Positions 1 through 64,000 of a stretch of 64,000 bases of DNA are shown in pieces. Within the stretch, counting starts at the first letter, position 1. Every line of letters starts with the position of its first letter. The DNA is from Acidobacteriaceae bacterium KBS 83 (GTDB lineage Bacteria > Acidobacteriota > Terriglobia > Terriglobales > Acidobacteriaceae), in NCBI GenBank assembly GCA_000381585.1, contig KB906738.1, positions 248,001-312,000 of the forward strand, in the 5' to 3' direction. Below the pieces are notes generated by a model, which saw nothing but the letters and a program-made list of their open reading frames with translations, was not told where the DNA came from and did not search any database. Made by a program: the position numbers and the translations under genes.

Positions 1-2053
1 TGCCTGGCAGCCGCAGCGCGTCAAGGTTGTGCAAAGCAGTGTGGGCTCTGTCCGCGGCGCTGTTGCCGTAGCGGAGCCGCAAAGTCTCAGCGTCCTCACC
101 GCAGCCTCAGAGGCTGCGCCACAGATGCTGCGCGACATGCTCAACATTCGCGCGGCAGGTCCTTCCCTGGCGGAAGATTCTATTGAGTCGACACCCGAGA
201 TCACGCGCCGCTTCATCGCCTCTGCCATGTCGCTTGGCTCGCTCAGTCCGGAGGCCCATGGCACGATCACCGAGGCAATGAATATCCTCGGCGCACGTTC
301 GAACACCGGTGAAGGTGGCGAGGATCCGGCCGTGTGGGCGCCCGATCCTCTCACCGGCGGTCGCGGCCTGCACAACAACAAGATCAAGCAACTCGCCTCC
401 GGGCGCTTTGGGGTCACCGCTGAGTACCTTGCTAACGCGGAAGAGATCGAGATCAAGATCGCGCAGGGCTCGAAGCCTGGCGAAGGCGGCCAACTCCCGG
501 CGCACAAAGTCACGGAGCTGATCGCACGTCTCCGCCACGCGCAACCCGGCGTCATGCTCATTAGTCCGCCGCCGCACCATGACATCTACTCAATCGAAGA
601 CCTGGCGCAACTCATCTACGACCTCAAGCGCGTCAATCCCCGCGCTGCCATCGGGGTCAAGCTGGTCTCCTCTTTTGGTGTGGGCACCATCGCGGCGGGC
701 GTCGCCAAGGCCTTCGCGGACTACATCGTCATCGCCGGCCACAGCGGCGGAACCGGCGCTTCGCCGCTCTCCAGCATCAAGCACGCAGGCAATCCCTGGG
801 AGCTGGGCCTCGCGGAGGCGCAGCAGTCGCTTCTTGCAGAGGGTCTTCGCGGCCGTGTGCGTCTGCGCTGCGATGGCGGTCTTCAGACCGCGCGAGATGT
901 CCTGATCGCTGCCATGCTCGGCGCGGATGAATTTGCTTTCGGTACCGCGGTGCTCGTCGCGATGGGCTGCGACATGGCGCGGCAGTGTCACCTCAACACC
1001 TGCCCCACCGGCATCGCTACCCAAAAACCCGAGCTGCGCGCGAAGTTCCGCGGCAAGCCCGAACACATCATCCGCTTCTTCGAAGGCCTCGCAGGCGATC
1101 TGCGTCACATGCTCGCCGGATTGGGCCTCGCAACTCTCGGCGATGCGGTGGGCCGCGCCGATCTGCTCGAGCAGACTCGCCGCATCGGTGCCCTCGATCT
1201 CACCCGCATGCTTGCAGCTCCGGTAGATGGTGTGCGTGCGTGGGCCGGACAGCGCAACGTGCGCCCCCAGACAGATACTCCGGTAGACGACCAGTGGCTC
1301 GAGCCAGCGCTCGCCGCTGCGCGCGAGGGCAAGCCCTTCTCTATCAGCGGCGAAATCGCAAACAGTGACCGCGCGGTCGGCGCCCGCATAGCAGGCCAGA
1401 TCGCGCTGGAACGCTTGCACCATCGCGAGCCGGCGGCGCCCATCGAGATCGAACTGCAGGGTGTCGCCGGCCAGTCTTTTGGTGCCTTTGCCGTCCCGGG
1501 CATGCGGCTCGTCTTCGAAGGACTGGCCAATGACTTTGTCGGCAAGAGCCTCAGCGGTGGGGAGATTGTTCTTCGCGCCGAGGGCGATGCTGCGCGCGAA
1601 AGCTCCCACCATGTCCTCCTCGGCAATGTCGCGTTGTACGGCGCTACCGCAGGCCGCCTGCTTGCTGCCGGACGTGCTGGCGAACGCTTCGCAGTCCGCA
1701 ACTCCGGTGCAACCGCTGTCGTCGAAGGCGTGGGCGATCACGGTTGCGAATACATGACCGGGGGCGCCGTGCTGGTGCTGGGCCGGGCGGGACAGAACTT
1801 CGGAGCGGGCATGACCGGCGGCATCGCCTGGGTGCTCGATGAGGACGGCAGCTTTGTCAGCGAGCAGCGCTATCACGCCGACTTTCTTGTGGCATCGTCG
1901 CTCGCAGACGATCCGGAATCGGCGGCACAGGTCTACGAGCTACTGAGCATTCACGCAGCAGCCGCGCTGAGTCAGCGAGCTGAGGTCCTGCTTGTCGATT
2001 GGGAGTCCACGCAGCGCAGGCTCGTCAAACTCACGCCGCGCCCGCAAGCCTGA
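1..2053 (+). CDS. gltB: Glutamate synthase (GOGAT) large subunit, C-terminal part
   Basis: Truncated by the left edge; the reading frame is open from base 2, giving about 683 visible residues. It carries the FMN-binding synthase core (SFGVGTIAAGVAKAFADY followed by GHSGGTGASPL), the cysteine cluster that binds the 3Fe-4S centre (MGCDMARQCHLNTCPTGI, bases about 962-1015), and the C-terminal right-handed beta-helix domain with GGAVLVLG and GAGMTGG repeats. The enzyme transfers the glutamine amide group to 2-oxoglutarate to make two glutamates. It converges on glnD with a 10-bp gap, so the whole 1-6.5 kb block concerns nitrogen assimilation. The N-terminal glutaminase domain lies outside the window. 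The family assignment is secure. Confidence 0.96.
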   Translation, partial: AWQPQRVKVVQSSVGSVRGAVAVAEPQSLSVLTAASEAAPQMLRDMLNIRAAGPSLAEDSIESTPEITRRFIASAMSLGSLSPEAHGTITEAMNILGARSNTGEGGEDPAVWAPDPLTGGRGLHNNKIKQLASGRFGVTAEYLANAEEIEIKIAQGSKPGEGGQLPAHKVTELIARLRHAQPGVMLISPPPHHDIYSIEDLAQLIYDLKRVNPRAAIGVKLVSSFGVGTIAAGVAKAFADYIVIAGHSGGTGASPLSSIKHAGNPWELGLAEAQQSLLAEGLRGRVRLRCDGGLQTARDVLIAAMLGADEFAFGTAVLVAMGCDMARQCHLNTCPTGIATQKPELRAKFRGKPEHIIRFFEGLAGDLRHMLAGLGLATLGDAVGRADLLEQTRRIGALDLTRMLAAPVDGVRAWAGQRNVRPQTDTPVDDQWLEPALAAAREGKPFSISGEIANSDRAVGARIAGQIALERLHHREPAAPIEIELQGVAGQSFGAFAVPGMRLVFEGLANDFVGKSLSGGEIVLRAEGDAARESSHHVLLGNVALYGATAGRLLAAGRAGERFAVRNSGATAVVEGVGDHGCEYMTGGAVLVLGRAGQNFGAGMTGGIAWVLDEDGSFVSEQRYHADFLVASSLADDPESAAQVYELLSIHAAAALSQRAEVLLVDWESTQRRLVKLTPRPQA

Positions 2054-2063
2054 TGAGCCAACC

Positions 2064-4655
2064 TTAACGTGCCATCGCCGCAGTCGGCCGGAGTGTCTGG
2101 ATGGCTGCGGTCAGCTCGTCAGCAAGCCGGGCCTTGAGCGCATCATCGAGGGGCCGCTTGGACTCGGTTAGATAAAAGACGTCCACGGCAAGTTCGCCTT
2201 CCGTGTCGATGAGCGCGACGCGAATATCGCAACCCAGCGTCGCGATCACAGAGGCAATCGTGCGCAGCAGGCCCGGACCATCCTGGGCCACCACCTGCAT
2301 TACCGTGCTCGCGCTCGAAGCGGTGTCATCGAAAGAGATGCGCGTCTCCACCCGCATCTTCACCGGCAGCATGTGCATGTGCCGTCGCGCCCGCATTAGC
2401 CCGTCCACCGATGCCCGCTTGGTCACCGCATCCATCACCTTCTGCGTAAAGCGCCCAAATTCTGATGGGTTCAACTCAAGCGTGCCGAAGGAATCCGCAA
2501 AGAGAAAGCTGTCCACCACAATGCCTGCATCGTTTGCAAACGCCTCAGCCTTGACGATGTTCATGCCTAGCGCGGAAAGCGTACCCGCCACATCGGCGAA
2601 AAGCATGGGCCGGTCCTTCGCAATCAGCACCACCTCGAAAAGGTGCCTCGTCTTACGTAGCGAAAGTTGTGCCGGTTGCTGTTCGAGATGGCTCGACATT
2701 TCCAGGTGCGCGAGGATCTGCTCCGGCAGCCGTGTTTGCACGTAGCGCTGGGGCAGTCCTTCGAGGAAGCGCTGCATCTGCTCTTTCCTGTCGGGCACCA
2801 GCGCCGTGATACGTCGCAGCAGCGCGGGATCAACCGACGCATGGTAGCGTTCCTCGTCCACATTGCGGTCCATCCAGTTCGACGTCGCGATGAAGAGCTG
2901 CCACAGATTCTCCGCCTTCCACGGCGTCAGCGCCTCCGGATTCACCGCGCGCACATCGGCATACGTCATCAGGCACAGCATGCGCAGCCGCATCGGAGTA
3001 GTTACTTTTTCTGCGAGTGCCCGCAGCGTTTCCGGATCGAAGATATCGCGCCGCAGTGCCGCGGACATCGCAAGATGATCGCGCACCAGCGCCAGCACAA
3101 TTTCGCGCTCCTCGCTCTCGAACTCCAGCCGATCGAGCACCGCCTCCGCCAACTCGCCGCTCTGCATCGTGTGGTCACCGCTGCGGCTCGCCTTGCCCGT
3201 GTCGTGCAGCAGCAACGCCAGCAGCAGCAGGTCCAGCCGGTCGATCTCCTCCAGCAGACCGGAGAAGCGCCTTTCCCAGTCCTGCGCGACATCGCGCAGC
3301 GCATGCACATTCTCAATCGTGAGGAAGGTGTGCTCATCCACCGTATAACGATGATAGGAATCGCGAATCACCAGTGCATCTATGCCATGAAACTCCGGCA
3401 CCAGCATCTCCAGCACGCCCAATGTGTGCATGGTGCGCAGCGCCTGGGCTGCGTGACGTCCCAGCAGAATGCGTTGCAGTCCCGCTCGAAGAAACGGTCC
3501 CTCGGGCAGATGCAGGTTCAAGAGCGGCAGCGCATCGCTGATGGTTGACTCGGCACGCACCGTGAGCCGCGATCCCTGCTCCGCAATTTCTGCGAAGACG
3601 CGCAGCATGGACTCAGGATCGAAATGCATCTCCTCGTCTTCCAGATCGATGCGCCCGTCTGCCAGCACAAATGGCGTTCCCTCGATAGCGAGCTTGCGCC
3701 GCCGTCGCGCGAAAAAGGGACGCGTCGCAGGCGGTTGCTCCAGCAGCGGAGCCACGCTGCGCAAAATCGTGCGCGCATGCCGGTAGTAGGTGCGCATCCA
3801 GTACGCGGGATCGGCCGTGCCGCCGGTTTCAAGGCCGATGCTCATTGCACCCGCTTCGTCCTGCGCATGCCAGCTCAGGATGTTGTCGTCCCGGTGTGCG
3901 CGCAGGTGTAGAAAACAACGCGTCGCCGTCATGAACTCGACCGCCGCCTGCACCTCGGGCTCCGGCATCAGGTCTCCGCTGCTCGGCCACGTCTTTGTAT
4001 CGCGGATTCTGGTCAATGCCGTACACCACTGCGCCACGTGGTGATCGCGCAGTCCGCCGGGTGCTTCCTTCACGTTCGGTTCGAGATGGAAGATTGTTCC
4101 GCCAAAGCGGGCGTACCTGTCATAGAGCGACTTTTGCAGAAGCCGCTGAATCGTATCCGCCTCGCGCGCAATGAGTGCAGGAAGGACCTTTTCCGTGAGC
4201 CCGCCGTACGGCGCCGGATCGCCGCTTACCAGTCGTCGATCCAGCAGCGAAAGAGTGAACTCAAAGTTCTCGGCCGAGAAGCGATCGCATTCCCGCACAC
4301 TGCGGGTGATCGTACTGGCTCGCAGACCCGCATCCCACAGTATTTGGCTGATAGTACGGATCAACTCGCGCGAGCTGGACTCGACGCGCGCATCCGTGCA
4401 AAGAAACATCAGGTCGATGTCGGAGTAAGGAAAAAGTTCGCGCCGTCCATAACCGCCCGTCGCCACCAGCGCGATGTGTCGCGAGGAACCACCCAGCAGC
4501 GACCACAGACTGGTCACCAGTGTATCCACCAGCGATGTCCGCCGCCGTAGACATGCAGCACCATCGCCATTGCGCGCAAATGAGGCTTCCAGGGCAGCGA
4601 ACTCCGTGCGATAGTACTCTGCCGCGGCGCTGACTGAAGCCAGTGGCTGCGTCAT
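2064..4655 (-). CDS. glnD: Bifunctional [protein-PII] uridylyltransferase / uridylyl-removing enzyme
   Basis: 863 residues, the usual GlnD length. The nucleotidyltransferase motif GGYGRRELFPYSDID lies at about residues 67-81 with the two metal-binding aspartates. An HD phosphohydrolase domain follows in the middle (LLLHDTGKA), and two ACT domains fill the C-terminus (MLFADVAGTLSALGMNIVKA; DGPGLLRTIASVIATLGCDI). It attaches or removes UMP on PII according to glutamine level. It is the last gene of amt-glnB-glnD, 41 bp after glnB. The ATG follows GGAGGAGG; a second, out-of-frame ATG sits 8 nt upstream and hits a stop after two codons, which might slightly dampen initiation (inference). Confidence 0.96.
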   Translation of the reverse strand: MTQPLASVSAAAEYYRTEFAALEASFARNGDGAACLRRRTSLVDTLVTSLWSLLGGSSRHIALVATGGYGRRELFPYSDIDLMFLCTDARVESSSRELIRTISQILWDAGLRASTITRSVRECDRFSAENFEFTLSLLDRRLVSGDPAPYGGLTEKVLPALIAREADTIQRLLQKSLYDRYARFGGTIFHLEPNVKEAPGGLRDHHVAQWCTALTRIRDTKTWPSSGDLMPEPEVQAAVEFMTATRCFLHLRAHRDDNILSWHAQDEAGAMSIGLETGGTADPAYWMRTYYRHARTILRSVAPLLEQPPATRPFFARRRRKLAIEGTPFVLADGRIDLEDEEMHFDPESMLRVFAEIAEQGSRLTVRAESTISDALPLLNLHLPEGPFLRAGLQRILLGRHAAQALRTMHTLGVLEMLVPEFHGIDALVIRDSYHRYTVDEHTFLTIENVHALRDVAQDWERRFSGLLEEIDRLDLLLLALLLHDTGKASRSGDHTMQSGELAEAVLDRLEFESEEREIVLALVRDHLAMSAALRRDIFDPETLRALAEKVTTPMRLRMLCLMTYADVRAVNPEALTPWKAENLWQLFIATSNWMDRNVDEERYHASVDPALLRRITALVPDRKEQMQRFLEGLPQRYVQTRLPEQILAHLEMSSHLEQQPAQLSLRKTRHLFEVVLIAKDRPMLFADVAGTLSALGMNIVKAEAFANDAGIVVDSFLFADSFGTLELNPSEFGRFTQKVMDAVTKRASVDGLMRARRHMHMLPVKMRVETRISFDDTASSASTVMQVVAQDGPGLLRTIASVIATLGCDIRVALIDTEGELAVDVFYLTESKRPLDDALKARLADELTAAIQTLRPTAAMAR

Positions 4656-4696
4656 CGCATGACCTCCTCCTCGCGCGTGTGCTTCGCGTCGGAGCC

Positions 4697-5062
<366 letters not shown>

Positions 5063-6454
5063 TCAGGCCCAATCGTATCCCTCTTCGCCGTGCTGCGTTA
5101 CATCCATGCCCTCCATCTCGTGCTCCGGCGACATGCGCAACCCGATGACGAGATCGACCAGCTTCAGCAGCACGAGCGTGCCGATTACTGATAGCACAAT
5201 CGCAATCAGGATGCCTACGATCTGGTTTCCCAGCTGCCCCCAATGGCCGTCAATCACTCCTACCGGCAGCGTCTTCCCCGCCGCGTCTTTGAAGACCGGA
5301 TTGATGATGCTCGAAGCGAACACGCCGGTCAGCAGCGCTCCCAGCGTGCCGCCCACACCGTGCACGCCGAATGCATCGAGCGAATCGTCATATCCGAACC
5401 GCTGCTTCACCACGGCGACCATGACGTAGCAGACCAGACCGGCAAGCGCTCCGATGACGAGCGACGACATCGGCTGCACAAAGCCTGCGGCTGGCGTGAT
5501 TGCAACCAACCCGGCGACCGCACCCGAAATCCCACCTAGTGCGCTCGGCTTGCCCTGGCGGATCCACTCCGCCACTATCCACCCGATCGCCGCCGACGCG
5601 GCGCCCAGATGCGTGTTCACGAAAGCGCTCGTGGCCAACGGACCGGAGGAGAGCGCCGAACCCGCGTTGAATCCAAACCAGCCCACCCACAGCAGACACG
5701 CGCCAATAAAGCTCAGTACCACCGAATGCGGCGCCATCTTCACCGCGGGATAACCCACACGCTTGCCCAGATAGAGCGCGCACACCAGCGCCGAGATGCC
5801 GGACGTGATGTGCACCACTGTTCCGCCCGCAAAGTCCAGGCATGGGAACTTGCCGCCCGAAGCATTCAGGAGGCCGCCTTGGCCCCACACCATGTGGGCC
5901 ATCGGGTCATACACCACAATGGACCACAGCACAGTGAAAACCACCATCGCGCTGAACTTCATCCGCTCCGCGAAGGCGCCCGTAATCAGCGCCGGCGTAA
6001 TAATGGCAAACATCATCTGGTAAATCATGTAGGTCTGCGCGGGAAAGGCTGCATAAGCCAGATCCGGGGTGGTACCGACGCCATGCAGAAAGAGGTGATG
6101 CAAGCCGCCGATGAAGCTCGTCCCAGCGTCGAACGCAAGACTGTAACTGAACAGCGCCCAGGTTATAGAGATGATCGCCATCATGGCGAAGCTCTGCATC
6201 ATCGTGCCAAGTACGTTTTTCTTGCGCACTAGGCCGCTGTAGAAGAGAGCGAGACCGGGGCCCGTCATCATCAACACCAACGCAGAACTCACCAGCATCC
6301 ACGTGTTGTCCGCAGACATCTTTGCATCTGCGACTGCTTGCTTCAGTGCGCCAACATCTGCCGCGCTCGGCACACCCGCCGCCTGCGCATGGGCCCACAC
6401 TGGCAGCAATGCCGCCCCCACCACCATCCCACAACACTTCACCAAAGAACGCAT
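5063..6454 (-). CDS. amt: Ammonium transporter (Amt family)
   Basis: 463 residues from the chosen start. An in-frame extension upstream to 6565 exists, but the ATG at 6454 has a GGGAG site at good spacing and begins a clear signal sequence (MRSLVKCCGMVVGAALLPVW). About eleven membrane helices follow. The conserved pore histidines lie in TVVHITSGISAL and DAFGVHGVGG, and FYSGLVRKKN is the typical first-helices motif. It conducts ammonium/ammonia into the cytoplasm and is gated by PII. First gene of the amt-glnB-glnD operon. The signal peptide agrees with an N-out topology. Confidence 0.95.
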   Translation of the reverse strand: MRSLVKCCGMVVGAALLPVWAHAQAAGVPSAADVGALKQAVADAKMSADNTWMLVSSALVLMMTGPGLALFYSGLVRKKNVLGTMMQSFAMMAIISITWALFSYSLAFDAGTSFIGGLHHLFLHGVGTTPDLAYAAFPAQTYMIYQMMFAIITPALITGAFAERMKFSAMVVFTVLWSIVVYDPMAHMVWGQGGLLNASGGKFPCLDFAGGTVVHITSGISALVCALYLGKRVGYPAVKMAPHSVVLSFIGACLLWVGWFGFNAGSALSSGPLATSAFVNTHLGAASAAIGWIVAEWIRQGKPSALGGISGAVAGLVAITPAAGFVQPMSSLVIGALAGLVCYVMVAVVKQRFGYDDSLDAFGVHGVGGTLGALLTGVFASSIINPVFKDAAGKTLPVGVIDGHWGQLGNQIVGILIAIVLSVIGTLVLLKLVDLVIGLRMSPEHEMEGMDVTQHGEEGYDWA

Positions 6455-6731
6455 CCGGCTCCCTTCGAGCAGAAGTTGAGTCTGGGTCGCCGGACTACGC
6501 AGGGAGTACGGCAGATCATGCTCCGACCAGACAACATGACACGAAGACCCCAAGAAACAACTCACCGGATGCGACAGGGATCGCGGTGTTTAGAAAAATG
6601 TGGGGTTCTTGATACTCTGTCACATTTCGGCGCCGGCGCAAAGCGTCCTGTGCTGGTTCATTCGTCTTCTTCAGACTCTGTTCTTTGCCCAAATGCGCAG
6701 CACGTCTCTACACGGCCGCATCCTATTGCGT

Positions 6732-6763
6732 GATTTTCGCTCACCGGAAGTGAGCCGAAAATC
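6732..6763. other. Strong imperfect hairpin in a divergent intergenic region
   Basis: GATTTTCG (6732-6739) pairs with CGAAAATC (6756-6763), and CTCAC (6740-6744) pairs with GTGAG (6750-6754). This leaves a CGGAA loop and one bulged C, a 13-bp stem. No annotated gene ends here, so a terminator role is unlikely unless an untranslated RNA is present. Confidence 0.55.
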
Positions 6764-6852
6764 TCTTGTATCCCGTCCAGCTGTTCCGCTCGACAAGCCC
6801 CTCGAGGAGCCATCGTTTGAACGAAAGCTCTGAGGACACTCTGCTGGTACCG

Positions 6853-6971
6853 TATACCGTGTTCACAAAAAGGTGTAACCGTCGAAACAAGGCCGGATGT
6901 AGTTTTTCCGTCAAGAAAAGCTGCTCCCTCGTGGCTCTTAGTCAGGACACGGTATTTGTGAAAACGGTATA
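6853..6971. mobile_element. Small non-coding element with 17-bp terminal inverted repeats (copy A)
   Basis: The ends TATACCGTGTTCACAAA (6853-6869) and TTTGTGAAAACGGTATA (6955-6971) are inverted repeats matching at 16 of 17 positions, enclosing about 85 bp of non-coding sequence. The right end, the block aggtgtaacc and the block tttccgtcaaga recur in the same order at 12.4-12.5 kb (copy B). The architecture is MITE-like. No clear target-site duplication is visible. It ends 20 bp before the start of the ArsB-like gene, so it could contribute to that gene's leader. Confidence 0.6.
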
Positions 6972-6991
6972 GCCCGAGGAGCACGACCCCT

Positions 6992-8239
6992 TTGCCCCAT
7001 TCCGCCGCCGCTTTCACCTGGATGCTCTCGCTCGGCAGCATTCTGCTCATGCTTCTCCGTCCCCGCGGCATCGCGGAGGCATGGTGGATTGGTGGCGGTG
7101 CGCTCCTCCTCGTGCTCACGCGGCTATTGCCGATCGCAGGCGCGGAGCGTGCAATTCGCGAGGGTCTGGATGTCTATCTCTTTCTCATCGGGATGATGCT
7201 GCTCGCCGAGACCGCTCGTCTCGAGGGGGTCTTCGACTGGGTTGCAGGAATCGCGGTCAGTCATGCGCGCGGCTCAGCAGCCCGGCTTTTCTTACTCATC
7301 TATCTCGCTGGCACCATCGTCACCATCTTTCTCTCGAATGATGCGACCGCCGTCGTCCTTACCCCCGCAGTGCTCGCAGCGGTTCGCCGGGCCAGGGTGC
7401 AGCCGCGGTCCTATCTGCTCATCTGCGCACTCATCGCCAACTCTGCCAGCTTCGTCCTGCCCATCTCCAATCCCGCTAACCTCGTCATCTTCGACGCCAA
7501 GATGCCACCACTGCCGAGCTGGCTACGTGTTTTCCTGCTGCCGTCACTCGTATCCGTGCTCGCCACTTACTTAATCTTGTACTTTTTATTTCGCTCCGAA
7601 ATCGCAAATAATATTGAGGATTCACCACGATCTCCGGCTTTGACAGAAACCGGAAAAGCCGCGCTTGCCGGCATCGCCCTCTCAGCCGTCGTTCTTCTGG
7701 TCGCCTCAGGCTTGGGGTGGCAGCTCGGAGCACCCACCTGTGCTGTCGGGTTATTGGCTGTTCTCATCGTCAGCTTCCGTGACCGACGCGCAGCGCTCAC
7801 AGTAGTCCGTGGCGTCTCCTGGTCCGTTGTGCCGCTGGTTGCCGGACTCTTCATGATCGTCGAGGCGCTCAATCGAGGCGGTTTGCTACAAATGGTCGAA
7901 CGGGGATTGCGGTGGGCCGCCGGGCTTCATACTCGGGCAGGCAAACTTGCTGCAGGGTTCGCTGTCGCCCTGCTATCGAATGGCATGAACAACCTTCCCG
8001 TCGGCCTCGCGAGCGGCACTGCGCTGCGCCACGCGGATCTCAGCGGTGCCATCCAGCATGCCGTTCTGATCGGCGTTGATCTCGGCCCGAACCTCTCTGT
8101 CACCGGCTCCCTTGCCACCATTCTTTGGCTCATCGTCTTGCGTCGAGATGGCCTAGAGATCACGGCATGGGAGTTTCTGAAGGTCGGGATGATCGTAATG
8201 CCCGTAGCGCTGCTGTTGAGCCTGCTTGTCCTTTTTTGA
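6992..8239 (+). CDS. ArsB/SLC13-like anion or arsenite transporter
   Basis: 415 residues with about ten membrane helices in the ion-transporter superfamily fold. Two re-entrant loop signatures are visible: FLSNDATAVVLTPAVLA and ANSASFVLPISNPANLVIF, which match the ArsB/NhaD pattern. The substrate cannot be read from sequence; arsenite efflux or dicarboxylate transport are both possible, and no arsR, arsC or arsA lies nearby. I chose the TTG at 6992 because GAGGAG lies about 11 nt upstream; the ATG at 7022 would remove ten residues. The inverted-repeat element ends just upstream. Confidence 0.75.
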   Translation: MPHSAAAFTWMLSLGSILLMLLRPRGIAEAWWIGGGALLLVLTRLLPIAGAERAIREGLDVYLFLIGMMLLAETARLEGVFDWVAGIAVSHARGSAARLFLLIYLAGTIVTIFLSNDATAVVLTPAVLAAVRRARVQPRSYLLICALIANSASFVLPISNPANLVIFDAKMPPLPSWLRVFLLPSLVSVLATYLILYFLFRSEIANNIEDSPRSPALTETGKAALAGIALSAVVLLVASGLGWQLGAPTCAVGLLAVLIVSFRDRRAALTVVRGVSWSVVPLVAGLFMIVEALNRGGLLQMVERGLRWAAGLHTRAGKLAAGFAVALLSNGMNNLPVGLASGTALRHADLSGAIQHAVLIGVDLGPNLSVTGSLATILWLIVLRRDGLEITAWEFLKVGMIVMPVALLLSLLVLF

Positions 8240-8353
8240 GACCGCCTACCACCGTTAGACTTGTCACTTCTCCTCCCATCTATGCGGGCACTCGTGATAG
8301 CGTCAGCCTCATCGACGCCGTGCCCCCGCGGCTGAATAGCAATTCGGTTTGCT

Positions 8354-8367
8354 TAGACCGCGGTCTA
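8354..8367. promoter_or_regulatory. Perfect 14-bp palindrome upstream of the LssY_C gene
   Basis: TAGACCGCGGTCTA is fully self-complementary and lies 35 bp before the start of the downstream gene. It could be an operator. Its half-site TAGACCGC also matches the outer end of the repeat copy at 12.5 kb, so it may instead be a collapsed remnant of that element. No function is shown. Confidence 0.4.
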
Positions 8368-8401
8368 CGCATATATCGAAAATGCTCTGGAGGAGGCACG
8401 A

Positions 8402-10741
8402 TTGTTGAACGGGCTCCACGGCGCGATTTCGGCGTGCTGCCTTAGTGTTTTGCTCTCAGCCGCGCCTCTTCCGGCGGAGACAATTCCATCTGGAACGCCG
8501 CTCGAAATTCGGCTGCAGCAGCCCCTCAGCACCTATTCCACTACTGTGGGTACAAAAATCACCGCTGTCCTGATCTCTTCCGTCAACGAGGGCGGAAAGA
8601 TTCTCGTTCCACTGGGTACAACCGTTCAGGGATCGGTTCTGCGGGTTCGCAAGGTCGGCCTCGGGCTCGCCCATGAGACGGCAGAGATTGAGTTACGTTT
8701 CGACCAACTCGTCCTTCCTGGTCACGAGCCGATTCCCATACAGATCCGCATTACCAGTGTTGAAAACGCCCGCGAAAACATCAACAAGCGCGGGGGCATT
8801 CAGGGCATTCGCGCCACGTCCACGCTGAGTCAGCGGGCATCCGGCTTTGTCGGTTTTCTGGCCTTCGGAGATCCGATCGGGGTAATCTTTGTCACCGCCG
8901 GCTCGGCGGCAATACTGCGCTTTTCCGAACCGGAAATCACGCTTCCCGCCGGCACTGAGTTATTGGCTCAGCTAGCAGCTCCGGTCGATCTTCCAAGCGT
9001 AGAAGCCCAGACAGTACCGCCTCTGGTGACGACGGCTGAGGGGCGCCAGCAACTTGGCGAAATGGTTCATAAGCTGCATTTCCGCACTTTCACTGCGGGC
9101 AAGAAGGAGTTGCCTTCCGATCTGACCAACCTTGCCTTCATCGGGAGCGCCGATGCCCTCCAGCGCGCTTTCGCGGCGAGCGGATGGGTTATCGTCGACA
9201 CTCTGACCGCGCAAAGTACCTATGGAACAATTCGCTCCGTCGCCGAGAATCAGGGTTATCAGCGCGCGCCGATGTCTATCCTTCTTCTCGATGGAAATGC
9301 TCCCGATTACGCATACGCCAAGACGCTCAACACATTTTCAAAGCGCCACCATTTGCGCATCTGGACTACGAAAGAGACATGGCAAGGTCAGCCCGTGTGG
9401 ACCTCCTCCTCGACCCATGACATCGGCATAGGCTTTTCAAAAAAGAACAAGACTTTCATCCATCTGATCGACAGCCACATCGACAACGAGCGCGCAAAGG
9501 TGGTCAACGACCTCATCTACACCGGATGTGTCACTGGAGTACAGCTGGTGAAACGTCCCTGGCTTCCCGCCGATGCGAAAAATGGCACGGGCGAAGATCT
9601 CATCACAGACGGCAGGATCGCCGTCCTGGCGCTCAATGACTGCCAGCATCCGATTGAGGATGCAGCCGGTTTGGACTCGCTCACTATACGGACACGCGGC
9701 AATTACCTCGACCGCACCACTCGCCAGACGGTGCTTACACTGAAGAACAATCTTTTTCGAGACAACGTCGTTGCGATGGCCTATTCGGGAATCCGCTATT
9801 CACTCGACTCGAAGAAACGAAAGGAATCCGCGCCTGAGCGACAGATGAATGTGGACGGCGAGGAATACACGCTCGATACCGGATTTGGCCACCGGCGGGA
9901 CGACTATACATCCCTGTCCACCCGGCCACAGCCGAAGACTTCCAACCCCGCCAATGGAGCATCATGGGCACCGCCTTCTGTGGAGATTGGTTTGCGGGGC
10001 GGATTTCACGGCTACTACGGCGGAAATGGGGGCGCCATCGCTTATCTCTTCACCGATGACAACAATCCCGACGATGTGCTGTTGCTGGTATTGGGCAATT
10101 CTCTGCACAACGGATGGGAACTGGGCGGAACCGTCACGATCGATCCCCAAAAGTATTTTTCGCATGAGTTCAGCTATGACTACAGCTTCACCGAGTTCAA
10201 CCTCGGCCTGGCCGTAGTGGGCAAAGACTCCACCAGCATGGAGGAGATCAACCAGATCGTATTTACGCCCAGCGGTCTGCGGACATCGCAGTTCGCCTAC
10301 AATTTCCTCTTTAATTTCACGCCCAAGACCTCTCGTCTGCGCCCCTATCTCGCCATCGGGCCCTCACTCTCCCTCATGCATCTGTCCGATGCGCCTATCA
10401 AAAAAGCGCCGGGATGGTTTCGGCTTGGCCTTAGCAACATTGGACTGATCAGCGCCGCCTATAACTTCGGCAGTGATCCCCCTCTCGATGGCGGAGGCAT
10501 CTTTCAGGTCGGATTGAACTACGGCGGAGGTCTTCGCTATCGAATGACGCCCCGATGGATGATCCGCGCCGACTTTCGCGAGACGCTGACCTCGCAACCC
10601 GATTTCTGGTCGAAATCCGTGGACGATATCAGTGGTGGCATCACGGTGGACCCGGGCACAAGCTACGCGACCATCGGTCCGGTACTCGAGGGGCCTTCAC
10701 GCCAGGACCGCATCACCATGGGGCTGTCATTCACGTTCTGA
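8402..10741 (+). CDS. Secreted LssY C-terminal-domain protein with predicted outer-membrane beta-barrel
   Basis: 779 residues. The TTG start follows TGGAGGAGG by six bases and opens a signal peptide (GAISACCLSVLLSAAPLPA). Residues roughly 25-190 look like a beta-rich envelope domain. Roughly 230-440 resemble the LssY_C domain (FIGSADALQRAFAASGWVI, HDIGIGFSKKNKTFIHLID). After a polar linker, residues about 520-779 alternate polar and aromatic positions with many glycines and end in MGLSFTF, typical of an outer-membrane barrel closing strand. The function is unknown. The gene stands alone with its own upstream palindrome. Confidence 0.7.
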   Translation: MLNGLHGAISACCLSVLLSAAPLPAETIPSGTPLEIRLQQPLSTYSTTVGTKITAVLISSVNEGGKILVPLGTTVQGSVLRVRKVGLGLAHETAEIELRFDQLVLPGHEPIPIQIRITSVENARENINKRGGIQGIRATSTLSQRASGFVGFLAFGDPIGVIFVTAGSAAILRFSEPEITLPAGTELLAQLAAPVDLPSVEAQTVPPLVTTAEGRQQLGEMVHKLHFRTFTAGKKELPSDLTNLAFIGSADALQRAFAASGWVIVDTLTAQSTYGTIRSVAENQGYQRAPMSILLLDGNAPDYAYAKTLNTFSKRHHLRIWTTKETWQGQPVWTSSSTHDIGIGFSKKNKTFIHLIDSHIDNERAKVVNDLIYTGCVTGVQLVKRPWLPADAKNGTGEDLITDGRIAVLALNDCQHPIEDAAGLDSLTIRTRGNYLDRTTRQTVLTLKNNLFRDNVVAMAYSGIRYSLDSKKRKESAPERQMNVDGEEYTLDTGFGHRRDDYTSLSTRPQPKTSNPANGASWAPPSVEIGLRGGFHGYYGGNGGAIAYLFTDDNNPDDVLLLVLGNSLHNGWELGGTVTIDPQKYFSHEFSYDYSFTEFNLGLAVVGKDSTSMEEINQIVFTPSGLRTSQFAYNFLFNFTPKTSRLRPYLAIGPSLSLMHLSDAPIKKAPGWFRLGLSNIGLISAAYNFGSDPPLDGGGIFQVGLNYGGGLRYRMTPRWMIRADFRETLTSQPDFWSKSVDDISGGITVDPGTSYATIGPVLEGPSRQDRITMGLSFTF

Positions 10742-10794
10742 GCCTCAGCCCTTATAAGACTTCAGGTGGTCGAAAACGGCGTCGAAGCCTACCC

Positions 10795-10989
10795 TCAGGC
10801 CCTGCACACATCACGCGCACGTTGACCGCCGACGTGGTCGGGCAATATCTCTGCCGCGCCTGCCCGAACTTGGTTCCGTCGAGCGAGCAATGTGCTTCTC
10901 CGAAAATCGTTATTCCAATAGCCGCTCTGGCCTAGCTGTTCCCTGCTCGCAAGATGCAACGGGGTGGTCCCGACTTGACTTTCGTCCAT
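10795..10989 (-). pseudogene. Possible ankyrin-repeat gene remnant
   Basis: On the minus strand, bases about 10945-10989 encode DESQVGTTPLHLASREQ, which matches the start of an ankyrin repeat (GxTPLHLA). The reading continues without further repeat character, ends at a stop, and has no upstream partner. This looks like the decayed tail of a lost gene in the gap between the LssY_C gene and the sulfur amino acid gene. A chance match cannot be excluded for so short a piece. Confidence 0.3.
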
Positions 10990-11056
10990 CCATTTCCGAT
11001 CATTTCAATCAATGAAGCGCATTTCTCCAGCCCGGCGAATGCCTATGGCCATGCGA

Positions 11057-11124
11057 ACCCTAGGCGGTCCGCTGTCCACGCCAGGAGCCTGAAGCGCTCT
11101 CCTCTCGTGCACACCGCCTAGGGT
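11057..11124 (+). promoter_or_regulatory. Structured leader with 12-bp inverted repeat before the sulfur amino acid gene
   Basis: ACCCTAGGCGGT (11057-11068) pairs perfectly with ACCGCCTAGGGT (11113-11124). The outer bases TGC/GCA can extend the stem across a 2-nt bulge. The 44-nt interior holds a second hairpin, AGGAG (11083-11087) with CTCCT (11099-11103). The structure ends 53 nt before the ATG of the PLP-dependent enzyme gene. The position suits a cis-acting RNA, but I do not recognise the conserved cores of SAM-I, SAM-II, SAM-IV or SAH riboswitches. Confidence 0.45.
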
Positions 11125-11177
11125 GCAGCGGTGGTTCCGGTTGTCCAAGTCCGACATTCCCGTGCCAGGAGGATTCC

Positions 11178-12425
11178 ATGTCTTTTCAGTCCAAAAACTC
11201 TGATTCCAACAGCACCCGCTCGAAGCGATTCGATCTCGATTCGCATCTCACCGGCGCGGTTCGCGGTGGCCTCCGCGCCGACCCTGCAACCGGCGCGCTC
11301 TTGACGCCTATCTATCAGTCCACCACCTACCAGCAGGAGGCCGTTGGCGTTCACAAGGGACACACCTATTCGCGCGCCTCAAACCCCACTGTCTCCGCAC
11401 TCGAGGAGGCGCTGGGAGTGCTCGAAGACACCCCGCCGGCCGTCTGTTACGCCACCGGTATGGCGGCCATCTCGGGCCTCTTCCTTGCTTTGCTGAAGTC
11501 CGGCGATCACGTCGTTCTCTCCGACGTGGTCTACGGCGGCACGGTGCGGCTCTTCGATCAGGTGCTCGGCCACTTGGGAATTGAGTCCAGTTTCGTCGAT
11601 ACAGCCAACCCCGCGGCGGTGAAGGCAGCCATCAGGCGTTCCACCCGCATGGTGTTCATCGAAACGCCCGCCAATCCCACGCTCAAGCTCACCGATGTCG
11701 AAGCCATCGCCGCGATCACGCGTCCCGCAGGTCTGCTGCTGGTGGTGGACAATACCTTCCTCACCCCGCTGCTGCTGCGTCCCCTCGATCTAGGCGCCGA
11801 CATTTCAATGCTCTCGACCACCAAGTACATCGAAGGCCACAACGCGACCGTCGGCGGCTCCGTCGCTTCACGTGATGAAAAGATCCTCGATCGCCTGCGC
11901 CTCATCCGCAAGACACTCGGCTCCATTCAGTCTCCACACGAGGCCTGGCTGACCGCACGCGGCATCAAGACGCTTCCACTTCGTCTACAGCAACACTCGC
12001 GCGGCGCACAGGTCGTTGCCGAATGGCTGGAACAGCATCCCGATATCTCCCGTGTCTACTATCCCGGACTCGCCAGTTTTCCCCAGCACGAGTTGGCGGA
12101 GCGTCAGCATGCTCTCCATGGCGGCATGTTGTCCTTCGAATTGAAGCAGGGGGCCGATGCCGGCATCGCACTCATGAACGCCGTACGTCTATGCGTGCTG
12201 GCGGAGAACCTCGGCGCGGCCGAAACCCTCATCACCCATCCGGTGAGCATGACGCATAGCGATGTGCCGCGTGAGATGCGCGAACGCATCGGTATCACCG
12301 AGGGTCTGGTCCGCCTGTCCGTAGGGCTCGAAGATCCCCGCGACATCATCGCTGACCTCTCGCAGGCACTTGATGTGGCGCGGAGAAGTGAACGGGTCGC
12401 CGTGCCGTCACCGCAAGAGGTGTAA
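11178..12425 (+). CDS. Cys/Met-metabolism PLP-dependent enzyme (cystathionine gamma-synthase/lyase type)
   Basis: 415 residues. The PLP-binding lysine is K216 in LSTTKYIEGHNATVGG; YSRASNPT and VVDNTFLTP are the other family signatures. Members make or break the C-S bond of cystathionine or release thiols from Met and Cys; synthase, gamma-lyase and sulfhydrylase activities cannot be separated here. The ATG follows AGGAGGA. A structured leader precedes the gene. Its last few codons and its TAA stop lie within a segment resembling the 6.9-kb inverted-repeat element, so the present C-terminus may have been set by that sequence (inference). Confidence 0.9.
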   Translation: MSFQSKNSDSNSTRSKRFDLDSHLTGAVRGGLRADPATGALLTPIYQSTTYQQEAVGVHKGHTYSRASNPTVSALEEALGVLEDTPPAVCYATGMAAISGLFLALLKSGDHVVLSDVVYGGTVRLFDQVLGHLGIESSFVDTANPAAVKAAIRRSTRMVFIETPANPTLKLTDVEAIAAITRPAGLLLVVDNTFLTPLLLRPLDLGADISMLSTTKYIEGHNATVGGSVASRDEKILDRLRLIRKTLGSIQSPHEAWLTARGIKTLPLRLQQHSRGAQVVAEWLEQHPDISRVYYPGLASFPQHELAERQHALHGGMLSFELKQGADAGIALMNAVRLCVLAENLGAAETLITHPVSMTHSDVPREMRERIGITEGLVRLSVGLEDPRDIIADLSQALDVARRSERVAVPSPQEV

Positions 12426-12508
12426 CCCCGTCCCGGGCGAAGCTTTCCGTCAAGACGGGGCACGCTTCGCGGCGCAGCTCCGGCCACAGTATTTGTGAAA
12501 GCGGTCTA
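12400..12508. mobile_element. Diverged copy of the small inverted-repeat element (copy B)
   Basis: The right end TTTGTGAAAGCGGTCTA (12492-12508) matches copy A at 15 of 17 bases. The internal blocks gaggtgtaacc (12416-12426) and tttccgtcaaga keep the same order as at 6.9 kb. The left arm is degraded and overlaps the 3' end of the PLP-enzyme gene, whose TAA lies inside the shared block. The minus-strand diguanylate cyclase gene ends 2 bp past the right end. The element therefore fills a convergent intergenic space. Confidence 0.5.
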
Positions 12509-12509
12509 G

Positions 12510-14075
12510 CTACTCTTCGACCAGGTGAGCGCCCAGGTTGGCGGGCATGTGGGTTGCTTCAGGCTTCGGGGGCAGCATCGGGTCCGAGAGTTCTGCGCGG
12601 TTGCGGCCAGCTGACTTTGCTCTGTAAAGCGCGGTGTCCGCTGCTTCCACGAGCCCTTCACGGGTAAGCCCTGTAACCGGCACCACGGAGCAGACGCCGA
12701 CACTGATCGTCAGCCGTCCGATCGGCGAGCCATGGTTTTCGATTCCGATCTGATGCACGCGGGCGCGCATCGCTTCGGCGGTCAGCATGGCGCCGTCCGC
12801 ATCCACATTGGGTAGCACGGCCACAAATTCCTCGCCCCCGTAACGGGCCAGCAGTTCGCCGCCGCGGCGCAGGTCGCGCCGCAACATCTGGGCGACCGCA
12901 GTCAGGCATTCGTCGCCTCGCAGGTGACCATAGCGATCATTCAGCGACTTGAAGTGGTCAATGTCCAGCATCACCACAGAAATTGGCCAACCCGAGCGCA
13001 AGGCACGGTTCCACTCGACTTCGAGCACCTGTTCAAACCGGCGCCGGTTCGCGACCTGTGTCAACGGATCGATCAGGCTTTGCTCGTGAAGCTTGCTGTT
13101 CAAGAGACGCAGATTACGCTCAGAGTCATTCAGACTCTCCTGCACCTGGCGCAACCGTGTCTGCAGAATCGTGGCGCGGAAGGTATAGATGAGCAGCGCC
13201 CCCACGACCGCCGCGAAGCCAACCACCGGCCGGTGCTGCGCTGTGTGCGCACCCAACAACAGCACGCAAAGCGTGAAAAAGACCGGGCTTGCGTTGTACA
13301 CCATCATCGCGCCCCACGACCGGTGCCTCTCCTGCGGCTCAGTTCTGGTCTGCCCCTCTTCGGAGAAGGCCATTACTACGACAGCCAGGAACGGGATCAT
13401 CCAGCCCACTTCAACGGCCTTGCCGTTCGTCGGTCCCACGTAGGCATCCAGATAATTCAAAGGCGTTGATACGAGGATCATTAACCACGCAAAGGTGCAC
13501 GCCGCGCGATGAAAGTAGCGGTCCTCCCCATCCGGCATGGCCAGCAGGCGCACCGTCGCCGTCACAGCAAGGGCGAGATTCTCCCCCAGGTAGAGAGACG
13601 TCAGCTGCGACGCAGGCAGCGTCCGGTGGCTGAAGTGATTGTTCATGAACAACGTGACGTAAATCAGGATGATGGCCAGCGTCGCCTGCGCACCGTCTGC
13701 GATCAGGATGGCGGTCGAGTCCTGCTCTTCGCCGACTGAGCAGACCGCAAGCAACACGAAGATGCCGTAGACGAGGAACCAGAAATCGGATGGCAGCGCC
13801 GCCGTCTGGACATTGTGGTACACCACGGTGGCGTAGGTGTAGCATCCCTGACCGATCGCCCAGATAAGCAGCCCGACTGCCATCAGCCGCCATTTGTCAG
13901 AAAGCACGGACGGTTGTTTCCGGGAACGCCACAGACACGCCAGTCCCGCCAGCAGCGGAGCGGCCGCGATCAGCGTGTTCGTCAGAAACATCGACGATTC
14001 CGTCACGGCCGTAAGCACGTGCAGAGACATCATGGCCACTGCCAGGATGACGGCCGGTTTGGAGATGCGAATCAT
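12510..14075 (-). CDS. Membrane-anchored diguanylate cyclase (GGDEF)
   Basis: 521 residues. The N-terminal part (about 1-310) has eight to nine hydrophobic segments that resemble a membrane sensor module. A short helical linker leads to a GGDEF domain (about 330-495) with VMLDIDHFKSLNDRYGH and the catalytic signature GGEEF in ARYGGEEFVAVLP. It should condense two GTP into cyclic di-GMP. At the position of the inhibitory I-site RxxD the sequence reads RGGE, so product inhibition may be weakened. No strong ribosome site is seen before the ATG at 14075, so a start a few residues downstream is possible. Confidence 0.9.
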   Translation of the reverse strand: MIRISKPAVILAVAMMSLHVLTAVTESSMFLTNTLIAAAPLLAGLACLWRSRKQPSVLSDKWRLMAVGLLIWAIGQGCYTYATVVYHNVQTAALPSDFWFLVYGIFVLLAVCSVGEEQDSTAILIADGAQATLAIILIYVTLFMNNHFSHRTLPASQLTSLYLGENLALAVTATVRLLAMPDGEDRYFHRAACTFAWLMILVSTPLNYLDAYVGPTNGKAVEVGWMIPFLAVVVMAFSEEGQTRTEPQERHRSWGAMMVYNASPVFFTLCVLLLGAHTAQHRPVVGFAAVVGALLIYTFRATILQTRLRQVQESLNDSERNLRLLNSKLHEQSLIDPLTQVANRRRFEQVLEVEWNRALRSGWPISVVMLDIDHFKSLNDRYGHLRGDECLTAVAQMLRRDLRRGGELLARYGGEEFVAVLPNVDADGAMLTAEAMRARVHQIGIENHGSPIGRLTISVGVCSVVPVTGLTREGLVEAADTALYRAKSAGRNRAELSDPMLPPKPEATHMPANLGAHLVEE

Positions 14076-14754
14076 CAGAAGTACGCGCCTAAAACTATCG
14101 ACGCAATGAGACTACCCATCACTGAAGTCAGCAGAAAATGATACTCAGGCGGAATTACGGAAGTCTGAAAAATGCCGCAACGAAACAATCGACCCCGGCG
14201 GGCGCGTTTCAACACTTCCTGATTCCCGTAGTACCGCGATAAGTTGCCTTACTGTACAGCACGACGAACGTAAGTCACAGTGATTTGTCGCTATCAAAAT
14301 GGACGTTCCAACGACTCTTTTGTCCTCGATAAAGGTTTGCTAGAAGGAGTTAAACGTTAACGCATCAACTACCGGGCTATGAAGCCCGCAGGAGTCAGCT
14401 AACAAACTTGATAAGAATGATCCGCCCGTCTGCCGACATTCGAGGTGACGTTGGTAATGTCGGGACTTCCAGCGGCTGACATCAAGGGCCAATGCCGTCG
14501 CTTTCCCACTTTGGGGACAGGCAAGTGCAATCATCGCTGCCGGAGCCTTGAGGGCCCACCTTGATCAACGTCGCCTCGTGTAGCTCGCCGCTGGCATCCA
14601 GAATGTAAATGTTGTCCCGCTTGGGGGCAGAACTGAACCGGATGCCCAAATTCAATATCCGCCGGCTTTGATCACGGGAACTGCACATGCTCGTTGCCCA
14701 CGTTCACCGTATCTGCCGGTCCATGGTCTGAAGATTCGGAAGGAAAAAACGGTT
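14076..14754. other. 679-bp intergenic region with no recognised gene
   Basis: The stretch lies between the diguanylate cyclase start and tRNA-Glu. Short minus-strand frames exist (for example 14482-14688, containing NIYILDASGELHEATLIKVG), but none has a good ribosome site or a known family. I looked for a cyclic di-GMP riboswitch upstream of the GGDEF gene and did not see its conserved core. The region may contain decayed sequence beside the tRNA, a common integration site; no attachment-site repeat was found. Confidence 0.5.
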
Positions 14755-14829
14755 TGGTAGCGCTAACGGGAATTGAACCCGTGTCTCAGCCTTGAGAGGG
14801 CCGCGTCCTAACCCCTGAACGATAGCGCC
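14755..14829 (-). tRNA. tRNA-Glu (CTC anticodon)
   Basis: The minus strand folds into a full cloverleaf. The acceptor stem is GGCGCTA/TAGCGCT with a G-U first pair. The anticodon loop CTCTCAA reads CTC for glutamate GAG codons. The T-loop is TTCAATT in GGGTTCAATTCCCG. The discriminator base is A, and the 3' CCA is encoded (14755-14757). Confidence 0.95.
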
Positions 14830-14958
14830 ACACACGCAGTGGACAGAGGTATCCACCTCGTTTACTTTAACAAACTTCTCGACTTCGACAAAGCAGGCGA
14901 GAGTGCGCTCTTAGACGTTATCCCGCTCCGTGATGCGGACGTGAGCCTCGGTTAGGTG

Positions 14959-15135
14959 ATGTCCGAACCTCTCGATATCATCCAGGCATTCGCTGGTAAT
15001 TACGCCGGGAATCTCTTCCCCCTCTTCATCTCGATCGTCTTGAACGGACTCCAGGGCGCGTACCGCGAAGGGAGATCGGCTCCGGTTGCATCGCCAGTGA
15101 AGCTGAAGACCCTGCCAGGACCTCTAAAGGTGTAA
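14959..15135 (+). CDS. Possible small hydrophobic protein, unrecognised
   Basis: A 58-codon frame (MSEPLDIIQAFAGNYAGNLF at the N-terminus) has one hydrophobic segment (LFPLFISIVLNG) and a basic tail. It lies in the 393-bp gap between tRNA-Glu and the DUF507 genes. The ribosome site is weak and I do not recognise a family. It may be a genuine small membrane protein, a fragment of a lost gene, or chance. The rest of the gap (14830-14958 and 15136-15222) shows nothing recognisable. Confidence 0.25.
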   Translation: MSEPLDIIQAFAGNYAGNLFPLFISIVLNGLQGAYREGRSAPVASPVKLKTLPGPLKV

Positions 15136-15222
15136 ACCTGCGATTGCAACCTCTCTACTTGCATTAAGCACAAGTGCAGCGGCTCGATTCACATTGAGAC
15201 ACCACCAACAGCGATGACTGCC

Positions 15223-15498
15223 CTAGATGCCGAGTTTCTTGACTTCCTCGTTGTAGTACTTGCGATAAAGGATGTCCCATTCCATCGAGCCTTCGGGAAT
15301 GATCCGCCGCTGCGACGAGATCTTCAGCCGCGCCGCCTCATCGATCCTTGTCTCTTCCAGAAGCAAAGCCTCCAGCACTTTGCGCGCCTCCTGCCGGATC
15401 GTGTTGCGGTCCTCTTGGAACTCGCATTCGTCGATATCCGCCAGCGTATCCGCCACGACGTGGGCCAGCTTGTTCAATTTGTCACGTGAGATCCTCAC
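15223..15498 (-). CDS. DUF507 family protein (second of a pair)
   Basis: 91 residues, mostly helical and strongly charged, with the DUF507 pattern (MRISRDKLNKLAHVVADTLA; MEWDILYRKYYNEEVKKLGI). Its function is unknown. Its ATG overlaps the stop codon of the preceding DUF507 gene by four bases (ATGA), which implies translational coupling. The two proteins align along their length and probably form a heteromer (inference). No membrane segment or signal peptide is present. Confidence 0.85.
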   Translation of the reverse strand: MRISRDKLNKLAHVVADTLADIDECEFQEDRNTIRQEARKVLEALLLEETRIDEAARLKISSQRRIIPEGSMEWDILYRKYYNEEVKKLGI

Positions 15499-15773
15499 AG
15501 CACCGCCTTGTACTTGCGTGCCAGCTCCATCTTCACCTTCTTGAACATCTCCGGATAGCTCGCCCCGGTACGCCGCATGTCCTCCTGGTAGGTCTCCAGG
15601 ATCAGCCGGACCTCTTCATTGATGCGGTCTTCCAGCTTCAGCTCGTCCAGCAGTCCGGCCGCCACGCGCTCTGAGAGGAGCTGCGGCTTTGCCGTCTTGA
15701 TCACCTTCGCGTCGAGCAGTCCGCGTACCGTTTTGCGAGCCAGATAGCCCACATATTCATTGGAAAAAATCAT
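15495..15773 (-). CDS. DUF507 family protein (first of a pair)
   Basis: 92 residues and the upstream partner of the gene above. The sequence starts MIFSNEYVGYLARKTVRGLL and ends in a basic helix (KVKMELARKYKAVL). It is soluble and helical, of unknown function. The tandem, overlapping arrangement indicates that both paralogs are made in matched amounts. The preceding minus-strand gene (2Fe-2S ferredoxin) ends 54 bp upstream, so all three may be one transcript. Confidence 0.85.
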   Translation of the reverse strand: MIFSNEYVGYLARKTVRGLLDAKVIKTAKPQLLSERVAAGLLDELKLEDRINEEVRLILETYQEDMRRTGASYPEMFKKVKMELARKYKAVL

Positions 15774-15827
15774 CGATCGTTACCCGGAATATAGCATAAC
15801 CCGCGCTTCGCCTCCGGCCTCGAAACC

Positions 15828-16193
15828 CTACTGTAGACGAGGCTTATGCAGGCAAGATGCGGTATTCACGCACGACTCTGACAGCCGCAATCGCTCCACC
15901 GGGCGCCCATGCGTGATGTGCTCGCCGACGATCTCCGCCACATCTTCCGGCTGCACGAATCCGTACCAGACCCCCTCTGGATAGACCACCACCGTCGGCC
16001 CATGCTCGCACTGGTCCAGACAGCCGCTCTTGTTCGCGCGCACTGTTGCCTTCAGCCCGGCGGCGCCGATCGCATCCTTGAAAAGCTTTTGCAACTCGTC
16101 CTTGCCATCCGGCGAGCAGCAGCCGCGTGCGCTCCCCGGCTCCCGCTGGTTCGTACAAATGAACAAATGTCTCTCGAAACTCGCCACATACAC
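15828..16193 (-). CDS. (2Fe-2S) thioredoxin-like ferredoxin
   Basis: 121 residues. Cysteines at 13, 25 or 26, 58 and 62 (FICTNQ; GCC; SGCLDQCEHGPTVVVYPEG) match the thioredoxin-fold 2Fe-2S ferredoxins related to the NuoE/HoxE domain. The motif GPTVVVYPEGVWYGFVQPEDV is characteristic. It presumably carries electrons in the cytoplasm; the partner is unknown. It diverges from the acidic hypothetical gene at 16287. The tail after about residue 105 carries two extra cysteines and is not conserved in the pattern I know. Confidence 0.85.
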   Translation of the reverse strand: MYVASFERHLFICTNQREPGSARGCCSPDGKDELQKLFKDAIGAAGLKATVRANKSGCLDQCEHGPTVVVYPEGVWYGFVQPEDVAEIVGEHITHGRPVERLRLSESCVNTASCLHKPRLQ

Positions 16194-16286
16194 TCCTCTT
16201 GTCAGACTACTTGGAAAATGTACGTCCGGTTTTCCTCCGATGCGGTCTGCATTGCCCCCGTGCCATCTGCGAGAATAGGCGACGGA

Positions 16287-16754
16287 ATGATGTCACCCGA
16301 CAACCTGCACTCCCTCAAAGACGACATGATCGCATTCATTGAAGGCCACGGCATGCGCCGCCTTCCTGGCTTTGTCATGGAGGACGTCGCCTCCGTCCTG
16401 TGGGAGGACGAGCAGAACCCCGATAGCTGGAAGGACTTCGTCGAGATGGCGAAGGCCGCTCAGGCCCCCTTCATCACCATGAGCGACATCACGCTGGAGA
16501 AGGAAGACCTGCAGTCGCTCCTCGAAGACTTGCGCGACTTCAACTTCCCCGACGATGTGCCCGACTCGGAGGAGGCCGAATACCTGGTCAACTACGTCGG
16601 CAAGACCGGCTTCGTCCAGCTCGGCTTCGCCCACCAGGGCATCATGTTCCTCCACGAGACCTCGACCGAGTGGTACGACCGCTACCAGCAGTTGCTGGAA
16701 TCGCTCGAAAGCGTGGGCGACATCGTCATCGACGAGGACGCAGACAACGAGTGA
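16287..16754 (+). CDS. Acidic hypothetical protein upstream of recJ
   Basis: 155 residues from the ATG pair at 16287/16290. A longer in-frame reading upstream to 15909 overlaps the divergent ferredoxin gene and is not favoured. The protein is very rich in Asp and Glu and mostly helical, with no membrane segment. Motifs such as DDMIAFIEGHGMRRLPGFVMEDV and FPDDVPDSEEAEYLVNYVGKTGFVQLGF do not match a family I can name. It ends 10 bp before recJ in the same direction, so the two are almost certainly co-transcribed. It could be a RecJ partner or an unrelated passenger. Confidence 0.75.
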   Translation: MMSPDNLHSLKDDMIAFIEGHGMRRLPGFVMEDVASVLWEDEQNPDSWKDFVEMAKAAQAPFITMSDITLEKEDLQSLLEDLRDFNFPDDVPDSEEAEYLVNYVGKTGFVQLGFAHQGIMFLHETSTEWYDRYQQLLESLESVGDIVIDEDADNE

Positions 16755-16764
16755 GACAGCACGC

Positions 16765-18564
16765 GTGAGCACCACAGCCAGCGCTCCGGCCTCCTCTCCG
16801 GCCTATGCGCATTGGCAGCTTCCATCGCTTGATCCGGCCGCCGTCCAGGCTCTCGCGACAGCAGCCGGCGTTCCCGCTTCGGTCGCTTCCCTGCTGATCC
16901 AGCGCGGCGTTGCCGACGCCTCGTCCGCCGCGCAGTTTCTTCACCCCACTCTCGACCATCTGCTCGACCCCTACGCACTCCATGGCATGGCGGCCGCCGT
17001 CGCGCGTATCCAGGAGGCTATCGCTGCGCGTGAACCGATCCTCATCTACGGCGACTATGACGTCGACGGCACCACCGCGATTGTCCTGCTCAAAACCGCC
17101 ATTGAGATTCTAGGCGGCACCGCCCGCTACCACATCCCCCATCGTCTCCGCGACGGCTACGGCATGCAGGCCGAGGTGCTCACACGCGCTGCCGCTGAAG
17201 GCGTGCGCCTCGTCATCAGCGTGGACACCGGCATTCGCGCCTTCGCCGCCGCTGATGAAGCCGCCCTCCTCAACCTGGACCTCATCGTCACCGATCATCA
17301 CCTCCCGGAAGCGGCACTTGGTCTTCCCCAGGCGCTCGCCATCCTTAACCCCAACCAGCCCGACTGCGCCTACCCCTGCAAGCACCTTTGCGGCGCGGGC
17401 GTGGCATTCAAGCTGGCCCAGGCGCTCCTTGAAGCCGTAGACGCCCAGCGCGCCCGCGAGAAGCTGCTGCCCTCGTTCCTGAAGATGCTGGTCATCGCCA
17501 CTGTCGCGGATGCAGTCCCACTGCTCGGCGAGAACCGCGTCATCGCCTCGCTTGGTATCGCCGGCCTGCGGCGTCCGGTGAATCCCGGGTTGCGCGCCCT
17601 GCTCGATGTTGCGCAGCTCGACCCCGCACGTCGCCCGCTCACTGCCGGCGATATTGGCTTCCGCATCGGCCCGCGCATCAACGCCGCCGGCCGCATGGAC
17701 ATCGCGTCCGAAGTAGTCGAGCTCTTCACCACGCGCGACATCGATCGTGCTCGCACACTCGCCCTAAAACTCGATCAGTTGAACTCCGACCGCCGCGCCG
17801 CCGAGCAGGCCGTGCTTACCCAGATCGACGCCATGCTCGCAGATGGCGTCATCGACCGCCAGGGCTGCCTCGTCATCGACGGCGATGGCTGGCATCGCGG
17901 CGTCCTCGGCATCCTCGCCTCGCGTGTCGTCGAGCGTACCGGCCATCCCGCGCTCATGCTCAGCCACGAAGACGGCGAGGCGCATGGCTCCGGCCGTTCC
18001 ATACCGGGCTTCCATCTGCTCGAAGCGCTCGAAAGCTGCCACGATGTCTTCGTCCGCTTCGGCGGCCACGCGCATGCCGTCGGCTTCTCGTTGACCTCCG
18101 CCCGCGTCCCCGAGTTGCGCGAGCGCCTGCAACTCCATGCGGCTGCCCGGCTCACCCCGCAAATTCTCGAGCGCAAGCTAGACTGCAGCGCCGAGCTGCC
18201 CCTCTCGCAGATCGATATCGCGGTCTACCAGGCTCTCCGCCTGCTCGAACCCTATGGCATGGGCAACGAGGAGCCGGTCTTCATCGCACGCAACCTCGTT
18301 GTCGACACCCCGCCTCAGATCATGAAAGACGAACACATCCGCATGCGCGTTCGCGATGATCAGACAGTAATGAAAGCGCTGGGCTGGCGATGGGCAGAGC
18401 GTGTGCGCGCACTCGCGTTAGGTCAAGGCAGCCGCATCGATCTCGCCTACCGCCTGCGCATGAATGAGCATCCGGATTTTGGTGGGTTGGAGTTGGAGAT
18501 TGTGGATCTGCGCCCCGCAGACCCCGTTCTCTCCCGCAATGAATGGGTGCCTGCGCCCAGCTAA
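16765..18564 (+). CDS. recJ: Single-stranded-DNA-specific exonuclease RecJ
   Basis: 599 residues from the GTG at 16765, slightly longer than E. coli RecJ. The DHH-family metal motifs are present: DYDVDG at about 97-102 and DHH at 177-179, followed by the glycine-rich DHHA1 region (GRSIPGFHLLEALESC; FGGHAHAVGFSL). A C-terminal OB-fold follows. It degrades single-stranded DNA 5' to 3' in recombination and mismatch repair. The start is inferred: the frame is open further upstream, but that part overlaps the acidic protein gene and reads as low-complexity shadow sequence. The ribosome site is weak, suggesting coupling to the gene before it. Confidence 0.95.
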   Translation: MSTTASAPASSPAYAHWQLPSLDPAAVQALATAAGVPASVASLLIQRGVADASSAAQFLHPTLDHLLDPYALHGMAAAVARIQEAIAAREPILIYGDYDVDGTTAIVLLKTAIEILGGTARYHIPHRLRDGYGMQAEVLTRAAAEGVRLVISVDTGIRAFAAADEAALLNLDLIVTDHHLPEAALGLPQALAILNPNQPDCAYPCKHLCGAGVAFKLAQALLEAVDAQRAREKLLPSFLKMLVIATVADAVPLLGENRVIASLGIAGLRRPVNPGLRALLDVAQLDPARRPLTAGDIGFRIGPRINAAGRMDIASEVVELFTTRDIDRARTLALKLDQLNSDRRAAEQAVLTQIDAMLADGVIDRQGCLVIDGDGWHRGVLGILASRVVERTGHPALMLSHEDGEAHGSGRSIPGFHLLEALESCHDVFVRFGGHAHAVGFSLTSARVPELRERLQLHAAARLTPQILERKLDCSAELPLSQIDIAVYQALRLLEPYGMGNEEPVFIARNLVVDTPPQIMKDEHIRMRVRDDQTVMKALGWRWAERVRALALGQGSRIDLAYRLRMNEHPDFGGLELEIVDLRPADPVLSRNEWVPAPS

Positions 18565-18642
18565 GATCGGGCTCCAGTATCCCGACCGCGATCAACACGT
18601 CTCTCACTAATATTCCGCTGATTGATCGACCGAGAGACAAAG

Positions 18643-18879
18643 TTAGTCGCCCGAGACAAGGAACTTGATCCCTAACGCGATGAAAGCCAAGCCGACCACG
18701 ATAAAGACAAGCTGTCCTGACCGTCGTGAGCTCTTCTGCTTATAAGCAGCGAGCGAAAGAACATCTGCAGCATAAAAATTACTTCCGAGGACTCCTCCAA
18801 CGATTGCCAAACCGCCCAAAATCAAAAAAGAGAATGCCCATACTCTTACCTCTTCTACCTTGACGCAAATACTGAACAT
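18643..18879 (-). CDS. Small two-helix membrane protein
   Basis: 78 residues with two hydrophobic segments (FSFLILGGLAIVGGVLG and LVFIVVGLAFIALGIKFLV) joined by a basic loop containing SSRRSG. The amino acid pattern is that of a real small membrane protein. No family is recognised. The first dozen residues are polar and no good ribosome site precedes the ATG, so the true start is uncertain. It lies convergent to recJ and upstream of the M61 protease gene on the same strand. Confidence 0.5.
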   Translation of the reverse strand: MFSICVKVEEVRVWAFSFLILGGLAIVGGVLGSNFYAADVLSLAAYKQKSSRRSGQLVFIVVGLAFIALGIKFLVSGD

Positions 18880-18940
18880 CCCGAAAGGAGGATAGCGTGC
18901 AATTCTGCAGAGCGATATCCATATCCCCTTCTGCTCCCAG

Positions 18941-20845
18941 CTACTTCTTCGCCGGCGCCAAAGGCTTCAAAATCTCATCCAGCACATCCTTCTCACCCTT
19001 CACGCGCTCCAGGTACGGATACCGCTGCCCGCCGTGATAGTCGATCTTCAGCACCTTGAAGTACGAAGTATTCGACACAATGAACTCGATCGGCCCTTTA
19101 TTCGTCTGACCCGAGCTCTCCTTCGCCTGGTCAATCGCGCTCTTCAGCAACTCATCTTGATACGCGCGCCCGTTCACCGCCACAATCTCCATCCCCGGCC
19201 CGAAGCCAGCCTTGTCCGCGAGCGAACCCACCAGCACGTCGCTCACCTTCCCGCCATCGCCGAGTTTCAGCCCCAGCGACCACCACGCATTCACACCGCC
19301 GCGCTCATCCGCCGTCGCATAGGGCGTCTCCTTCTCGCTGTAGGCCAGTCGCCAGCCGCCGTTGGTGATGCCGCCAAGCGGTGCGTGAGCCTGCTTCGTC
19401 GTGATGCGCTCGTGCAGAAACGTCACCCAGTCATACGGCACCACCGCGTTCAGGTTCTCGACGACATCCTCGAACGTATAGGGCACCACCTTCGGCGGCG
19501 TATCCCCTCCCAATCCATGAAATCTTGCGCAGAAGTCATTCAGGCTCTTCTTTCCGCCGCTCTGCTTGCGGATGATCGTGTCCGCCTCCAGCCAGATCAG
19601 TTCACCCTCGGGGTAGTAGTCGACATTGCGCCGCCAGTTGTCCCATCCGTCGCTGGCGTCGATCAGAATCTGCGCCGACACCGCCGTATCGCTCAGATCG
19701 CGCCAGGTACGTCCCGGCCGCGTATCGAGCGTTGCCGCGCTCAGCGCCAGCGCATCACGATACTGCTCCGGCGTCCAGATGGCCGATCGCGCCGTCAGCA
19801 CGTCGCCCAGATACTCCGTCAGACCCTCGTACACCCACAACAGGTCGCCCTTCATCGGCACCTGGTAATTCGGCGTGGCAAGCCCCGCCGGCCGCCGATA
19901 CTTGCCGTTCCACGAGTGGGTGAACTCATGCGGCAGCAGCATCCCGCTCAACAACTCAAGATTTGGGTCAAGGAAAGTCTTCTCCGGTACGCGATCGTCG
20001 CTCGACTCGTGATGCTCCAGCCCGAAGTGCGCCACCTGGTCGCTCAGCGTCATCAAGAAATGGTAGCTTCCATAGTGACGTGACTTGTATAGCGCACCGG
20101 CCTCGCGCACCAGGTTATTGAAGCCGGCCAGCATCTCTGGTTTGATCTCCAGGTCCTCCGGTCCGTCCGCCGCGACATCCAGATAGTGCTTCGGTGTCAC
20201 CTCCGGCGCCAGCGGCAACTCGCGAAAGTAGTGCCCCGTCAGCAGAGGCGAATCCACCAGCTGCTCCAGCGATACCGTCTCGAATGTGGGAGCATACGCA
20301 TCGCCGCTCTTCTTCGTCAGCGCCGTTCCGTACTGCCACCCCTCTGGAATCTTCGCCGCCGCTGTCACCATCACATCGCTCGCCTTCGCCCCATCGGGAT
20401 AGAGCAACACCGTGTTCCAGCTCAACAGCGCCAGGCTCGCACTCGTCGACGCGCCGGATGAAAACCCGCTGGGTGAAGCTGTCGCCAGAAGATCCAGCTT
20501 GATCTTCAGCTCCGTCGCTCCGGCCGGCACGACGATGTGGAAGGCGTACATATCCACATCGTCGCGCCGCCACGGAATCTGCTGGCCGTTCGCCGTGAAC
20601 ACTAGACCGGTCAGATCATCAATCGGCCCGGTGGGTCCATGCTCGCCGGGAATCCACTTTGGATACACCAGCGTGTGCTCGCCCGGCGTGATCGGCATCG
20701 TCTCCACCACATGAATGATCTTGCGCGGCGCATCGGTGACATCCACGCTTAGCTGAATCGGCTGCGAAGTGGACTGTGCGTGAATGCCGGCGATGCAAAG
20801 AAACAATGTAGAAAGAAGAAGAGCGCGAGGATAGGACCGACGCAT
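18941..20845 (-). CDS. Secreted M61 glycyl-aminopeptidase-like metalloprotease with PDZ domain
   Basis: 634 residues. The start at 20845 has GGAGATCT before it and gives a signal peptide (MRRSYPRALLLSTLFLCIAG); the open frame further upstream antisense to tmk is not used. An N-terminal beta domain is followed by the zinc site HEFTHSW (H306, E307, H310) and a C-terminal PDZ domain (about 500-600, with GSLADKAGFGPGMEIVAVNG). The family removes N-terminal residues or clips peptides, and here acts outside the cytoplasmic membrane. It is divergent from tmk with 72 bp between the starts. Confidence 0.9.
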   Translation of the reverse strand: MRRSYPRALLLSTLFLCIAGIHAQSTSQPIQLSVDVTDAPRKIIHVVETMPITPGEHTLVYPKWIPGEHGPTGPIDDLTGLVFTANGQQIPWRRDDVDMYAFHIVVPAGATELKIKLDLLATASPSGFSSGASTSASLALLSWNTVLLYPDGAKASDVMVTAAAKIPEGWQYGTALTKKSGDAYAPTFETVSLEQLVDSPLLTGHYFRELPLAPEVTPKHYLDVAADGPEDLEIKPEMLAGFNNLVREAGALYKSRHYGSYHFLMTLSDQVAHFGLEHHESSDDRVPEKTFLDPNLELLSGMLLPHEFTHSWNGKYRRPAGLATPNYQVPMKGDLLWVYEGLTEYLGDVLTARSAIWTPEQYRDALALSAATLDTRPGRTWRDLSDTAVSAQILIDASDGWDNWRRNVDYYPEGELIWLEADTIIRKQSGGKKSLNDFCARFHGLGGDTPPKVVPYTFEDVVENLNAVVPYDWVTFLHERITTKQAHAPLGGITNGGWRLAYSEKETPYATADERGGVNAWWSLGLKLGDGGKVSDVLVGSLADKAGFGPGMEIVAVNGRAYQDELLKSAIDQAKESSGQTNKGPIEFIVSNTSYFKVLKIDYHGGQRYPYLERVKGEKDVLDEILKPLAPAKK

Positions 20846-20917
20846 AGATCTCCAGAACAAGGCGATGCCCGCAAGTGTAACGGCTCCGGCGACTTCGCGC
20901 GATGCTACACTCCTGCC

Positions 20918-21580
20918 ATGCCGCGAGGCTTCTTCCTCACATTCGAAGGGCTCGATGGCTCGGGCAAGTCCACGCAGCTCCGCAAACTGCACGAATCGCT
21001 CCTCCGGCGTGGCGAGGATGTCGTCGCGACCCGCCAGCCCGGCGGCACAAAGCTTGGCGATCGCATCCGCAGTCTGCTCCTCGACTCGCGCCGCAATCCT
21101 CTCGATCCGCGGGCCGAGCTGGGTCTCATGTTCTCCGATCGCGCCCAGGCAATCGCGGAGGTCATCCGCCCCGCGCTCGATCGCGGCGCCATCGTCCTTT
21201 GCGATCGATATACCGATTCCACTGAGGCCTACCAGGGCGCAGGCCGCGAACTGGGGTCCGCCCGTGTGCTTGCGCTGCATCGCGAACTCTGCGGCCTCGA
21301 TCCCGACCTCACCCTGCTCCTGCTGCCGGACTTCGACGCCTCGCTCGCCCGCGCGCGCCAGCGCAACCAGACCGCGAAGGCGGTCACCGGTAAGGATGAA
21401 AATCGCTTTGAAGCGCTCGACACACCCTTCTTCCGTCGCGTTTACGATCAATACCGCGTCATTGCTCAGCGTGAGCCGTCGCGTGTTGTCGCCATCGAAG
21501 GCGATGCCGGAGTCGAAGCGGTGCATCGACGTATCCTGTCAATAGTGGAAGAGCGCCTGGCCCAGCATCGCTCTTCCTGA
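20918..21580 (+). CDS. tmk: Thymidylate kinase
   Basis: 220 residues, typical length. The P-loop is GLDGSGKST at residues 11-19. CDRYTDSTEAYQGAGR is the dTMP-binding signature, and the lid region contains RARQRNQTAKAVTGKDENRFE. It phosphorylates dTMP to dTDP for DNA synthesis. The ATG at 20918 was chosen because the family begins only a few residues before the P-loop. It is the first gene of a tight run tmk-P450-holB with gaps of 7 and 29 bp. Confidence 0.96.
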   Translation: MPRGFFLTFEGLDGSGKSTQLRKLHESLLRRGEDVVATRQPGGTKLGDRIRSLLLDSRRNPLDPRAELGLMFSDRAQAIAEVIRPALDRGAIVLCDRYTDSTEAYQGAGRELGSARVLALHRELCGLDPDLTLLLLPDFDASLARARQRNQTAKAVTGKDENRFEALDTPFFRRVYDQYRVIAQREPSRVVAIEGDAGVEAVHRRILSIVEERLAQHRSS

Positions 21581-21587
21581 GCCCGAC

Positions 21588-23015
21588 ATGGCAGCAGCCA
21601 ACACATCCCCGTCACCCGGCGACCAGCCCGGACAGCAGCCCGCGCCGCAATGGACCGTGATCGAGCGCGACGGCTACCGCTTTCCGCCGGGACTCTCGCT
21701 GAACCTGCTCTTCTATCTGCGACGCCGCTTCTTCAAGCCATCCAACCCCATTCTTCTTTTCGAGCATCTCGCTGGAACCTACGGCCGCATCGCACACTAC
21801 AAGCTTGGCTGGCAGCACATCGTCTTCCTCAATCATCCCGACTTCATCCGCGAGATTCTCGTCAACCATCCGCAGGAGGTGATTAAGGAGCGCACGCAGC
21901 GCCGCATGAAGATCCTGCTCGGCGAAGGCCTCATCACCAGCGAGGGCGACTTCCACATGCGCCAGCGGCGCATCGCCGCGCCCGCCTTTCATCGGCAGCG
22001 CATCGCCGCCTATGCCGATGTCATGACCCAACGTGCCGCGCTCCGCCGCGCAAGTTGGCACGCCGGCCAGACCATGGACATCGGCGCAGAGATGATGCAA
22101 CTCGCCCTCGAGATCGTCGCCCGGACCCTCTTCAATACTGAGGTCACCAGTGATGTACTCCAGATCAACCACGAGGTCAACGTCATCATGGACCTCTACA
22201 ACTACCTCATCTCCCTGCCGCTCGCGGAGGCCTATCTGTACGCGCCGCTGCCGGGCCTCACACGCTTCCGCCGTGCCCGCTCGCGGCTGAATGGGGTAGT
22301 TCATCGCATCATCGCTGACCATCGCGCCCGCGTCGGCGCTGCGGACAACGGCGATCTGCTCTCCATGCTGATGGCCTCACGCGATGAAGAAGGCGGCGGC
22401 GTGATGACCGACGAGCAACTGCGCGACGAGATCATCACTATCTTCCTCGCTGGTTATGAGACGGTCGCCAACGCGCTCACCTGGACCTGGCTGCTGCTCG
22501 CGCAGAACCCGGAAGTTGCCCAGCGGTTTCATGACGAAGTAGCTCGCGTGCTCAACGGCCGTCTGCCAACACTCGAAGATCTGCCGCAGCTCCGTTACAC
22601 CGAGATGGTCTTCGCCGAGTCGATGCGGCTCTATCCGCCGGCATGGGCCATGGGACGGCAGAGCACCGCGCCCGTCGCGCTCGGGCCATACCGCTTCCCT
22701 CCACGGACATACTTCTTCTTCAGCCAGTACGTGACGCAGCGCGACCCCGCATACTTTCCCGACCCACTGCGCTTCGATCCGGAACGCTTCACTCCGGAGG
22801 CGAAAGCCGCGCGCCCGCGCTTCGCCTATTTCCCCTTCGGTGGCGGCGCGCGCCAGTGCATCGGCGAATCCTTCGCGTGGATGGAAGGAGTGCTCATCCT
22901 TGCCACCATCGCTCAGCAATGGCGGCTCAGCCTGCTGCCCGATCAGCAGATCGATGTCCAGCCGAAGATCACGCTGCGCCCGAAGTATCCGATCCACATG
23001 CGGGTGGAAGGATGA
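21588..23015 (+). CDS. Cytochrome P450
   Basis: 475 residues. The heme-binding loop FPFGGGARQCIGE has its thiolate ligand at C424, and the ExxR pair is E344/R347 in ESMRLYPPAW. The I-helix oxygen-activating segment reads FLAGYETVANALTW. The overall pattern resembles long-chain or CYP102/CYP4-like bacterial P450s, but the substrate is unknown. No ferredoxin or reductase gene is adjacent. It starts 7 bp after tmk and is followed 29 bp later by holB, so it seems to have been inserted into a DNA-replication operon. No membrane anchor is evident. Confidence 0.92.
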   Translation: MAAANTSPSPGDQPGQQPAPQWTVIERDGYRFPPGLSLNLLFYLRRRFFKPSNPILLFEHLAGTYGRIAHYKLGWQHIVFLNHPDFIREILVNHPQEVIKERTQRRMKILLGEGLITSEGDFHMRQRRIAAPAFHRQRIAAYADVMTQRAALRRASWHAGQTMDIGAEMMQLALEIVARTLFNTEVTSDVLQINHEVNVIMDLYNYLISLPLAEAYLYAPLPGLTRFRRARSRLNGVVHRIIADHRARVGAADNGDLLSMLMASRDEEGGGVMTDEQLRDEIITIFLAGYETVANALTWTWLLLAQNPEVAQRFHDEVARVLNGRLPTLEDLPQLRYTEMVFAESMRLYPPAWAMGRQSTAPVALGPYRFPPRTYFFFSQYVTQRDPAYFPDPLRFDPERFTPEAKAARPRFAYFPFGGGARQCIGESFAWMEGVLILATIAQQWRLSLLPDQQIDVQPKITLRPKYPIHMRVEG

Positions 23016-23044
23016 ACTGGACTCGCTTGGTTTAGCCTGTTCAG

Positions 23045-24142
23045 GTGAACTTCACCGACTTTCTCGGCAATCAGGCCGCCGTCCGCCGCCTCCGCGAGAC
23101 CCTCGCCGCCGGCCGACTTCCCAGCGCCATGATCCTGAGCGGCCCACGTGGCGCGGGCAAGTACACGCTCGCCCTCCTGCTCGCCCAAGCCGCCAACTGC
23201 CTTACGCCCATCACGACCGACGGCCTGCCTGATGCCTGCGGTGTCTGCGCCAATTGCGAGCGAATCGTTGCCTCCTTCGCCCTCGATGAACGCTTCGCCG
23301 AGGCTGTGGCGGCGCGCGAGGAAATGCGCGACGTGGACAAGAAGGACACCCGCATCCTCATCCAGACGCACCCCGACGTGATGATCATCCCGCCGGACCC
23401 GCCGCAGCTCCTCATCAAGCTCGGCCAGGTGCGCACCGTCATCGCCCGAATCTATCGCCGCCCCGCGCAGGCCGCACGCGCCTTCTACATCTTCACTGCC
23501 AGTTCGTTCATGAAAGAAGCTGCGAATTCGCTGCTGAAAGTTCTTGAGGAACCGCCCGAGCACGCCACGCTCATCCTGCTCTCTGAAAATCCAAGCGAAC
23601 TGCTTCCCACTATCCGCTCCCGCGCCGGCGTTCTCCGGCTCGGTGCTCTGCCCGCGGCAGAGATCGATGCGCTTCTCGCCGCTCGTCGGCCGGAGCTGAA
23701 AGCAATCGAGCGCACCCTTGTCGGCCGCCTCGCGGAGGGTGCCGTCGGTCGGGCGCTTGGCTTCGATCTGCCTGAATATCTTGCCTACCGACAGGATGCA
23801 CTCATTGTGCTGCACACCTCGCTCGCCGAGCCGGACTACAGCGTGCTCTTCCGCATGACGGAGAGCTACCGCGCTGGCGCGGAGGGCGCTATTAAAACCT
23901 CAGGCATGCTGCACGCGTTGAGTCTGCTGCTCGAAGATCTGCTGTTGATCCATTCCGGCGTTCCCGCGCTGGTTCGCAACACTGACCTGGTAAAAGAACT
24001 GACTCGCATTGCACATGGCGTCACCCCGCAGTGGATCGAAGCCGCCTCGCGCGGTCTCGATCAGGTAGAAGCGGGCATGCGGCGCAATCTTCTGCGCTCC
24101 CTTTCGCTCGACGCCTTCGCCACCAGCCTTCCCGTTCGCTGA
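23045..24142 (+). CDS. holB: DNA polymerase III delta-prime subunit (HolB-like clamp-loader ATPase)
   Basis: 365 residues from a GTG preceded by an AGG-type site. It has a Walker A motif GPRGAGKYT (K39), a zinc-binding group (NCLTPIT...DACGVCANC) and the conserved SNSLLK-like segment read here as AANSLLKVLEEPPEHA, followed by sensor 1 in LLSENPSELLPTIRSR. The clamp loader places the sliding clamp on DNA. Its place after tmk is the classical tmk-holB arrangement, here interrupted by a P450 gene. A tau/gamma subunit is the alternative, but the length and context favour delta-prime. Confidence 0.9.
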   Translation: MNFTDFLGNQAAVRRLRETLAAGRLPSAMILSGPRGAGKYTLALLLAQAANCLTPITTDGLPDACGVCANCERIVASFALDERFAEAVAAREEMRDVDKKDTRILIQTHPDVMIIPPDPPQLLIKLGQVRTVIARIYRRPAQAARAFYIFTASSFMKEAANSLLKVLEEPPEHATLILLSENPSELLPTIRSRAGVLRLGALPAAEIDALLAARRPELKAIERTLVGRLAEGAVGRALGFDLPEYLAYRQDALIVLHTSLAEPDYSVLFRMTESYRAGAEGAIKTSGMLHALSLLLEDLLLIHSGVPALVRNTDLVKELTRIAHGVTPQWIEAASRGLDQVEAGMRRNLLRSLSLDAFATSLPVR

Positions 24143-24285
24143 ATCCGGCGTAACTACGATGCACATTTTTTAATGGCGTTGCCTGCGATCTTCTGAGCTA
24201 TGATCAGCCACCACCCGCGGAAATCTTTCCTCTCCATTTCGTCCGGATCGCGCATCTACATGAGGTAACACCAACAGGCACGCTT

Positions 24286-24696
24286 ATGGCGAACCAATCG
24301 GCAGTCCCCTCGCACGATGGGGGAGAAGAAAGACTTGAGGAAGCAATACCTTCGCTTCCCGCTTCAGGACCCCGCAAGCTGGTAAGGCCAACGCTTCCCG
24401 CGGGCGCCAGGGGCCGACGCTCCTACGCCTCGCATGACACTCCTTTGTTAACGCATCAGCAGCAGCCGGCAGCGAATGGACGCGCCGAAAGCTCGCATGC
24501 GGAAGCCTTCTACCTGCAGAAACAAATGCACTCCCAGACGCTGATGGTCTTCATGCTGGAAGGCGGAGACTGCGTGGAGGGCGCCATCGAGTGGTACGAC
24601 GCCGCCACCATCAAGGTACGCAACGGCAACATTCGCACACTCATTTACAAAGCAGCCATCAAGTATCTCTATAAAGTGGGCGAACATCACCCCTGA
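24286..24696 (+). CDS. hfq: Hfq-type Sm-like RNA chaperone with long N-terminal extension
   Basis: 136 residues. The last 65 or so form an Sm fold: AEAFYLQKQMHSQTLMVFML, then GAIEWYDAATIKVRNG and the closing strand LIYKAAIKYLYKVG. The Hfq YKHA motif reads YKAA, so the uridine-binding histidine is absent. About 69 residues precede the Sm domain, rich in Pro, Arg and Gln and probably disordered. No alternative start with a ribosome site is seen closer to the domain. It should bind small RNAs and mRNA. A GAF-SpoIIE phosphatase gene follows closely in the same direction. Confidence 0.82.
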   Translation: MANQSAVPSHDGGEERLEEAIPSLPASGPRKLVRPTLPAGARGRRSYASHDTPLLTHQQQPAANGRAESSHAEAFYLQKQMHSQTLMVFMLEGGDCVEGAIEWYDAATIKVRNGNIRTLIYKAAIKYLYKVGEHHP

Positions 24697-24787
24697 GGGA
24701 GTGTTAGTCGCCGCCCGCAGTCGATTCCAAAGCCAGTCGTCCACAAAAACCTCCGCTTGTGCGAAGCTGGATCGGGAGCAAGTGGGA

Positions 24788-26062
24788 ATGGCGCGCGTCG
24801 ACGATACATCCACGGCCAGTCTCCGCGACCAGATACTTCATCTAGAGCTGCTGCGAAAAGCCGCCCGCGAGCTGAATTCCACCCTTGATCTGGACAGCCT
24901 TCTCGAACGAATCGTCAGCGAAGTCGCCCAGGCCTTCGGATGCAGCCGGTCCGCGGTGCTTCTCATCGACCCGGAGACCAATGAGTTGGTGCTGGTCGCC
25001 GTCCGCGGATGGACGAAGCACGTTCATCCCAAAGGCTTCCGCTTCGCTATCGGCCGCGACGGGCTGGTGGGCAGAACCGCCAGCACCGGCGAGACCTCGT
25101 ATGTCCCCGACGTCCGCAACGAACCGGCCTACATCGTAAGCGAGGAATCCACCCGAAGCGAACTTGATATCCCCCTCAAAGTGCGTGGCAAGATCATCGG
25201 CCTGTTCAACGCGCAGCATCCGGATATCGATGGCTTCCCTGAAGCGCAGCGCTCTATGCTCGAAGCCCTGGCTGACAACATGGCCACCGCCATCGAGAAT
25301 GCGCGCCTCTTCCAGACCGAGAAAACTGCCAAGGAAGCACTGGAGCGCGATTCTGCCGCCGCGCGTCAGATGCAACAGACCCTGCTGCCCAAAGAACCCA
25401 TTCGCACGGGCGAGTTCTCCGCCAGCGGCACATGCGTGCCTATCCACGCGGTTGGAGGCGATTGGTTCGATTACTTTCCTTTGAATGTTCGTCGCATCGG
25501 CTTCACGCTGGGAGATGTCTCCGGCAAAGGTATGCCCGCGGCTCTGCTCATGGCCGCATGCAGAAGCAGTCTCCGCCATCAAGCAAAGACGCAACCTTCT
25601 CCTGCCGCTGTGCTTACCGCACTGAATGAAACGCTCCGAAGCGACTTTCCGCAGGGGAATTTTGTCACCATGATATATGCAGTGCTGGATACGGCCAGAG
25701 CCGTGCTGACGCTGGCCGCAGCCGGTCACCCGTCTCCTCTGCTCGTGACGAACAGGACAGTGGAGGTTCTCGAACTGCCGAACGGCCTGCCGTTGGGACT
25801 TCGAGACTGGTCTTTCGAAGAGGTCACTCTCCCCCTCGATCCCGAAAGCGCAGTCCTGCTGTATTCCGATGGCGTATTAGAGGCGGCGGATGCGCGGGGC
25901 GAAGAATTCGGCATAGAACGTCTGAAGGACGCCTGCCGCCGGACAAACATTACGCCGCAGTTGCTGATCGATGGCGCGTGCCGCTTCGCTTTCCCTGCTC
26001 CGATGAACGACGACGCCACAGCATTGCTGATTCAAAGATCCGCTCCCGCAAACCTGCGGTGA
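24788..26062 (+). CDS. GAF-domain SpoIIE-type PP2C serine phosphatase
   Basis: 424 residues from the ATG at 24788; a GTG at 24701, four bases after the hfq stop and with GAGGGAG before it, would add 29 residues. A GAF sensor domain (about 25-165) is followed by a coiled linker (EKTAKEALERDSAAARQMQQ) and a PP2C domain with GGDWFDYF and GDVSGKGMPAALLMA, the metal-binding motifs. Such RsbU-like enzymes dephosphorylate STAS antagonists and release alternative sigma factors. RsbW- and RsbV-like genes occur at 51.5-52.3 kb and are candidate partners. Confidence 0.9.
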   Translation: MARVDDTSTASLRDQILHLELLRKAARELNSTLDLDSLLERIVSEVAQAFGCSRSAVLLIDPETNELVLVAVRGWTKHVHPKGFRFAIGRDGLVGRTASTGETSYVPDVRNEPAYIVSEESTRSELDIPLKVRGKIIGLFNAQHPDIDGFPEAQRSMLEALADNMATAIENARLFQTEKTAKEALERDSAAARQMQQTLLPKEPIRTGEFSASGTCVPIHAVGGDWFDYFPLNVRRIGFTLGDVSGKGMPAALLMAACRSSLRHQAKTQPSPAAVLTALNETLRSDFPQGNFVTMIYAVLDTARAVLTLAAAGHPSPLLVTNRTVEVLELPNGLPLGLRDWSFEEVTLPLDPESAVLLYSDGVLEAADARGEEFGIERLKDACRRTNITPQLLIDGACRFAFPAPMNDDATALLIQRSAPANLR

Positions 26063-26073
26063 CCACGCGCAGC

Positions 26074-27162
26074 TCACGCCTCGGGAAGCCGCGCCGCCTT
26101 TTCCAACCGATCGCGCAGTGCACGGCCAACCCCCCGCTCTGACGGCAGCGGACACACGATGTGCGTAACCTCCTGCGCATCTAGCCAGCGCAGTCCCGCG
26201 AAAAATCGTTGCGCCAGCGAATCCAGATCGCTCCAATGTCCCCAGTCGAAGATCGCATCCGCGGCTCGCACATCGGTTTTGAACTCATCGGGCGCCATGA
26301 CCCCTACCCGCACTCCATTACGTTCACGCTTTAGCTTCATGACGGCTTGAAAGATCCGGAAGCCCAGCGTCGATTCCTCCTCCGCGGGGCCGCCCATCTC
26401 CAGCAGCACCAGTGTCGCCCGCGGCGCGTAGTGGCGAATCCCCACTCCCGGCGATGGCAAGCCCGCAGGCGGCTCGCCGGCCTCGTGGCCATTCCCCTCG
26501 TAAAGCTTCACCTCACCCGCAACGCTGCGCAGCGCCTCCAGCGTGACTGCTCCCGGCCGATAAACGAGCAATGGTGACTTGCTCGCGTCTACCACGGTCG
26601 ACTCCACGCCGTGTCGTGTCGGGCCGCCATCCACCACCGCGTCGATACGGCCATCCAGATCGTCCAGTACATGCATCGCTGTTGTCGGGCTCGGCCGGCC
26701 GAAGGAATTCGCGCTCGGCGCCGCAATCGGCATGCCCGCCGCGGCGATCAGCGCGCGAGCCACCGGGTGCGACGGCATCCGCACTCCCACTAGTGGACGG
26801 CTCGCCGTCACCACATCTGGTACATCTGGGCCGCGTGGAAGCAGTAATGTCAGTGGGCCGGGCCAGAACGCTTCCATCAGCGCGCGCGCCGCATCGCTGA
26901 TCTCGGCCACCAACCGCCCCAGCGGCAAACCTTGCCCCACGTGCACGATCACCGGGTCCCACGCAGGTCTCAGCTTGGCAGCGAAGATGCGTTGCACTGC
27001 CGTTGCATCGAAGGCATTCGCCCCCAGCCCATAAACCGTCTCCGTGGGGAATGCCACCGTACCGCCGCCGCGCCAGATCGCTGCAACGCGTTCAATGGTG
27101 GCCGCTGCTGTCTTGCTCTGTAGATCGAATTCGCTCAGGGGAAGGCGTTCGGTCTCTGCCAT
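26074..27162 (-). CDS. Sua5/YrdC-type threonylcarbamoyl-AMP synthase
   Basis: 362 residues. The N-terminal YrdC domain contains GGTVAFPTETVYGLGANAF, the KLRPAWDPVIVHV segment and ITAPSAN-like motif PIAAPSANSFGRPSP. A C-terminal Sua5 domain (about 235-350) makes this the long form. The enzyme makes threonylcarbamoyl-adenylate from Thr, bicarbonate and ATP for t6A37 of ANN-reading tRNAs. A second, short YrdC-domain gene lies at 61.2 kb. It converges on the phosphatase gene with an 11-bp gap. Confidence 0.93.
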   Translation of the reverse strand: MAETERLPLSEFDLQSKTAAATIERVAAIWRGGGTVAFPTETVYGLGANAFDATAVQRIFAAKLRPAWDPVIVHVGQGLPLGRLVAEISDAARALMEAFWPGPLTLLLPRGPDVPDVVTASRPLVGVRMPSHPVARALIAAAGMPIAAPSANSFGRPSPTTAMHVLDDLDGRIDAVVDGGPTRHGVESTVVDASKSPLLVYRPGAVTLEALRSVAGEVKLYEGNGHEAGEPPAGLPSPGVGIRHYAPRATLVLLEMGGPAEEESTLGFRIFQAVMKLKRERNGVRVGVMAPDEFKTDVRAADAIFDWGHWSDLDSLAQRFFAGLRWLDAQEVTHIVCPLPSERGVGRALRDRLEKAARLPEA

Positions 27163-27285
27163 CTCTCCATTATGCGGCGTCTCGCCCGTAACCCAGAAGA
27201 TTGGAGCCGACGCATTGAAGCAATCCCTGAGTGTATTCGCTATTTATACGTCTAACTGTTACCGGCGAGTGATACAGTCGCCGGA

Positions 27286-28788
27286 ATGATGGCGGATAAC
27301 CCGACGCGCCGCGAAGTCCTCATGGGGATTGCAGCCGCATCGCGGTTGCCCGCTTCATCGACGGAAGGCCAGCCTGCGGCCTCTCCGCTCTGCTTCACCA
27401 GCGCGATGGAGATGGCGCAACTCATTCGTGCGAAAAAACTCTCCGCCCGTGAAGCGCTGGCAGTGCACCTCAAGCAGATCGATCGTGTCAATCCGAAGGT
27501 CAACGCCATCGTGACCATGGTGCCGGAAATGGCCGCGGCAGCAGCCGACAAGGCCGATAAGATGCAGGCGCACAATGAGAAGCTGGGACCGCTCCACGGC
27601 CTGCCGGTTGCCCACAAAGACCTCATCGAGACCCGCGGCATCCGCACTACCTTCGGCTCGCCGCTCTTCAAGGACTACATCCCCGCTGAAGGCGACATCA
27701 TCGTCGAACGTATGCGGCGCGCCGGCGCAATCATCGTCGGCAAAACCAACACATCAGAATTCGGGGCCGGCTCGCAGACCTTCAACGCTGTCTTCGGTGC
27801 AACCCGCAATCCCTACGACCTCAGCAAAACCTGCGGCGGTTCCTCAGGCGGCGCAGCCGTCGCGCTGGCCTGCGGCATGGTCCCCGTTGCCACCGGCTCC
27901 GACGCCGGAGGCTCTCTGCGCAACCCCGCCGCATTCTGCAACATCGTCGGCTTCCGCCCCTCTATCGGTCGTGTACCCAATCCCAAGGCAGCCTTCGGAT
28001 GGTCCACTCTCAGCACCATGGGATGTCTTGGCCGGTCCACCGCGGACCTCGCATTCGCGCTCAGCACCATCGCCGGACCCGATCCCAACACACCACTCGC
28101 CATCCGCGAGCCCGGCGACCTCTTCGCTCACCCGCTCGATCGCAGCTTCAAAGGTGTGCGTATCGCGTGGTTCAAAGACCTCGGCGGCGTGCCCTTCGAC
28201 CCGCGCGTCCGCACTCTCATCGACGCTCATCGCGCCACCTTCGAATCTCTCGGCTGCATCGTTGAGCAGAATGAACCCGACTTCTCACCCGCCGAAATCT
28301 CCTTCCGCACGCTTCGTGCATGGACCGACGCGGCCAACTACGGCAAGTTGCTCCAGCAACACCCCTACGGCTTCAAGGACACGCTCAAAGACGAAATCCA
28401 GAGAGGCATGAACCTCACCGGTGAGGACATCGCACACGCCGAGACCGCCCATAGCCTCATCTGGCGCCGCTTCCAAAGTTTCCTTGAGAAGTATGAATAC
28501 TTCGTCCTTCCCACCACGCAACTGCCGCCCTTCAACGTCAATACACCGTATCCAACGGAGATCTCCGGTGTGCACTTCGACAACTACATCGACTGGATGA
28601 AGTCCTGCTGGTACATCTCGGTTACGGGAAATCCGGCAGGCTCCGTGCCGGCCGGCTTTACGCGCGAGGGTCTTCCCGTCGGCCTGCAGATCGTCGGCCG
28701 CGACAAACAGGATTTCAGCGTCCTGCAACTCGCCCACGCATTTGAACAAATAACCGGTTTCGGTAAACGACGGCCCCCAATCGCCTGA
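27286..28788 (+). CDS. Amidase signature family enzyme, possibly Tat-exported
   Basis: 500 residues. The Ser-cisSer-Lys site is intact: Lys in PVAHKDLIETRG, the cis-Ser in CGGSSGGAAVALACGM and the nucleophile in TGSDAGGSLRNPA. It hydrolyses an unknown amide; it is not part of a gatCAB set. The N-terminus reads TRREVLMGIAAASRLPA, close to a twin-arginine signal, which would place it in the periplasm, though the hydrophobic stretch is short. Two adjacent ATG codons (27286 and 27289) could serve as start. It is divergent from Sua5. Confidence 0.88.
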   Translation: MMADNPTRREVLMGIAAASRLPASSTEGQPAASPLCFTSAMEMAQLIRAKKLSAREALAVHLKQIDRVNPKVNAIVTMVPEMAAAAADKADKMQAHNEKLGPLHGLPVAHKDLIETRGIRTTFGSPLFKDYIPAEGDIIVERMRRAGAIIVGKTNTSEFGAGSQTFNAVFGATRNPYDLSKTCGGSSGGAAVALACGMVPVATGSDAGGSLRNPAAFCNIVGFRPSIGRVPNPKAAFGWSTLSTMGCLGRSTADLAFALSTIAGPDPNTPLAIREPGDLFAHPLDRSFKGVRIAWFKDLGGVPFDPRVRTLIDAHRATFESLGCIVEQNEPDFSPAEISFRTLRAWTDAANYGKLLQQHPYGFKDTLKDEIQRGMNLTGEDIAHAETAHSLIWRRFQSFLEKYEYFVLPTTQLPPFNVNTPYPTEISGVHFDNYIDWMKSCWYISVTGNPAGSVPAGFTREGLPVGLQIVGRDKQDFSVLQLAHAFEQITGFGKRRPPIA

Positions 28789-28849
28789 AAGCCACAGTCC
28801 GCCGCCCGCACCGATCAGAGAAAATCGTGCAACGGTATAAACTCGTCGC

Positions 28850-29434
28850 ATGCAGGCGATTGAGATTGAGGTCAAGTTCCGCGTCCGCGACCTGAAGGCG
28901 CTTGAAGCAACCCTCTCCCGGCTCGGCTTCCACTGCAAGACGCCGCGCACCTTTGAGCGCAACATCCTCTTTGATACGCCCGCGCACGAACTCCGCAATT
29001 CGCGACAGATCCTCCGCGTGCGCCGTTATGGCGACCGCTGGGTCCTGACGCACAAAAAAACCACGCCTAATGATTCACCCGAGGCGCGCCACAAGGAACG
29101 CATCGAGACCGAGACCGAAGTTGATGACGGCGAAGCCGTCGCCGCAATCTTCGACGCGCTCGGCTACACTTTCGCCTTCGTATACGAGAAGTGGCGAAGC
29201 GAGTGGGCCGACAGCGAAGGCCACTGTGTCCTCGACGAAACCCCCATCGGCCAGTACGCCGAGCTCGAAGGACCGAAAGAATGGATTGATAGCACGCTTG
29301 CCGCGCTCCAGGTCGAAGCCGCCGACGTGACCACGCTCAGCTACGGACGCCTCTTCGAGCAGTGGCAACAACAGACCGGCAGCCAGGCTCAGAACATGAC
29401 CTTCGCAGAGATACAGCCGGCGCTCGCCCGGTGA
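28850..29434 (+). CDS. CYTH-domain protein (class IV adenylate cyclase / thiamine-triphosphatase type)
   Basis: 194 residues. The defining ExExK motif is E5-I-E7-V-K9, and charged strands of the triphosphate tunnel follow (ILRVRRYGDRWVLTHKKT; VYEKWRSEWADSEGHCVLDETP). Members hydrolyse triphosphates or make cAMP; the activity here is unknown. It follows the amidase in the same direction after 61 bp, with no common pathway evident. Confidence 0.88.
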   Translation: MQAIEIEVKFRVRDLKALEATLSRLGFHCKTPRTFERNILFDTPAHELRNSRQILRVRRYGDRWVLTHKKTTPNDSPEARHKERIETETEVDDGEAVAAIFDALGYTFAFVYEKWRSEWADSEGHCVLDETPIGQYAELEGPKEWIDSTLAALQVEAADVTTLSYGRLFEQWQQQTGSQAQNMTFAEIQPALAR

Positions 29435-29554
29435 CACAGGTCATCCATTCAGCGCGGGCGCCTGAATGCGTACTCATAGCCTCGCGTGATGGTGAAAGAT
29501 ACGTCAGTATCCTCGTTCGCGGTTCCTTCAGTAGATAGCCGCCGACTTGCCCGA

Positions 29555-30292
29555 TCACCGCGCCAGAGGTCGAGCCTTCAGCCACAAAAACATGGGCCAG
29601 CGTGTCCATCGCTCCATGTTCGCCGGCGCCCCGCTGCTCAGGCTGGGAATCGGTTCGCGAAGCGATGTGATTGCTAGGCCCGCACCCTCCAACGCAGCCG
29701 CATAGTTCTCCAGGGGCTGCATCCATCCCGCAAAATGCATGCTTAGTCCGTTGCGCTCCACCGTATCCTCAAAGCGCTGCCGTCCGAAGTAACTGCCATT
29801 CACCACAAAGGGAGAATCTGCATTCTCGTTCGCGAATCTGCCATGGTCCGCAAGCGGGTGCACAATCGATATCACCATTTCTCCGCCGGATCGCAGCACA
29901 CGACGTATCTCTTTCACCGCTGCCGGAACATCGTCCACATCCATCAGCATGTTGTAGGCAACCACCACGTCGAACTGCCCATCTTCGAACGGCAGCTCAG
30001 TCACCGGAGCCACGACATACGCATGTGCCGAGCCGGCTTGAGCCGCAGCCTCAGCAAGCTCTCTAACCGCATCGAGAGCCGTCACACGGTATCCGCAGCT
30101 CATCAACTCGCGCGATACGCGACCCTCTCCGCATCCAACATCAAGCGCGTCGCCTTCACCACGACCGACGAATTCTGCAAACGCATCACGGTACGCCCAG
30201 AAGGCGTCGTGATTCGGCGTACGCGCCCACGCGATCCATTCGCTTGCGATACGAGACCAATGGTTGACACCTTCGTCTTTCTTTTGCGTCAC
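29555..30292 (-). CDS. SAM-dependent class I methyltransferase
   Basis: 245 residues from a GTG at 30292 with AGAGGAGA four bases upstream; the open frame extending to 30433 crosses the secA terminator and is not favoured. Motif I is DALDVGCGEGRVSREL, motif II VTALDAV, and FDVVVAYNMLMDVDD corresponds to motif IV. The substrate is unknown. It lies just after the secA terminator on the same strand with its own start signals. Confidence 0.88.
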   Translation of the reverse strand: MTQKKDEGVNHWSRIASEWIAWARTPNHDAFWAYRDAFAEFVGRGEGDALDVGCGEGRVSRELMSCGYRVTALDAVRELAEAAAQAGSAHAYVVAPVTELPFEDGQFDVVVAYNMLMDVDDVPAAVKEIRRVLRSGGEMVISIVHPLADHGRFANENADSPFVVNGSYFGRQRFEDTVERNGLSMHFAGWMQPLENYAAALEGAGLAITSLREPIPSLSSGAPANMERWTRWPMFLWLKARPLAR

Positions 30293-30323
30293 GGCTCTCC
30301 TCTGCAAGGACTTCGATGAGCTG

Positions 30324-30356
30324 AAAAAAGGACGAGCCGAAAGCTCGTCCTTTTTT
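30324..30356 (-). terminator. Rho-independent terminator after secA
   Basis: GGACGAGC (30330-30337) pairs with GCTCGTCC (30343-30350) around a CGAAA loop. There is an A-run on one side (30324-30329) and a T-run on the other (30351-30356), so the signal can work in both directions. It lies 17 bp after the secA stop codon. Confidence 0.9.
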
Positions 30357-30372
30357 CTACTACGTTGCCTGT

Positions 30373-33300
30373 CTAATCGCCGTCCGTGCCGTCCTTGCCG
30401 TGGCACTTCTTGAACTTCAGCCCCGATCCGCATGGGCAGGGATCGTTCCTCCCCACCTTCTCGCCGGTGCGGCGCTGTTCCACATGCGTCGCGCCATGGC
30501 CATTGCTGCCGGCCGCGCGCGCCTGCTCCAGCTCCTTCTTCTTCTTGCGGGCAAACTCGCGCTCGATCTCATCGATCGTCGTGCGCGTCTCCGGCGTACC
30601 GGTGTGGCCTCCGGTAGTGCGGGCATCCCCCACCGGCATCGGTTGCCATGTCTGCCGCGGCGCAGGGCTTTGCACGTGCTGTGGCCGCGGCAAACGCTGC
30701 CCGCCGTGACCATTTCCCTCTGCGACAGGCTGCGCGGCCGGACGCGGCAGCGTCGGCGCAGGCGGAGCCTGCTGCATCGCCGGTTGCTGCGGCGCCTGCT
30801 GCAGAGGGCGCGTGATCGGCTGTCCATCCGGTCCCACGATCTGCATCAGGAAGAGATAGCGCACCGTGTCTTCCTGGAAGCGCGTCATCATCCCCTCGAA
30901 CATGTCGAAGGATTCTTTCTTGTAGGCGACCAGCGGGTCCTGCTGCCCATAGCCGCGCAGCCCGATGCCCTCCTTCAGGTGGTCCATGTTCAGCAGGTGG
31001 TCCTTCCACAGACCGTCCAGCACGCTCAGCATGATCATCCGCTCGTGATAGCGCATGCCCTGCGAGCCGATGATCTGCTCCTTCAGTTCGTACTTCTCCT
31101 TCAGCTTGTCGAAGAGCGTGTCGCCCAGCTCATGCCGGTTCAGCGTGTCGAACGCGACGCCTTCCGTCTCTGCATTGAAGCCAAAATGCTCCGTCAGCTT
31201 CTGCTTGATGCCGACCAGATCCCACTGATCCGGATGCTTTGTTTCGGGAGCGAACTCGTCCAGAACATTGCTAATAATTCCTGCAACGTAATCCTCTAGA
31301 ATGAGCTCTTTTTGCTCCACTCCTTCAAGCAGTTGTTTACGGGTGCCGTAAACCGCCTCGCGCTGCTTGTTCATCACATCGTCGTACTCGAGCAAGTGCT
31401 TGCGGGCTTCGAAGTTCTGCGCTTCCACTGCCTTCTGAGCGCCTTCAATGCGCCGCGTGATCATGCCGCTCTCGATCGGAACACCCTCATCCATGCCCAT
31501 CTTCTGCAGCAGCGGTCCTACCCACTCACGTGCAAAGATGCGCATCAGGTCGTCTTCGAGCGACAGATAGAAACGCGATGCACCGGGATCTCCTTGGCGT
31601 CCCGCGCGTCCGCGAAGCTGGTTGTCGATGCGCCGCGACTCGTGCCGCTCTGTTCCCAAAATGCACAGTCCGCCCGTCTCCAGCACCTCTTCGTGCTCGC
31701 GCTGCGTATTCGCCTGGTGCACCTGAAACGCACGATCCCAGTTCTCCTGCGACGTCTCGAACTCTTGCCCCTGGTAGTAGAAGCGCATCATGCCCGGGCC
31801 CGCCGAGGGCGAAATCGCACCCTCTGCCGCACTCACCGAACGCGCCTGCCCACGCTTCACCAGGTCCTGCTTGGTCACAAACTCCGCGTTGCCCCCGAGC
31901 AGAATGTCCGTGCCGCGGCCCGCCATGTTGGTCGCAATCGTCACCATGCCGAGGCGTCCCGCCTGCGCCACAATCTCCGCCTCGCGCTCGTGGTATTTCG
32001 CGTTCAGCACCACGTGCTTGATGCCCTTGCGCTGCAGGATCTGCGAAAGCAACTCGCTCTTCTCGATCGACGTCGTGCCTACCAGTACAGGCTGCTTCTC
32101 TTCATTCAGCCGGATGATCTCGTCTGAGACCGCGAAGTATTTCTCTTTGGCCGTGCGGTAGACAACATCCTGATATTCCTTGCGCCGCATCGGCATGTTG
32201 GTGGGGATGACGACGATTTCCAGCTTGTACGTCTTGTCAAACTCCGCCGCCTCGGTCTCCGCGGTGCCCGTCATGCCGGCCAGCTTCTTGTACATGCGGA
32301 AGTAATTCTGGAAGGTGATTGTCGCCAGCGTCTGGTCCTCGCGCCGGATGTTCACCCCTTCCTTTGCTTCCACCGCCTGGTGCAAGCCATCGGACCAGCG
32401 GCGTCCCGGCATCGGACGGCCGGTGAAGGTGTCGATGATGATCACTTCGCCGTCCTTCACCACGTATTCCACATCTTTGCGGTAGAGCGTGTGCGCCTTG
32501 ATCGCCGTCTCGACGTGGTGCTTAAACTCCCAGTTCTCCGGATCGGCGATATTCCCAATCCCAAGCAAGCCCTCGATCTTTTCCCAGCCCTCGTCCGTCA
32601 CGCTGATGGTCTTATGCTTCTCATCCACCGTGTAGTCGCCGGTCAGGATCTTCGTCTCGCCTTGCTCAATCTCCTCGCCCTGCTCCAGTTGCGGAATGAT
32701 GCGGTTCACTCGCGCATACTTGTCCGTCGTCTGGTCCGTCGGCCCGCTGATGATCAAAGGCGTTCGCGCCTCGTCGATTAGGATCGAGTCCACCTCGTCC
32801 ACAATCGCGTAGTTATGGCCACGCTGCACGCAGTCGGCGAGCTCGAACTTCATGTTGTCGCGCAGATAGTCGAAGCCAAACTCGTTGTTCGTTCCGTAGG
32901 TGATGTCCGCGGCATAGGCTTCACGGCGCTGCGCATCGTCCAGGTCGTGGACGATCACACCCACCTTCAGCCCCAGGAACTCGTAGATCTTGCCCATCCA
33001 CTCAGCGTCGCGCTTGGCCAGGTAGTCGTTCACCGTCACGACGTGCACGCCCTTGCCCGCAAGTGCATTCAGGTACACCGGTAGCGTGGCAACCAGAGTC
33101 TTGCCCTCGCCGGTCTTCATCTCGGCGATCTTGCCCGAGTGAAGCACCATGCCGCCGATCATCTGTACATCGAAATGGCGCATGCCCACTGCGCGTTTGC
33201 CCGCCTCGCGCACCACCGCGAATGCCTCCGGCAGCAGCTCGTTCAGCGCTTCAGCCTCGGCAGCCTTGCGGGCATCTTTGTTCTCATCGGTATCCGGTAC

Positions 33301-33480
33301 GTCATTCACGCGCTCGGCAAAGCGGGCGCGGAACTCGACAGTCTTCTCGCGCAACTCGGCGTCTGAGAGCCCCTGCAGCTTCGGCTCCCATTCGCCGATT
33401 GCCGCCACCGTGGGCGTCATGCGCTTCACGGCACGCTCGTTGCTCGTACCGAAAATTTTGGTCAATGCACTGCTGATCAA
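30373..33480 (-). CDS. secA: Preprotein translocase ATPase SecA
   Basis: 1035 residues, longer than the roughly 900 of E. coli. Walker A is MKTGEGKT (121-128); DEVDSILIDEARTPL carries the DEAD-box; TNMAGRGTDILLGGNAEF is the second helicase domain signature. A Pro/Gln-rich linker precedes the C-terminal zinc-binding tail NDPCPCGSGLKFKKCHG, which binds SecB or ribosomes. SecA drives proteins through SecYEG. The extra length lies partly in an insert around the TTDKYARVNRIIPQLEQGEE region and partly in the linker. It is monocistronic, bounded by terminators on both sides. Confidence 0.97.
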   Translation of the reverse strand: MISSALTKIFGTSNERAVKRMTPTVAAIGEWEPKLQGLSDAELREKTVEFRARFAERVNDVPDTDENKDARKAAEAEALNELLPEAFAVVREAGKRAVGMRHFDVQMIGGMVLHSGKIAEMKTGEGKTLVATLPVYLNALAGKGVHVVTVNDYLAKRDAEWMGKIYEFLGLKVGVIVHDLDDAQRREAYAADITYGTNNEFGFDYLRDNMKFELADCVQRGHNYAIVDEVDSILIDEARTPLIISGPTDQTTDKYARVNRIIPQLEQGEEIEQGETKILTGDYTVDEKHKTISVTDEGWEKIEGLLGIGNIADPENWEFKHHVETAIKAHTLYRKDVEYVVKDGEVIIIDTFTGRPMPGRRWSDGLHQAVEAKEGVNIRREDQTLATITFQNYFRMYKKLAGMTGTAETEAAEFDKTYKLEIVVIPTNMPMRRKEYQDVVYRTAKEKYFAVSDEIIRLNEEKQPVLVGTTSIEKSELLSQILQRKGIKHVVLNAKYHEREAEIVAQAGRLGMVTIATNMAGRGTDILLGGNAEFVTKQDLVKRGQARSVSAAEGAISPSAGPGMMRFYYQGQEFETSQENWDRAFQVHQANTQREHEEVLETGGLCILGTERHESRRIDNQLRGRAGRQGDPGASRFYLSLEDDLMRIFAREWVGPLLQKMGMDEGVPIESGMITRRIEGAQKAVEAQNFEARKHLLEYDDVMNKQREAVYGTRKQLLEGVEQKELILEDYVAGIISNVLDEFAPETKHPDQWDLVGIKQKLTEHFGFNAETEGVAFDTLNRHELGDTLFDKLKEKYELKEQIIGSQGMRYHERMIMLSVLDGLWKDHLLNMDHLKEGIGLRGYGQQDPLVAYKKESFDMFEGMMTRFQEDTVRYLFLMQIVGPDGQPITRPLQQAPQQPAMQQAPPAPTLPRPAAQPVAEGNGHGGQRLPRPQHVQSPAPRQTWQPMPVGDARTTGGHTGTPETRTTIDEIEREFARKKKKELEQARAAGSNGHGATHVEQRRTGEKVGRNDPCPCGSGLKFKKCHGKDGTDGD

Positions 33481-33568
33481 GGAATTCCTCTGGGCCCTTC
33501 GACGATCTGGGCTGACTCCTTATTTTACGCGATCGAGCACGCTTCTCGATTGTGCTGTCTGGAGGCGC

Positions 33569-33605
33569 AAAAAAGGCCGCCCGGTCAGGAGAAACCCAGG
33601 CGGCC
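33569..33605 (-). terminator. Rho-independent terminator after the TonB-dependent receptor gene
   Basis: On the minus strand GGCCGCC and GGCGGCC (33599-33605 and 33575-33581) form a 7-bp GC stem with a 17-nt loop, followed by six T (33569-33574). It lies 20 bp after the receptor stop codon and separates it from secA. Confidence 0.8.
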
Positions 33606-33624
33606 CGGGAGAAACCATCCCCCC

Positions 33625-36600
33625 CTAGAAGGCGTAACGCAGACTGAACTGCAGTTGCCGGTCAGAGGCGTAGGTGCCACCCTTGGTCGTCACCTCACCG
33701 AACGTTCCGCTGGTCGGGTTGCTGTCGGGCGTATCCCAGTTTGGATGATTCGTGAAGTTAAACGCCTCCCCGCGGAAGGTCAGCACATGATTGTCGTGTC
33801 CGGGAATCACATGGAAGTTCTTCTGCAGAGCGATATTCCAGCTTTGGAAGCCCGGCCCGTAGATCGCATTACGTGTCCCGCGGCCGGCCTCCGTGGCTGC
33901 TGCCGGCTGCGCAAACACAGTCGGCTGGAACCAGTAGCCCGTCTGCCCCGCGCCGCCGAAGCTGTGCGGCTTTGCCGGAGTCGCCGTCATGTCCCAGCGT
34001 TGCGGACCAGCTCCCACACCCACTCCGGCGAAGTCGTCGTTGGTGCTGACCGTGAACGGCTCACCCGACTGCGCCTGCGTGGTGCCGGAGAGCTGCCAGT
34101 TGCCCAACGTCCCCTTCACAAAGCGATTGTCAAAGTTGTTGCCATACGGAATGTCCCAGACGTAATTCACCACCAGCGTGTTCCGGATATCGAAATCGCT
34201 CGGCCCGTAGTTTGCCTGCGGATTGTAATAGTCCGGAAGCTGATAGCTCTGGTCCGATCCGAAGTCCAGGCTCTTCGACCATGTATATGCCACGCCGAAC
34301 AGCAGCCCATGGCTGAGCCGGCGATTCAGGTTCAACTGCAGCGAGTGATAAATCGAGCGGCCTGCGTTGTCGATCTGCAGGATGCTGGAGAAGCCACGGT
34401 ATGGCCGCAGGGCGTCCGTGTTCACGCCCGGATTCGCCTGCACCGTCCCCGGACGCAGTTGGTTCAACTGCTCCAGGTGCTGCAGGTGCAGTCCCCGCCG
34501 GCCAACATACGCAATCGTGAACGTCGCAAAGCTGGGAATGTCCTGCTCGAGCGTGGCATTCCACGACCACGCATTTGGGTTGGGAAAGTTAGTAGGCTGT
34601 GACGTCATCGAAAGCGGCAGCGTGCCGCTGGTCGCACCTCCCGGATTGTCCACGTCGCCGCCGGAGACAAATGTCGTCGGCTGGAACGGCGCATTGCCGC
34701 CAAGCTGCACCTGGTCGCTGATGCCGAGCCGCTGTGTATAGCGGCCTGCGCCGGCTCGCAGCACCGTATTTGGCCGCACTTGGTAGGTCGCACCGACGCG
34801 CGGCTGAATGTCCGTCCAGATCGTGTTCGAGTAGCCCGGGTTCGTCCCGGTGAACAGGCTGTTGTAGAGCGGATTGTCCAGGATGCTGTCCGGAACGTGC
34901 CCACGCGCCGAGCTTGAAAAGTGCGAGCCCGGGATCACGACACCGTTGTACGGATTGCCGCCCGAAATCGTCCCTGTCGCCGGATTGACCACTGGCGCAT
35001 CCGCCGGGTTCCACTTTGCAGGATCGAAGAACGATTGGTTGCCCCACAGTGCGTAATACGGCCGCATCACGCTGTAGCGCGCTCCATACTCGAGCACAAG
35101 GTTGGGCTTGGCGCGCCACGTATCCTGCGCGAACCCTTCGTACATATTGCCGCGAAAGAGCGTGTAGCTCTTGGTCCCGATCTCACCGTATGTATCGAAG
35201 AGTCCCAGCGCCGCGTTCGCCACCGCCGCGCCTGAGCTCGGGAAGCCGCTGCGCGTGTCTGTAAAGCGGAACTGACCGTTCTGATTATTCGTCGAGCCCG
35301 GCGTCGTGCTGCTGACGCTGATCTGATCGAAGTTGTTCTCGCCGGCGTACTCCCACAGCCCACCAACTTTAAGAGTGTGGTTGCCGATAACCTTGGTGAG
35401 ATTGTCGGCGACATCGATCACCGGGCCGCCCGAGTGCGAAGGATATGGCCCGCCATCGAGGGTGGTGAAGTTTGCCAGGTTGATCGTCGGAATCTTGTTC
35501 GGCAGGATCTTGCTCGCCGTTCCATACAGATATGGAAAATCGATGCCGTACTGGGTGCGATCATAGAGCCCGTTCGCGGTGTCGTAGCTGATCGTGATAT
35601 GGTCCGCCGTCCCGGTCACGCTCGCCTCGTTCACCATCGTCGGGCTGATCTCCCAGGTGTAATGCAGCGCTGCCGCCTGGTTCGGCCAGTGCCACTTTTC
35701 CGGAGTGCGGTCGAAGTTCCCGGCAAATGGGGTGATGTAGTCCAGGTGATAGCTCAGCACGGAAAAGCGCAGCCGATGCGCCTCCGTCGGTACGTAATCC
35801 AGCACCAGCGTGTCCTTGCGCTGATCTTGCGGGTTCGGGAGCGCTTCCTGCCAGTTGTACGCCGGGTTGTTGTTGACGTTGGGAGCAGGAAAGGCCCGTA
35901 GAAGTGCGAGGCCATTCGCGCTGAGATTCCCCGCAGGTATCACGTTATTCGGATAAGCCACGCCCGTCGCCGGATTCACGATCTGCACCGGCTTCGAGTA
36001 GAAGATGTTCGGCCCCAGCAACTCGCTGAAGTCTCCATTGCGCATCGCCATCGTTGGCACCTTGCCGGTCTGTGTTGGCGAGCGGCGGTACCGCACGTAC
36101 TCCTGCCCAGCAAGAAAAAACAGCTTTTGCCGTGACGTATTGAAGTGCCCTGGGATGTACACCGGCCCATTCAGGTTCCAGCCAAACTGGTTATAACGGA
36201 AGGCCTCCGGATGTCCTGCGATCAGCGGATCGGGCGAGTTGTTGCGCTGCCACGTATTCGCATTGAAGAAAGAATTGCGCAGGTACTCGAAGGCCGCGCC
36301 ATGGAAGTTGCTCGTGCCGCTCTTCGGAATCAGGCGCACCTGGCCGCCCGAAGTGCGTCCGTACTCGGACTGGTAGCCCGTGGTCAGAATCTGTACCTGC
36401 GAGGTCGAATCAACATCCGCCACGCCCACGCTGTTGTTGTTCGAGCGTGTGCGTACCATCGGCGCGCCGTCAAAGGTGAGAATGTTTTCCTGGGAGCGCG
36501 AACCATTCACGTAGAGCGTGTTGTCCAGGGAAAAGTTGAACGACGACATCGGCGCATTGCGTGTAACACCCGGCTCCAGTTGCGACAGGTAAAGCGGATT

Positions 36601-37077
36601 GCGCCCGTTGAGTTGGATCGACTGCACCTGCTTTGCCGTTACGAGTTGGCCCACCGAAGCGGACTCTGTCTGCAGCCGATTCTCGTTTGCCTGCACCGTC
36701 ACCGTGGTGCTCGTGTTGCCTGACTTCAGCGCCACATCGACGCGCGCGCCGATGCTCGGATCAACATGTGCGCCCTGCTGCAGCGCCGTCTGGAAGCCCG
36801 TCGCTTCGACGCTGACCGTGTAGGTGCCGCTTGGCATGTTGGTCAGCGTGTATGCGCCCACGCTATTGCTTGTCACGCTGCGGGTCTGCCCTGTGGCGTC
36901 ATTCCTGGCCGTCACTTTGGCATTGGGAACTACAGCACCGGTGGGATCGGTGATGGTGCCGGATATCGATGATGTATCGGATTGTGCCAGCGCTCGCGTG
37001 CCGGCAAGGACGAGGGGAACAGTGGGGACAAGTGCTGCGAACAGAAGAGCCCTGCTCGCGGCGCGGAAGTTGGGCAT
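33625..37077 (-). CDS. TonB-dependent receptor with carboxypeptidase-regulatory-like N-terminal domain (Oar-type)
   Basis: 1150 residues from the ATG at 37077, chosen because GGGAGG precedes it and a signal peptide follows (FRAASRALLFAALVPTVPL). Residues about 35-120 form a carboxypeptidase-regulatory beta-sandwich (SGTITDPTGAVVPNAKVTAR). Then comes a plug domain (LNGRNPLYLSQLEPGV) and a large barrel ending in LQFSLRYAF with the terminal aromatic residue. Such proteins import large ligands, often carbohydrates or peptides, across the outer membrane; the ligand here is unknown. It stands alone, with a promoter containing an inverted repeat and a strong terminator. Confidence 0.92.
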   Translation of the reverse strand: MPNFRAASRALLFAALVPTVPLVLAGTRALAQSDTSSISGTITDPTGAVVPNAKVTARNDATGQTRSVTSNSVGAYTLTNMPSGTYTVSVEATGFQTALQQGAHVDPSIGARVDVALKSGNTSTTVTVQANENRLQTESASVGQLVTAKQVQSIQLNGRNPLYLSQLEPGVTRNAPMSSFNFSLDNTLYVNGSRSQENILTFDGAPMVRTRSNNNSVGVADVDSTSQVQILTTGYQSEYGRTSGGQVRLIPKSGTSNFHGAAFEYLRNSFFNANTWQRNNSPDPLIAGHPEAFRYNQFGWNLNGPVYIPGHFNTSRQKLFFLAGQEYVRYRRSPTQTGKVPTMAMRNGDFSELLGPNIFYSKPVQIVNPATGVAYPNNVIPAGNLSANGLALLRAFPAPNVNNNPAYNWQEALPNPQDQRKDTLVLDYVPTEAHRLRFSVLSYHLDYITPFAGNFDRTPEKWHWPNQAAALHYTWEISPTMVNEASVTGTADHITISYDTANGLYDRTQYGIDFPYLYGTASKILPNKIPTINLANFTTLDGGPYPSHSGGPVIDVADNLTKVIGNHTLKVGGLWEYAGENNFDQISVSSTTPGSTNNQNGQFRFTDTRSGFPSSGAAVANAALGLFDTYGEIGTKSYTLFRGNMYEGFAQDTWRAKPNLVLEYGARYSVMRPYYALWGNQSFFDPAKWNPADAPVVNPATGTISGGNPYNGVVIPGSHFSSSARGHVPDSILDNPLYNSLFTGTNPGYSNTIWTDIQPRVGATYQVRPNTVLRAGAGRYTQRLGISDQVQLGGNAPFQPTTFVSGGDVDNPGGATSGTLPLSMTSQPTNFPNPNAWSWNATLEQDIPSFATFTIAYVGRRGLHLQHLEQLNQLRPGTVQANPGVNTDALRPYRGFSSILQIDNAGRSIYHSLQLNLNRRLSHGLLFGVAYTWSKSLDFGSDQSYQLPDYYNPQANYGPSDFDIRNTLVVNYVWDIPYGNNFDNRFVKGTLGNWQLSGTTQAQSGEPFTVSTNDDFAGVGVGAGPQRWDMTATPAKPHSFGGAGQTGYWFQPTVFAQPAAATEAGRGTRNAIYGPGFQSWNIALQKNFHVIPGHDNHVLTFRGEAFNFTNHPNWDTPDSNPTSGTFGEVTTKGGTYASDRQLQFSLRYAF

Positions 37078-37162
37078 TGGGGGCCTCCCGGGCCGTAAGT
37101 TTTGTTCTACGGGTGCGTTCCCGTTCAGATGGCAAAATCTGGGAACGCTACCACGGCTCACC

Positions 37163-37197
37163 TTTTTATTTGCTGCCCCCATGTACTGTCAAGTACA
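37163..37197 (-). promoter_or_regulatory. Promoter and 16-bp operator candidate of the TonB-dependent receptor gene
   Basis: On the minus strand TTGACA (37187-37192) is followed after 17-18 bp by an A/T-rich -10 candidate (TAAAAA or ATAAAA at 37163-37169). The -35 box lies within the inverted repeat TGTACT-GTCA-AGTACA (37182-37197). A regulator binding there would block or direct RNA polymerase. The gene start is 86 bp downstream of the -10. Confidence 0.55.
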
Positions 37198-37284
37198 CAG
37201 GTGATTTTAAAGTTACGTATTTGTTAATACCTCAAATAGGCAACTCTATGGCGCAGTGATGCATCGGGAGAACACTCCCGTGAG

Positions 37285-37358
37285 CTATTTGGCTCACCTA
37301 TTTGGCTCACCTATTTGGCTCACCTATTTGGCTCACCTATTTGGCTCACCTATTTGGC
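37285..37358. repeat. 13-bp tandem repeat, about 5.7 copies
   Basis: CTATTTGGCTCAC is repeated five times without change (37285-37349), followed by a partial sixth copy (CTATTTGGC). The xerC stop codon is formed by the first three bases of that partial copy. A small hairpin, CGGGAG-AACA-CTCCCG (37265-37280), lies just beyond. Perfect short repeats like this expand and contract by slippage. There are no spacers, so this is not a CRISPR array. Confidence 0.9.
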
Positions 37359-38279
37359 GCGAGGATGTGTGCGGTCGTACACATCTGCCACATGTCGGAC
37401 CGTGAGCTGTGTGTAGCGCTGCGTCGTGGACAGCCGCTCGTGCCCCAGCAGCTCCTGGATCGCACGCAGATCCGCGCCCTCCTCCAGCATATGAGTGCCA
37501 AAGGCATGCCGAAGCGTGTGCGGATGCGTCTCCGGCGCCATGCCATGGGCCAGCGCTATCTTCTTCACGATTCGCCCCACCGAACGGGTCGTCAACCGCC
37601 CGCTGCCCTTCACCCGTGCACTCACCAGCAGCGCATCTGTCTGTTTTCCCGCCGTCGCAAGACGCTCGCTTCGCTCCGGCAGATAGGCGCGGATCGCCGC
37701 AGCCGCAGCATCGCCAAAAGGCACCAGTCGCTCCTTCGCGCCCTTGCCGCGTACCAGCAACGTCTCTGCCGCCCAGCGTATGTGCTTCAGATCCAGCCCG
37801 ACGAGCTCCGCGTTGCGGATCCCGCAGCCATACAGCAGCTCGAAGATCACCGCATCGCGCGCCGGCCACGCTGACGCGTCGTCATCGGCCGCTTTGCTGT
37901 CCAGCGCGCGGTTCATCTGCTCGATCGTCGGAACACGCGGCAGATGCTTCGGTAGCTTCGGCGTCGACACCAGCGCTGCCGGGTTCTGCGGCACATGTCC
38001 CATCCGCGCCATCCACTTGAACCACGACCGCACCGCCGCCAGCGCCCGCGCCGCCGAAGCCTTCGACAGCCCCCGCCCATATAGCTCCGCGAGATAGCCA
38101 CGGATGTGCAGGTGCTCAACGCGTCGAATATCGCATCGCTCGCCGAACTGCTTTGTCAGATACGCGATGAATTGCTCCAGCTCGCGCTCATAAGCGCGAA
38201 GCGTGTGCGCAGATGAGCCGCGTTCTCCGCGCAGCATTGCAAGATAACCCTCGCGCAAAGCAGGTAGCGGCTGACTCAT
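37350..38279 (-). CDS. Tyrosine recombinase, XerC/XerD type (second of a pair)
   Basis: 309 residues. The N-terminal SAM-like DNA-binding domain (about 5-95) is followed by the catalytic domain with Arg in [25 protein letters not shown], and the nucleophilic Tyr in TTQRYTQL. Its ATG overlaps the stop of the preceding xer gene by four bases. XerC and XerD act together at dif to resolve chromosome dimers. Which of the two is XerC and which XerD is inferred from relative similarity only; this one appears more XerC-like. The C-terminal stop lies in the tandem repeat. Confidence 0.9.
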
Positions 38280-39217
38280 GCATCACCTTGCGCCGCTTTG
38301 GCGCGAGCCCGGGCCAAAGCTCGTGGATGATGCGCGCGATGCACCGCCTTCAGGCGGTCGATTGCAAGGTGCGTGTAGACCTGCGTTGTGGAAATGTCCG
38401 CGTGTCCCAGCATCGTCTGCACCGTACGCAGATCGGCGCCATGCCCCACCATGTGGGTGGCGCAGCTATGCCGCAGCATGTGCGGACTCGCCCGCCCGCC
38501 GGAGCTGCGCTTGACCAGCTCCCAGATCCAGCCGCGGGTCAGCGTCCTTCCCTGCTGCGATAAGAACAGGCCACCGCCATGATTGCGTTTTTGCAACATC
38601 GGCCGTCCGCGTTCCAGGTACTCCGTCAGCGCCTCGACCGCGGCCCGGCCCAGCGGCACCACGCGCTCTTTGTCTCCCTTGCCGCGCACCAGCGCGCGAC
38701 CAGTATCGAGCTGCAGGTCCTCTATGCGCAGCCCCGTGAGTTCCGAGACACGTACTCCGCCCGCATACAGCACTTCCAGGATCGCGCGATCCCGCAGCGC
38801 CACCGCATCGCCCGCCGCGCCCGTCGCCGCCACTGTGGCAGACTCCAGCATCTCGGCCGTCTCGCTCTCCGCCAGCGCCTTCGGCAGCACCTTCCACGCC
38901 CTGGGTGATTCGATATTCACTGTCGGATCATGCCGGATACGCTTGTCCAGCAGCAGCCACTTATAAAATCCCCGCAGGCATGACAGCTTGCGCGCCACCG
39001 ACCGCGCCTCAACCTGATGCCGCTGCAGATGCTCGAGAAACCCCGCGACCTCCCGCTGTTGCGCCGTCTCAAGCACCGCATGCGTACCCTCCAGGTACTC
39101 GGCAAACATCCGGAGGTCGCGCTCATACGCCTCGCAGCTCAGCGGACGCAGCCCCTTCTCCACCCGCAGATACAGTAGGTACTCATGCAGGAGTGCCGTG
39201 TTGGAAGCAGCCGCCAC
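38276..39217 (-). CDS. Tyrosine recombinase, XerD type (first of a pair)
   Basis: 313 residues from a GTG at 39217. The catalytic residues are in [28 protein letters not shown] and [25 protein letters not shown] is the conserved beta-hairpin. It is translationally coupled to the next xer gene by an ATGA overlap. Coupled production of both recombinases would give the 1:1 ratio needed for the dif heterotetramer. No integrase-like extensions or phage genes are near, so housekeeping Xer proteins are more likely than a mobile-element pair. Confidence 0.9.
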
Positions 39218-39431
39218 GCCCTCATTATCGGTTCTGTGTGTGTTATTTATCGCCGCAGTCTGATGGAGAACCTACTTCGTTAGTGGGTCAGTTTGCAGCT
39301 AGGTTTCGGGCCAGGACCAGACGACAACCGCTGGCACCCTCTCCGCGTATAACATCACTGCCAGCAATGAAAGATCCGAACGCGACGACTACCGGTCCGA
39401 TAGCTCGGATATTCCAGAATTGCACGAGAAT

Positions 39432-39947
39432 ATGATGGCGAGACTTGCGCGGACATACGTTTACGTTCTCTTCCTGATCCAACTGCTTATCTTCGGGGTG
39501 TGCTTGCTGCATATAAGCACCTGGATAAGGGGTTTTCAGCTCCGTGGACAGTCAGGGCAAGCTGTGCTTTTGGCGGCCTTTCTGGCGTGTTTTCCTACAG
39601 CCCTCTTCGCAAGAGACTGGAATATTTGGAGGAATGAATTCAAGAGCTGCCCTCTGTGGGTGCGGGTGTTGACTCTGACGTGTGTACTCTATGCAATCGC
39701 GATCACGCTTGGTCAGATGGTGCTTTTTCCCATTGCGCCGGATCCAAATGGGTTTTTCATCCTCTCGGCAATAATGTTAGCCGTCGATTCCGTGTCATTG
39801 TGCGTCCTCTACTCCGTTCTCTGGAGGAGCCCCTTGCGAGAATCGGAACTCGTTAAGCGAAGCAGACTTTCGTTCGTCGTTGCAGTCGCATGCATTGCAC
39901 TATTCGTCGCGGATCGCGCAGTTCCGTTGCAGCATACAATTCGGTAA
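39432..39947 (+). CDS. Hypothetical four-helix membrane protein
   Basis: 171 residues from the ATG at 39432; a TTG at 39420 and the ATG at 39435 are alternatives. Four hydrophobic segments are visible (YVYVLFLIQLLIFGVCLL; VLLAAFLACFPTALF; VLTLTCVLYAIAITLGQMV; FFILSAIMLAVDSVSLCVLY) plus a fifth near the C-terminus. I recognise no family. Codon use and base composition are visibly less GC-rich than in the neighbours, which fits a recent acquisition. The gene lies alone between xerD and the MATE exporter. Confidence 0.6.
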   Translation: MMARLARTYVYVLFLIQLLIFGVCLLHISTWIRGFQLRGQSGQAVLLAAFLACFPTALFARDWNIWRNEFKSCPLWVRVLTLTCVLYAIAITLGQMVLFPIAPDPNGFFILSAIMLAVDSVSLCVLYSVLWRSPLRESELVKRSRLSFVVAVACIALFVADRAVPLQHTIR

Positions 39948-39985
39948 GAAACCGCGCCTGTTCTCTGATTCCTGTTCCCTGTTTC

Positions 39986-41461
39986 TCAGATCTTCTGCCG
40001 CTTCCAACGCCCTTGCCGGAACAGCACCACGCTAGCCGCCACCATGAACATCTCCGCGATCACCACCGAGAGAAACACCCCGTTCTCCGCCAGTCGCGTC
40101 TTATGCGCCAGCAGCCACGCCAGCGGCAGCTCCAGAATCCAGAAGCCAAAGAGATTCACGATCGTCGGGGTAATCGTATCGCCCGCCCCGTTGAAGGCCT
40201 GCATCATCACCATGCCGAACGCGTAAGCGACGTTGCCGCAACTGAAGATGCGCAGCGAGTTGGCTGCAATGTGCGCCACTGCCGGATCATTGGTGAAGAC
40301 ACTCACGATCGGCGGCGCGAACAGGAAGAACACCACTCCCATCGAGCCCAAAAAGATCATGTTCCACACGCCCGTCCGCCACACCGAGCTCTCCGCGCGA
40401 TCGGGCCGGCCCGCGCCCAGGTTCTGGCCCACCAGCGTCGCTGCAGCGTTGCTCAGCCCCCACGAGGGCAGCAGGATGAAAATGATGATTCGGATTCCCA
40501 CCGTGTAGCCGGCGAGCGCCGCCGCGCCGAAAGCGCTCACGATGCGCACCAGTCCGATCCAGCTCGCCTGCGCGATCACGAACTGCAGAATGCCCGTCGA
40601 AGACACCCGGATCAGCCGCAGCATCACGCTCAGGTTGAGCCGCATCTGGCGCACCCCGATGCGCATCCGCTCCGTCCCGCGCGCCAGGCGGTAAAACTGG
40701 TACAGCACGCCAATACTGCGCCCGGTGAAGGTCGCCGCCGCCGCGCCCGTCACGCCCATGCGAGGAAATGGCCCCAGTCCGAAGATCAGACACGGATCGA
40801 GCACCAGGTTGATGATGTTCGAAACCCACAGCAGCCGCATTGCCACCGCCGCGTCGCCCGCGCCGCGAAAGATCGCATTGTTCAGGAAGAGCAGTAGCAG
40901 AACGCCGCCGCCCCCCAGCGCGATGCGCGTGTAGCCCGACCCAATCGCCACGATCGCCGGTGTGCCTCCTGCAATCCGTAGCAGTTGCGGCGCAAACATC
41001 GTGCACGGAATGGCAATCACGACCGAGATCGCCAGTGACAGCAGAATGCCCTGCATCGCACCCACCGCCGCGCCCTCCGGATCCTTCTCGCCGATCCGTC
41101 GCGCCACCATCGCGGTCGTCGCCATCCCCAGCCCCAGCCCAACCGCGATGATCAGCGTCAGCATCGACTCCGTCAGCCCCACCGTCGCGATCGCATCCGG
41201 TCCCAGCCGGCCAACCCAGAAGATGTCCACCACGGCGAACAGCGACTCGAGCACCATCTCGAGCACCATCGGAATCGCCAGCAGCACAATGGCGCGGTTC
41301 AGATTGCCGGTCGTGAAATCACGATGCGAACCGCGCACCGCCTCCCGTACCGCCTGCCAGAAGCTCGGCTGCGCCAGTTCTGTTTGTACCGTCTCTGGTT
41401 GCAAATTACGCTCGCTTCCCTGCCCGGAAATTGGTGATGTGCGGGTAGTCTCCACCGTCAT
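39986..41461 (-). CDS. MATE-family multidrug/sodium antiporter
   Basis: 491 residues from the ATG at 41461; a TTG two codons upstream is also in frame. The two-bundle, twelve-helix MATE pattern is clear: DIFWVGRLGPDAIATVGLTE in the first bundle and LVGQNLGAGRPDRAE in the second are family signatures. It would export cationic compounds in exchange for Na+ or H+. An N-terminal cytoplasmic extension of about 45 residues precedes helix 1. An 18-nt motif shared with two other places lies 34 bp upstream of the start. Confidence 0.93.
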   Translation of the reverse strand: MTVETTRTSPISGQGSERNLQPETVQTELAQPSFWQAVREAVRGSHRDFTTGNLNRAIVLLAIPMVLEMVLESLFAVVDIFWVGRLGPDAIATVGLTESMLTLIIAVGLGLGMATTAMVARRIGEKDPEGAAVGAMQGILLSLAISVVIAIPCTMFAPQLLRIAGGTPAIVAIGSGYTRIALGGGGVLLLLFLNNAIFRGAGDAAVAMRLLWVSNIINLVLDPCLIFGLGPFPRMGVTGAAAATFTGRSIGVLYQFYRLARGTERMRIGVRQMRLNLSVMLRLIRVSSTGILQFVIAQASWIGLVRIVSAFGAAALAGYTVGIRIIIFILLPSWGLSNAAATLVGQNLGAGRPDRAESSVWRTGVWNMIFLGSMGVVFFLFAPPIVSVFTNDPAVAHIAANSLRIFSCGNVAYAFGMVMMQAFNGAGDTITPTIVNLFGFWILELPLAWLLAHKTRLAENGVFLSVVIAEMFMVAASVVLFRQGRWKRQKI

Positions 41462-41494
41462 AAGCAAGACAACACGAGCGCACGCGGATCGGTC

Positions 41495-41512
41495 TACACC
41501 TGCAGGGAAAAT
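41495..41512. repeat. 18-nt dispersed motif, copy 1
   Basis: Minus strand ATTTTCCCTGCAGGTGTA. It lies between the MATE start and the end of the Rv2525c-like gene. Copies 2 and 3 are at 42435-42452 and 61940-61956. Confidence 0.5.
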
Positions 41513-41517
41513 CTTTG

Positions 41518-42462
41518 CTAGCGGCCGCCTGAAGGATCCGCCGATGCAGCCGTATCCAGGTCCACAAATCCATACGGCCCGTGATACACGCCAGGCGCAT
41601 AGCAGTGGTTATCCGCCGCATAATTTTTTGGACACCCTCCCGTAAACTCCGGCCGCCGCGGCGACAGCGCGTACTGCCACACCACCGCGTCTGGCAGTCC
41701 GAGCGCGGACGAAGGCAACCGCGGCTTGCCTTCGATCACGCAGCCCGGTGACGGTGGGCATTCGTCGCGCGCCACCCACAGCGGAATCTTCCACGACCCC
41801 GCCTGCCGCTCAATATCCTGTGCGGTCGTAATCGTGCCGCCGCTTCCGTCATCCACCGGCAGCCCGGAGCAGTACACCCCGCCGCGCCAGCCCGCGCGCC
41901 GCACCGCATCCACCCACCCCAGCACATACGAAAGCTGCTCCGGCAATAGACGTCCGCCCTCTTCCTGGTCGAGAAAGATCAGCGTCCCCTTGGGAAATCC
42001 CTCACGCTCCGCCGCAGCCACAGCCGCGGCCGCGTCATTCCGCCCCAGCGAGGCCGCATCCATTCCCTTCAAAGCCGCGCTTTTCAGCTCTCTGTCCAGC
42101 CGCCCATTCCACAACACCATGAAGCCGAAGCCGCTCCGCTTCAGCACGGCGCGCTTGCCCGTCCATGTCGTCGCCTTCTCGTCGGGAGGCGCATTCAACC
42201 AGTAACTCGTGTAGCTGAAAGACTTGTGCAGCGCGCCCAGCAGCCCATCGCCTGGATAGTCATTGCGGTCCATCCCGTTGAAGGCCTGGCCCCACGCCGC
42301 GCCACTCACCATCAATATTGCCGCTATCAGCAAGACGCTGGCCCCTGCATTTTTCCTGCTGCTCTGTGGCGCGAAAATCCACTTGCCTTGGTCTTTCCCT
42401 AAAGAAAAGCCACCAGAGCTTTTGCTGGCCCGCTTACACCTACAGGAGAAATGCTCCCGCAT
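41518..42462 (-). CDS. Secreted Rv2525c-like glycoside-hydrolase-fold protein (DUF1906)
   Basis: 314 residues. After a basic 45-residue leader and a hydrophobic segment (ASVLLIAAILMVSGAAWG), the mature part begins FNGMDRNDYPGDGLLGAL, the start of the Rv2525c/DUF1906 TIM-barrel domain. TLIFLDQEEGG and GGVYCSGLP match later strands of GH25-like folds. It may act on the cell wall; activity is unproven for the family. The ATG at 42462 has a strong GAGGAGG site, although the charged leader before the hydrophobic core is long. The first codons cover copy 2 of the 18-nt motif. Confidence 0.75.
   Translation of the reverse strand: MREHFSCRCKRASKSSGGFSLGKDQGKWIFAPQSSRKNAGASVLLIAAILMVSGAAWGQAFNGMDRNDYPGDGLLGALHKSFSYTSYWLNAPPDEKATTWTGKRAVLKRSGFGFMVLWNGRLDRELKSAALKGMDAASLGRNDAAAAVAAAEREGFPKGTLIFLDQEEGGRLLPEQLSYVLGWVDAVRRAGWRGGVYCSGLPVDDGSGGTITTAQDIERQAGSWKIPLWVARDECPPSPGCVIEGKPRLPSSALGLPDAVVWQYALSPRRPEFTGGCPKNYAADNHCYAPGVYHGPYGFVDLDTAASADPSGGR
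42435..42452. repeat. 18-nt dispersed motif, copy 2
   Basis: Minus strand ATTTCTCCTGTAGGTGTA, lying inside the first codons of the Rv2525c-like gene. On the plus strand its complement places AGGAGA just before an ATG (42451) that opens a short frame with a lipoprotein-like start, ending in the HAD gene. Confidence 0.5.
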
Positions 42463-42517
42463 CCCGGCCTCCTCGTTCTACTGTTGTTCACAATGTCCTG
42501 CTCGATAAACCCTTATC

Positions 42518-43261
42518 ATGGAAGCAGGAGCAAGCTTGACCCTGACCCTGCCAGCACGTCTGTCTACCAACGACTTCCATCGCGCCGTTCTCGCGCTCGC
42601 GCCCCGCACCGCCGTTTTCGACTGCGACGGCACCCTCTGGAGCGGCGACGCCGGCTATGACTTCATGGTCTGGTCCATCAAAACGGGACTCGTCTCCCGC
42701 AACGCCGCCGATTGGATCGACTCCCGTTACCGCCTCTACCTCACCGGCGACATCTCCGAACTCGCCATCTGCGGCGAGATGGTGCAACTCTACACCGGCC
42801 TCGAAGAGACCGAGCTTCGCCGCGCCGCCGCCACTTTTTTCCGAACCCAGATTCATCCGCATATCTTTCCAGAGATGCAGAGACTCGTAGACGATCTCCG
42901 CACCACCGGCTGCGAAATCTGGGCCGTCAGCTCCACGAATAGCTGGGTCATCGAAGAGGGCGTCCGCGACTTCGGCATCCCACCGGAGCGCGTTCTCGCC
43001 GCGCGTGTTGCCGTCGTGGATGGCTTCATCACCAGCTCACTCATCGACGTTCCGACGGACGAAGGCAAGGCCCTGTCACTGCAGCGTGCGGACCGCTCAC
43101 GTCCCGACGTCGTCTTCGGCAATTCCATCCACGATGCCGCCATGCTCGCGATCGCCCGCGCGCCATTCGCAGTCAATCCCACACCCGGGCTGCTCGAAAT
43201 CGCCGCCGAGCGCAACTGGCCGGTCTTTATCCCTGCCGCCATCGCAGGCGCTGCCCGCTAG
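42518..43261 (+). CDS. HAD-superfamily phosphatase (phosphoserine-phosphatase-like)
   Basis: 247 residues. The catalytic loop is FDCDGTLWSGDAGYDF (DxDGT). AVSSTNSWVIEEGV is HAD motif II, and VFGNSIHDAAMLAIA is motif IV with the metal-binding acid. A helical C1 cap lies between motifs I and II. It is a cytoplasmic phosphatase of small phosphometabolites; PSPase is one possibility. It starts 56 bp from the divergent Rv2525c-like gene and is followed 6 bp after its stop by the BtuF-like gene, so the two are co-transcribed. Confidence 0.85.
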   Translation: MEAGASLTLTLPARLSTNDFHRAVLALAPRTAVFDCDGTLWSGDAGYDFMVWSIKTGLVSRNAADWIDSRYRLYLTGDISELAICGEMVQLYTGLEETELRRAAATFFRTQIHPHIFPEMQRLVDDLRTTGCEIWAVSSTNSWVIEEGVRDFGIPPERVLAARVAVVDGFITSSLIDVPTDEGKALSLQRADRSRPDVVFGNSIHDAAMLAIARAPFAVNPTPGLLEIAAERNWPVFIPAAIAGAAR

Positions 43262-43267
43262 ACATCT

Positions 43268-44110
43268 ATGCCGGCATCCGCGTTGCAAGCCGGCCTGCGC
43301 ATCGCGGCTCTCCAGCCAAGCATCAGCATCATCCTTGATCGTCTCGGCGCGCTCGATCTGCTCGTCGCCTGCACCCGCTACTGCGTGGAAGCCGTGCCGG
43401 CGCTGGCCCAGCGCCCAATCACTATCGTCAAAGACTCCTGGTCCTCGACCACGGACGAGATTTTCGCGGCCCGTCCCACTCTTGTGCTCGCCTCCGTGCC
43501 TTACCGCATGGAATCGCTCGCTGCCCTGCTCAAATCCGGCTGCCCCGTCCTCACCCTCGCGCCCCACACACTCGCCGACATCTACGCGGACATCCGCCTC
43601 ATCGGCTCCATCGTGCATCGCGTGGAAGCAGCCGAATCGCTCGTCGCGGAGATGCAGCAGGAGATCACGGCAATGCGCGCGACCATCGCCGATGCCCCTT
43701 CTCGCCCTGTCGTCTACTGTGAGGAGTGGGGCAAGCCGCTCATCCACTCGCAACCCTGGGTCGCCGAATTGATCGAGGCCGCCGGTGGGCAATTCCTTGG
43801 CGACCCCGCAAGACAGACAACGCCCAACGTCGTCGCTGCTGCCGATCCCGACGTGATGATCTTCGCCTGGTGTGGAGCGGGCGACCGTGTACCCCTCGAG
43901 CGCGTCATCGCGCAGCGCGAGTGGCAGGACTCGCGCGCCGCACGCAACGGGCAGGTCTTCTGTATCCCCGACGAATGGCTCAACACTCCGGCCCCCACGC
44001 TCCTGCTCGGTCTGCGTGCCCTGGCCGCTGCGCTCCACCCCTCTCGTTTCGATGCAAAACTAAGACCGCGCACTTTCCATACAGTCGCGAACGCTGGAAT
44101 TACCATCTAG
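43268..44110 (+). CDS. BtuF-like periplasmic-binding-fold protein without signal peptide
   Basis: 280 residues with the class III binding-protein pattern (helical backbone): RIAALQPSISIILDRLGALD at the start, EEIFA-like TDEIFAARPTLVLA, and VVYCEEWGKPLIHSQPWVAELI in the second lobe. It would bind cobalamin or a siderophore-like ligand. The N-terminus has no export signal or lipobox, and no permease or ATPase genes are adjacent. That suggests a cytoplasmic ligand-binding role. It is in a run HAD-BtuF-like-MutT with very short gaps (6 and 8 bp). Confidence 0.8.
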   Translation: MPASALQAGLRIAALQPSISIILDRLGALDLLVACTRYCVEAVPALAQRPITIVKDSWSSTTDEIFAARPTLVLASVPYRMESLAALLKSGCPVLTLAPHTLADIYADIRLIGSIVHRVEAAESLVAEMQQEITAMRATIADAPSRPVVYCEEWGKPLIHSQPWVAELIEAAGGQFLGDPARQTTPNVVAAADPDVMIFAWCGAGDRVPLERVIAQREWQDSRAARNGQVFCIPDEWLNTPAPTLLLGLRALAAALHPSRFDAKLRPRTFHTVANAGITI

Positions 44111-44118
44111 TGGATCAA

Positions 44119-44616
44119 GTGACCGAAGAGCACAAGACAGATGAAGCAATGGGAGCGAGCGTCGACGGGGCCCCTGAAGCCCACATCGAGGCGCGAAACG
44201 ACCTGCGCGTCGACGGCAAAACAGTCCGGCAAGTCGCCGCCGCCCTTATCCTGCGCGGCGACGAGGTGCTGATCTGTCAGCGCCGTCCTGACCAGCCGCT
44301 CGGATCGAAGTGGGAATTTCCTGGTGGCAAGATGGAGCCCGGCGAAACCGCCGAGGAGGCGCTCCACCGCGAGCTCAAGGAAGAGCTCGACATCGACGCC
44401 ACCATCAGTAGCCACGTTGCCCACGTCCGCCACAACTACCGTAGCGGCGGTGCCGTCGACCTGCAGTTCTTCCTCGTCAGGGAATATAAAGGCGACGTCA
44501 CCAACCTCATCTTCCAGGACGTCCGCTGGTGCCCCCTGCGCAACCTGCCCGAGTACGACTTCGTCACCGCCGACCGCAACCTCGTCCGTGATTTAGCCGC
44601 CGGCAAGTTGCTATAG
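44119..44616 (+). CDS. mutT: NUDIX hydrolase, MutT type (8-oxo-dGTP diphosphatase)
   Basis: 165 residues from the GTG at 44119; the ATG at 44149 is an equally possible start. The Nudix box is complete: GGKMEPGETAEEALHRELKEEL. The segment LICQRRPDQPLGSKWEFPGG is typical of MutT. It would hydrolyse 8-oxo-dGTP to prevent mutation, although relaxed substrates are common in the family. Last gene of the HAD-BtuF-like-MutT run, convergent with the Nramp gene (25-bp gap). Confidence 0.88.
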   Translation: MTEEHKTDEAMGASVDGAPEAHIEARNDLRVDGKTVRQVAAALILRGDEVLICQRRPDQPLGSKWEFPGGKMEPGETAEEALHRELKEELDIDATISSHVAHVRHNYRSGGAVDLQFFLVREYKGDVTNLIFQDVRWCPLRNLPEYDFVTADRNLVRDLAAGKLL

Positions 44617-44641
44617 TCCAGGCAAAAGGCGCGCCGGGTTG

Positions 44642-45877
44642 CTAGCCAACAAACATCAGCGCCACCGACAGCACCACCACCACCGCCGCCGTTGCCCACG
44701 CAATCGCATTCATCCATCGCGGATTCACAAATGTGCCCATCAGGTCCTTGCGGTTGATCAGCAGCAGCATCATTACCAGGATCACCGGCAGCAGCACGCC
44801 GCTCAACACCTGCGTCTCCACCACCACCTTCATCGGGCGGATATTCGGCAGCAGCACCACGCCCGCGCCGCCCGCGATCAGCAGCGTGTAGAGCCAGTAG
44901 AACGTCGGCGCTTCACCGAAGCTCTTGTCAACGCCCGACTCGACCCCCAGCCCCTCGCACACGGTGTAAGCCGTCGAGAGCGGCAGCACCGACGCCGCAA
45001 AGAACGACGCATTGAATAATCCGATCGCGAACAGCAGGTAGGCGTACTCCTTGGCCAGCGGTTTCATCGCCTCCGCCGCGTCCGCCGGCACGTTCAGCGG
45101 GCCAACGCCGTGCGCATAGAGCGTCGCCGCACAGGCCACCACAATGAACCACGCCACGACATCGGTGAAGATCGACCCCACGACCACATCCAGCCGGGAC
45201 GCCGCATAGTCCTTTACCGCGACACCCTTCTCCACCACCGACGACTGCAGATAGAACTGCATCCACGGCGCAATCGTCGTGCCGATCACCGCGACCGTCA
45301 TCGAGATATATCCCGGCGTATGCCACACACCTGCCGGCGGCAGCTTCACCGTAGCCAGCATCGCCTCGCGCCAGCTCGGGCCGGAGAGCACGCCGGTGAT
45401 GATGTAGGCGATATAGAAGACGCTCGCCGCCAGGAAGACCTTCTCCACGCTCTTGTAATCGCCGCGCACCACCAGCAGCCACACCAGCACAGCGCAGACC
45501 GGCACCGAGATGTACTTGCTGATGTGGAATAGCTCCATCGATCCCGCGATGCCGATGAACTCCGTCACTACCAGGCCGAAGTTCACAACAAGCAGCAGCA
45601 CCATCGTGATGAACGTGGCCCGCAGCCCGAACTCTTCGCGGATCAGGTCGCTCAGCCCCTTGCCGGTCACCACGCCCATACGCGCGCACATCTCCTGCAC
45701 CACGATCAACGCCACCGTGATCGGCAGGATCGTCCACAGCAGCGAGTAGCCAAACTGCGCCCCGGCACCCGAATAAGTCAGGATGCCGCCGGCATCGTTG
45801 TCCACGTTGGCCGTAATGAAGCCCGGCCCCAGCACCGCGAGGAACAACAATATCCGGCGTTGCCATCGCTTCAGCAT
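44642..45877 (-). CDS. Nramp-family divalent metal transporter with non-canonical metal site
   Basis: 411 residues, about eleven membrane helices. The family pattern GPGFITA is present, but helix 1 reads DNDAGGILTYS where Mn/Fe transporters have DPGN. Helix 6 reads GTTIAPWMQFYLQ where they have the MPH motif. The metal-binding positions have therefore changed, which points away from Mn2+ and towards a divergent clade; Mg2+ transport is known for one such Nramp-related group. No Mn-sensing yybP-ykoY leader was found upstream. A soluble MgtE_N/CBS protein is encoded 2.9 kb away. Confidence 0.85.
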   Translation of the reverse strand: MLKRWQRRILLFLAVLGPGFITANVDNDAGGILTYSGAGAQFGYSLLWTILPITVALIVVQEMCARMGVVTGKGLSDLIREEFGLRATFITMVLLLVVNFGLVVTEFIGIAGSMELFHISKYISVPVCAVLVWLLVVRGDYKSVEKVFLAASVFYIAYIITGVLSGPSWREAMLATVKLPPAGVWHTPGYISMTVAVIGTTIAPWMQFYLQSSVVEKGVAVKDYAASRLDVVVGSIFTDVVAWFIVVACAATLYAHGVGPLNVPADAAEAMKPLAKEYAYLLFAIGLFNASFFAASVLPLSTAYTVCEGLGVESGVDKSFGEAPTFYWLYTLLIAGGAGVVLLPNIRPMKVVVETQVLSGVLLPVILVMMLLLINRKDLMGTFVNPRWMNAIAWATAAVVVVLSVALMFVG

Positions 45878-46005
45878 GCGCTCATCCGAGGTGGGTGATT
45901 AGGGGTTCAGCAGGAGAGCGCAATGCGCACAATCCACAGGCGACCATACCAGAACCGGGTGATTCTGATGAAGCGCGCCCGGTCACTTAAAGTCGTTGTA
46001 TCAGT

Positions 46006-46785
46006 TCAATCTGAAACACGAACGCCCATCCGGCACTGGAGCTGCTTTCGATAGCGCCGGCTCAGGCGAAGCTCGGTTCCGTCGCGGATCAATACCCGAT
46101 ACTCGCCATCCTCACCAAGCTTCAGGGCCTGAACGTGTTCCAGGTTCACCATCGTCGAACGATGGATACGGCAGAACACATCACTATCGAGGTCCTGTTC
46201 GAGATCAGAGATGCTGCGACGCAATAGATGCGTCTTCGCTCCCACATGCAGGGCAGCGTAGTAGTCCGCAGCCTCAATCCAATCGATCTCCGACGTGCTC
46301 ACAAAGGCAACCTCGCCCGCGCTCTTGATGACCAGCCGTTCCAGCTTTCTCGCGCGGCCTTTGCCTCCGGCGATCTTCTCCTTCGCGCGACCGAGCGCTC
46401 GCTCGAACCGCGCAGTGTTGAATGGCTTCAGCAGGTAGTCGAGTGCGCCTGCCTCGAACGCCCGCAGCGCGTACTGGTCATAGGCCGTCACAAAAACAAC
46501 TGCGGGAGGCGCCTCCTTGCCCAGCATCGTCAGCACATCAAAGCCGTCGCACTCGGGCATCTGGACATCGAGAAACAGCAGGTCCGGCTCGGCCCGTCGA
46601 ATCCCTTCCGCTGCATCGACACCGGAGCCGCATTCGCCAACCATGGCGATCTCCGGATCGCGCCGCAACAACACGGTGAGATTGCTGCGCGCCAGTGGCT
46701 CGTCATCCACCACCATTGTGCGTATCTTCGCCGAACCCGCCTCCGCCTTACCATCAGCAGACACAATCATTCCTGGCACTATCAC
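46006..46785 (-). CDS. LytTR-type response regulator
   Basis: 259 residues. A receiver domain (about 20-135) has the phosphoacceptor Asp in LLFLDVQMPECDGFDVL, the Thr in VVFVTAYD and the Lys in YLLKPF. A C-terminal LytTR DNA-binding domain (about 150-255) contains IDWIEAADYYAALHVG and FCRIHRSTMVNLEHVQ. Its ATG overlaps the stop of the sensor kinase gene by four bases (ATGA), so kinase and regulator are coupled. Targets are unknown; the adjacent divergent cytochrome P460 gene and the downstream Nramp gene are candidates. Confidence 0.93.
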   Translation of the reverse strand: MIVPGMIVSADGKAEAGSAKIRTMVVDDEPLARSNLTVLLRRDPEIAMVGECGSGVDAAEGIRRAEPDLLFLDVQMPECDGFDVLTMLGKEAPPAVVFVTAYDQYALRAFEAGALDYLLKPFNTARFERALGRAKEKIAGGKGRARKLERLVIKSAGEVAFVSTSEIDWIEAADYYAALHVGAKTHLLRRSISDLEQDLDSDVFCRIHRSTMVNLEHVQALKLGEDGEYRVLIRDGTELRLSRRYRKQLQCRMGVRVSD

Positions 46786-47879
46786 TCCCTGAATGGCACG
46801 GAAATCGATACTTCCACGCCCCCGGCCCCCTGGTTCTCGAGCTTCAACTTGAATGCATCTCCATACAGGCTGCGCAGACGAGTTCGCATATTGGAGATAC
46901 CGATGCCCGAATGACTCGTCTCCCAGCTCGCCGGCAGACCAGGGCCGTCGTTGTAAACAGCAAGCGTAAGCGTTCCATCGGAGCGGGACGCCGCAATCCG
47001 GACAGCGCCTCCCTGGGCTCGTTTCGCAATTCCGTGCTTGATGGCGTTCTCGACCATCGGTTGCAGAATCAACGTCGGGACGTGGGCCAGAAGCAGCTCA
47101 CTTGGAACATCCACATTCAACTGAAGACGCTCGACGAATCGCACCTTCTGTATCTCCAGATACTTCCGCGCAAATTCCATCTCCTCGCCCAGGGGCACCT
47201 CCTGCCGTGTCGAATCCTCGAGAACGCGCCTCATAAAATCGCTCAACTCGGCGATCATGCTCACTGCCGCTTCGTTCCTCCCCTCACGGACAAGACCCGT
47301 CACAGCATTCAGCGTATTGAAGAGAAAGTGAGGCTCTATCTGGCGCCGCAGTGCATCCAGTTGGGCCTTCGCCAGTTGCTCGTTCAGCCGCGCTGTCTCC
47401 GTCTGCTGATAAGCCAGCCGCGCCCCGGAGTCCATCACATATTGCGTCGCCAGAATACCGGCGTAGAGAAGCAGATACGACAAAAGGCCGCCATAGAACT
47501 TGTCGAAGAGCAGATAGCCAAATCGCTTCGGTCCCGAGGCATATGCAAAGGGGTTCAAAAGATACTCCATCCATGCAAGCCACGCGGCGGACACCAGCGC
47601 AATCGCCGCGCAGCCCGCTATATGCACAAGCCACGCAACGATGGAGCCGCGCTTCATCAGCGGAAACCGCCGTCCCAGCCGCATGATGATCGGAGTTGCC
47701 AGCGCCCACGGCAGCCAGGAGAGCACCGACGTCAGAAATAGCTTCACCCACGCGTGATGCATCCCCTCCGAATGCATCACGAATACCGTCTGCATCGCGT
47801 CTACCAAGCCAAAGCCCAGCCAGATCGATGCAACCCATATCCACACCGCCGAATTGGAAGGGACAGGCTTCGTCTCCAT
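46782..47879 (-). CDS. LytS-type sensor histidine kinase
   Basis: 365 residues from the ATG at 47879; an open frame continues to 47981, but the added residues do not look like protein. Four hydrophobic segments (WIWVASIWLGFGLV to LLSYLLLYAGILA) form the sensor part. The His_kinase domain has the H-box IEPHFLFNTLNAV, LILQPMVENAIKHGI as N-box, and GIGISNMRTRL as G-box. It should autophosphorylate and pass phosphate to the LytTR regulator. The signal is not evident. The start lacks a clear ribosome site. Confidence 0.9.
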   Translation of the reverse strand: METKPVPSNSAVWIWVASIWLGFGLVDAMQTVFVMHSEGMHHAWVKLFLTSVLSWLPWALATPIIMRLGRRFPLMKRGSIVAWLVHIAGCAAIALVSAAWLAWMEYLLNPFAYASGPKRFGYLLFDKFYGGLLSYLLLYAGILATQYVMDSGARLAYQQTETARLNEQLAKAQLDALRRQIEPHFLFNTLNAVTGLVREGRNEAAVSMIAELSDFMRRVLEDSTRQEVPLGEEMEFARKYLEIQKVRFVERLQLNVDVPSELLLAHVPTLILQPMVENAIKHGIAKRAQGGAVRIAASRSDGTLTLAVYNDGPGLPASWETSHSGIGISNMRTRLRSLYGDAFKLKLENQGAGGVEVSISVPFRE

Positions 47880-47990
47880 GGGAAGATCGTATGCCACGAC
47901 TCTTCGGGGAAGGCGTGAATGCAGCGAATCCCCGTAACTGTGCAGTAGACGGTATGGTGCGAAGACCGGCCCTGGCAGCATACTTTCCGC

Positions 47991-48596
47991 ATGCTCACCC
48001 TAGCGAAGACCGCTCTGCTTCTCGCTGCTCTGTTTCCCCTGACCGCGTTGGTTCAGGACGAAGCTGCCCCGGGCGATACTCCGGAATACACCAGCGATGC
48101 CCGGCTCAGGCTGCCGGAAAACTACCGTCAGTGGGTCTACCTGTCTTCGGGATTCGACATGAGCTACAGCCCGGCAGCTGCCATGGCAGGTCATCACATG
48201 TTCGACAACGTCTTCGTCAATCCCGGATCCTACAAGGCATTCCTGAAGACCGGCACGTGGCCTGACAAGACGATCTTCGTTCTCGAAGCCCGCGGTGCAG
48301 AAGGACGCGGCTCCATCAACCAGAAGGGCAACTACCAGGGCGAAATCATGGGACTCGAGGTGCACGTCAAGGGCGTAGGCCGCTTCCCTGGCAACTGGGC
48401 TTTCTTCGGCTTCGATGACAACAAGACCGCCAAGATGACTCCAACCTCCGCCAATTGCTATAGCTGCCACGCCGAACATGGAGCGGTGGACACGACCTTC
48501 GTCCAGTTCTATCCAACCCTGCTGCCTATCGCGAAGAGCAAAAACACGCTCTCAGCCGCATACCTGAAAGAGCTGCCAACGCCCGCGCAGAAGTAG
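47991..48596 (+). CDS. Cytochrome P460 family c-type heme protein
   Basis: 201 residues with a signal peptide (LAKTALLLAALFPLTAL). The heme-attachment motif is CYSCH at residues 156-160, followed by AEHGAVDTTFVQFYPTL, typical of the P460 family. Classical P460 enzymes oxidise hydroxylamine or nitric oxide in the periplasm using a Lys-crosslinked heme; which lysine would do this here cannot be told by eye. It diverges from the LytS kinase, with 111 bp between the starts, so a regulatory link is plausible. Confidence 0.9.
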   Translation: MLTLAKTALLLAALFPLTALVQDEAAPGDTPEYTSDARLRLPENYRQWVYLSSGFDMSYSPAAAMAGHHMFDNVFVNPGSYKAFLKTGTWPDKTIFVLEARGAEGRGSINQKGNYQGEIMGLEVHVKGVGRFPGNWAFFGFDDNKTAKMTPTSANCYSCHAEHGAVDTTFVQFYPTLLPIAKSKNTLSAAYLKELPTPAQK

Positions 48597-48660
48597 GGTG
48601 GGATATCGCAGAGTCAGCAGCCCAGCCAAGCGGTTGCTCTATGTCTCTGTGCTGGACATC

Positions 48661-48757
48661 GAAACTCCATCAGCTTGCCCGCAAACATGAACGTGAGCGA
48701 CCCTCGGGAGCGAACCCGACAATTCGCGCCAAAGGCGCGTCTGCCTGGATGCAAATC
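48661..48757 (-). repeat. Dispersed intergenic repeat, copy R1, abutting a stop codon
   Basis: Shared blocks, plus strand, are TTGCCCGCA, GTGAGCGAC, GGAGCGAACCC, GCGCCAAAGGCGC and TCTGCCTG, closing with GCAAAT at 48751-48756, one base before the stop codon (48758-48760) of the PRC/MgtE_N/CBS gene. GCGCC/GGCGC can form a hairpin. Related copies lie at 50.2 kb and 59.9 kb. Confidence 0.7.
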
Positions 48758-50026
48758 CTAGGTGCGGCTGCGCAGGAACGTAATCACGTCATCCGCCTCG
48801 ACGATTCCCACCAGCTTGTCGCCGCTGTTCACCACTGGCAATGTCCGCAAATTGTATTTGTCGAAGAGTTCAGCCACCTCGTCCTCATCCGTGTCCACGC
48901 GGCAATGGATAGCCTGGCCTTCAGTCAAGTCCTTCAATTGGCTCCCCGGTTGCGCCAGCATCAGTCGCAGCAGCGGCACGCTTCCTTTCAGCACGCGATG
49001 CTCGTCGATCAGGTAAACCTCGCTGACCGTCTCCGGATCTCCCTCGAACTGGCGCAACGCCTCCATCGCCTCGGACACCGTGCCCTCATGCGATACCGCG
49101 ACGAAGTCGGTCGTCATGTAGCCCGCCGCAGAATCTTCGCGGAATTCCAGCAGCTCCTCGACCTCCTGCCGCTCCTCCGGCTCCATGCTGTCGAGAATCG
49201 CGTCGGAATGCGCCTCCGGCAGGTCCGCCAGCAGGTCAGCCGCAGCATCGGGATCCATCTCTTCGACGATGTCCGCCGCGCCCTCGGAGTCGAGCGAGGA
49301 GATCAACGAACGCTGCAGCTTCGGCTCCACCTCCTCCAGCGCCTCGGCTGCCACTTCTTCGTCCAGCGTCTGGAAGACTGCTTCGCGTTCTGCCGGCGCC
49401 AGCTCTTCGAGAATGTCCGCAATATCCGCCGGATGCATCTGCGCCAGCCGCTCGTGTTCGATCTTCAGCTTCACCCGCCTCGCGGGATCCACCTCGATCA
49501 CATCCACGAACTCCCACGGGATCACCTTCGCCGGAACACGGTTCGCAATCGCAGCCACCCGCGAGGCAGGCAGCAGACCCTTCAGCATGCGCCGCGTCGC
49601 ACCGCGCAGCCCCACCTCCACCTGCGTCACCTGCAGCGGCGTGCCGCGCTCCACTGCCTGCCAGCGCAGGTCCACATCATTCACCCGCACCACCTTGCGT
49701 CCGTACACGTCGATAATCTGCCGGTCCAGCAGGTCCTGCCGCAGCAGCAGCGCATTCTCATTCTGGCTTGCCGGCAGCGGCTCGGTGCCCGACGCCATCA
49801 TCAGTCCGCCGGCCTCGGTCAAGCTCAGCGCCTGCACATCGACATACTCCCGTCCCCGCGCACTCTTCACCACCAGCGACAGCACGCGCCCCGCATCCTG
49901 CCCCGTTCCCACCACCACATCCGCCACGCGTCCGCGCATCTGCCCAGCGGCGTCCACCACCGGCGTTCCCTCTAGCAGCGTCAGGCTGCTCTCGTGGCCA
50001 TAATTCGCATGGTTGTTCGCATGCAT
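48758..50026 (-). CDS. Soluble PRC-barrel / MgtE N-domain / CBS-pair protein
   Basis: 422 residues without any membrane segment. An N-terminal PRC-barrel-like region (about 12-75, possibly a second to 180) is followed by an MgtE_N helical superhelix (about 185-285: AQMHPADIADILEELAPAER; DPDAAADLLADLPEAH) and a pair of CBS domains (about 290-420: SAAGYMTTDFVAVSHEGTVSEA; KYNLRTLPVVNSGDKLVG). In MgtE channels these two parts sense Mg2+ and gate the pore, but the pore domain is absent here. It may regulate a separate transporter; the Nramp protein 3 kb away is the obvious candidate. Confidence 0.88.
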   Translation of the reverse strand: MHANNHANYGHESSLTLLEGTPVVDAAGQMRGRVADVVVGTGQDAGRVLSLVVKSARGREYVDVQALSLTEAGGLMMASGTEPLPASQNENALLLRQDLLDRQIIDVYGRKVVRVNDVDLRWQAVERGTPLQVTQVEVGLRGATRRMLKGLLPASRVAAIANRVPAKVIPWEFVDVIEVDPARRVKLKIEHERLAQMHPADIADILEELAPAEREAVFQTLDEEVAAEALEEVEPKLQRSLISSLDSEGAADIVEEMDPDAAADLLADLPEAHSDAILDSMEPEERQEVEELLEFREDSAAGYMTTDFVAVSHEGTVSEAMEALRQFEGDPETVSEVYLIDEHRVLKGSVPLLRLMLAQPGSQLKDLTEGQAIHCRVDTDEDEVAELFDKYNLRTLPVVNSGDKLVGIVEADDVITFLRSRT

Positions 50027-50152
50027 CGGCGCGGTCTCCGAGGGAGAGTCTATTGCATTTGCCTGTTGCGGTGAGATGCAGAGATTTTATTGCGCGGTCT
50101 TCTTCGAAGAAAGACCACACACGCAACCACACCTACTCGCATGACAGTAGCT

Positions 50153-50286
50153 GAAGTGGGACTCAGCCGATTTGCCCGCAGAGCCAGATGTGAGCGACAA
50201 CGGAACGAACCCACCCTCACGCGCCCCAGGCGCTATCGCCCGTACGGCCAGTACCTCCGCAGGCGCGTCCGCCCGCATGGCGACTA
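50153..50286 (-). repeat. Dispersed intergenic repeat, copy R3, abutting a stop codon
   Basis: Plus-strand blocks ATTTGCCCGCA, TGTGAGCGAC, GGAACGAACCCA and GCGCCCCAGGCGC match R1 in order. An extra 30-40 bp segment is present before the end block GCATGGCGAC. The copy stops immediately before the stop codon (50287-50289) of the small secreted protein gene. Together with R1 it flanks the MgtE_N/CBS gene. Confidence 0.65.
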
Positions 50287-50703
50287 TTAGTGCAGCGCGG
50301 GTGGCCCCTCATGCACATGGCGGATCACGATCGTGTCGTCCTTGAACTCGACCCGGTCGTAATCGCGCCCCTGCGACTGCACATAGCAGCCGCATTCTGT
50401 GTTGGCATGGTGTGCCAGGGTAATGCCGTCTTCGGTCCCCTTCAGCTCGCGATTCGCCTGCTCCACCGCCATCTGCGCATCGCTCGCCGCCTTCGTGGTC
50501 GCGTCGGTCTTGTTTGCTTCCTGCGCTTTGCTCGCCGCATCGGCCTTCGCCTGCGCATCGGCAACCTCGTCCTTCGCTTCCTTCAACTGCTTCTGCTCGT
50601 CCGGCGTCAGCTTCTCGATGCGAACAGGCGAAGGAGCCTGCGTCGGCGTGCCAGGAGTAAGTTGGGCAGGCAGCAGCATCAGCGACAACAGCACAGTCCA
50701 CAT
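50287..50703 (-). CDS. Small secreted coiled-coil protein, unrecognised
   Basis: 138 residues: a short signal peptide (MWTVLLSLMLLPAQL), a Pro/Thr linker, then an Ala/Lys/Glu/Gln-rich coiled coil of about 65 residues (KEAKDEVADAQAKADAASKA). The C-terminus contains CGCYVQSQGRDYDRVEF. No family is recognised. The two cysteines near the end could form a disulphide or bind metal. It is in a run of small envelope proteins. Confidence 0.6.
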   Translation of the reverse strand: MWTVLLSLMLLPAQLTPGTPTQAPSPVRIEKLTPDEQKQLKEAKDEVADAQAKADAASKAQEANKTDATTKAASDAQMAVEQANRELKGTEDGITLAHHANTECGCYVQSQGRDYDRVEFKDDTIVIRHVHEGPPALH

Positions 50704-50836
50704 AACAGCATTCTCCGCTCCCTCAATCTTATCGCTCTTACGTCTCCCAACCCTGTGCCGCCCCGGATTGAGTAACCTCCAGACGCCGGAACCCGCCGGC
50801 GTATGCCGGCGAGCCCCTCGATCATGCGCTCGCCTT

Positions 50837-51163
50837 CTAGCGAACCGCCGAGTTGTGCTTGTCCTTGTCGATAGATCGCGAGATATTGTTCTGCTGGCGG
50901 GTCAGAGTCGCCTTGTCCTGTGCGGTCAAATGGCCGCCATCGGCGCGGCGCATCGCATGCTCCTCGCGGTTCACGCTGGCTTCACGGTGCTCCAGATTCC
51001 TCGTCTCCCGGCCGGTGAGCTGACCGCTGCGCACACCCTGTGCAATGCGGCCCTGCTGGTCGTTCTTGCGCTCCTGGATCGTTCGGCCGGTCACCTGGGC
51101 AAAGGCGGCGCTGGTCAAAAATGTGCAAAGTGCTGCGGCGGCAAAGAAGCGTCGTGCGGTCAT
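50837..51163 (-). CDS. Small secreted Arg/Gln-rich protein, unrecognised
   Basis: 108 residues with a signal peptide (MTARRFFAAAALCTFLTSAAFA). The mature part is highly charged and helical, rich in Arg, Gln, Asp and Asn, with short repeated turns (IAQGVRSGQLTGRE; GGHLTAQDKATLTRQQNN) that resemble calcium-binding-like or helical repeats. I do not recognise a family. GAGGAGAGA precedes the ATG. The gap to the gene at 50703 holds a GCCGGC...GCCGGC hairpin at about 50793-50809. Confidence 0.6.
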   Translation of the reverse strand: MTARRFFAAAALCTFLTSAAFAQVTGRTIQERKNDQQGRIAQGVRSGQLTGRETRNLEHREASVNREEHAMRRADGGHLTAQDKATLTRQQNNISRSIDKDKHNSAVR

Positions 51164-51455
51164 TGTGATCTCTCCTCGGTTGCTTTTGGATTGGCCAGCC
51201 CCGGCTTAGACTGGACTCTGCGTGAAGAAACCCGCTCCACTCCGTCGATGTTTCGCGCAACCTTTTGCCAAAGTGACGGTCGTAATCAGATGCGCTTGGA
51301 AAGATGGGCATCCGTCACGTGCGCCGGGGGCTTCGCGTCGGCATATCCTTGACATGGCGACAGGTTGCAAAGCAAACTGCCGAAACACGCGCTACTGCAC
51401 GCCACCGGGCTCTGCGACAGCATCCGAGGGCATAGAGGACATAAGAGGAGTGAGA

Positions 51456-51884
51456 GTGACCGGATCCAAGGCAAGCCGAATTACTTATACGCTCGATTCC
51501 TCCCTCGACAGCGTGAACCGCGTTGAGCAGACCGCCGAACAGGTGGCACAGAAAGCCGGATTTGATGATGACGAGGTCTTCCGGGTCTCCATGGCAGCAC
51601 GCGAAGCCGCGGTTAACGCCGTGCTTCACGGAAATGCATACAGTCCGGACAAGCGCATCACCGCATCCTTTGAGACGACGCCCAAATCACTCGTCATCCG
51701 TATCGCCGACCAGGGCCCCGGCCTCGATCCAGCAACCCTCCCCGATCCCCTAGCACCCGACAATCTGCTGCGCGGCTCCGGCCGCGGTATCTTTCTCATC
51801 CGCTCGTTCATGGATGAGGTAGAGTTTCGTATGCTCAACCCCGGTACTGAGCTCACCCTTATCAAGCACCTTGTAAGTGCCTAA
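51456..51884 (+). CDS. RsbW/SpoIIAB-type serine kinase (anti-sigma factor)
   Basis: 142 residues from a GTG with AGAGGAG five bases upstream (a GTG two codons earlier is also possible). The GHKL ATPase N-box is [14 protein letters not shown], the G1 box [11 protein letters not shown], and [17 protein letters not shown] closes the ATP lid. Such kinases bind a sigma factor and phosphorylate a STAS antagonist. The gene is 32 bp upstream of the STAS protein gene, the classic antagonist-kinase pairing in reversed order. Confidence 0.88.
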
Positions 51885-51916
51885 CCCGTCGCAGTCATCC
51901 TCAGGAGGATCTCTCA

Positions 51917-52267
51917 GTGAGCAGCGTTAAAATCTCGACTCGTCAGGTCGACGGTGTCACCATTTTGGACATGAGCGGCCGTATCACCCTGGGCGAAGGC
52001 AGCGTCCAACTTCGTGATGCCGTGCGCGACCTGCTGGCCAAAAGCCAGAAACACATCCTGCTCAACCTAGGCGATGTCACCTACATCGATAGCTCCGGCA
52101 TCGGTGAGCTGGTCAGCGCATTCACCACAGCCAAAAACCAGGGCGGCGAACTGAAGCTCTTGAACCTTACTCGCAAGGTTCACGATCTGCTCCAGATCAC
52201 CAAGCTCTACACCGTCTTCGACGTGAAGGACGACGAGGCCAGTGCCATCGGCGCCTTCAAAAAGTAA
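51917..52267 (+). CDS. STAS-domain anti-sigma factor antagonist (RsbV/SpoIIAA type)
   Basis: 116 residues from a GTG preceded by CAGGAGGA. The phosphorylation region [13 protein letters not shown] carries S59/S60. In the dephosphorylated form such proteins capture the RsbW-type kinase, freeing a sigma factor. With the kinase just upstream and a GAF-SpoIIE phosphatase at 24.8 kb the three parts of a partner switch are in the window. No sigma factor gene is adjacent. A strong terminator follows. Confidence 0.92.
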
Positions 52268-52283
52268 CGACTCATCGCACCAG

Positions 52284-52322
52284 ACGCAGAGAGGCTGCCC
52301 ACCATGGGCAGCCTCTCTGCGT
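52284..52322 (+). terminator. Strong hairpin terminator after the STAS gene
   Basis: An 18-bp perfect stem (52284-52301 with 52305-52322, core GCAGAGAGGCTGCCCA) with a CCA loop, followed by a weak T-rich stretch (TTACGTTT). It lies 16 bp after the STAS stop and just before the convergent ridA end. Confidence 0.8.
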
Positions 52323-52378
52323 TTACGTTTCCTGAGGTTTACGCTTCCCGAACGCTTCTTTCCCCGAACTGCGATTGA

Positions 52379-52762
52379 TTATTCGACAACTGCGATCGCA
52401 TCAATCGAGAACAGCAGCCCCTTGGGAAGAGCGACAACGGGCGTCGATCGTACCGGCGGGGATCCCGGAAAGAATTCCGTGAACAGTTCGTTCAGCTTTG
52501 AAAAAGCATCGGCGTCTGCGACAAAGCAAGTGACCTTTACTACCCGGTGCAAACCAGTCCCCGCGTCCTCAAGCACCGCGCGCAGATTGGCGAAGGCCTG
52601 ACGAGCTTGCGCTTCGAATGTTGGGCCAGCCGACAGGCCAGTCGCCGGATCTATGCCCGCCTGACCGGCGGTGAAGACGAAATTGCCTGCTCGCACAGCT
52701 TGCGAGTAGGGACCAAGTCGCGGAACACGCCTGCTGGTGATGATTTCCTCTGGCAGTGCCAT
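52379..52762 (-). CDS. RidA family enamine/imine deaminase
   Basis: 127 residues from the ATG at 52762. The family pattern is clear: GPYSQAVRAGNFVFTAGQ, and the substrate-binding Arg in PPVRSTPVVALPKG. RidA proteins hydrolyse reactive enamines such as 2-aminoacrylate released by PLP enzymes. It starts 11 bp after the lemA stop and belongs to the TPM-lemA-ridA transcript. Confidence 0.92.
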   Translation of the reverse strand: MALPEEIITSRRVPRLGPYSQAVRAGNFVFTAGQAGIDPATGLSAGPTFEAQARQAFANLRAVLEDAGTGLHRVVKVTCFVADADAFSKLNELFTEFFPGSPPVRSTPVVALPKGLLFSIDAIAVVE

Positions 52763-52773
52763 CACTACCCCCG

Positions 52774-53340
52774 TTAGAACTTCACCGCGGGCGCTGTCCG
52801 CGATGCCTCGCTCGCTTGGAAGTACGCATTGTTCGTGTGAAACCCTGCAATCCCTGCCCACAGGCTGTTCGGGAATTGCCCGATGAACGTGTTGTAGTCT
52901 CGCAGCTTCTCGTTGTATCGCCGCCGCGCCACCTGGATGCGGTTCTCCGTCCCCTCCAGTTGGTCCTGTAACGAGAGGAAGTTCTGGTTCGCCTTTAAAT
53001 CTGGATACGCCTCGGAGAGCGCCAGCAGCCGGCCCAACGCGGAATCCAATTGTCCGTTGGCCTGCATCTTGCCTTCCGGCGTCTTCGCGTTCAGGAGGCC
53101 GGCGCGCGCGTTCGCGATGTCCGCAAAAACCGTCTCCTCATGCTTCGCGTAGCCCTTCACCGTCTCCACCAGGTTCGGGATCAGGTCAGCGCGCCGCTGC
53201 AGCGTGGTATCGATGTCCGACCATGACGCCTTCACATCCGCGTCCTTGGCCACCATCTGGTTCTTCGAGCTCACATAGCTGCCGCCCACCAGCAGCAACA
53301 CCACGACCAGCACCACCCCGCCAACCAGTAAAGCCTTCAT
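52774..53340 (-). CDS. lemA: LemA family membrane protein
   Basis: 188 residues from the ATG at 53340, preceded by GAGGGAGCG. One N-terminal membrane helix (LLVGGVVLVVVLLLVGGSYV) is followed by a helical coiled domain containing the LemA signature RRADLIPNLVETVKGYAKHE and NAYFQASE. The role is unclear; lemA genes often occur beside TPM-domain genes, as here (39-bp gap). Confidence 0.92.
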   Translation of the reverse strand: MKALLVGGVVLVVVLLLVGGSYVSSKNQMVAKDADVKASWSDIDTTLQRRADLIPNLVETVKGYAKHEETVFADIANARAGLLNAKTPEGKMQANGQLDSALGRLLALSEAYPDLKANQNFLSLQDQLEGTENRIQVARRRYNEKLRDYNTFIGQFPNSLWAGIAGFHTNNAYFQASEASRTAPAVKF

Positions 53341-53379
53341 CGTTCTCGCTCCCTCGCTCAATCCGAATCCAAATTTGCA

Positions 53380-54156
53380 CTAAAACGAAGCGCCGCCGCC
53401 ACCCGAGTCGCCTCCACCGCCACCGCTGAATCCGCCACCGCCTCCACCACCTCCGCCCCAACCGCCGCCTCCACCCCAACCTCCGCCGCCGCCCCAGTAG
53501 CCGCCATAGTATCCACCCCCACGTCGGCCGCGGCCACCAAAGATCCTCGAAATCAACAGGAAGATGGCAATGACCACCAGCCATCCGATGATCGAGCCCG
53601 GCGAATGCTCCCGCTCGACCGGCTCCGGAGGCAGCTCCTTGGTGTTGTCGATTGAAACCTTCGCGTCCGTCGCAATGAGACCAGCGAGTTGCTCGCTACC
53701 GTCGGTCACGGCCGTGTTGAAATCATTTGCCAGGATCGCCGGCCGCAGCCCGCGCCCGATGCGGCCAGAGATGCTGTCGGTCACCACTCCTTCGAGTCCC
53801 AGCCCGACCTCGATCCGGCCCCGGTGGTCTTCCGTCACCAGCAGCAGCAGAATGCCACGGTTTGTCGCCTTGTCTCCAATTCCCCATTTATGAAACAGGT
53901 CGTTGGCAAACTCCTCGATCGGCTCCTCCTCGAGCGTCTTGATCGTCACGATAAAGAGCTGCGCCTTCGCCCGCTGCTCCAACTGCAAACACAGAGCATT
54001 CGTCTGATCGGTAGTCTCGGGCGACAGGACGTGCGCGAAATCGCTGACGTAGTTCGAAGGTGGCGGCAGTTTCGCGACCTGCTCCGCCCGCAATCCGCAC
54101 CAGCAGGCAAGCAGCACCAGGAACAACATCAGCAGTCGATAGCAGCGAGGGAGCAT
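53380..54156 (-). CDS. TPM-domain (YgcG-type) membrane protein with Gly-rich tail
   Basis: 258 residues from the ATG at 54156. A signal segment (LLMLFLVLLACWCGL) leads to a TPM domain (about 30-160: NYVSDFAHVLSPETTDQTNA; KWGIGDKATNRGILLLL; RGRIEVGLGLEG). Then come a membrane helix (IIGWLVVIAIFLLISRIFG) and a tail of Gly, Trp and Ser. The TPM domain is thought to bind metal or act as a phosphatase; the Gly-rich tail is typical. First gene of TPM-lemA-ridA. Confidence 0.92.
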   Translation of the reverse strand: MLPRCYRLLMLFLVLLACWCGLRAEQVAKLPPPSNYVSDFAHVLSPETTDQTNALCLQLEQRAKAQLFIVTIKTLEEEPIEEFANDLFHKWGIGDKATNRGILLLLVTEDHRGRIEVGLGLEGVVTDSISGRIGRGLRPAILANDFNTAVTDGSEQLAGLIATDAKVSIDNTKELPPEPVEREHSPGSIIGWLVVIAIFLLISRIFGGRGRRGGGYYGGYWGGGGGWGGGGGWGGGGGGGGGFSGGGGGDSGGGGASF

Positions 54157-54323
54157 CGTGTTCAATTCTAGAGTGAATTGACTAGCGCCGCTCCCATTTG
54201 CTTCTGCGACAGACACTTTCTTGCCCGATCGCGACGTCCCGGATCGTAACGCAAAGTGCCGCTCCATCGAGGCGCCCGATGAAATGGCAGGGCCGGACTC
54301 GTTATCCGTAACTAGCAATGCAA

Positions 54324-54345
54324 ACAGGGCGCTAACGCGCCCTGT
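54324..54345. terminator. Hairpin terminator candidate between DUF4142 and TPM genes
   Basis: ACAGGGCGC (54324-54332) pairs with GCGCCCTGT (54337-54345) around TAAC. On the minus strand a short T-rich stretch follows. It lies 38 bp after the stop of the DUF4142 gene. Confidence 0.6.
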
Positions 54346-54383
54346 CTCTTCGTTTCCCTGCTGGTACGGGATCTACCGTCAGG

Positions 54384-54971
54384 CTAGCTCTTCGCCTTGC
54401 CTTTGGAATCCGCAATCTGCTGGATCTGTTGCTGGTGGCTCTCAATCATTTGAAGGTCCTGTGTCACCATCTCCTTCAGTTGCGGGCTTGTCGTGTTCTT
54501 TGCCTCTTCCTTGAACGCCTTGTCGTCTTCCTTGTGAGCCTTCACCATCTCTTTGATATAAGCCTGATCGAAAGCGGGACCCGAGAGCGTCTTCAACTTC
54601 TCGATGCTCTTCAACGCGCCTTTGGACGGCGCGTCTGGCACCGGAATATTCAGACCCTGTACAGCCTGTTTGAAGTCGTCGAGCATCTTTCCGTGATCTT
54701 CCGTCATTTGCATGGCAAAATGGCGCACCTGTTCGTCGGTGCTCTTTTCGAGGGCCAGCCGTCCCATCTGAATCTCTGCGATATTCGATTCCATCGCCTT
54801 TTCGAGAAATTTCTGGTCCGCCGACGGCCCGCTGGCCATGTCGTTTTTAGGCTCCTGATTCGGACCCATTTGCTGGGTCGCCTGTCCCCCGGCCCCATGC
54901 ATCTGTGCGAATGCGGCACCCCAAGCCAGCACCCCAAGCAGCGCAACACCAGCCATTCGGTTGATCTTCAT
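54384..54971 (-). CDS. DUF4142 secreted protein (second of a pair)
   Basis: 195 residues from the ATG at 54971; GGAGG lies nine bases before it but directly abuts the in-frame ATG at 54980, so the shorter form is chosen. A signal peptide (INRMAGVALLGVLAWGAAFA) precedes a DUF4142 domain (about 50-190) of long helices, with FLEKAMESNIAEIQMGRLAL, HFAMQMTEDHGKML and QMIESHQQQIQQI. The fold is a ferritin-like helical bundle; function unknown. A paralog lies upstream. Confidence 0.9.
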   Translation of the reverse strand: MKINRMAGVALLGVLAWGAAFAQMHGAGGQATQQMGPNQEPKNDMASGPSADQKFLEKAMESNIAEIQMGRLALEKSTDEQVRHFAMQMTEDHGKMLDDFKQAVQGLNIPVPDAPSKGALKSIEKLKTLSGPAFDQAYIKEMVKAHKEDDKAFKEEAKNTTSPQLKEMVTQDLQMIESHQQQIQQIADSKGKAKS

Positions 54972-55136
54972 TTTCGCCATCCTCCATCTCGCTTAGACCG
55001 TCGCCAAAACGCCTTGGAGCGCACAGCCTCGGCGCTTCCGAACATTAGCATGAGTGGGGCCGATCGTAGCGCCTGCCAAAAGGAAAGGGGCGACGAGACG
55101 CGCCCCCAAATCTGTTCTTACCGAAAACTCCTGCGA

Positions 55137-55778
55137 TTACATCTTTGCCTTCTCGGTTCCCTTTGTCTGCGCGATCTGCTGGATCTGCTGTAGGTGGCTC
55201 TCGATGATCTGGTCAGACTGCATCGCCAGCTGCTTCAGTTGCGGGTTCTGCGTCGACTGCGCTTCCTGCTTGAACTCGCTGGCGTCGCTCTTGTGGTCCT
55301 TCACCATGTCCTTGATGTACGCCTGGTCAAAGGCATCACCAGACAGAGCCTGCATCTTGTCGATCTTCTTCTTCTGCCCTTTGGAGGGGCCATCGGGCAC
55401 CTTCACGCCCAATTGCTCGGCAACCGGCTTCAGCTGGTCCACCATCTTGCTGTGGTCATCCACCATGCGCTGTGCAAACTGTTTCACCTGATCGTCGCTG
55501 CTCTTCTGCAAGGCCAGCTTGCCCATCTCCACCTCGGCCATGCTTCCTTCCAGCGCCTTCTTCACAAACACCTTATCCATGTCAGGGCCGGCTGCCGCCA
55601 TCTGCTGGGTCTGCTGTTGTTGCTGCTGCTCCATACCCCCCGAAGGAGGAGGACTGCTGGCGCCCGGTTGTTGCATCTGCCCGCCACCGCCCGCGCTGCC
55701 GCCCGGCGCTTGCGCAAACATCGGGCTACAACACAGCGCCGCAGCCACCGCCAGATTCCACATTCGTATTCCCTTCAT
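55137..55778 (-). CDS. DUF4142 secreted protein (first of a pair)
   Basis: 213 residues. A signal peptide (RMWNLAVAAALCCSPMFAQ) is followed by a low-complexity Gly/Pro/Gln linker and a DUF4142 helical domain (about 65-205) closely similar to its neighbour (FVKKALEGSMAEVEMGKLAL; QRMVDDHSKMVDQL). GAGGAG precedes the ATG. The tandem arose by duplication; the linker differs. A periplasmic stress or envelope role is possible but unproven. Confidence 0.9.
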   Translation of the reverse strand: MKGIRMWNLAVAAALCCSPMFAQAPGGSAGGGGQMQQPGASSPPPSGGMEQQQQQQTQQMAAAGPDMDKVFVKKALEGSMAEVEMGKLALQKSSDDQVKQFAQRMVDDHSKMVDQLKPVAEQLGVKVPDGPSKGQKKKIDKMQALSGDAFDQAYIKDMVKDHKSDASEFKQEAQSTQNPQLKQLAMQSDQIIESHLQQIQQIAQTKGTEKAKM

Positions 55779-56019
55779 TGCTCAATCTCCTCGCCCTAGA
55801 TTTCTCGAGACAATGCAACGCGCGAACTCCATTCGTTCGCGCCAACTGCAAGGGGACAGTAGTCTCTCATTTAACTAAGTAGCCACCACAGCGTCCGCCG
55901 TTGCCCTCGGCGCGCAAGCCCCGCGACGTGCCACCCGGTTATCGAATTTTTCTGTCTTCCGTGAGGCAACCAATTTCCCCGCTGCTGCGCCGTATTCTCG
56001 TCGCAGATATCCTGAACTC

Positions 56020-58092
56020 ATGCCCCAGACGGTCATCTCCCAGACGCCCCTTCCTCCCGTCGCGCGCCGCGAGCCGCTCACCCACTCCCTCCACGGACAA
56101 ACCCTCCACGACGACTACGCATGGCTGCGCAACAAGGACTCCGAGGAGGTCACCACCTACCTCAAAGCCGAGAACGCCTACGCCGAGGCTTGGATGGCTC
56201 CAACCAAGCCGCTCCAGGAAACTCTCTATCGCGAAATGCTCAGCCACATCAAGGAGACCGACGAGTCCTACCCCTACCACTACGCCGGCTACTACTACTA
56301 TTCGCGTACCGTCGAAGGCTCGCAGTACACCATCTACTGCCGTCGCAAGGGCTCCATGGAAGCCGCGGAAGAGATCATCCTTGATGGCAACGAACTGGCG
56401 AAAGGCCATCCCTTCATGGCGCTCGGCGCCTTTGCCATCTCGGAAGATCAGAACCTGCTCGCCTACTCGGTCGACCACACCGGCTTCCGGCAGTACACCC
56501 TGCACATCAAAGATCTCCGCACCAGCGAGACCCTCCCCGATACTGCAGAGCGCGTCGGCTCCATCGTCTGGGCCAACGACAACACCACCCTCTTCTACTC
56601 CGTCGAGGACGAAGAAACCAAGCGCCAGCACAGGCTCTATCGCCACACACTGGGCCAGCCGCAAGCGGCAGACACGCTCGTCTTCGAAGAGCCGGACGAG
56701 CGCTTCAACCTCGGCGCCGGCAAGACCCGCGATCTGAAGTTCATCCTGCTTGAGATCGGCAGCCACACCACCAGCGAGTCCCACTACATCCCCGCATCCA
56801 ATCCCACCGCCGCCTGGACATTGATCGAGCCGCGCCGCGACAACATCGAGTACTACGCCGACCACCGCGACGGCCTCTTCTACATCCGCGCCAACGACAC
56901 CGGCCGCAACTTCCGTCTCGTCACCGCGCCGGTCAACCAGCCTGCAAGCAAGAACTGGCGTGAGCTGATTGCCCACCGCGACGACGTCATGCTCGAGGAC
57001 GTGGACCTCTTCGCCACCTTCGCCGCCATAGGCACGCGCTCAAACGGTCTGCCCCACATCGAGATCGCACCTTTTGCGGAAGCCGGCGCATTCGGCCGCG
57101 CACGCGAGATCGCGCTACCCGAGCCGGTCTACTCCGTGCACGGCGGCACCAATCCCAACTTCGCCACCACAAGCTACCGCTACGGTTACCAATCGCTGGT
57201 CACGCCGGCATCTGTCTACGAGCTCGACATCGCCAGCCACGAATCTATTCTGCGCAAGCAGCAGGAGGTGCCTGGCGGCTTCGACCGCACCCTCTATGCA
57301 TCGGAGCGCGTCTTCGCCACCGCCGAAGATGGGACGCGAGTCCCCGTCTCCATCGTTTACCGCCGCGACAGGAAGACGACCGCCAATCCCCTGCACGTTT
57401 ACGCCTACGGTTCCTACGGCTATTCATTGCCGGTCGGTTTCAACGGTAATCGCCTCAGCCTGCTCGACCGTGGCGTTGTGATGGCCTTCGCCCATATCCG
57501 CGGCGGCGGGGATATGGGCAAACCCTGGCATGACGCTGGCCGCCTCATGCAGAAGCGCAATACCTTCACCGACTTCATCGCTGCCGTGGAACACCTCACC
57601 CGCAACGGATATGGTGATCCGGCGCGCATCTCCATTGAAGGCGGCAGCGCTGGCGGCCTGCTCATGGGCGCTGTCACCAATCTGCGACCCGACTTATTCC
57701 GCGCGGTCATCTCCCACGTCCCCTTCGTGGACGTGATGAACACGATGCTCGACGCTTCGCTGCCGCTCACCGTTCCCGAGTACGAGGAGTGGGGCAATCC
57801 GAACGAGCCGGCCGCCTTCGCGTACATGCTCAGCTATTCGCCGTATGACAACCTGAAGTCTGGCACCTACCCAGCCATCCTGGTCAAAACCTCGCTCAAC
57901 GACAGTCAGGTCATGTACTGGGAGCCCGCGAAGTATGTCGCGAAGCTGCGCACTCTCAAGCACGATCAGAATCCGCTCTTGCTCTACACCAATATGGCAG
58001 CGGGACACGGCGGAGCCTCCGGCCGCTACGACTACCTGCGAGAGATCGCCTTCGACTACGCCTTCATCCTGCGCACACTAGGCGCGGAGTAG
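56020..58092 (+). CDS. Prolyl oligopeptidase family serine peptidase (oligopeptidase B-like, S9A)
   Basis: 690 residues. An N-terminal seven-bladed propeller (about 75-410) precedes an alpha/beta hydrolase domain. The catalytic triad reads S543 in IEGGSAGGLLMG, D628 in KTSLNDSQVMYWEP and H663 in AAGHGGASGRYD. The conserved GGGDMGKPWHDAGR segment is typical of oligopeptidase B, which cleaves after basic residues in short peptides. No signal peptide is present, so it acts in the cytoplasm. It is monocistronic. Confidence 0.95.
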   Translation: MPQTVISQTPLPPVARREPLTHSLHGQTLHDDYAWLRNKDSEEVTTYLKAENAYAEAWMAPTKPLQETLYREMLSHIKETDESYPYHYAGYYYYSRTVEGSQYTIYCRRKGSMEAAEEIILDGNELAKGHPFMALGAFAISEDQNLLAYSVDHTGFRQYTLHIKDLRTSETLPDTAERVGSIVWANDNTTLFYSVEDEETKRQHRLYRHTLGQPQAADTLVFEEPDERFNLGAGKTRDLKFILLEIGSHTTSESHYIPASNPTAAWTLIEPRRDNIEYYADHRDGLFYIRANDTGRNFRLVTAPVNQPASKNWRELIAHRDDVMLEDVDLFATFAAIGTRSNGLPHIEIAPFAEAGAFGRAREIALPEPVYSVHGGTNPNFATTSYRYGYQSLVTPASVYELDIASHESILRKQQEVPGGFDRTLYASERVFATAEDGTRVPVSIVYRRDRKTTANPLHVYAYGSYGYSLPVGFNGNRLSLLDRGVVMAFAHIRGGGDMGKPWHDAGRLMQKRNTFTDFIAAVEHLTRNGYGDPARISIEGGSAGGLLMGAVTNLRPDLFRAVISHVPFVDVMNTMLDASLPLTVPEYEEWGNPNEPAAFAYMLSYSPYDNLKSGTYPAILVKTSLNDSQVMYWEPAKYVAKLRTLKHDQNPLLLYTNMAAGHGGASGRYDYLREIAFDYAFILRTLGAE

Positions 58093-58122
58093 AGCGCAAA
58101 TAACTCAGACCAAAACAGAAAA

Positions 58123-58146
58123 GGCAGAGGCTCTCTGCCCTGCCTT
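58123..58146 (+). terminator. Hairpin terminator candidate after the S9 peptidase gene
   Basis: GGCAGAG (58123-58129) pairs with CTCTGCC (58133-58139), followed by CTGCCTTT. It lies 31 bp after the peptidase stop codon and may also serve the convergent lipoprotein gene. Confidence 0.55.
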
Positions 58147-58187
58147 TGTCTCTAATAATCGTCCGCAGTTTTGTTGCCGGGTACGTT

Positions 58188-59741
58188 CTACTGCGTCGCC
58201 GTCGGACAATACGGCGAAGGATCGCGCACCGGGTTGCACGGAATACCCTGCCCCGCGGCACCGCTCACCACAATGCTGTTGAATTGGCCGTTCCTGTTGC
58301 CCGGCGGCGAGTTGCTCGGGCCGCCCGCCGTTTCTGTCGTCGACCGCAACGCCATCCCGAAGCTCTGCAGGAAGATATTCGCTGATACCTGGTCCGTATC
58401 CGTGCGGATCGCCGTGATGTACTGGCTGTCTTTCGAGAGCACATACACCGTACCCGTGCCGATCCCGGATATCGACGCCAGCGCGTCCGGATGCGCGCCA
58501 CCATAGACGGGAATCGTACCCGTAACGACGAAGCTCTTGAGGTCCACCACTGACACCGTACCGTCGGTCTGGTTCGCCACATAGGCACGCGAGCCATCCT
58601 GGAGCACCGTCACCGCAACCGGTCCCTTGCCCACGCGGATCGTGTGCGTCTGGCCAAAGGTTGGGCCGTCGTTTCCGTAAATGTCCAGCCCTACGCTGAT
58701 CACCGTCACCGTATTCGAGTCATAGTTCGCCGTCACCAGCAATCCGGCCGGCTGATAGAGCGCCGCCTGCACCGGCCCGAGTCCCGGCACCGACCCTGTG
58801 CCCAGCGAGAGCGTCGGATGCAGCGAGTCGATCGCGTTCTGCTGCACGTTGATGACGGTCACGTTGTTGCTCCCCCGATTCAGGATGAACGCGCGGTTGT
58901 TATCACCCGACATGATTCCAAAGACCGGGCAGATTCCCACAGGTAAGTACGCATCGACGGTGTTCACCGTCGTCTCCAGCGACGCTATTTCCCCGGGTGT
59001 GGTTACGGAACCAGGCGTATTGCACGCATTGATGGGCAGCGCCACCGACGCGCCCGTGCCGCTGGTCGCTCTCGACTGTCCCTGGCTGATGGCGTAAACC
59101 CGGCTCGAGAGTGGTGTTCCGGCGAACTGCACCGGGTTCGGCGCAATCGGAATCTCCTGTTGCAACGCCGGCGCCGTGGCCACAGAGCCGGCGGTCGCCG
59201 GAGGCACCTGCAGTGTCAGCACCGCAAGCGCGGCATTCACCGCCGCCGGAGTCGTCGGCGACAGTGGACTGTACGGCTCCAGGAGATAAATGTCGTTGGT
59301 GCCCACGAAAATTCCTGTCGGATTCGATCCCCCGGTCAACGTGGAATTCGTCACGTGGGAGGTCTGCAACCCGAAGCTCGTGCTCACTGTCGTCGGCGGG
59401 GAGGTCGGATAGGCATCGAGCGTCACATCCGTGTTGCCGTTGCTGTTCAGGCTGTAGCCGGTGCTCCCGCTGCTGTTCAAAGCGAACGAGAAGACGCCGT
59501 TGCCCAGCGTTGCCTGCGCCACGATCGTATCCCCCGGTCCATTGATCAACGTGGCCAGTCCGCTGGTGGCGGGGCTGTTCACCGACAGCACGATGAAGTT
59601 GGCGTTGGGATTTTGTGACGCGGGGCCAGTCGGATTTACCGGCGTAACGACAGGACGATATTCGGCACCACAACCGCTTAGCAGGCCCAACAGGCCCACG
59701 GCTGCAAGCCACGGGGCCACGGCCCCTGCTCGACTCAGCAC
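58188..59741 (-). CDS. YncE-like beta-propeller lipoprotein
   Basis: 517 residues from a GTG with GAGG upstream. The lipobox is LLSGC, with the cysteine at about residue 24. A Pro/Asn-rich linker is followed by beta-propeller repeats with the YVTN/YncE pattern (RAFILNRGSNNVTVINVQQN; LLVTANYDSNTVTVISVG; RAYVANQTDGTVSVVDLKSF; TVYVLSKDSQYITAIRTDTD). It should be anchored in the outer or inner membrane facing the periplasm. The ligand is unknown. Confidence 0.85.
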   Translation of the reverse strand: MLSRAGAVAPWLAAVGLLGLLSGCGAEYRPVVTPVNPTGPASQNPNANFIVLSVNSPATSGLATLINGPGDTIVAQATLGNGVFSFALNSSGSTGYSLNSNGNTDVTLDAYPTSPPTTVSTSFGLQTSHVTNSTLTGGSNPTGIFVGTNDIYLLEPYSPLSPTTPAAVNAALAVLTLQVPPATAGSVATAPALQQEIPIAPNPVQFAGTPLSSRVYAISQGQSRATSGTGASVALPINACNTPGSVTTPGEIASLETTVNTVDAYLPVGICPVFGIMSGDNNRAFILNRGSNNVTVINVQQNAIDSLHPTLSLGTGSVPGLGPVQAALYQPAGLLVTANYDSNTVTVISVGLDIYGNDGPTFGQTHTIRVGKGPVAVTVLQDGSRAYVANQTDGTVSVVDLKSFVVTGTIPVYGGAHPDALASISGIGTGTVYVLSKDSQYITAIRTDTDQVSANIFLQSFGMALRSTTETAGGPSNSPPGNRNGQFNSIVVSGAAGQGIPCNPVRDPSPYCPTATQ

Positions 59742-59876
59742 TCGCTTCTACCTCATCTACAACAGATTCTTCGAGATTCTTCTCTGGGATTGTAAATCAG
59801 CGCACGTCCGAGTGAACGAAACGACAGCCGTGCCGCTGCTGGCGTGTCGCAGAAATCAATGGCACAAGTTGTCATC

Positions 59877-59935
59877 CGGACCGAAGCGAACCCCACGAAA
59901 CGCGCGAAAGGCGCATCTGCCTGCATGGCAAATGC
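59877..59935 (-). repeat. Dispersed intergenic repeat, copy R2, abutting a stop codon
   Basis: Plus-strand blocks AGCGAACCCCAC, CGCGCGAAAGGCGC and ATCTGCCTGCATGGCAAAT match R1 closely; between AAAGGCGC and CAAAT only about three differences are seen over 27 bp. The 5' half is diverged. The copy ends two bases before the stop codon (59936-59938) of the GNAT gene. Confidence 0.7.
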
Positions 59936-60427
59936 TTAGCCATGCTTCTGCTCCACATGCTCCGCACGCGGATGAAGCGACTTGCGCAGAAACACCGTCG
60001 CCTGCGGGTTGCGGTTGTAACGCTCGCAGACTTCATAGCCATGACGGTCATAGAAACGCCGCGCCGCCTTCAGGTCCTCTTTCGAGTCCAGGTACAGCCA
60101 CTCGTAGCCGCTGGCTTCCGCATACTGTTCCAACGCGACGAGGAGCGCCAGTGCTGCGCCTGAGCCACGAAACTCCGGGCGCACATACAGCCGCTTGATC
60201 TCGGCCGCCTGCTCTATCGAGCGCAGCGGCCGCAGCGCAATGCATCCCGCTACCTGTTTGCCCGCTTGTGCCAGCCACAATCCAGCGCCGGGACCGAAGT
60301 AGTCCTTGTCAAAGCTCTCTGGCGAATCCCGCACCATCACGTCAACCGCGTCGTTGTACTCCTTGACCAGTTGGAACGCCGTCTCGCGGTCCCTCTCGCT
60401 TGCCCGCCACACTCGCAGCTCTGTCAT
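59936..60427 (-). CDS. GNAT-family N-acetyltransferase
   Basis: 163 residues. The acetyl-CoA-binding motif A is IKRLYVRPEFRGSGAALALLVALEQYAEASGY (RxxGxA type), followed by LYLDSKEDLKAARRFYDRHGY. The acceptor substrate is unknown. GAGGAT precedes the ATG. Its stop codon adjoins repeat R2. Confidence 0.88.
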   Translation of the reverse strand: MTELRVWRASERDRETAFQLVKEYNDAVDVMVRDSPESFDKDYFGPGAGLWLAQAGKQVAGCIALRPLRSIEQAAEIKRLYVRPEFRGSGAALALLVALEQYAEASGYEWLYLDSKEDLKAARRFYDRHGYEVCERYNRNPQATVFLRKSLHPRAEHVEQKHG

Positions 60428-60548
60428 TTCGAATCCTCACTGCACAGCATCTTTCCTGTAGATGCACGCCGGTCAGCAATTGCTCTGGTAGCTCTTCGTC
60501 AAACCATGTCGAGTTCCGCTCCGCGACCCGCACCAGCAGGGAAAAATG

Positions 60549-61226
60549 CTATAACCCCAGCTTCCAGCCGGTGTAGCTGGCTATCTCATGCGCCAGCCGC
60601 TGCGCCCGGCGCCACCTTCCGATCCGTCTTCCCACTGCTCGCGGCGACGTATACACCGTCAGACCGTAGCTCTCGCACAGTTGATGGATGCGAAAAAGAT
60701 GCGTCCCATCGGATACCGCCAGAATGCTGTGGATGTTGTTCTCTTCCGCAATCGCGGCCAGCCGCCGCGCCGACTCGTCCGTCGTCCGGCTCTGCGTCTC
60801 TGCAATGATGCGACTTTCCGGTACGCCCTGCGCAACCAGAAAATCGTGGCCCACTCCGCCCTCGGAGTGCTGCGGATCACCGCTGCCTCCCAGCGTGATC
60901 ATCAGCGGCGCCAGCCCCTGCTTGTAGAGCAGAAGCCCCTGCTCCAGTCTCGCCCGCAGTACCGGCGACGGCCTTCCGTCGTATTCCGCCGCGCCAAACA
61001 CTGCAATCGCATCCGCGGGACGCGCCTCGTCTACCTTGGCGTAGTGCTCGATCTCTGTATAGACCCACAGCACCCAACAGACCGTCGCAGCTGCCGCCAG
61101 CAGCAACAGACCGCCGATGGCTCGGCGTCCGGCCCGGCGCAGCCGGTCGTGGCGCTCTTGCCGTGCGGGCTCTTCTTGGATCGCGTCTGCCCTCGCCGCC
61201 CCCATCCCTTCACCGGTCGTTGTCAC
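60549..61226 (-). CDS. DUF218/YdcF-SanA family membrane protein
   Basis: 225 residues from a GTG at 61226 with GGGAG upstream; the ATG at 61205 is an alternative. A single membrane helix (AIGGLLLLAAAATVCWVLWVYT) anchors a DUF218 domain with DAIAVFGAAEYDGRPSPVLRARL, PLMITLGGSGDPQ and ETQSRTTDESARR. Members act in envelope or peptidoglycan-related processes, without an established reaction. It starts 14 bp after the tsaC stop and is probably co-transcribed with it. Confidence 0.85.
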   Translation of the reverse strand: MTTTGEGMGAARADAIQEEPARQERHDRLRRAGRRAIGGLLLLAAAATVCWVLWVYTEIEHYAKVDEARPADAIAVFGAAEYDGRPSPVLRARLEQGLLLYKQGLAPLMITLGGSGDPQHSEGGVGHDFLVAQGVPESRIIAETQSRTTDESARRLAAIAEENNIHSILAVSDGTHLFRIHQLCESYGLTVYTSPRAVGRRIGRWRRAQRLAHEIASYTGWKLGL

Positions 61227-61240
61227 CGGCCGTCGCTCCC

Positions 61241-61885
61241 TCAGTTCTGCAGTGCCAGCGCAATCTCGTGCGTCGGAATCGAGCCTTCTCTCAGGATCTG
61301 CCACGACTCGCCCCCTCCCGACAGGTCCACGATCGTCGTGTGCGCCCTGCGCACCGTCGGGCCGCCATCCACGATCAGCGGAATCCTCTCCCCGATCTGA
61401 TCGCGCACACCCGCCGCGTGCGTGCACTCCGGCGCGCCATGCAGGTTCGCGCTCGTCGCCGTGATCGGCAATCCCAGGGCCGCCACCACGGCCCGCGGAA
61501 TCGCCGCATCGGGCACCCGCAGCGCCACGTTGCCGGTGTTCGCCGTCGAACGCAGCGGTAGCTTCGCGCCGGCGCGAACGATCACCGTCAGTGGCCCCGG
61601 CCAGAAGCGCTCCGCCAGTACATCGAAACTCCGGCCCAGATCGCGCGCCAGCTCATATGCCTGCTCCACCTCGGCAATCAGCAGCGAGAGCGGCTTGTGC
61701 TTCAGCCGGCTCTTGATCTCATAAATACTCTCCACCGCGCGTAGGTTCACCGGGTCCACGGCCAGACCGTAAAAGGTGTCCGTGGGCATGCCGACGACGC
61801 TGCCGGCTCGTAGGCACGAGACGATATATTTCACGCGGTCCGGCTCCGGCTCATCCGGATGAACACGAAGCATCTCTGCTGACAA
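61241..61885 (-). CDS. Short TsaC/YrdC-type threonylcarbamoyl-AMP synthase
   Basis: 214 residues from a TTG at 61885 with AGGAG at good spacing; ATGs at 61918 and 61870 are alternatives. The YrdC pattern is complete: VVGMPTDTFYGLAVDPVN, KSRLKHKPLSLLI and ITATSANLHGAPECT. It lacks the C-terminal Sua5 domain found in the paralog at 26.1 kb. Two enzymes for tRNA t6A synthesis in one genome are unusual; one may be redundant or specialised. The gene leads a tsaC-DUF218 pair. Confidence 0.88.
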   Translation of the reverse strand: MSAEMLRVHPDEPEPDRVKYIVSCLRAGSVVGMPTDTFYGLAVDPVNLRAVESIYEIKSRLKHKPLSLLIAEVEQAYELARDLGRSFDVLAERFWPGPLTVIVRAGAKLPLRSTANTGNVALRVPDAAIPRAVVAALGLPITATSANLHGAPECTHAAGVRDQIGERIPLIVDGGPTVRRAHTTIVDLSGGGESWQILREGSIPTHEIALALQN

Positions 61886-61939
61886 AGGCTCTCCTGGGAT
61901 CAACAGCACCACCATCATTCGCCAGGGTGGTGCCAAAAC

Positions 61940-61956
61940 ATTTCCCTGTAGGTGTA
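61940..61956. repeat. 18-nt dispersed motif, copy 3
   Basis: Plus strand ATTTCCCTGTAGGTGTA, one base shorter than copies 1 and 2. Its last six bases begin the palindrome GGTGTACACC (61951-61960). It lies upstream of both the minus-strand tsaC and the plus-strand TrmH gene. Confidence 0.5.
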
Positions 61957-62091
61957 CACCACGAGCGCCGTCGCGACCTACATATTCCTCCTGGCGAAAC
62001 CGCACTGAGCGGTTGAACCAGGCCGAAGGAAAATGCTCTCGATGCACAGGATACCGCCACCCGAACACAGCATCGGCGTAAAATCGCCGCG

Positions 62092-62922
62092 ATGCTCACC
62101 GGGACCGTCCGCACACGCCTTCGTCTTGTAGAAAGCCGCCAGAATCCTCGTGTCAAAGAGCTCCGCGCTGCGCTCGCCCGCACCGGGAGAACCCCCGCTG
62201 GCCTTATCGCTATCGAAGGTCAGCACCTCATCACCGAGGCCATGCGCAGCCATCTCCGCTTCGCGACCGTCTTCCTGCGCGAAGGCTATAATCCGCCATT
62301 CCCCATTCCCGGCGAGGCCGAACACCTGCTGCTGCCGGCCGATCTCTTCTCGAGCGCCGTCGCGACCGAGCAGCCTCAGGGCATCGCCGCCCTCGTCCAT
62401 CCGCCGACGTTTTCACCAGAGACTATCTTCCGTGCCTCCGCCCCCCTGATCCTCGTTCTCGCCGGCCTGCAGGACCCCGGCAACGTCGGCACGCTCCTCC
62501 GTTCTGCCGAAGCCTTCGCCGCGAGTGGTGTTCTGTTGCTGCCTGGCGCCGCAAGCCCCTGGAATCCCAAGACCCTCCGGGCCTCTGCCGGGTCCGCCTT
62601 CCGGGTGCGCACAATGAGTGCAACCGAACCGGAAGCGCTCAACCTCTTCGACCGCCATCGCATCCCCGCCATTGCCGCCGTCGCGCGCAAAGGCACTCCC
62701 GTCAGCGAGGCGCCGCTGAGAGGCCCGTGCGCCCTGCTCATCGGCAACGAGGGCGCGGGTCTCAGCAAAATCCTTCTCTCCTACGCGGCGTACCAGGTCA
62801 CCGTTCCCACACCAGGCAAGGTAGAAAGCCTTAACGCCGCCATCGCCGGAAGCCTTCTTCTCTACGAGGCATCGCGTCAGCGAGCCCGCAAAGCCCGGCA
62901 CAGCGAGGATGTGTCATCCTGA
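62092..62922 (+). CDS. TrmH/SpoU-family 2'-O-methyltransferase
   Basis: 276 residues. A substrate-binding N-domain (about 1-105: VESRQNPRVKELRAALARTG) precedes the SPOUT knot domain with LQDPGNVGTLLRSAEAF, ALLIGNEGAGL and VPTPGKVESLNAAIAGSLLLYE, the three SpoU motifs. It methylates ribose in rRNA or tRNA using SAM; 23S rRNA is likely by length. It is divergent from tsaC and followed after 58 bp by rarA. Confidence 0.92.
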   Translation: MLTGTVRTRLRLVESRQNPRVKELRAALARTGRTPAGLIAIEGQHLITEAMRSHLRFATVFLREGYNPPFPIPGEAEHLLLPADLFSSAVATEQPQGIAALVHPPTFSPETIFRASAPLILVLAGLQDPGNVGTLLRSAEAFAASGVLLLPGAASPWNPKTLRASAGSAFRVRTMSATEPEALNLFDRHRIPAIAAVARKGTPVSEAPLRGPCALLIGNEGAGLSKILLSYAAYQVTVPTPGKVESLNAAIAGSLLLYEASRQRARKARHSEDVSS

Positions 62923-62980
62923 GCGCAGCAAAGAGTCGGATACCGCGGCACTCCATGCACCACCGGCGTTCAACCTCACC

Positions 62981-64000
62981 ATGAGTCTGTTCGGCAACAC
63001 ACCCGATCTCGCCCCGGCGTCCACTCGCCGCAGCACACCGCTCGCCGAGCGCATGCGCCCACATACCCTCGACGAATACCTCGGTCAGCAGCACCTCGTC
63101 GGCCCCGGCAAGCCGCTCCGCATGCAGATCGAATCCGACGACCCCGCGTCCATGATCTTCTGGGGACCGCCCGGCGTCGGCAAAACCACCCTCGCCAAGA
63201 TCATCGCGGAGCAGACCAACGCCACCTTCATCGAGTTCTCGGCCGTCCTCTCCGGCATCAAGGAGATCAAGCAGGTCATGGTCGACGCCGAAAAAGCCGC
63301 GCACTACGGCTCACGCACCATCCTCTTCGTCGACGAGATCCATCGCTTCAACAAGGCGCAGCAGGACGCCTTCCTTCCATATGTCGAGCGCGGCACCATC
63401 CGGCTCATCGGCGCCACCACCGAGAACCCTTCCTTCGAAATCATCGCCGCGCTGCTCTCGCGCTGTCGCGTTTACACCCTGCAGCGGCTCACCGAAGAAG
63501 AGCTCATCACACTTCTCCACCGCGCGCTCGCCGATGAGCGTGGTCTCATTAAAGACAAGCTCACCGCCGACGACGAAGCGCTCGCGCTCATGGCCTCCTA
63601 TGCGTCTGGAGACGCGCGCGGCGCCTACAATGCGCTTGAAATCGCCGGCCGTCTAGCCGCAACCAAACCCGACCGCCGCATCACCCGCGAGATCGCTACC
63701 GAAGCCCTGCAGAAGCGCGTCCTGCTCTACGACAAGACCGGCGAGCAGCACTACGACCTCATCTCCGCGCTGCACAAATCCATTCGCAACAGTGACGTGG
63801 ACGCATCGCTCTATTGGCTCGGGCGCATGCTCGCAGCAGGAGAAGATCCGCTCTACATCGCGCGCCGCTTGGTCCGCATGGCATCGGAGGACATCGGCCT
63901 CGCCGCACCGGAGGCGCTCAACCTCGCGCTCTCGGCGCGCGACGCCATGGATTTCCTCGGCTCACCCGAAGGCGAGCTCGCCCTCGCCCAGGCCGCCGCC
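62981..64000 (+). CDS. rarA: Replication-associated recombination ATPase RarA (MgsA/WRNIP1 family), 5' part
   Basis: The frame runs from the ATG at 62981 off the right edge, giving 340 residues. It starts [14 protein letters not shown], and the AAA+ core follows with Walker [10 protein letters not shown], Walker [20 protein letters not shown], sensor 1 [11 protein letters not shown] and [12 protein letters not shown] in the helical lid. RarA acts at stalled replication forks. The C-terminal tetramerisation region is beyond the window. Confidence 0.95.

Follow-up and report, generated by a model that had tools for sequence, protein, structure and literature searches.

Hairpin-headed repeats of Acidobacteriaceae whose heads frequently abut stop codons

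Results

Three repeat copies at gene ends

The 64-kb window (the whole stretch of DNA analysed) contains three intergenic repeats, R1, R2 and R3, each on the 3' side of a minus-strand gene, as a sequence-only reading of the window had noticed. The repeats, their parts and the adjoining genes are as follows.

48632..48758, minus strand: R1, full-length copy of 127 bp (model match 48673-48758, 80 bits; 3' end set by a degenerate CCCATGTC/GACAT module)
48747..48758, minus strand: R1 head hairpin (helix 1), GGAT-TTGC-ATCC, with a covarying 4-bp stem
48725..48739, minus strand: R1 second hairpin, CGCGCC-TTT-GGCGCG, seen in the sequence, with 86% of cells paired in 24 copies
48693..48717, minus strand: R1 B module, GGGTTCGCTCCCGAGGGTCGCTCAC, from the alignment of 24 copies
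48632..48664, minus strand: R1 3' module, a degenerate TCCCATGTC..GACATGGGGCACCC hairpin, from sequence comparison with other copies
48758..50026, minus strand: PRC-barrel/MgtE_N/CBS protein gene (Pfam), its stop codon overlapped by one base by R1
50170..50254, minus strand: R3 main unit, head hairpin GTAC-TGGCC-GTAC plus B module (model match, 57 bits)
50255..50286, minus strand: R3 extra degenerate head unit, seen in the sequence, directly after the TAA stop codon at 50287-50289
50287..50703, minus strand: gene before R3, an open reading frame of 138 aa without a Pfam family
59870..59935, minus strand: R2, shortened copy of 66 bp (model match 59848-59935, 64 bits)
59936..60427, minus strand: gene before R2, GNAT acetyltransferase (Pfam)

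The 5' end of R1, at 48758, coincides with the final base of the TAG stop codon of the MgtE_N/CBS gene (offset -1). R2 begins at 59935, immediately next to the TAA stop codon at 59936-59938 (offset 0), as R3 does next to its own (offset 0). The copies begin at their stop codons, as had been proposed, and the distance first given, 1-6 bp after the stop, was slightly too large; the extents first assigned were likewise redrawn for R1 and R2 as listed. R2 consists of the head GCAT-TTGCC-ATGC joined to the GGATGACA 3' module, the middle having been lost. R3 has a duplicated head, its better unit starting 32 nt beyond the degenerate first unit, and similar tandem heads were found in three other copies (L113, L128 and L129).

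Copy number and distribution of the family

R1, R2 and R3 are copies of one dispersed family, as originally suggested: R1 aligned to R2 with 50.9 bits, compared with a maximum of 31.9 bits in simulations (60 windows). BLAST searches with R1 and with a consensus returned dozens of copies in the 6.25-Mb genome, and a covariance model built from an alignment of 24 copies, which gave the scores listed above in a genome-wide search, matched at least 48 copies in this genome and at least 87 in the single sister species examined (E<=0.01, the E-values being rough). Inside the window, no copies were found besides R1-R3. An absence of further copies, or their random placement, had been named as evidence against the family; the genome search found neither, and the family stands.

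The model search suggested that the whole family was restricted to one genus, and this was overturned by the distribution of the head hairpin, whose 17-mer form GGACTNGCCGTCCAGGC was present in 43 of 200 Acidobacteriaceae genomes and 17 of 79 genera, with no match to a reversed control pattern. Up to 93 exact copies of this head occurred per genome, element-rich genomes (e.g., G204, G052, G156 and G082) carrying 16-93. When 84,980 genomes were scanned with the B block, 21 matching stretches came from a single record set, 'Acidobacteriaceae bacterium isolate BP_1', and two unrelated genomes contained similar low-complexity repeats (L257 and L268); from these sequence searches, only the composite of head and B block looks genus-specific. 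The family is real, short and hairpin-forming, and is scattered through many acidobacterial genomes. No match was found for carriage of the element on plasmids, and one IMG/VR contig bears a longer head pattern. No Rfam model matched the element, a tRNA being the sole Rfam match in the window, and a literature search of open-access publications found no description of the family in Acidobacteria.

Structure of the element

The unit is directional, running from a head hairpin, NNNN-YTGCC-N'N'N'N', through RGGC and a GCGCC/GGCGC hairpin to a 3' hairpin; the GCGCC/GGCGC hairpin had been predicted at the outset, and in this genus it is followed by the block GGTTCGCTYCCTTTGGTCGCTCAC and its partner GTGGGCGACC. 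The 3' hairpin is of the type GCAGGTCCTTCGCTTCGCTCAGGATGACA, GCAGATCTCTCC..GGTCGAGATGAC or CCCATGTC..GACATGGGGCACCC, and its exchangeable ends are GGATGACA or GGGGCACCC. A 3' module was recognised in 56 of 122 copies compared with 9.5% of control windows, and the commonest total length of genus copies with such a module was 123-128 bp. With its two hairpins and many extragenic copies, the 39-nt head agrees with the definition of a REP as a palindromic unit of 20-65 nt. Clusters consist of head-to-tail tandem heads or of nested copies, the latter lying within older copies; inverted pairs appeared only as weak matches (L303 and L315).

The 4-bp head stem was fully paired in 103 of 122 copies, compared with 45.5 (maximum 57) after shuffling of the arms, a test that takes no account of kinship among copies, and 15 different fully paired stems occurred among the copies. 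Pairing was alike in copies flush with a stop codon (41 of 49) and in copies facing a gene start (40 of 46). In one orthologous pair (L107:11578 and L169:7746), a GGAC/GTCC stem with a TGA stop codon in the loop corresponds to a GGAT/ATCC stem with a TAG stop codon, a sequence difference that supports compensation in place, although another copy may have replaced the earlier one. Since R1-R3 folded no more strongly than shuffled sequences, either as RNA or as DNA, the structural case is made by covariation only. RNAalifold by itself preferred a TGCC/GGCA pairing to the head stem. The loop GCC and the GGC that follows were paired in 96% of cells and never varied on both sides; a pseudoknot or alternative hairpin formed by these bases is possible.

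The motifs ATTTGCC and GGCAAAT had been taken for terminal inverted repeats. This was rejected, because the two ends of the consensus, GGAY.. and ..GGATGACA/GGGGCACCC, show no complementarity; ATTTGC(C) lies in the covarying head hairpin, and the far-end GGCAAAT is private to R3.

Placement at stop codons and gene starts

The tight link to stop codons seen at R1-R3 extends to the family. Among the 66 stop-facing genus copies with both neighbours called, 32 heads start at -1 to +2 nt relative to the stop codon, compared with 2.4 expected for uniform placement in the spacer; these placement counts are computed, not experimental, and use our own codon-usage gene calls. A further genus group is found at -7, where the loop of the hairpin contains the stop codon (GGAC-TAG-CC-GTCC or GGAC-TGA-CC-GTCC). 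In a set of 127 copies, largely from other genera, 24 heads lie at 0, 16 at -1 (TA|G) and 10 at -7 (TAG in the loop), and the flush share is 42.5%, compared with 3.0% at random positions in the same sequences. The 3' ends are far less flush than the 5' ends: most are 5-90 nt away from the stop codon that they face, and they form no sharp peak.

Orientation relative to the flanking genes is unbiased. In spacers between co-directional genes, copies on the same strand and on the opposite strand numbered 30 and 27 in the genus and 12 and 13 in other genera, or 42 and 40 in total, and convergent spacers were preferred to divergent ones (36 versus 11; 24 versus 3). Heads that face a gene start also have a preferred position: a TANNNT (-10-like) box lies on the gene's strand at most 12 nt away in 22 of 56 cases, compared with 0-7 when the test was shifted upstream, and this set has a loose T-C-A/G-G trend at positions -4..-1 before the head. 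A GTAG or CGTC tag was absent from these four positions. The unbiased orientation and the reversed copies at -10-like boxes argue against a function at gene 3' ends as the cause of the placement.

Six groups of orthologous gene ends bear the element in two or more genera, compared with a chance expectation of roughly 0.8 pairs, itself a rough estimate that assumes about 4,000 genes; examples are a GroEL-like tail (GGMEGMY*) and EILCEVW*. This retention across genera suggests that elements are kept for long periods, possibly for a function, and together with compensation in place it is the main evidence for function in some copies.

Comparison with a sister species

To compare the two species, orthologous gene ends were located by their concatenated flanks and aligned, at about 85-90% identity. 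At the R1 site, homologous blocks that are 163 bp apart here are 15 bp apart in the sister species, which lacks R1 and has in its place two convergent stop codons 13 bp apart. R3 is missing at the orthologous site, a difference of about 150 bp. At about ten further sites the two species differ by roughly 90-215 bp, giving about twelve differences of about one element length. In most clean cases the spacers of the sister species are short (0-47 bp), and copies specific to one species are already flush. Presence or absence is unpolarised, and each case may reflect gain, or loss in one species. About 20 sites carry an element in both species, and the decay of some of these (L177/L109 and L138/L154) suggests that at least some copies are not maintained. 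Because the spacers of the two species are highly diverged, neither a target duplication nor a fixed target motif could be defined at the roughly 12 presence/absence pairs.

Candidate enzymes and terminators

Y1_Tnp genes occur in most relatives. At the loci examined in this genome, the sister, relatives and element-rich genomes (30 by covariance model and 14 by head-hairpin scan), none had a flanking head hairpin or a credible model match, including twelve Y1_Tnp genes of element-rich genomes without a flanking head hairpin, and mobilisation by a RAYT or IS200-type enzyme is accordingly unsupported. The sole Y1_Tnp-like gene of this genome and of the sister has DRFHL where the NHVH-type (canonical HUH) motif is expected, ends early, and is flanked by no copy of the element in either species.

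An intrinsic (Rho-independent) terminator was rejected as an identity for the repeats, since R1, R2 and R3 contain no terminator-like site with a U-tract. Nor do copies share the orientation of the upstream gene as terminators would, the totals for the two strands being those given above.

Discussion

We favor the interpretation, at a probability of roughly 0.6, that R1, R2 and R3 belong to a mobile repeat of the Acidobacteriaceae that is non-autonomous, hairpin-headed and REP/BIME-like. Counting against it, none of the loci examined links the repeat to a transposase or another mobilising enzyme, some gene ends retain the element across genera, and the differences between the sister species may be losses. 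Copies would insert into short spacers between genes, facing either way, and in a large share of cases the head would come to lie at the edge of functional sequence, either a stop codon at a gene end or a -10-like box at a gene start. A trans-acting enzyme would bind the head hairpin and join the head beside short T/A-rich triplets, which in compact, GC-rich genomes would be mostly stop codons and -10 boxes, and selection would remove copies that lie elsewhere. The sharp 5' end, as opposed to the loose 3' end, and the symmetry of orientation favor directional insertion, so that placement at stop codons is probably due to the mode of insertion rather than to a role in finishing genes. The sequence-only reading had offered two meanings for the link to stop codons; the evidence is stronger for insertion or placement at gene ends, and a role in 3'-end formation is disfavored by the unbiased orientation, the -10-like boxes and the lack of a U-tract.

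The most serious alternative is a functional 3'-UTR element, in which a hairpin at or around the stop codon would control translation termination, mRNA stability or 3'-end formation and would be kept by selection. Such an element would account for the flush stop codons, including those at a constant place in the loop, for the orthologous gene ends that retain the element across genera, and for the orthologous pair in which the stem and the loop stop codon change together. It also has a precedent: REPs of E. coli that lie no more than 15 nt from a stop codon are reported to cause ribosome stalling and reduced translation (Liang, Rudd & Deutscher 2015, as cited in PMC12306157). We nevertheless consider it unlikely, since copies between co-directional genes show no orientation bias, stem pairing is kept equally well in start-facing copies, many orthologous gene ends of the sister species lack the element, and R1-R3 neither have U-tract terminators nor fold as RNA more strongly than shuffles. 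A secondary effect on the upstream gene, such as slowed termination or mRNA protection, is plausible by analogy for the same-strand half of the copies, without being the reason for their placement; flush copies fall within the 15 nt of the stop codon at which E. coli REPs are reported to affect translation.

Somewhat less probable still is random insertion into spacers followed by loss of neutral sequence until the head is flush with whatever is under selection, be it a stop codon or a -10 box. Over-trimming, rescued by stop codons that the element itself supplies, would account for the -1 and -7 classes. Trimming explains flushness in both orientations, fits the short spacers of the sister species, and draws support from the fact that the only in-frame stop codons the head can provide fall at -1 and -7, exactly the positions of the extra peaks. 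It predicts, however, that 3' ends should be equally flush, which they are not; species-specific copies are flush already, and trimming would need strong selection on the head with none on the adjoining bases. Finally, although unrelated genomes (L257 and L268) also contain GC-rich low-complexity blocks, TTCGCTTCGCTC for example, chance similarity or an assembly or annotation artefact is hardly credible given model scores of up to 99 bits, copy numbers of 48 and 87 in two genomes of the genus that were assembled independently, and the zero matches to the reversed control in 200 genomes.

A further, improbable interpretation is that the repeats represent an undescribed class of mobile hairpin spread across a bacterial family. 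Its insertion machinery, including its enzyme, would read the edges of functional sequences, acting exactly to the base at stop codons on one side and at -10 boxes on the other, and would sometimes rebuild the stop codon in the hairpin loop; single-base exactness would apply to the stop codons. A distance from repeat to stop codon that is fixed to the base, in several genera and many copies, makes the long-standing question of whether REP-like repeats at gene ends work there or merely land there directly testable, with the reversed copies as a natural control.

Relation to known systems

Among the systems compared, MITEs and RU repeats (IRU, ERIC-like) resemble the element in being about 127 bp long, non-coding, intergenic and dispersed; the element differs in having no terminal inverted repeats and, in the diverged spacers, no visible target duplication. 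Dispersed repeats of the same phylum have been attributed to Y1 transposases, namely the terminal inverted repeats (TIRs) of the acidobacterial TIRYT tyrosine transposase or class 3 TnpA-Y1 (PMC3733652, PMC6006769). The absence of a head hairpin or credible model match at the examined Y1_Tnp loci may set the present family apart from these. With the E. coli REPs that act near stop codons, the element shares a hairpin close behind the stop codon; it differs in lying at 0, -1 or -7 nt and in that half of its copies between co-directional genes are reversed.

The closest likeness is to the REP/BIME repeats of the GTAG and CGTC superfamilies (Di Nocera et al. 2013, PMC3733652; Nunvar et al. 2010, PMC2817692). 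Both are short, GC-rich palindromic units found in many intergenic spacers with a preference for convergent and co-directional genes, both occur as singles and clusters, both have palindromes kept by compensatory changes, and both lie close to or overlap ORFs; the termini of GTAG REPs are reported to give TAG stop codons to flanking ORFs (PMC3733652). Unlike REPs, the element is longer, directional and multi-hairpin, with exchangeable 3' modules, and has one end that is flush with stop codons to a single base and, in reversed copies, close to -10-like boxes. Its head has a free 4-bp stem with a conserved YTGCC loop and GGC in place of a GTAG/CGTC tag, and it flanks no RAYT at the Y1_Tnp loci examined. 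Because it has neither the tag nor the RAYT association, we do not place it in the GTAG/CGTC superfamilies, and it represents an abundant repeat family of Acidobacteriota outside the two described superfamilies of REPs.

Host genes and variant copies of the element

The element lies at the stop codon of several related, permease-like membrane proteins with ..DPMEALR.E* tails in different genera (loci L358, L383, L421, L407 and L106), which constitute a recurrent host gene family. At one gene end of KBS 83 (L126, G000:C8:332600-337700), the gap from the stop codon to the 5' head hairpin of the element is exactly filled by 113 bp of DNA whose ends, ACCGTTTTCACAAA..TTTGTGAAAACGGT, are inverted, and at the counterpart in the sister species (L164) the head is flush with the stop codon; the stretch looks like a separate MITE-like insertion.

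Because the B block, the segment downstream of the second hairpin, forms a perfect inverted repeat in some start-facing copies (L137, L191, L185 and L202; GGGTGC-TCCCTTTGGTC-GCACCC and GGCGGC..GCCGCC), a subfamily is suggested. Beside start-facing copies (e.g., L203, L154 and L173), many adjoining genes apparently have a -10 box just a few bases upstream of the start codon, the arrangement of leaderless transcripts.

Relation to transposases and other repeats

Both species of the genus conserve a single gene resembling Y1_Tnp, the HUH-type transposase family considered as a possible mobiliser:

G000:C1:588868-589161 (L027), Y1_Tnp-like gene of KBS 83
L285, Y1_Tnp-like gene of the sister species (G001)

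Its HUH motif is replaced by DRFHL and it stops short of the usual tyrosine region; the gene is possibly a domesticated relic.

Similar repeats of the TTCGCTCCCTTCGGTCGCTCAC / GCAATGACG type occur in the unrelated Mangrovibacterium marinum (L268) and Salinarchaeum laminariae (L257). The exchangeable GGATGACA 3' module may be a separate family of much wider spread, and it resembles CGTC-type REPs in reverse.
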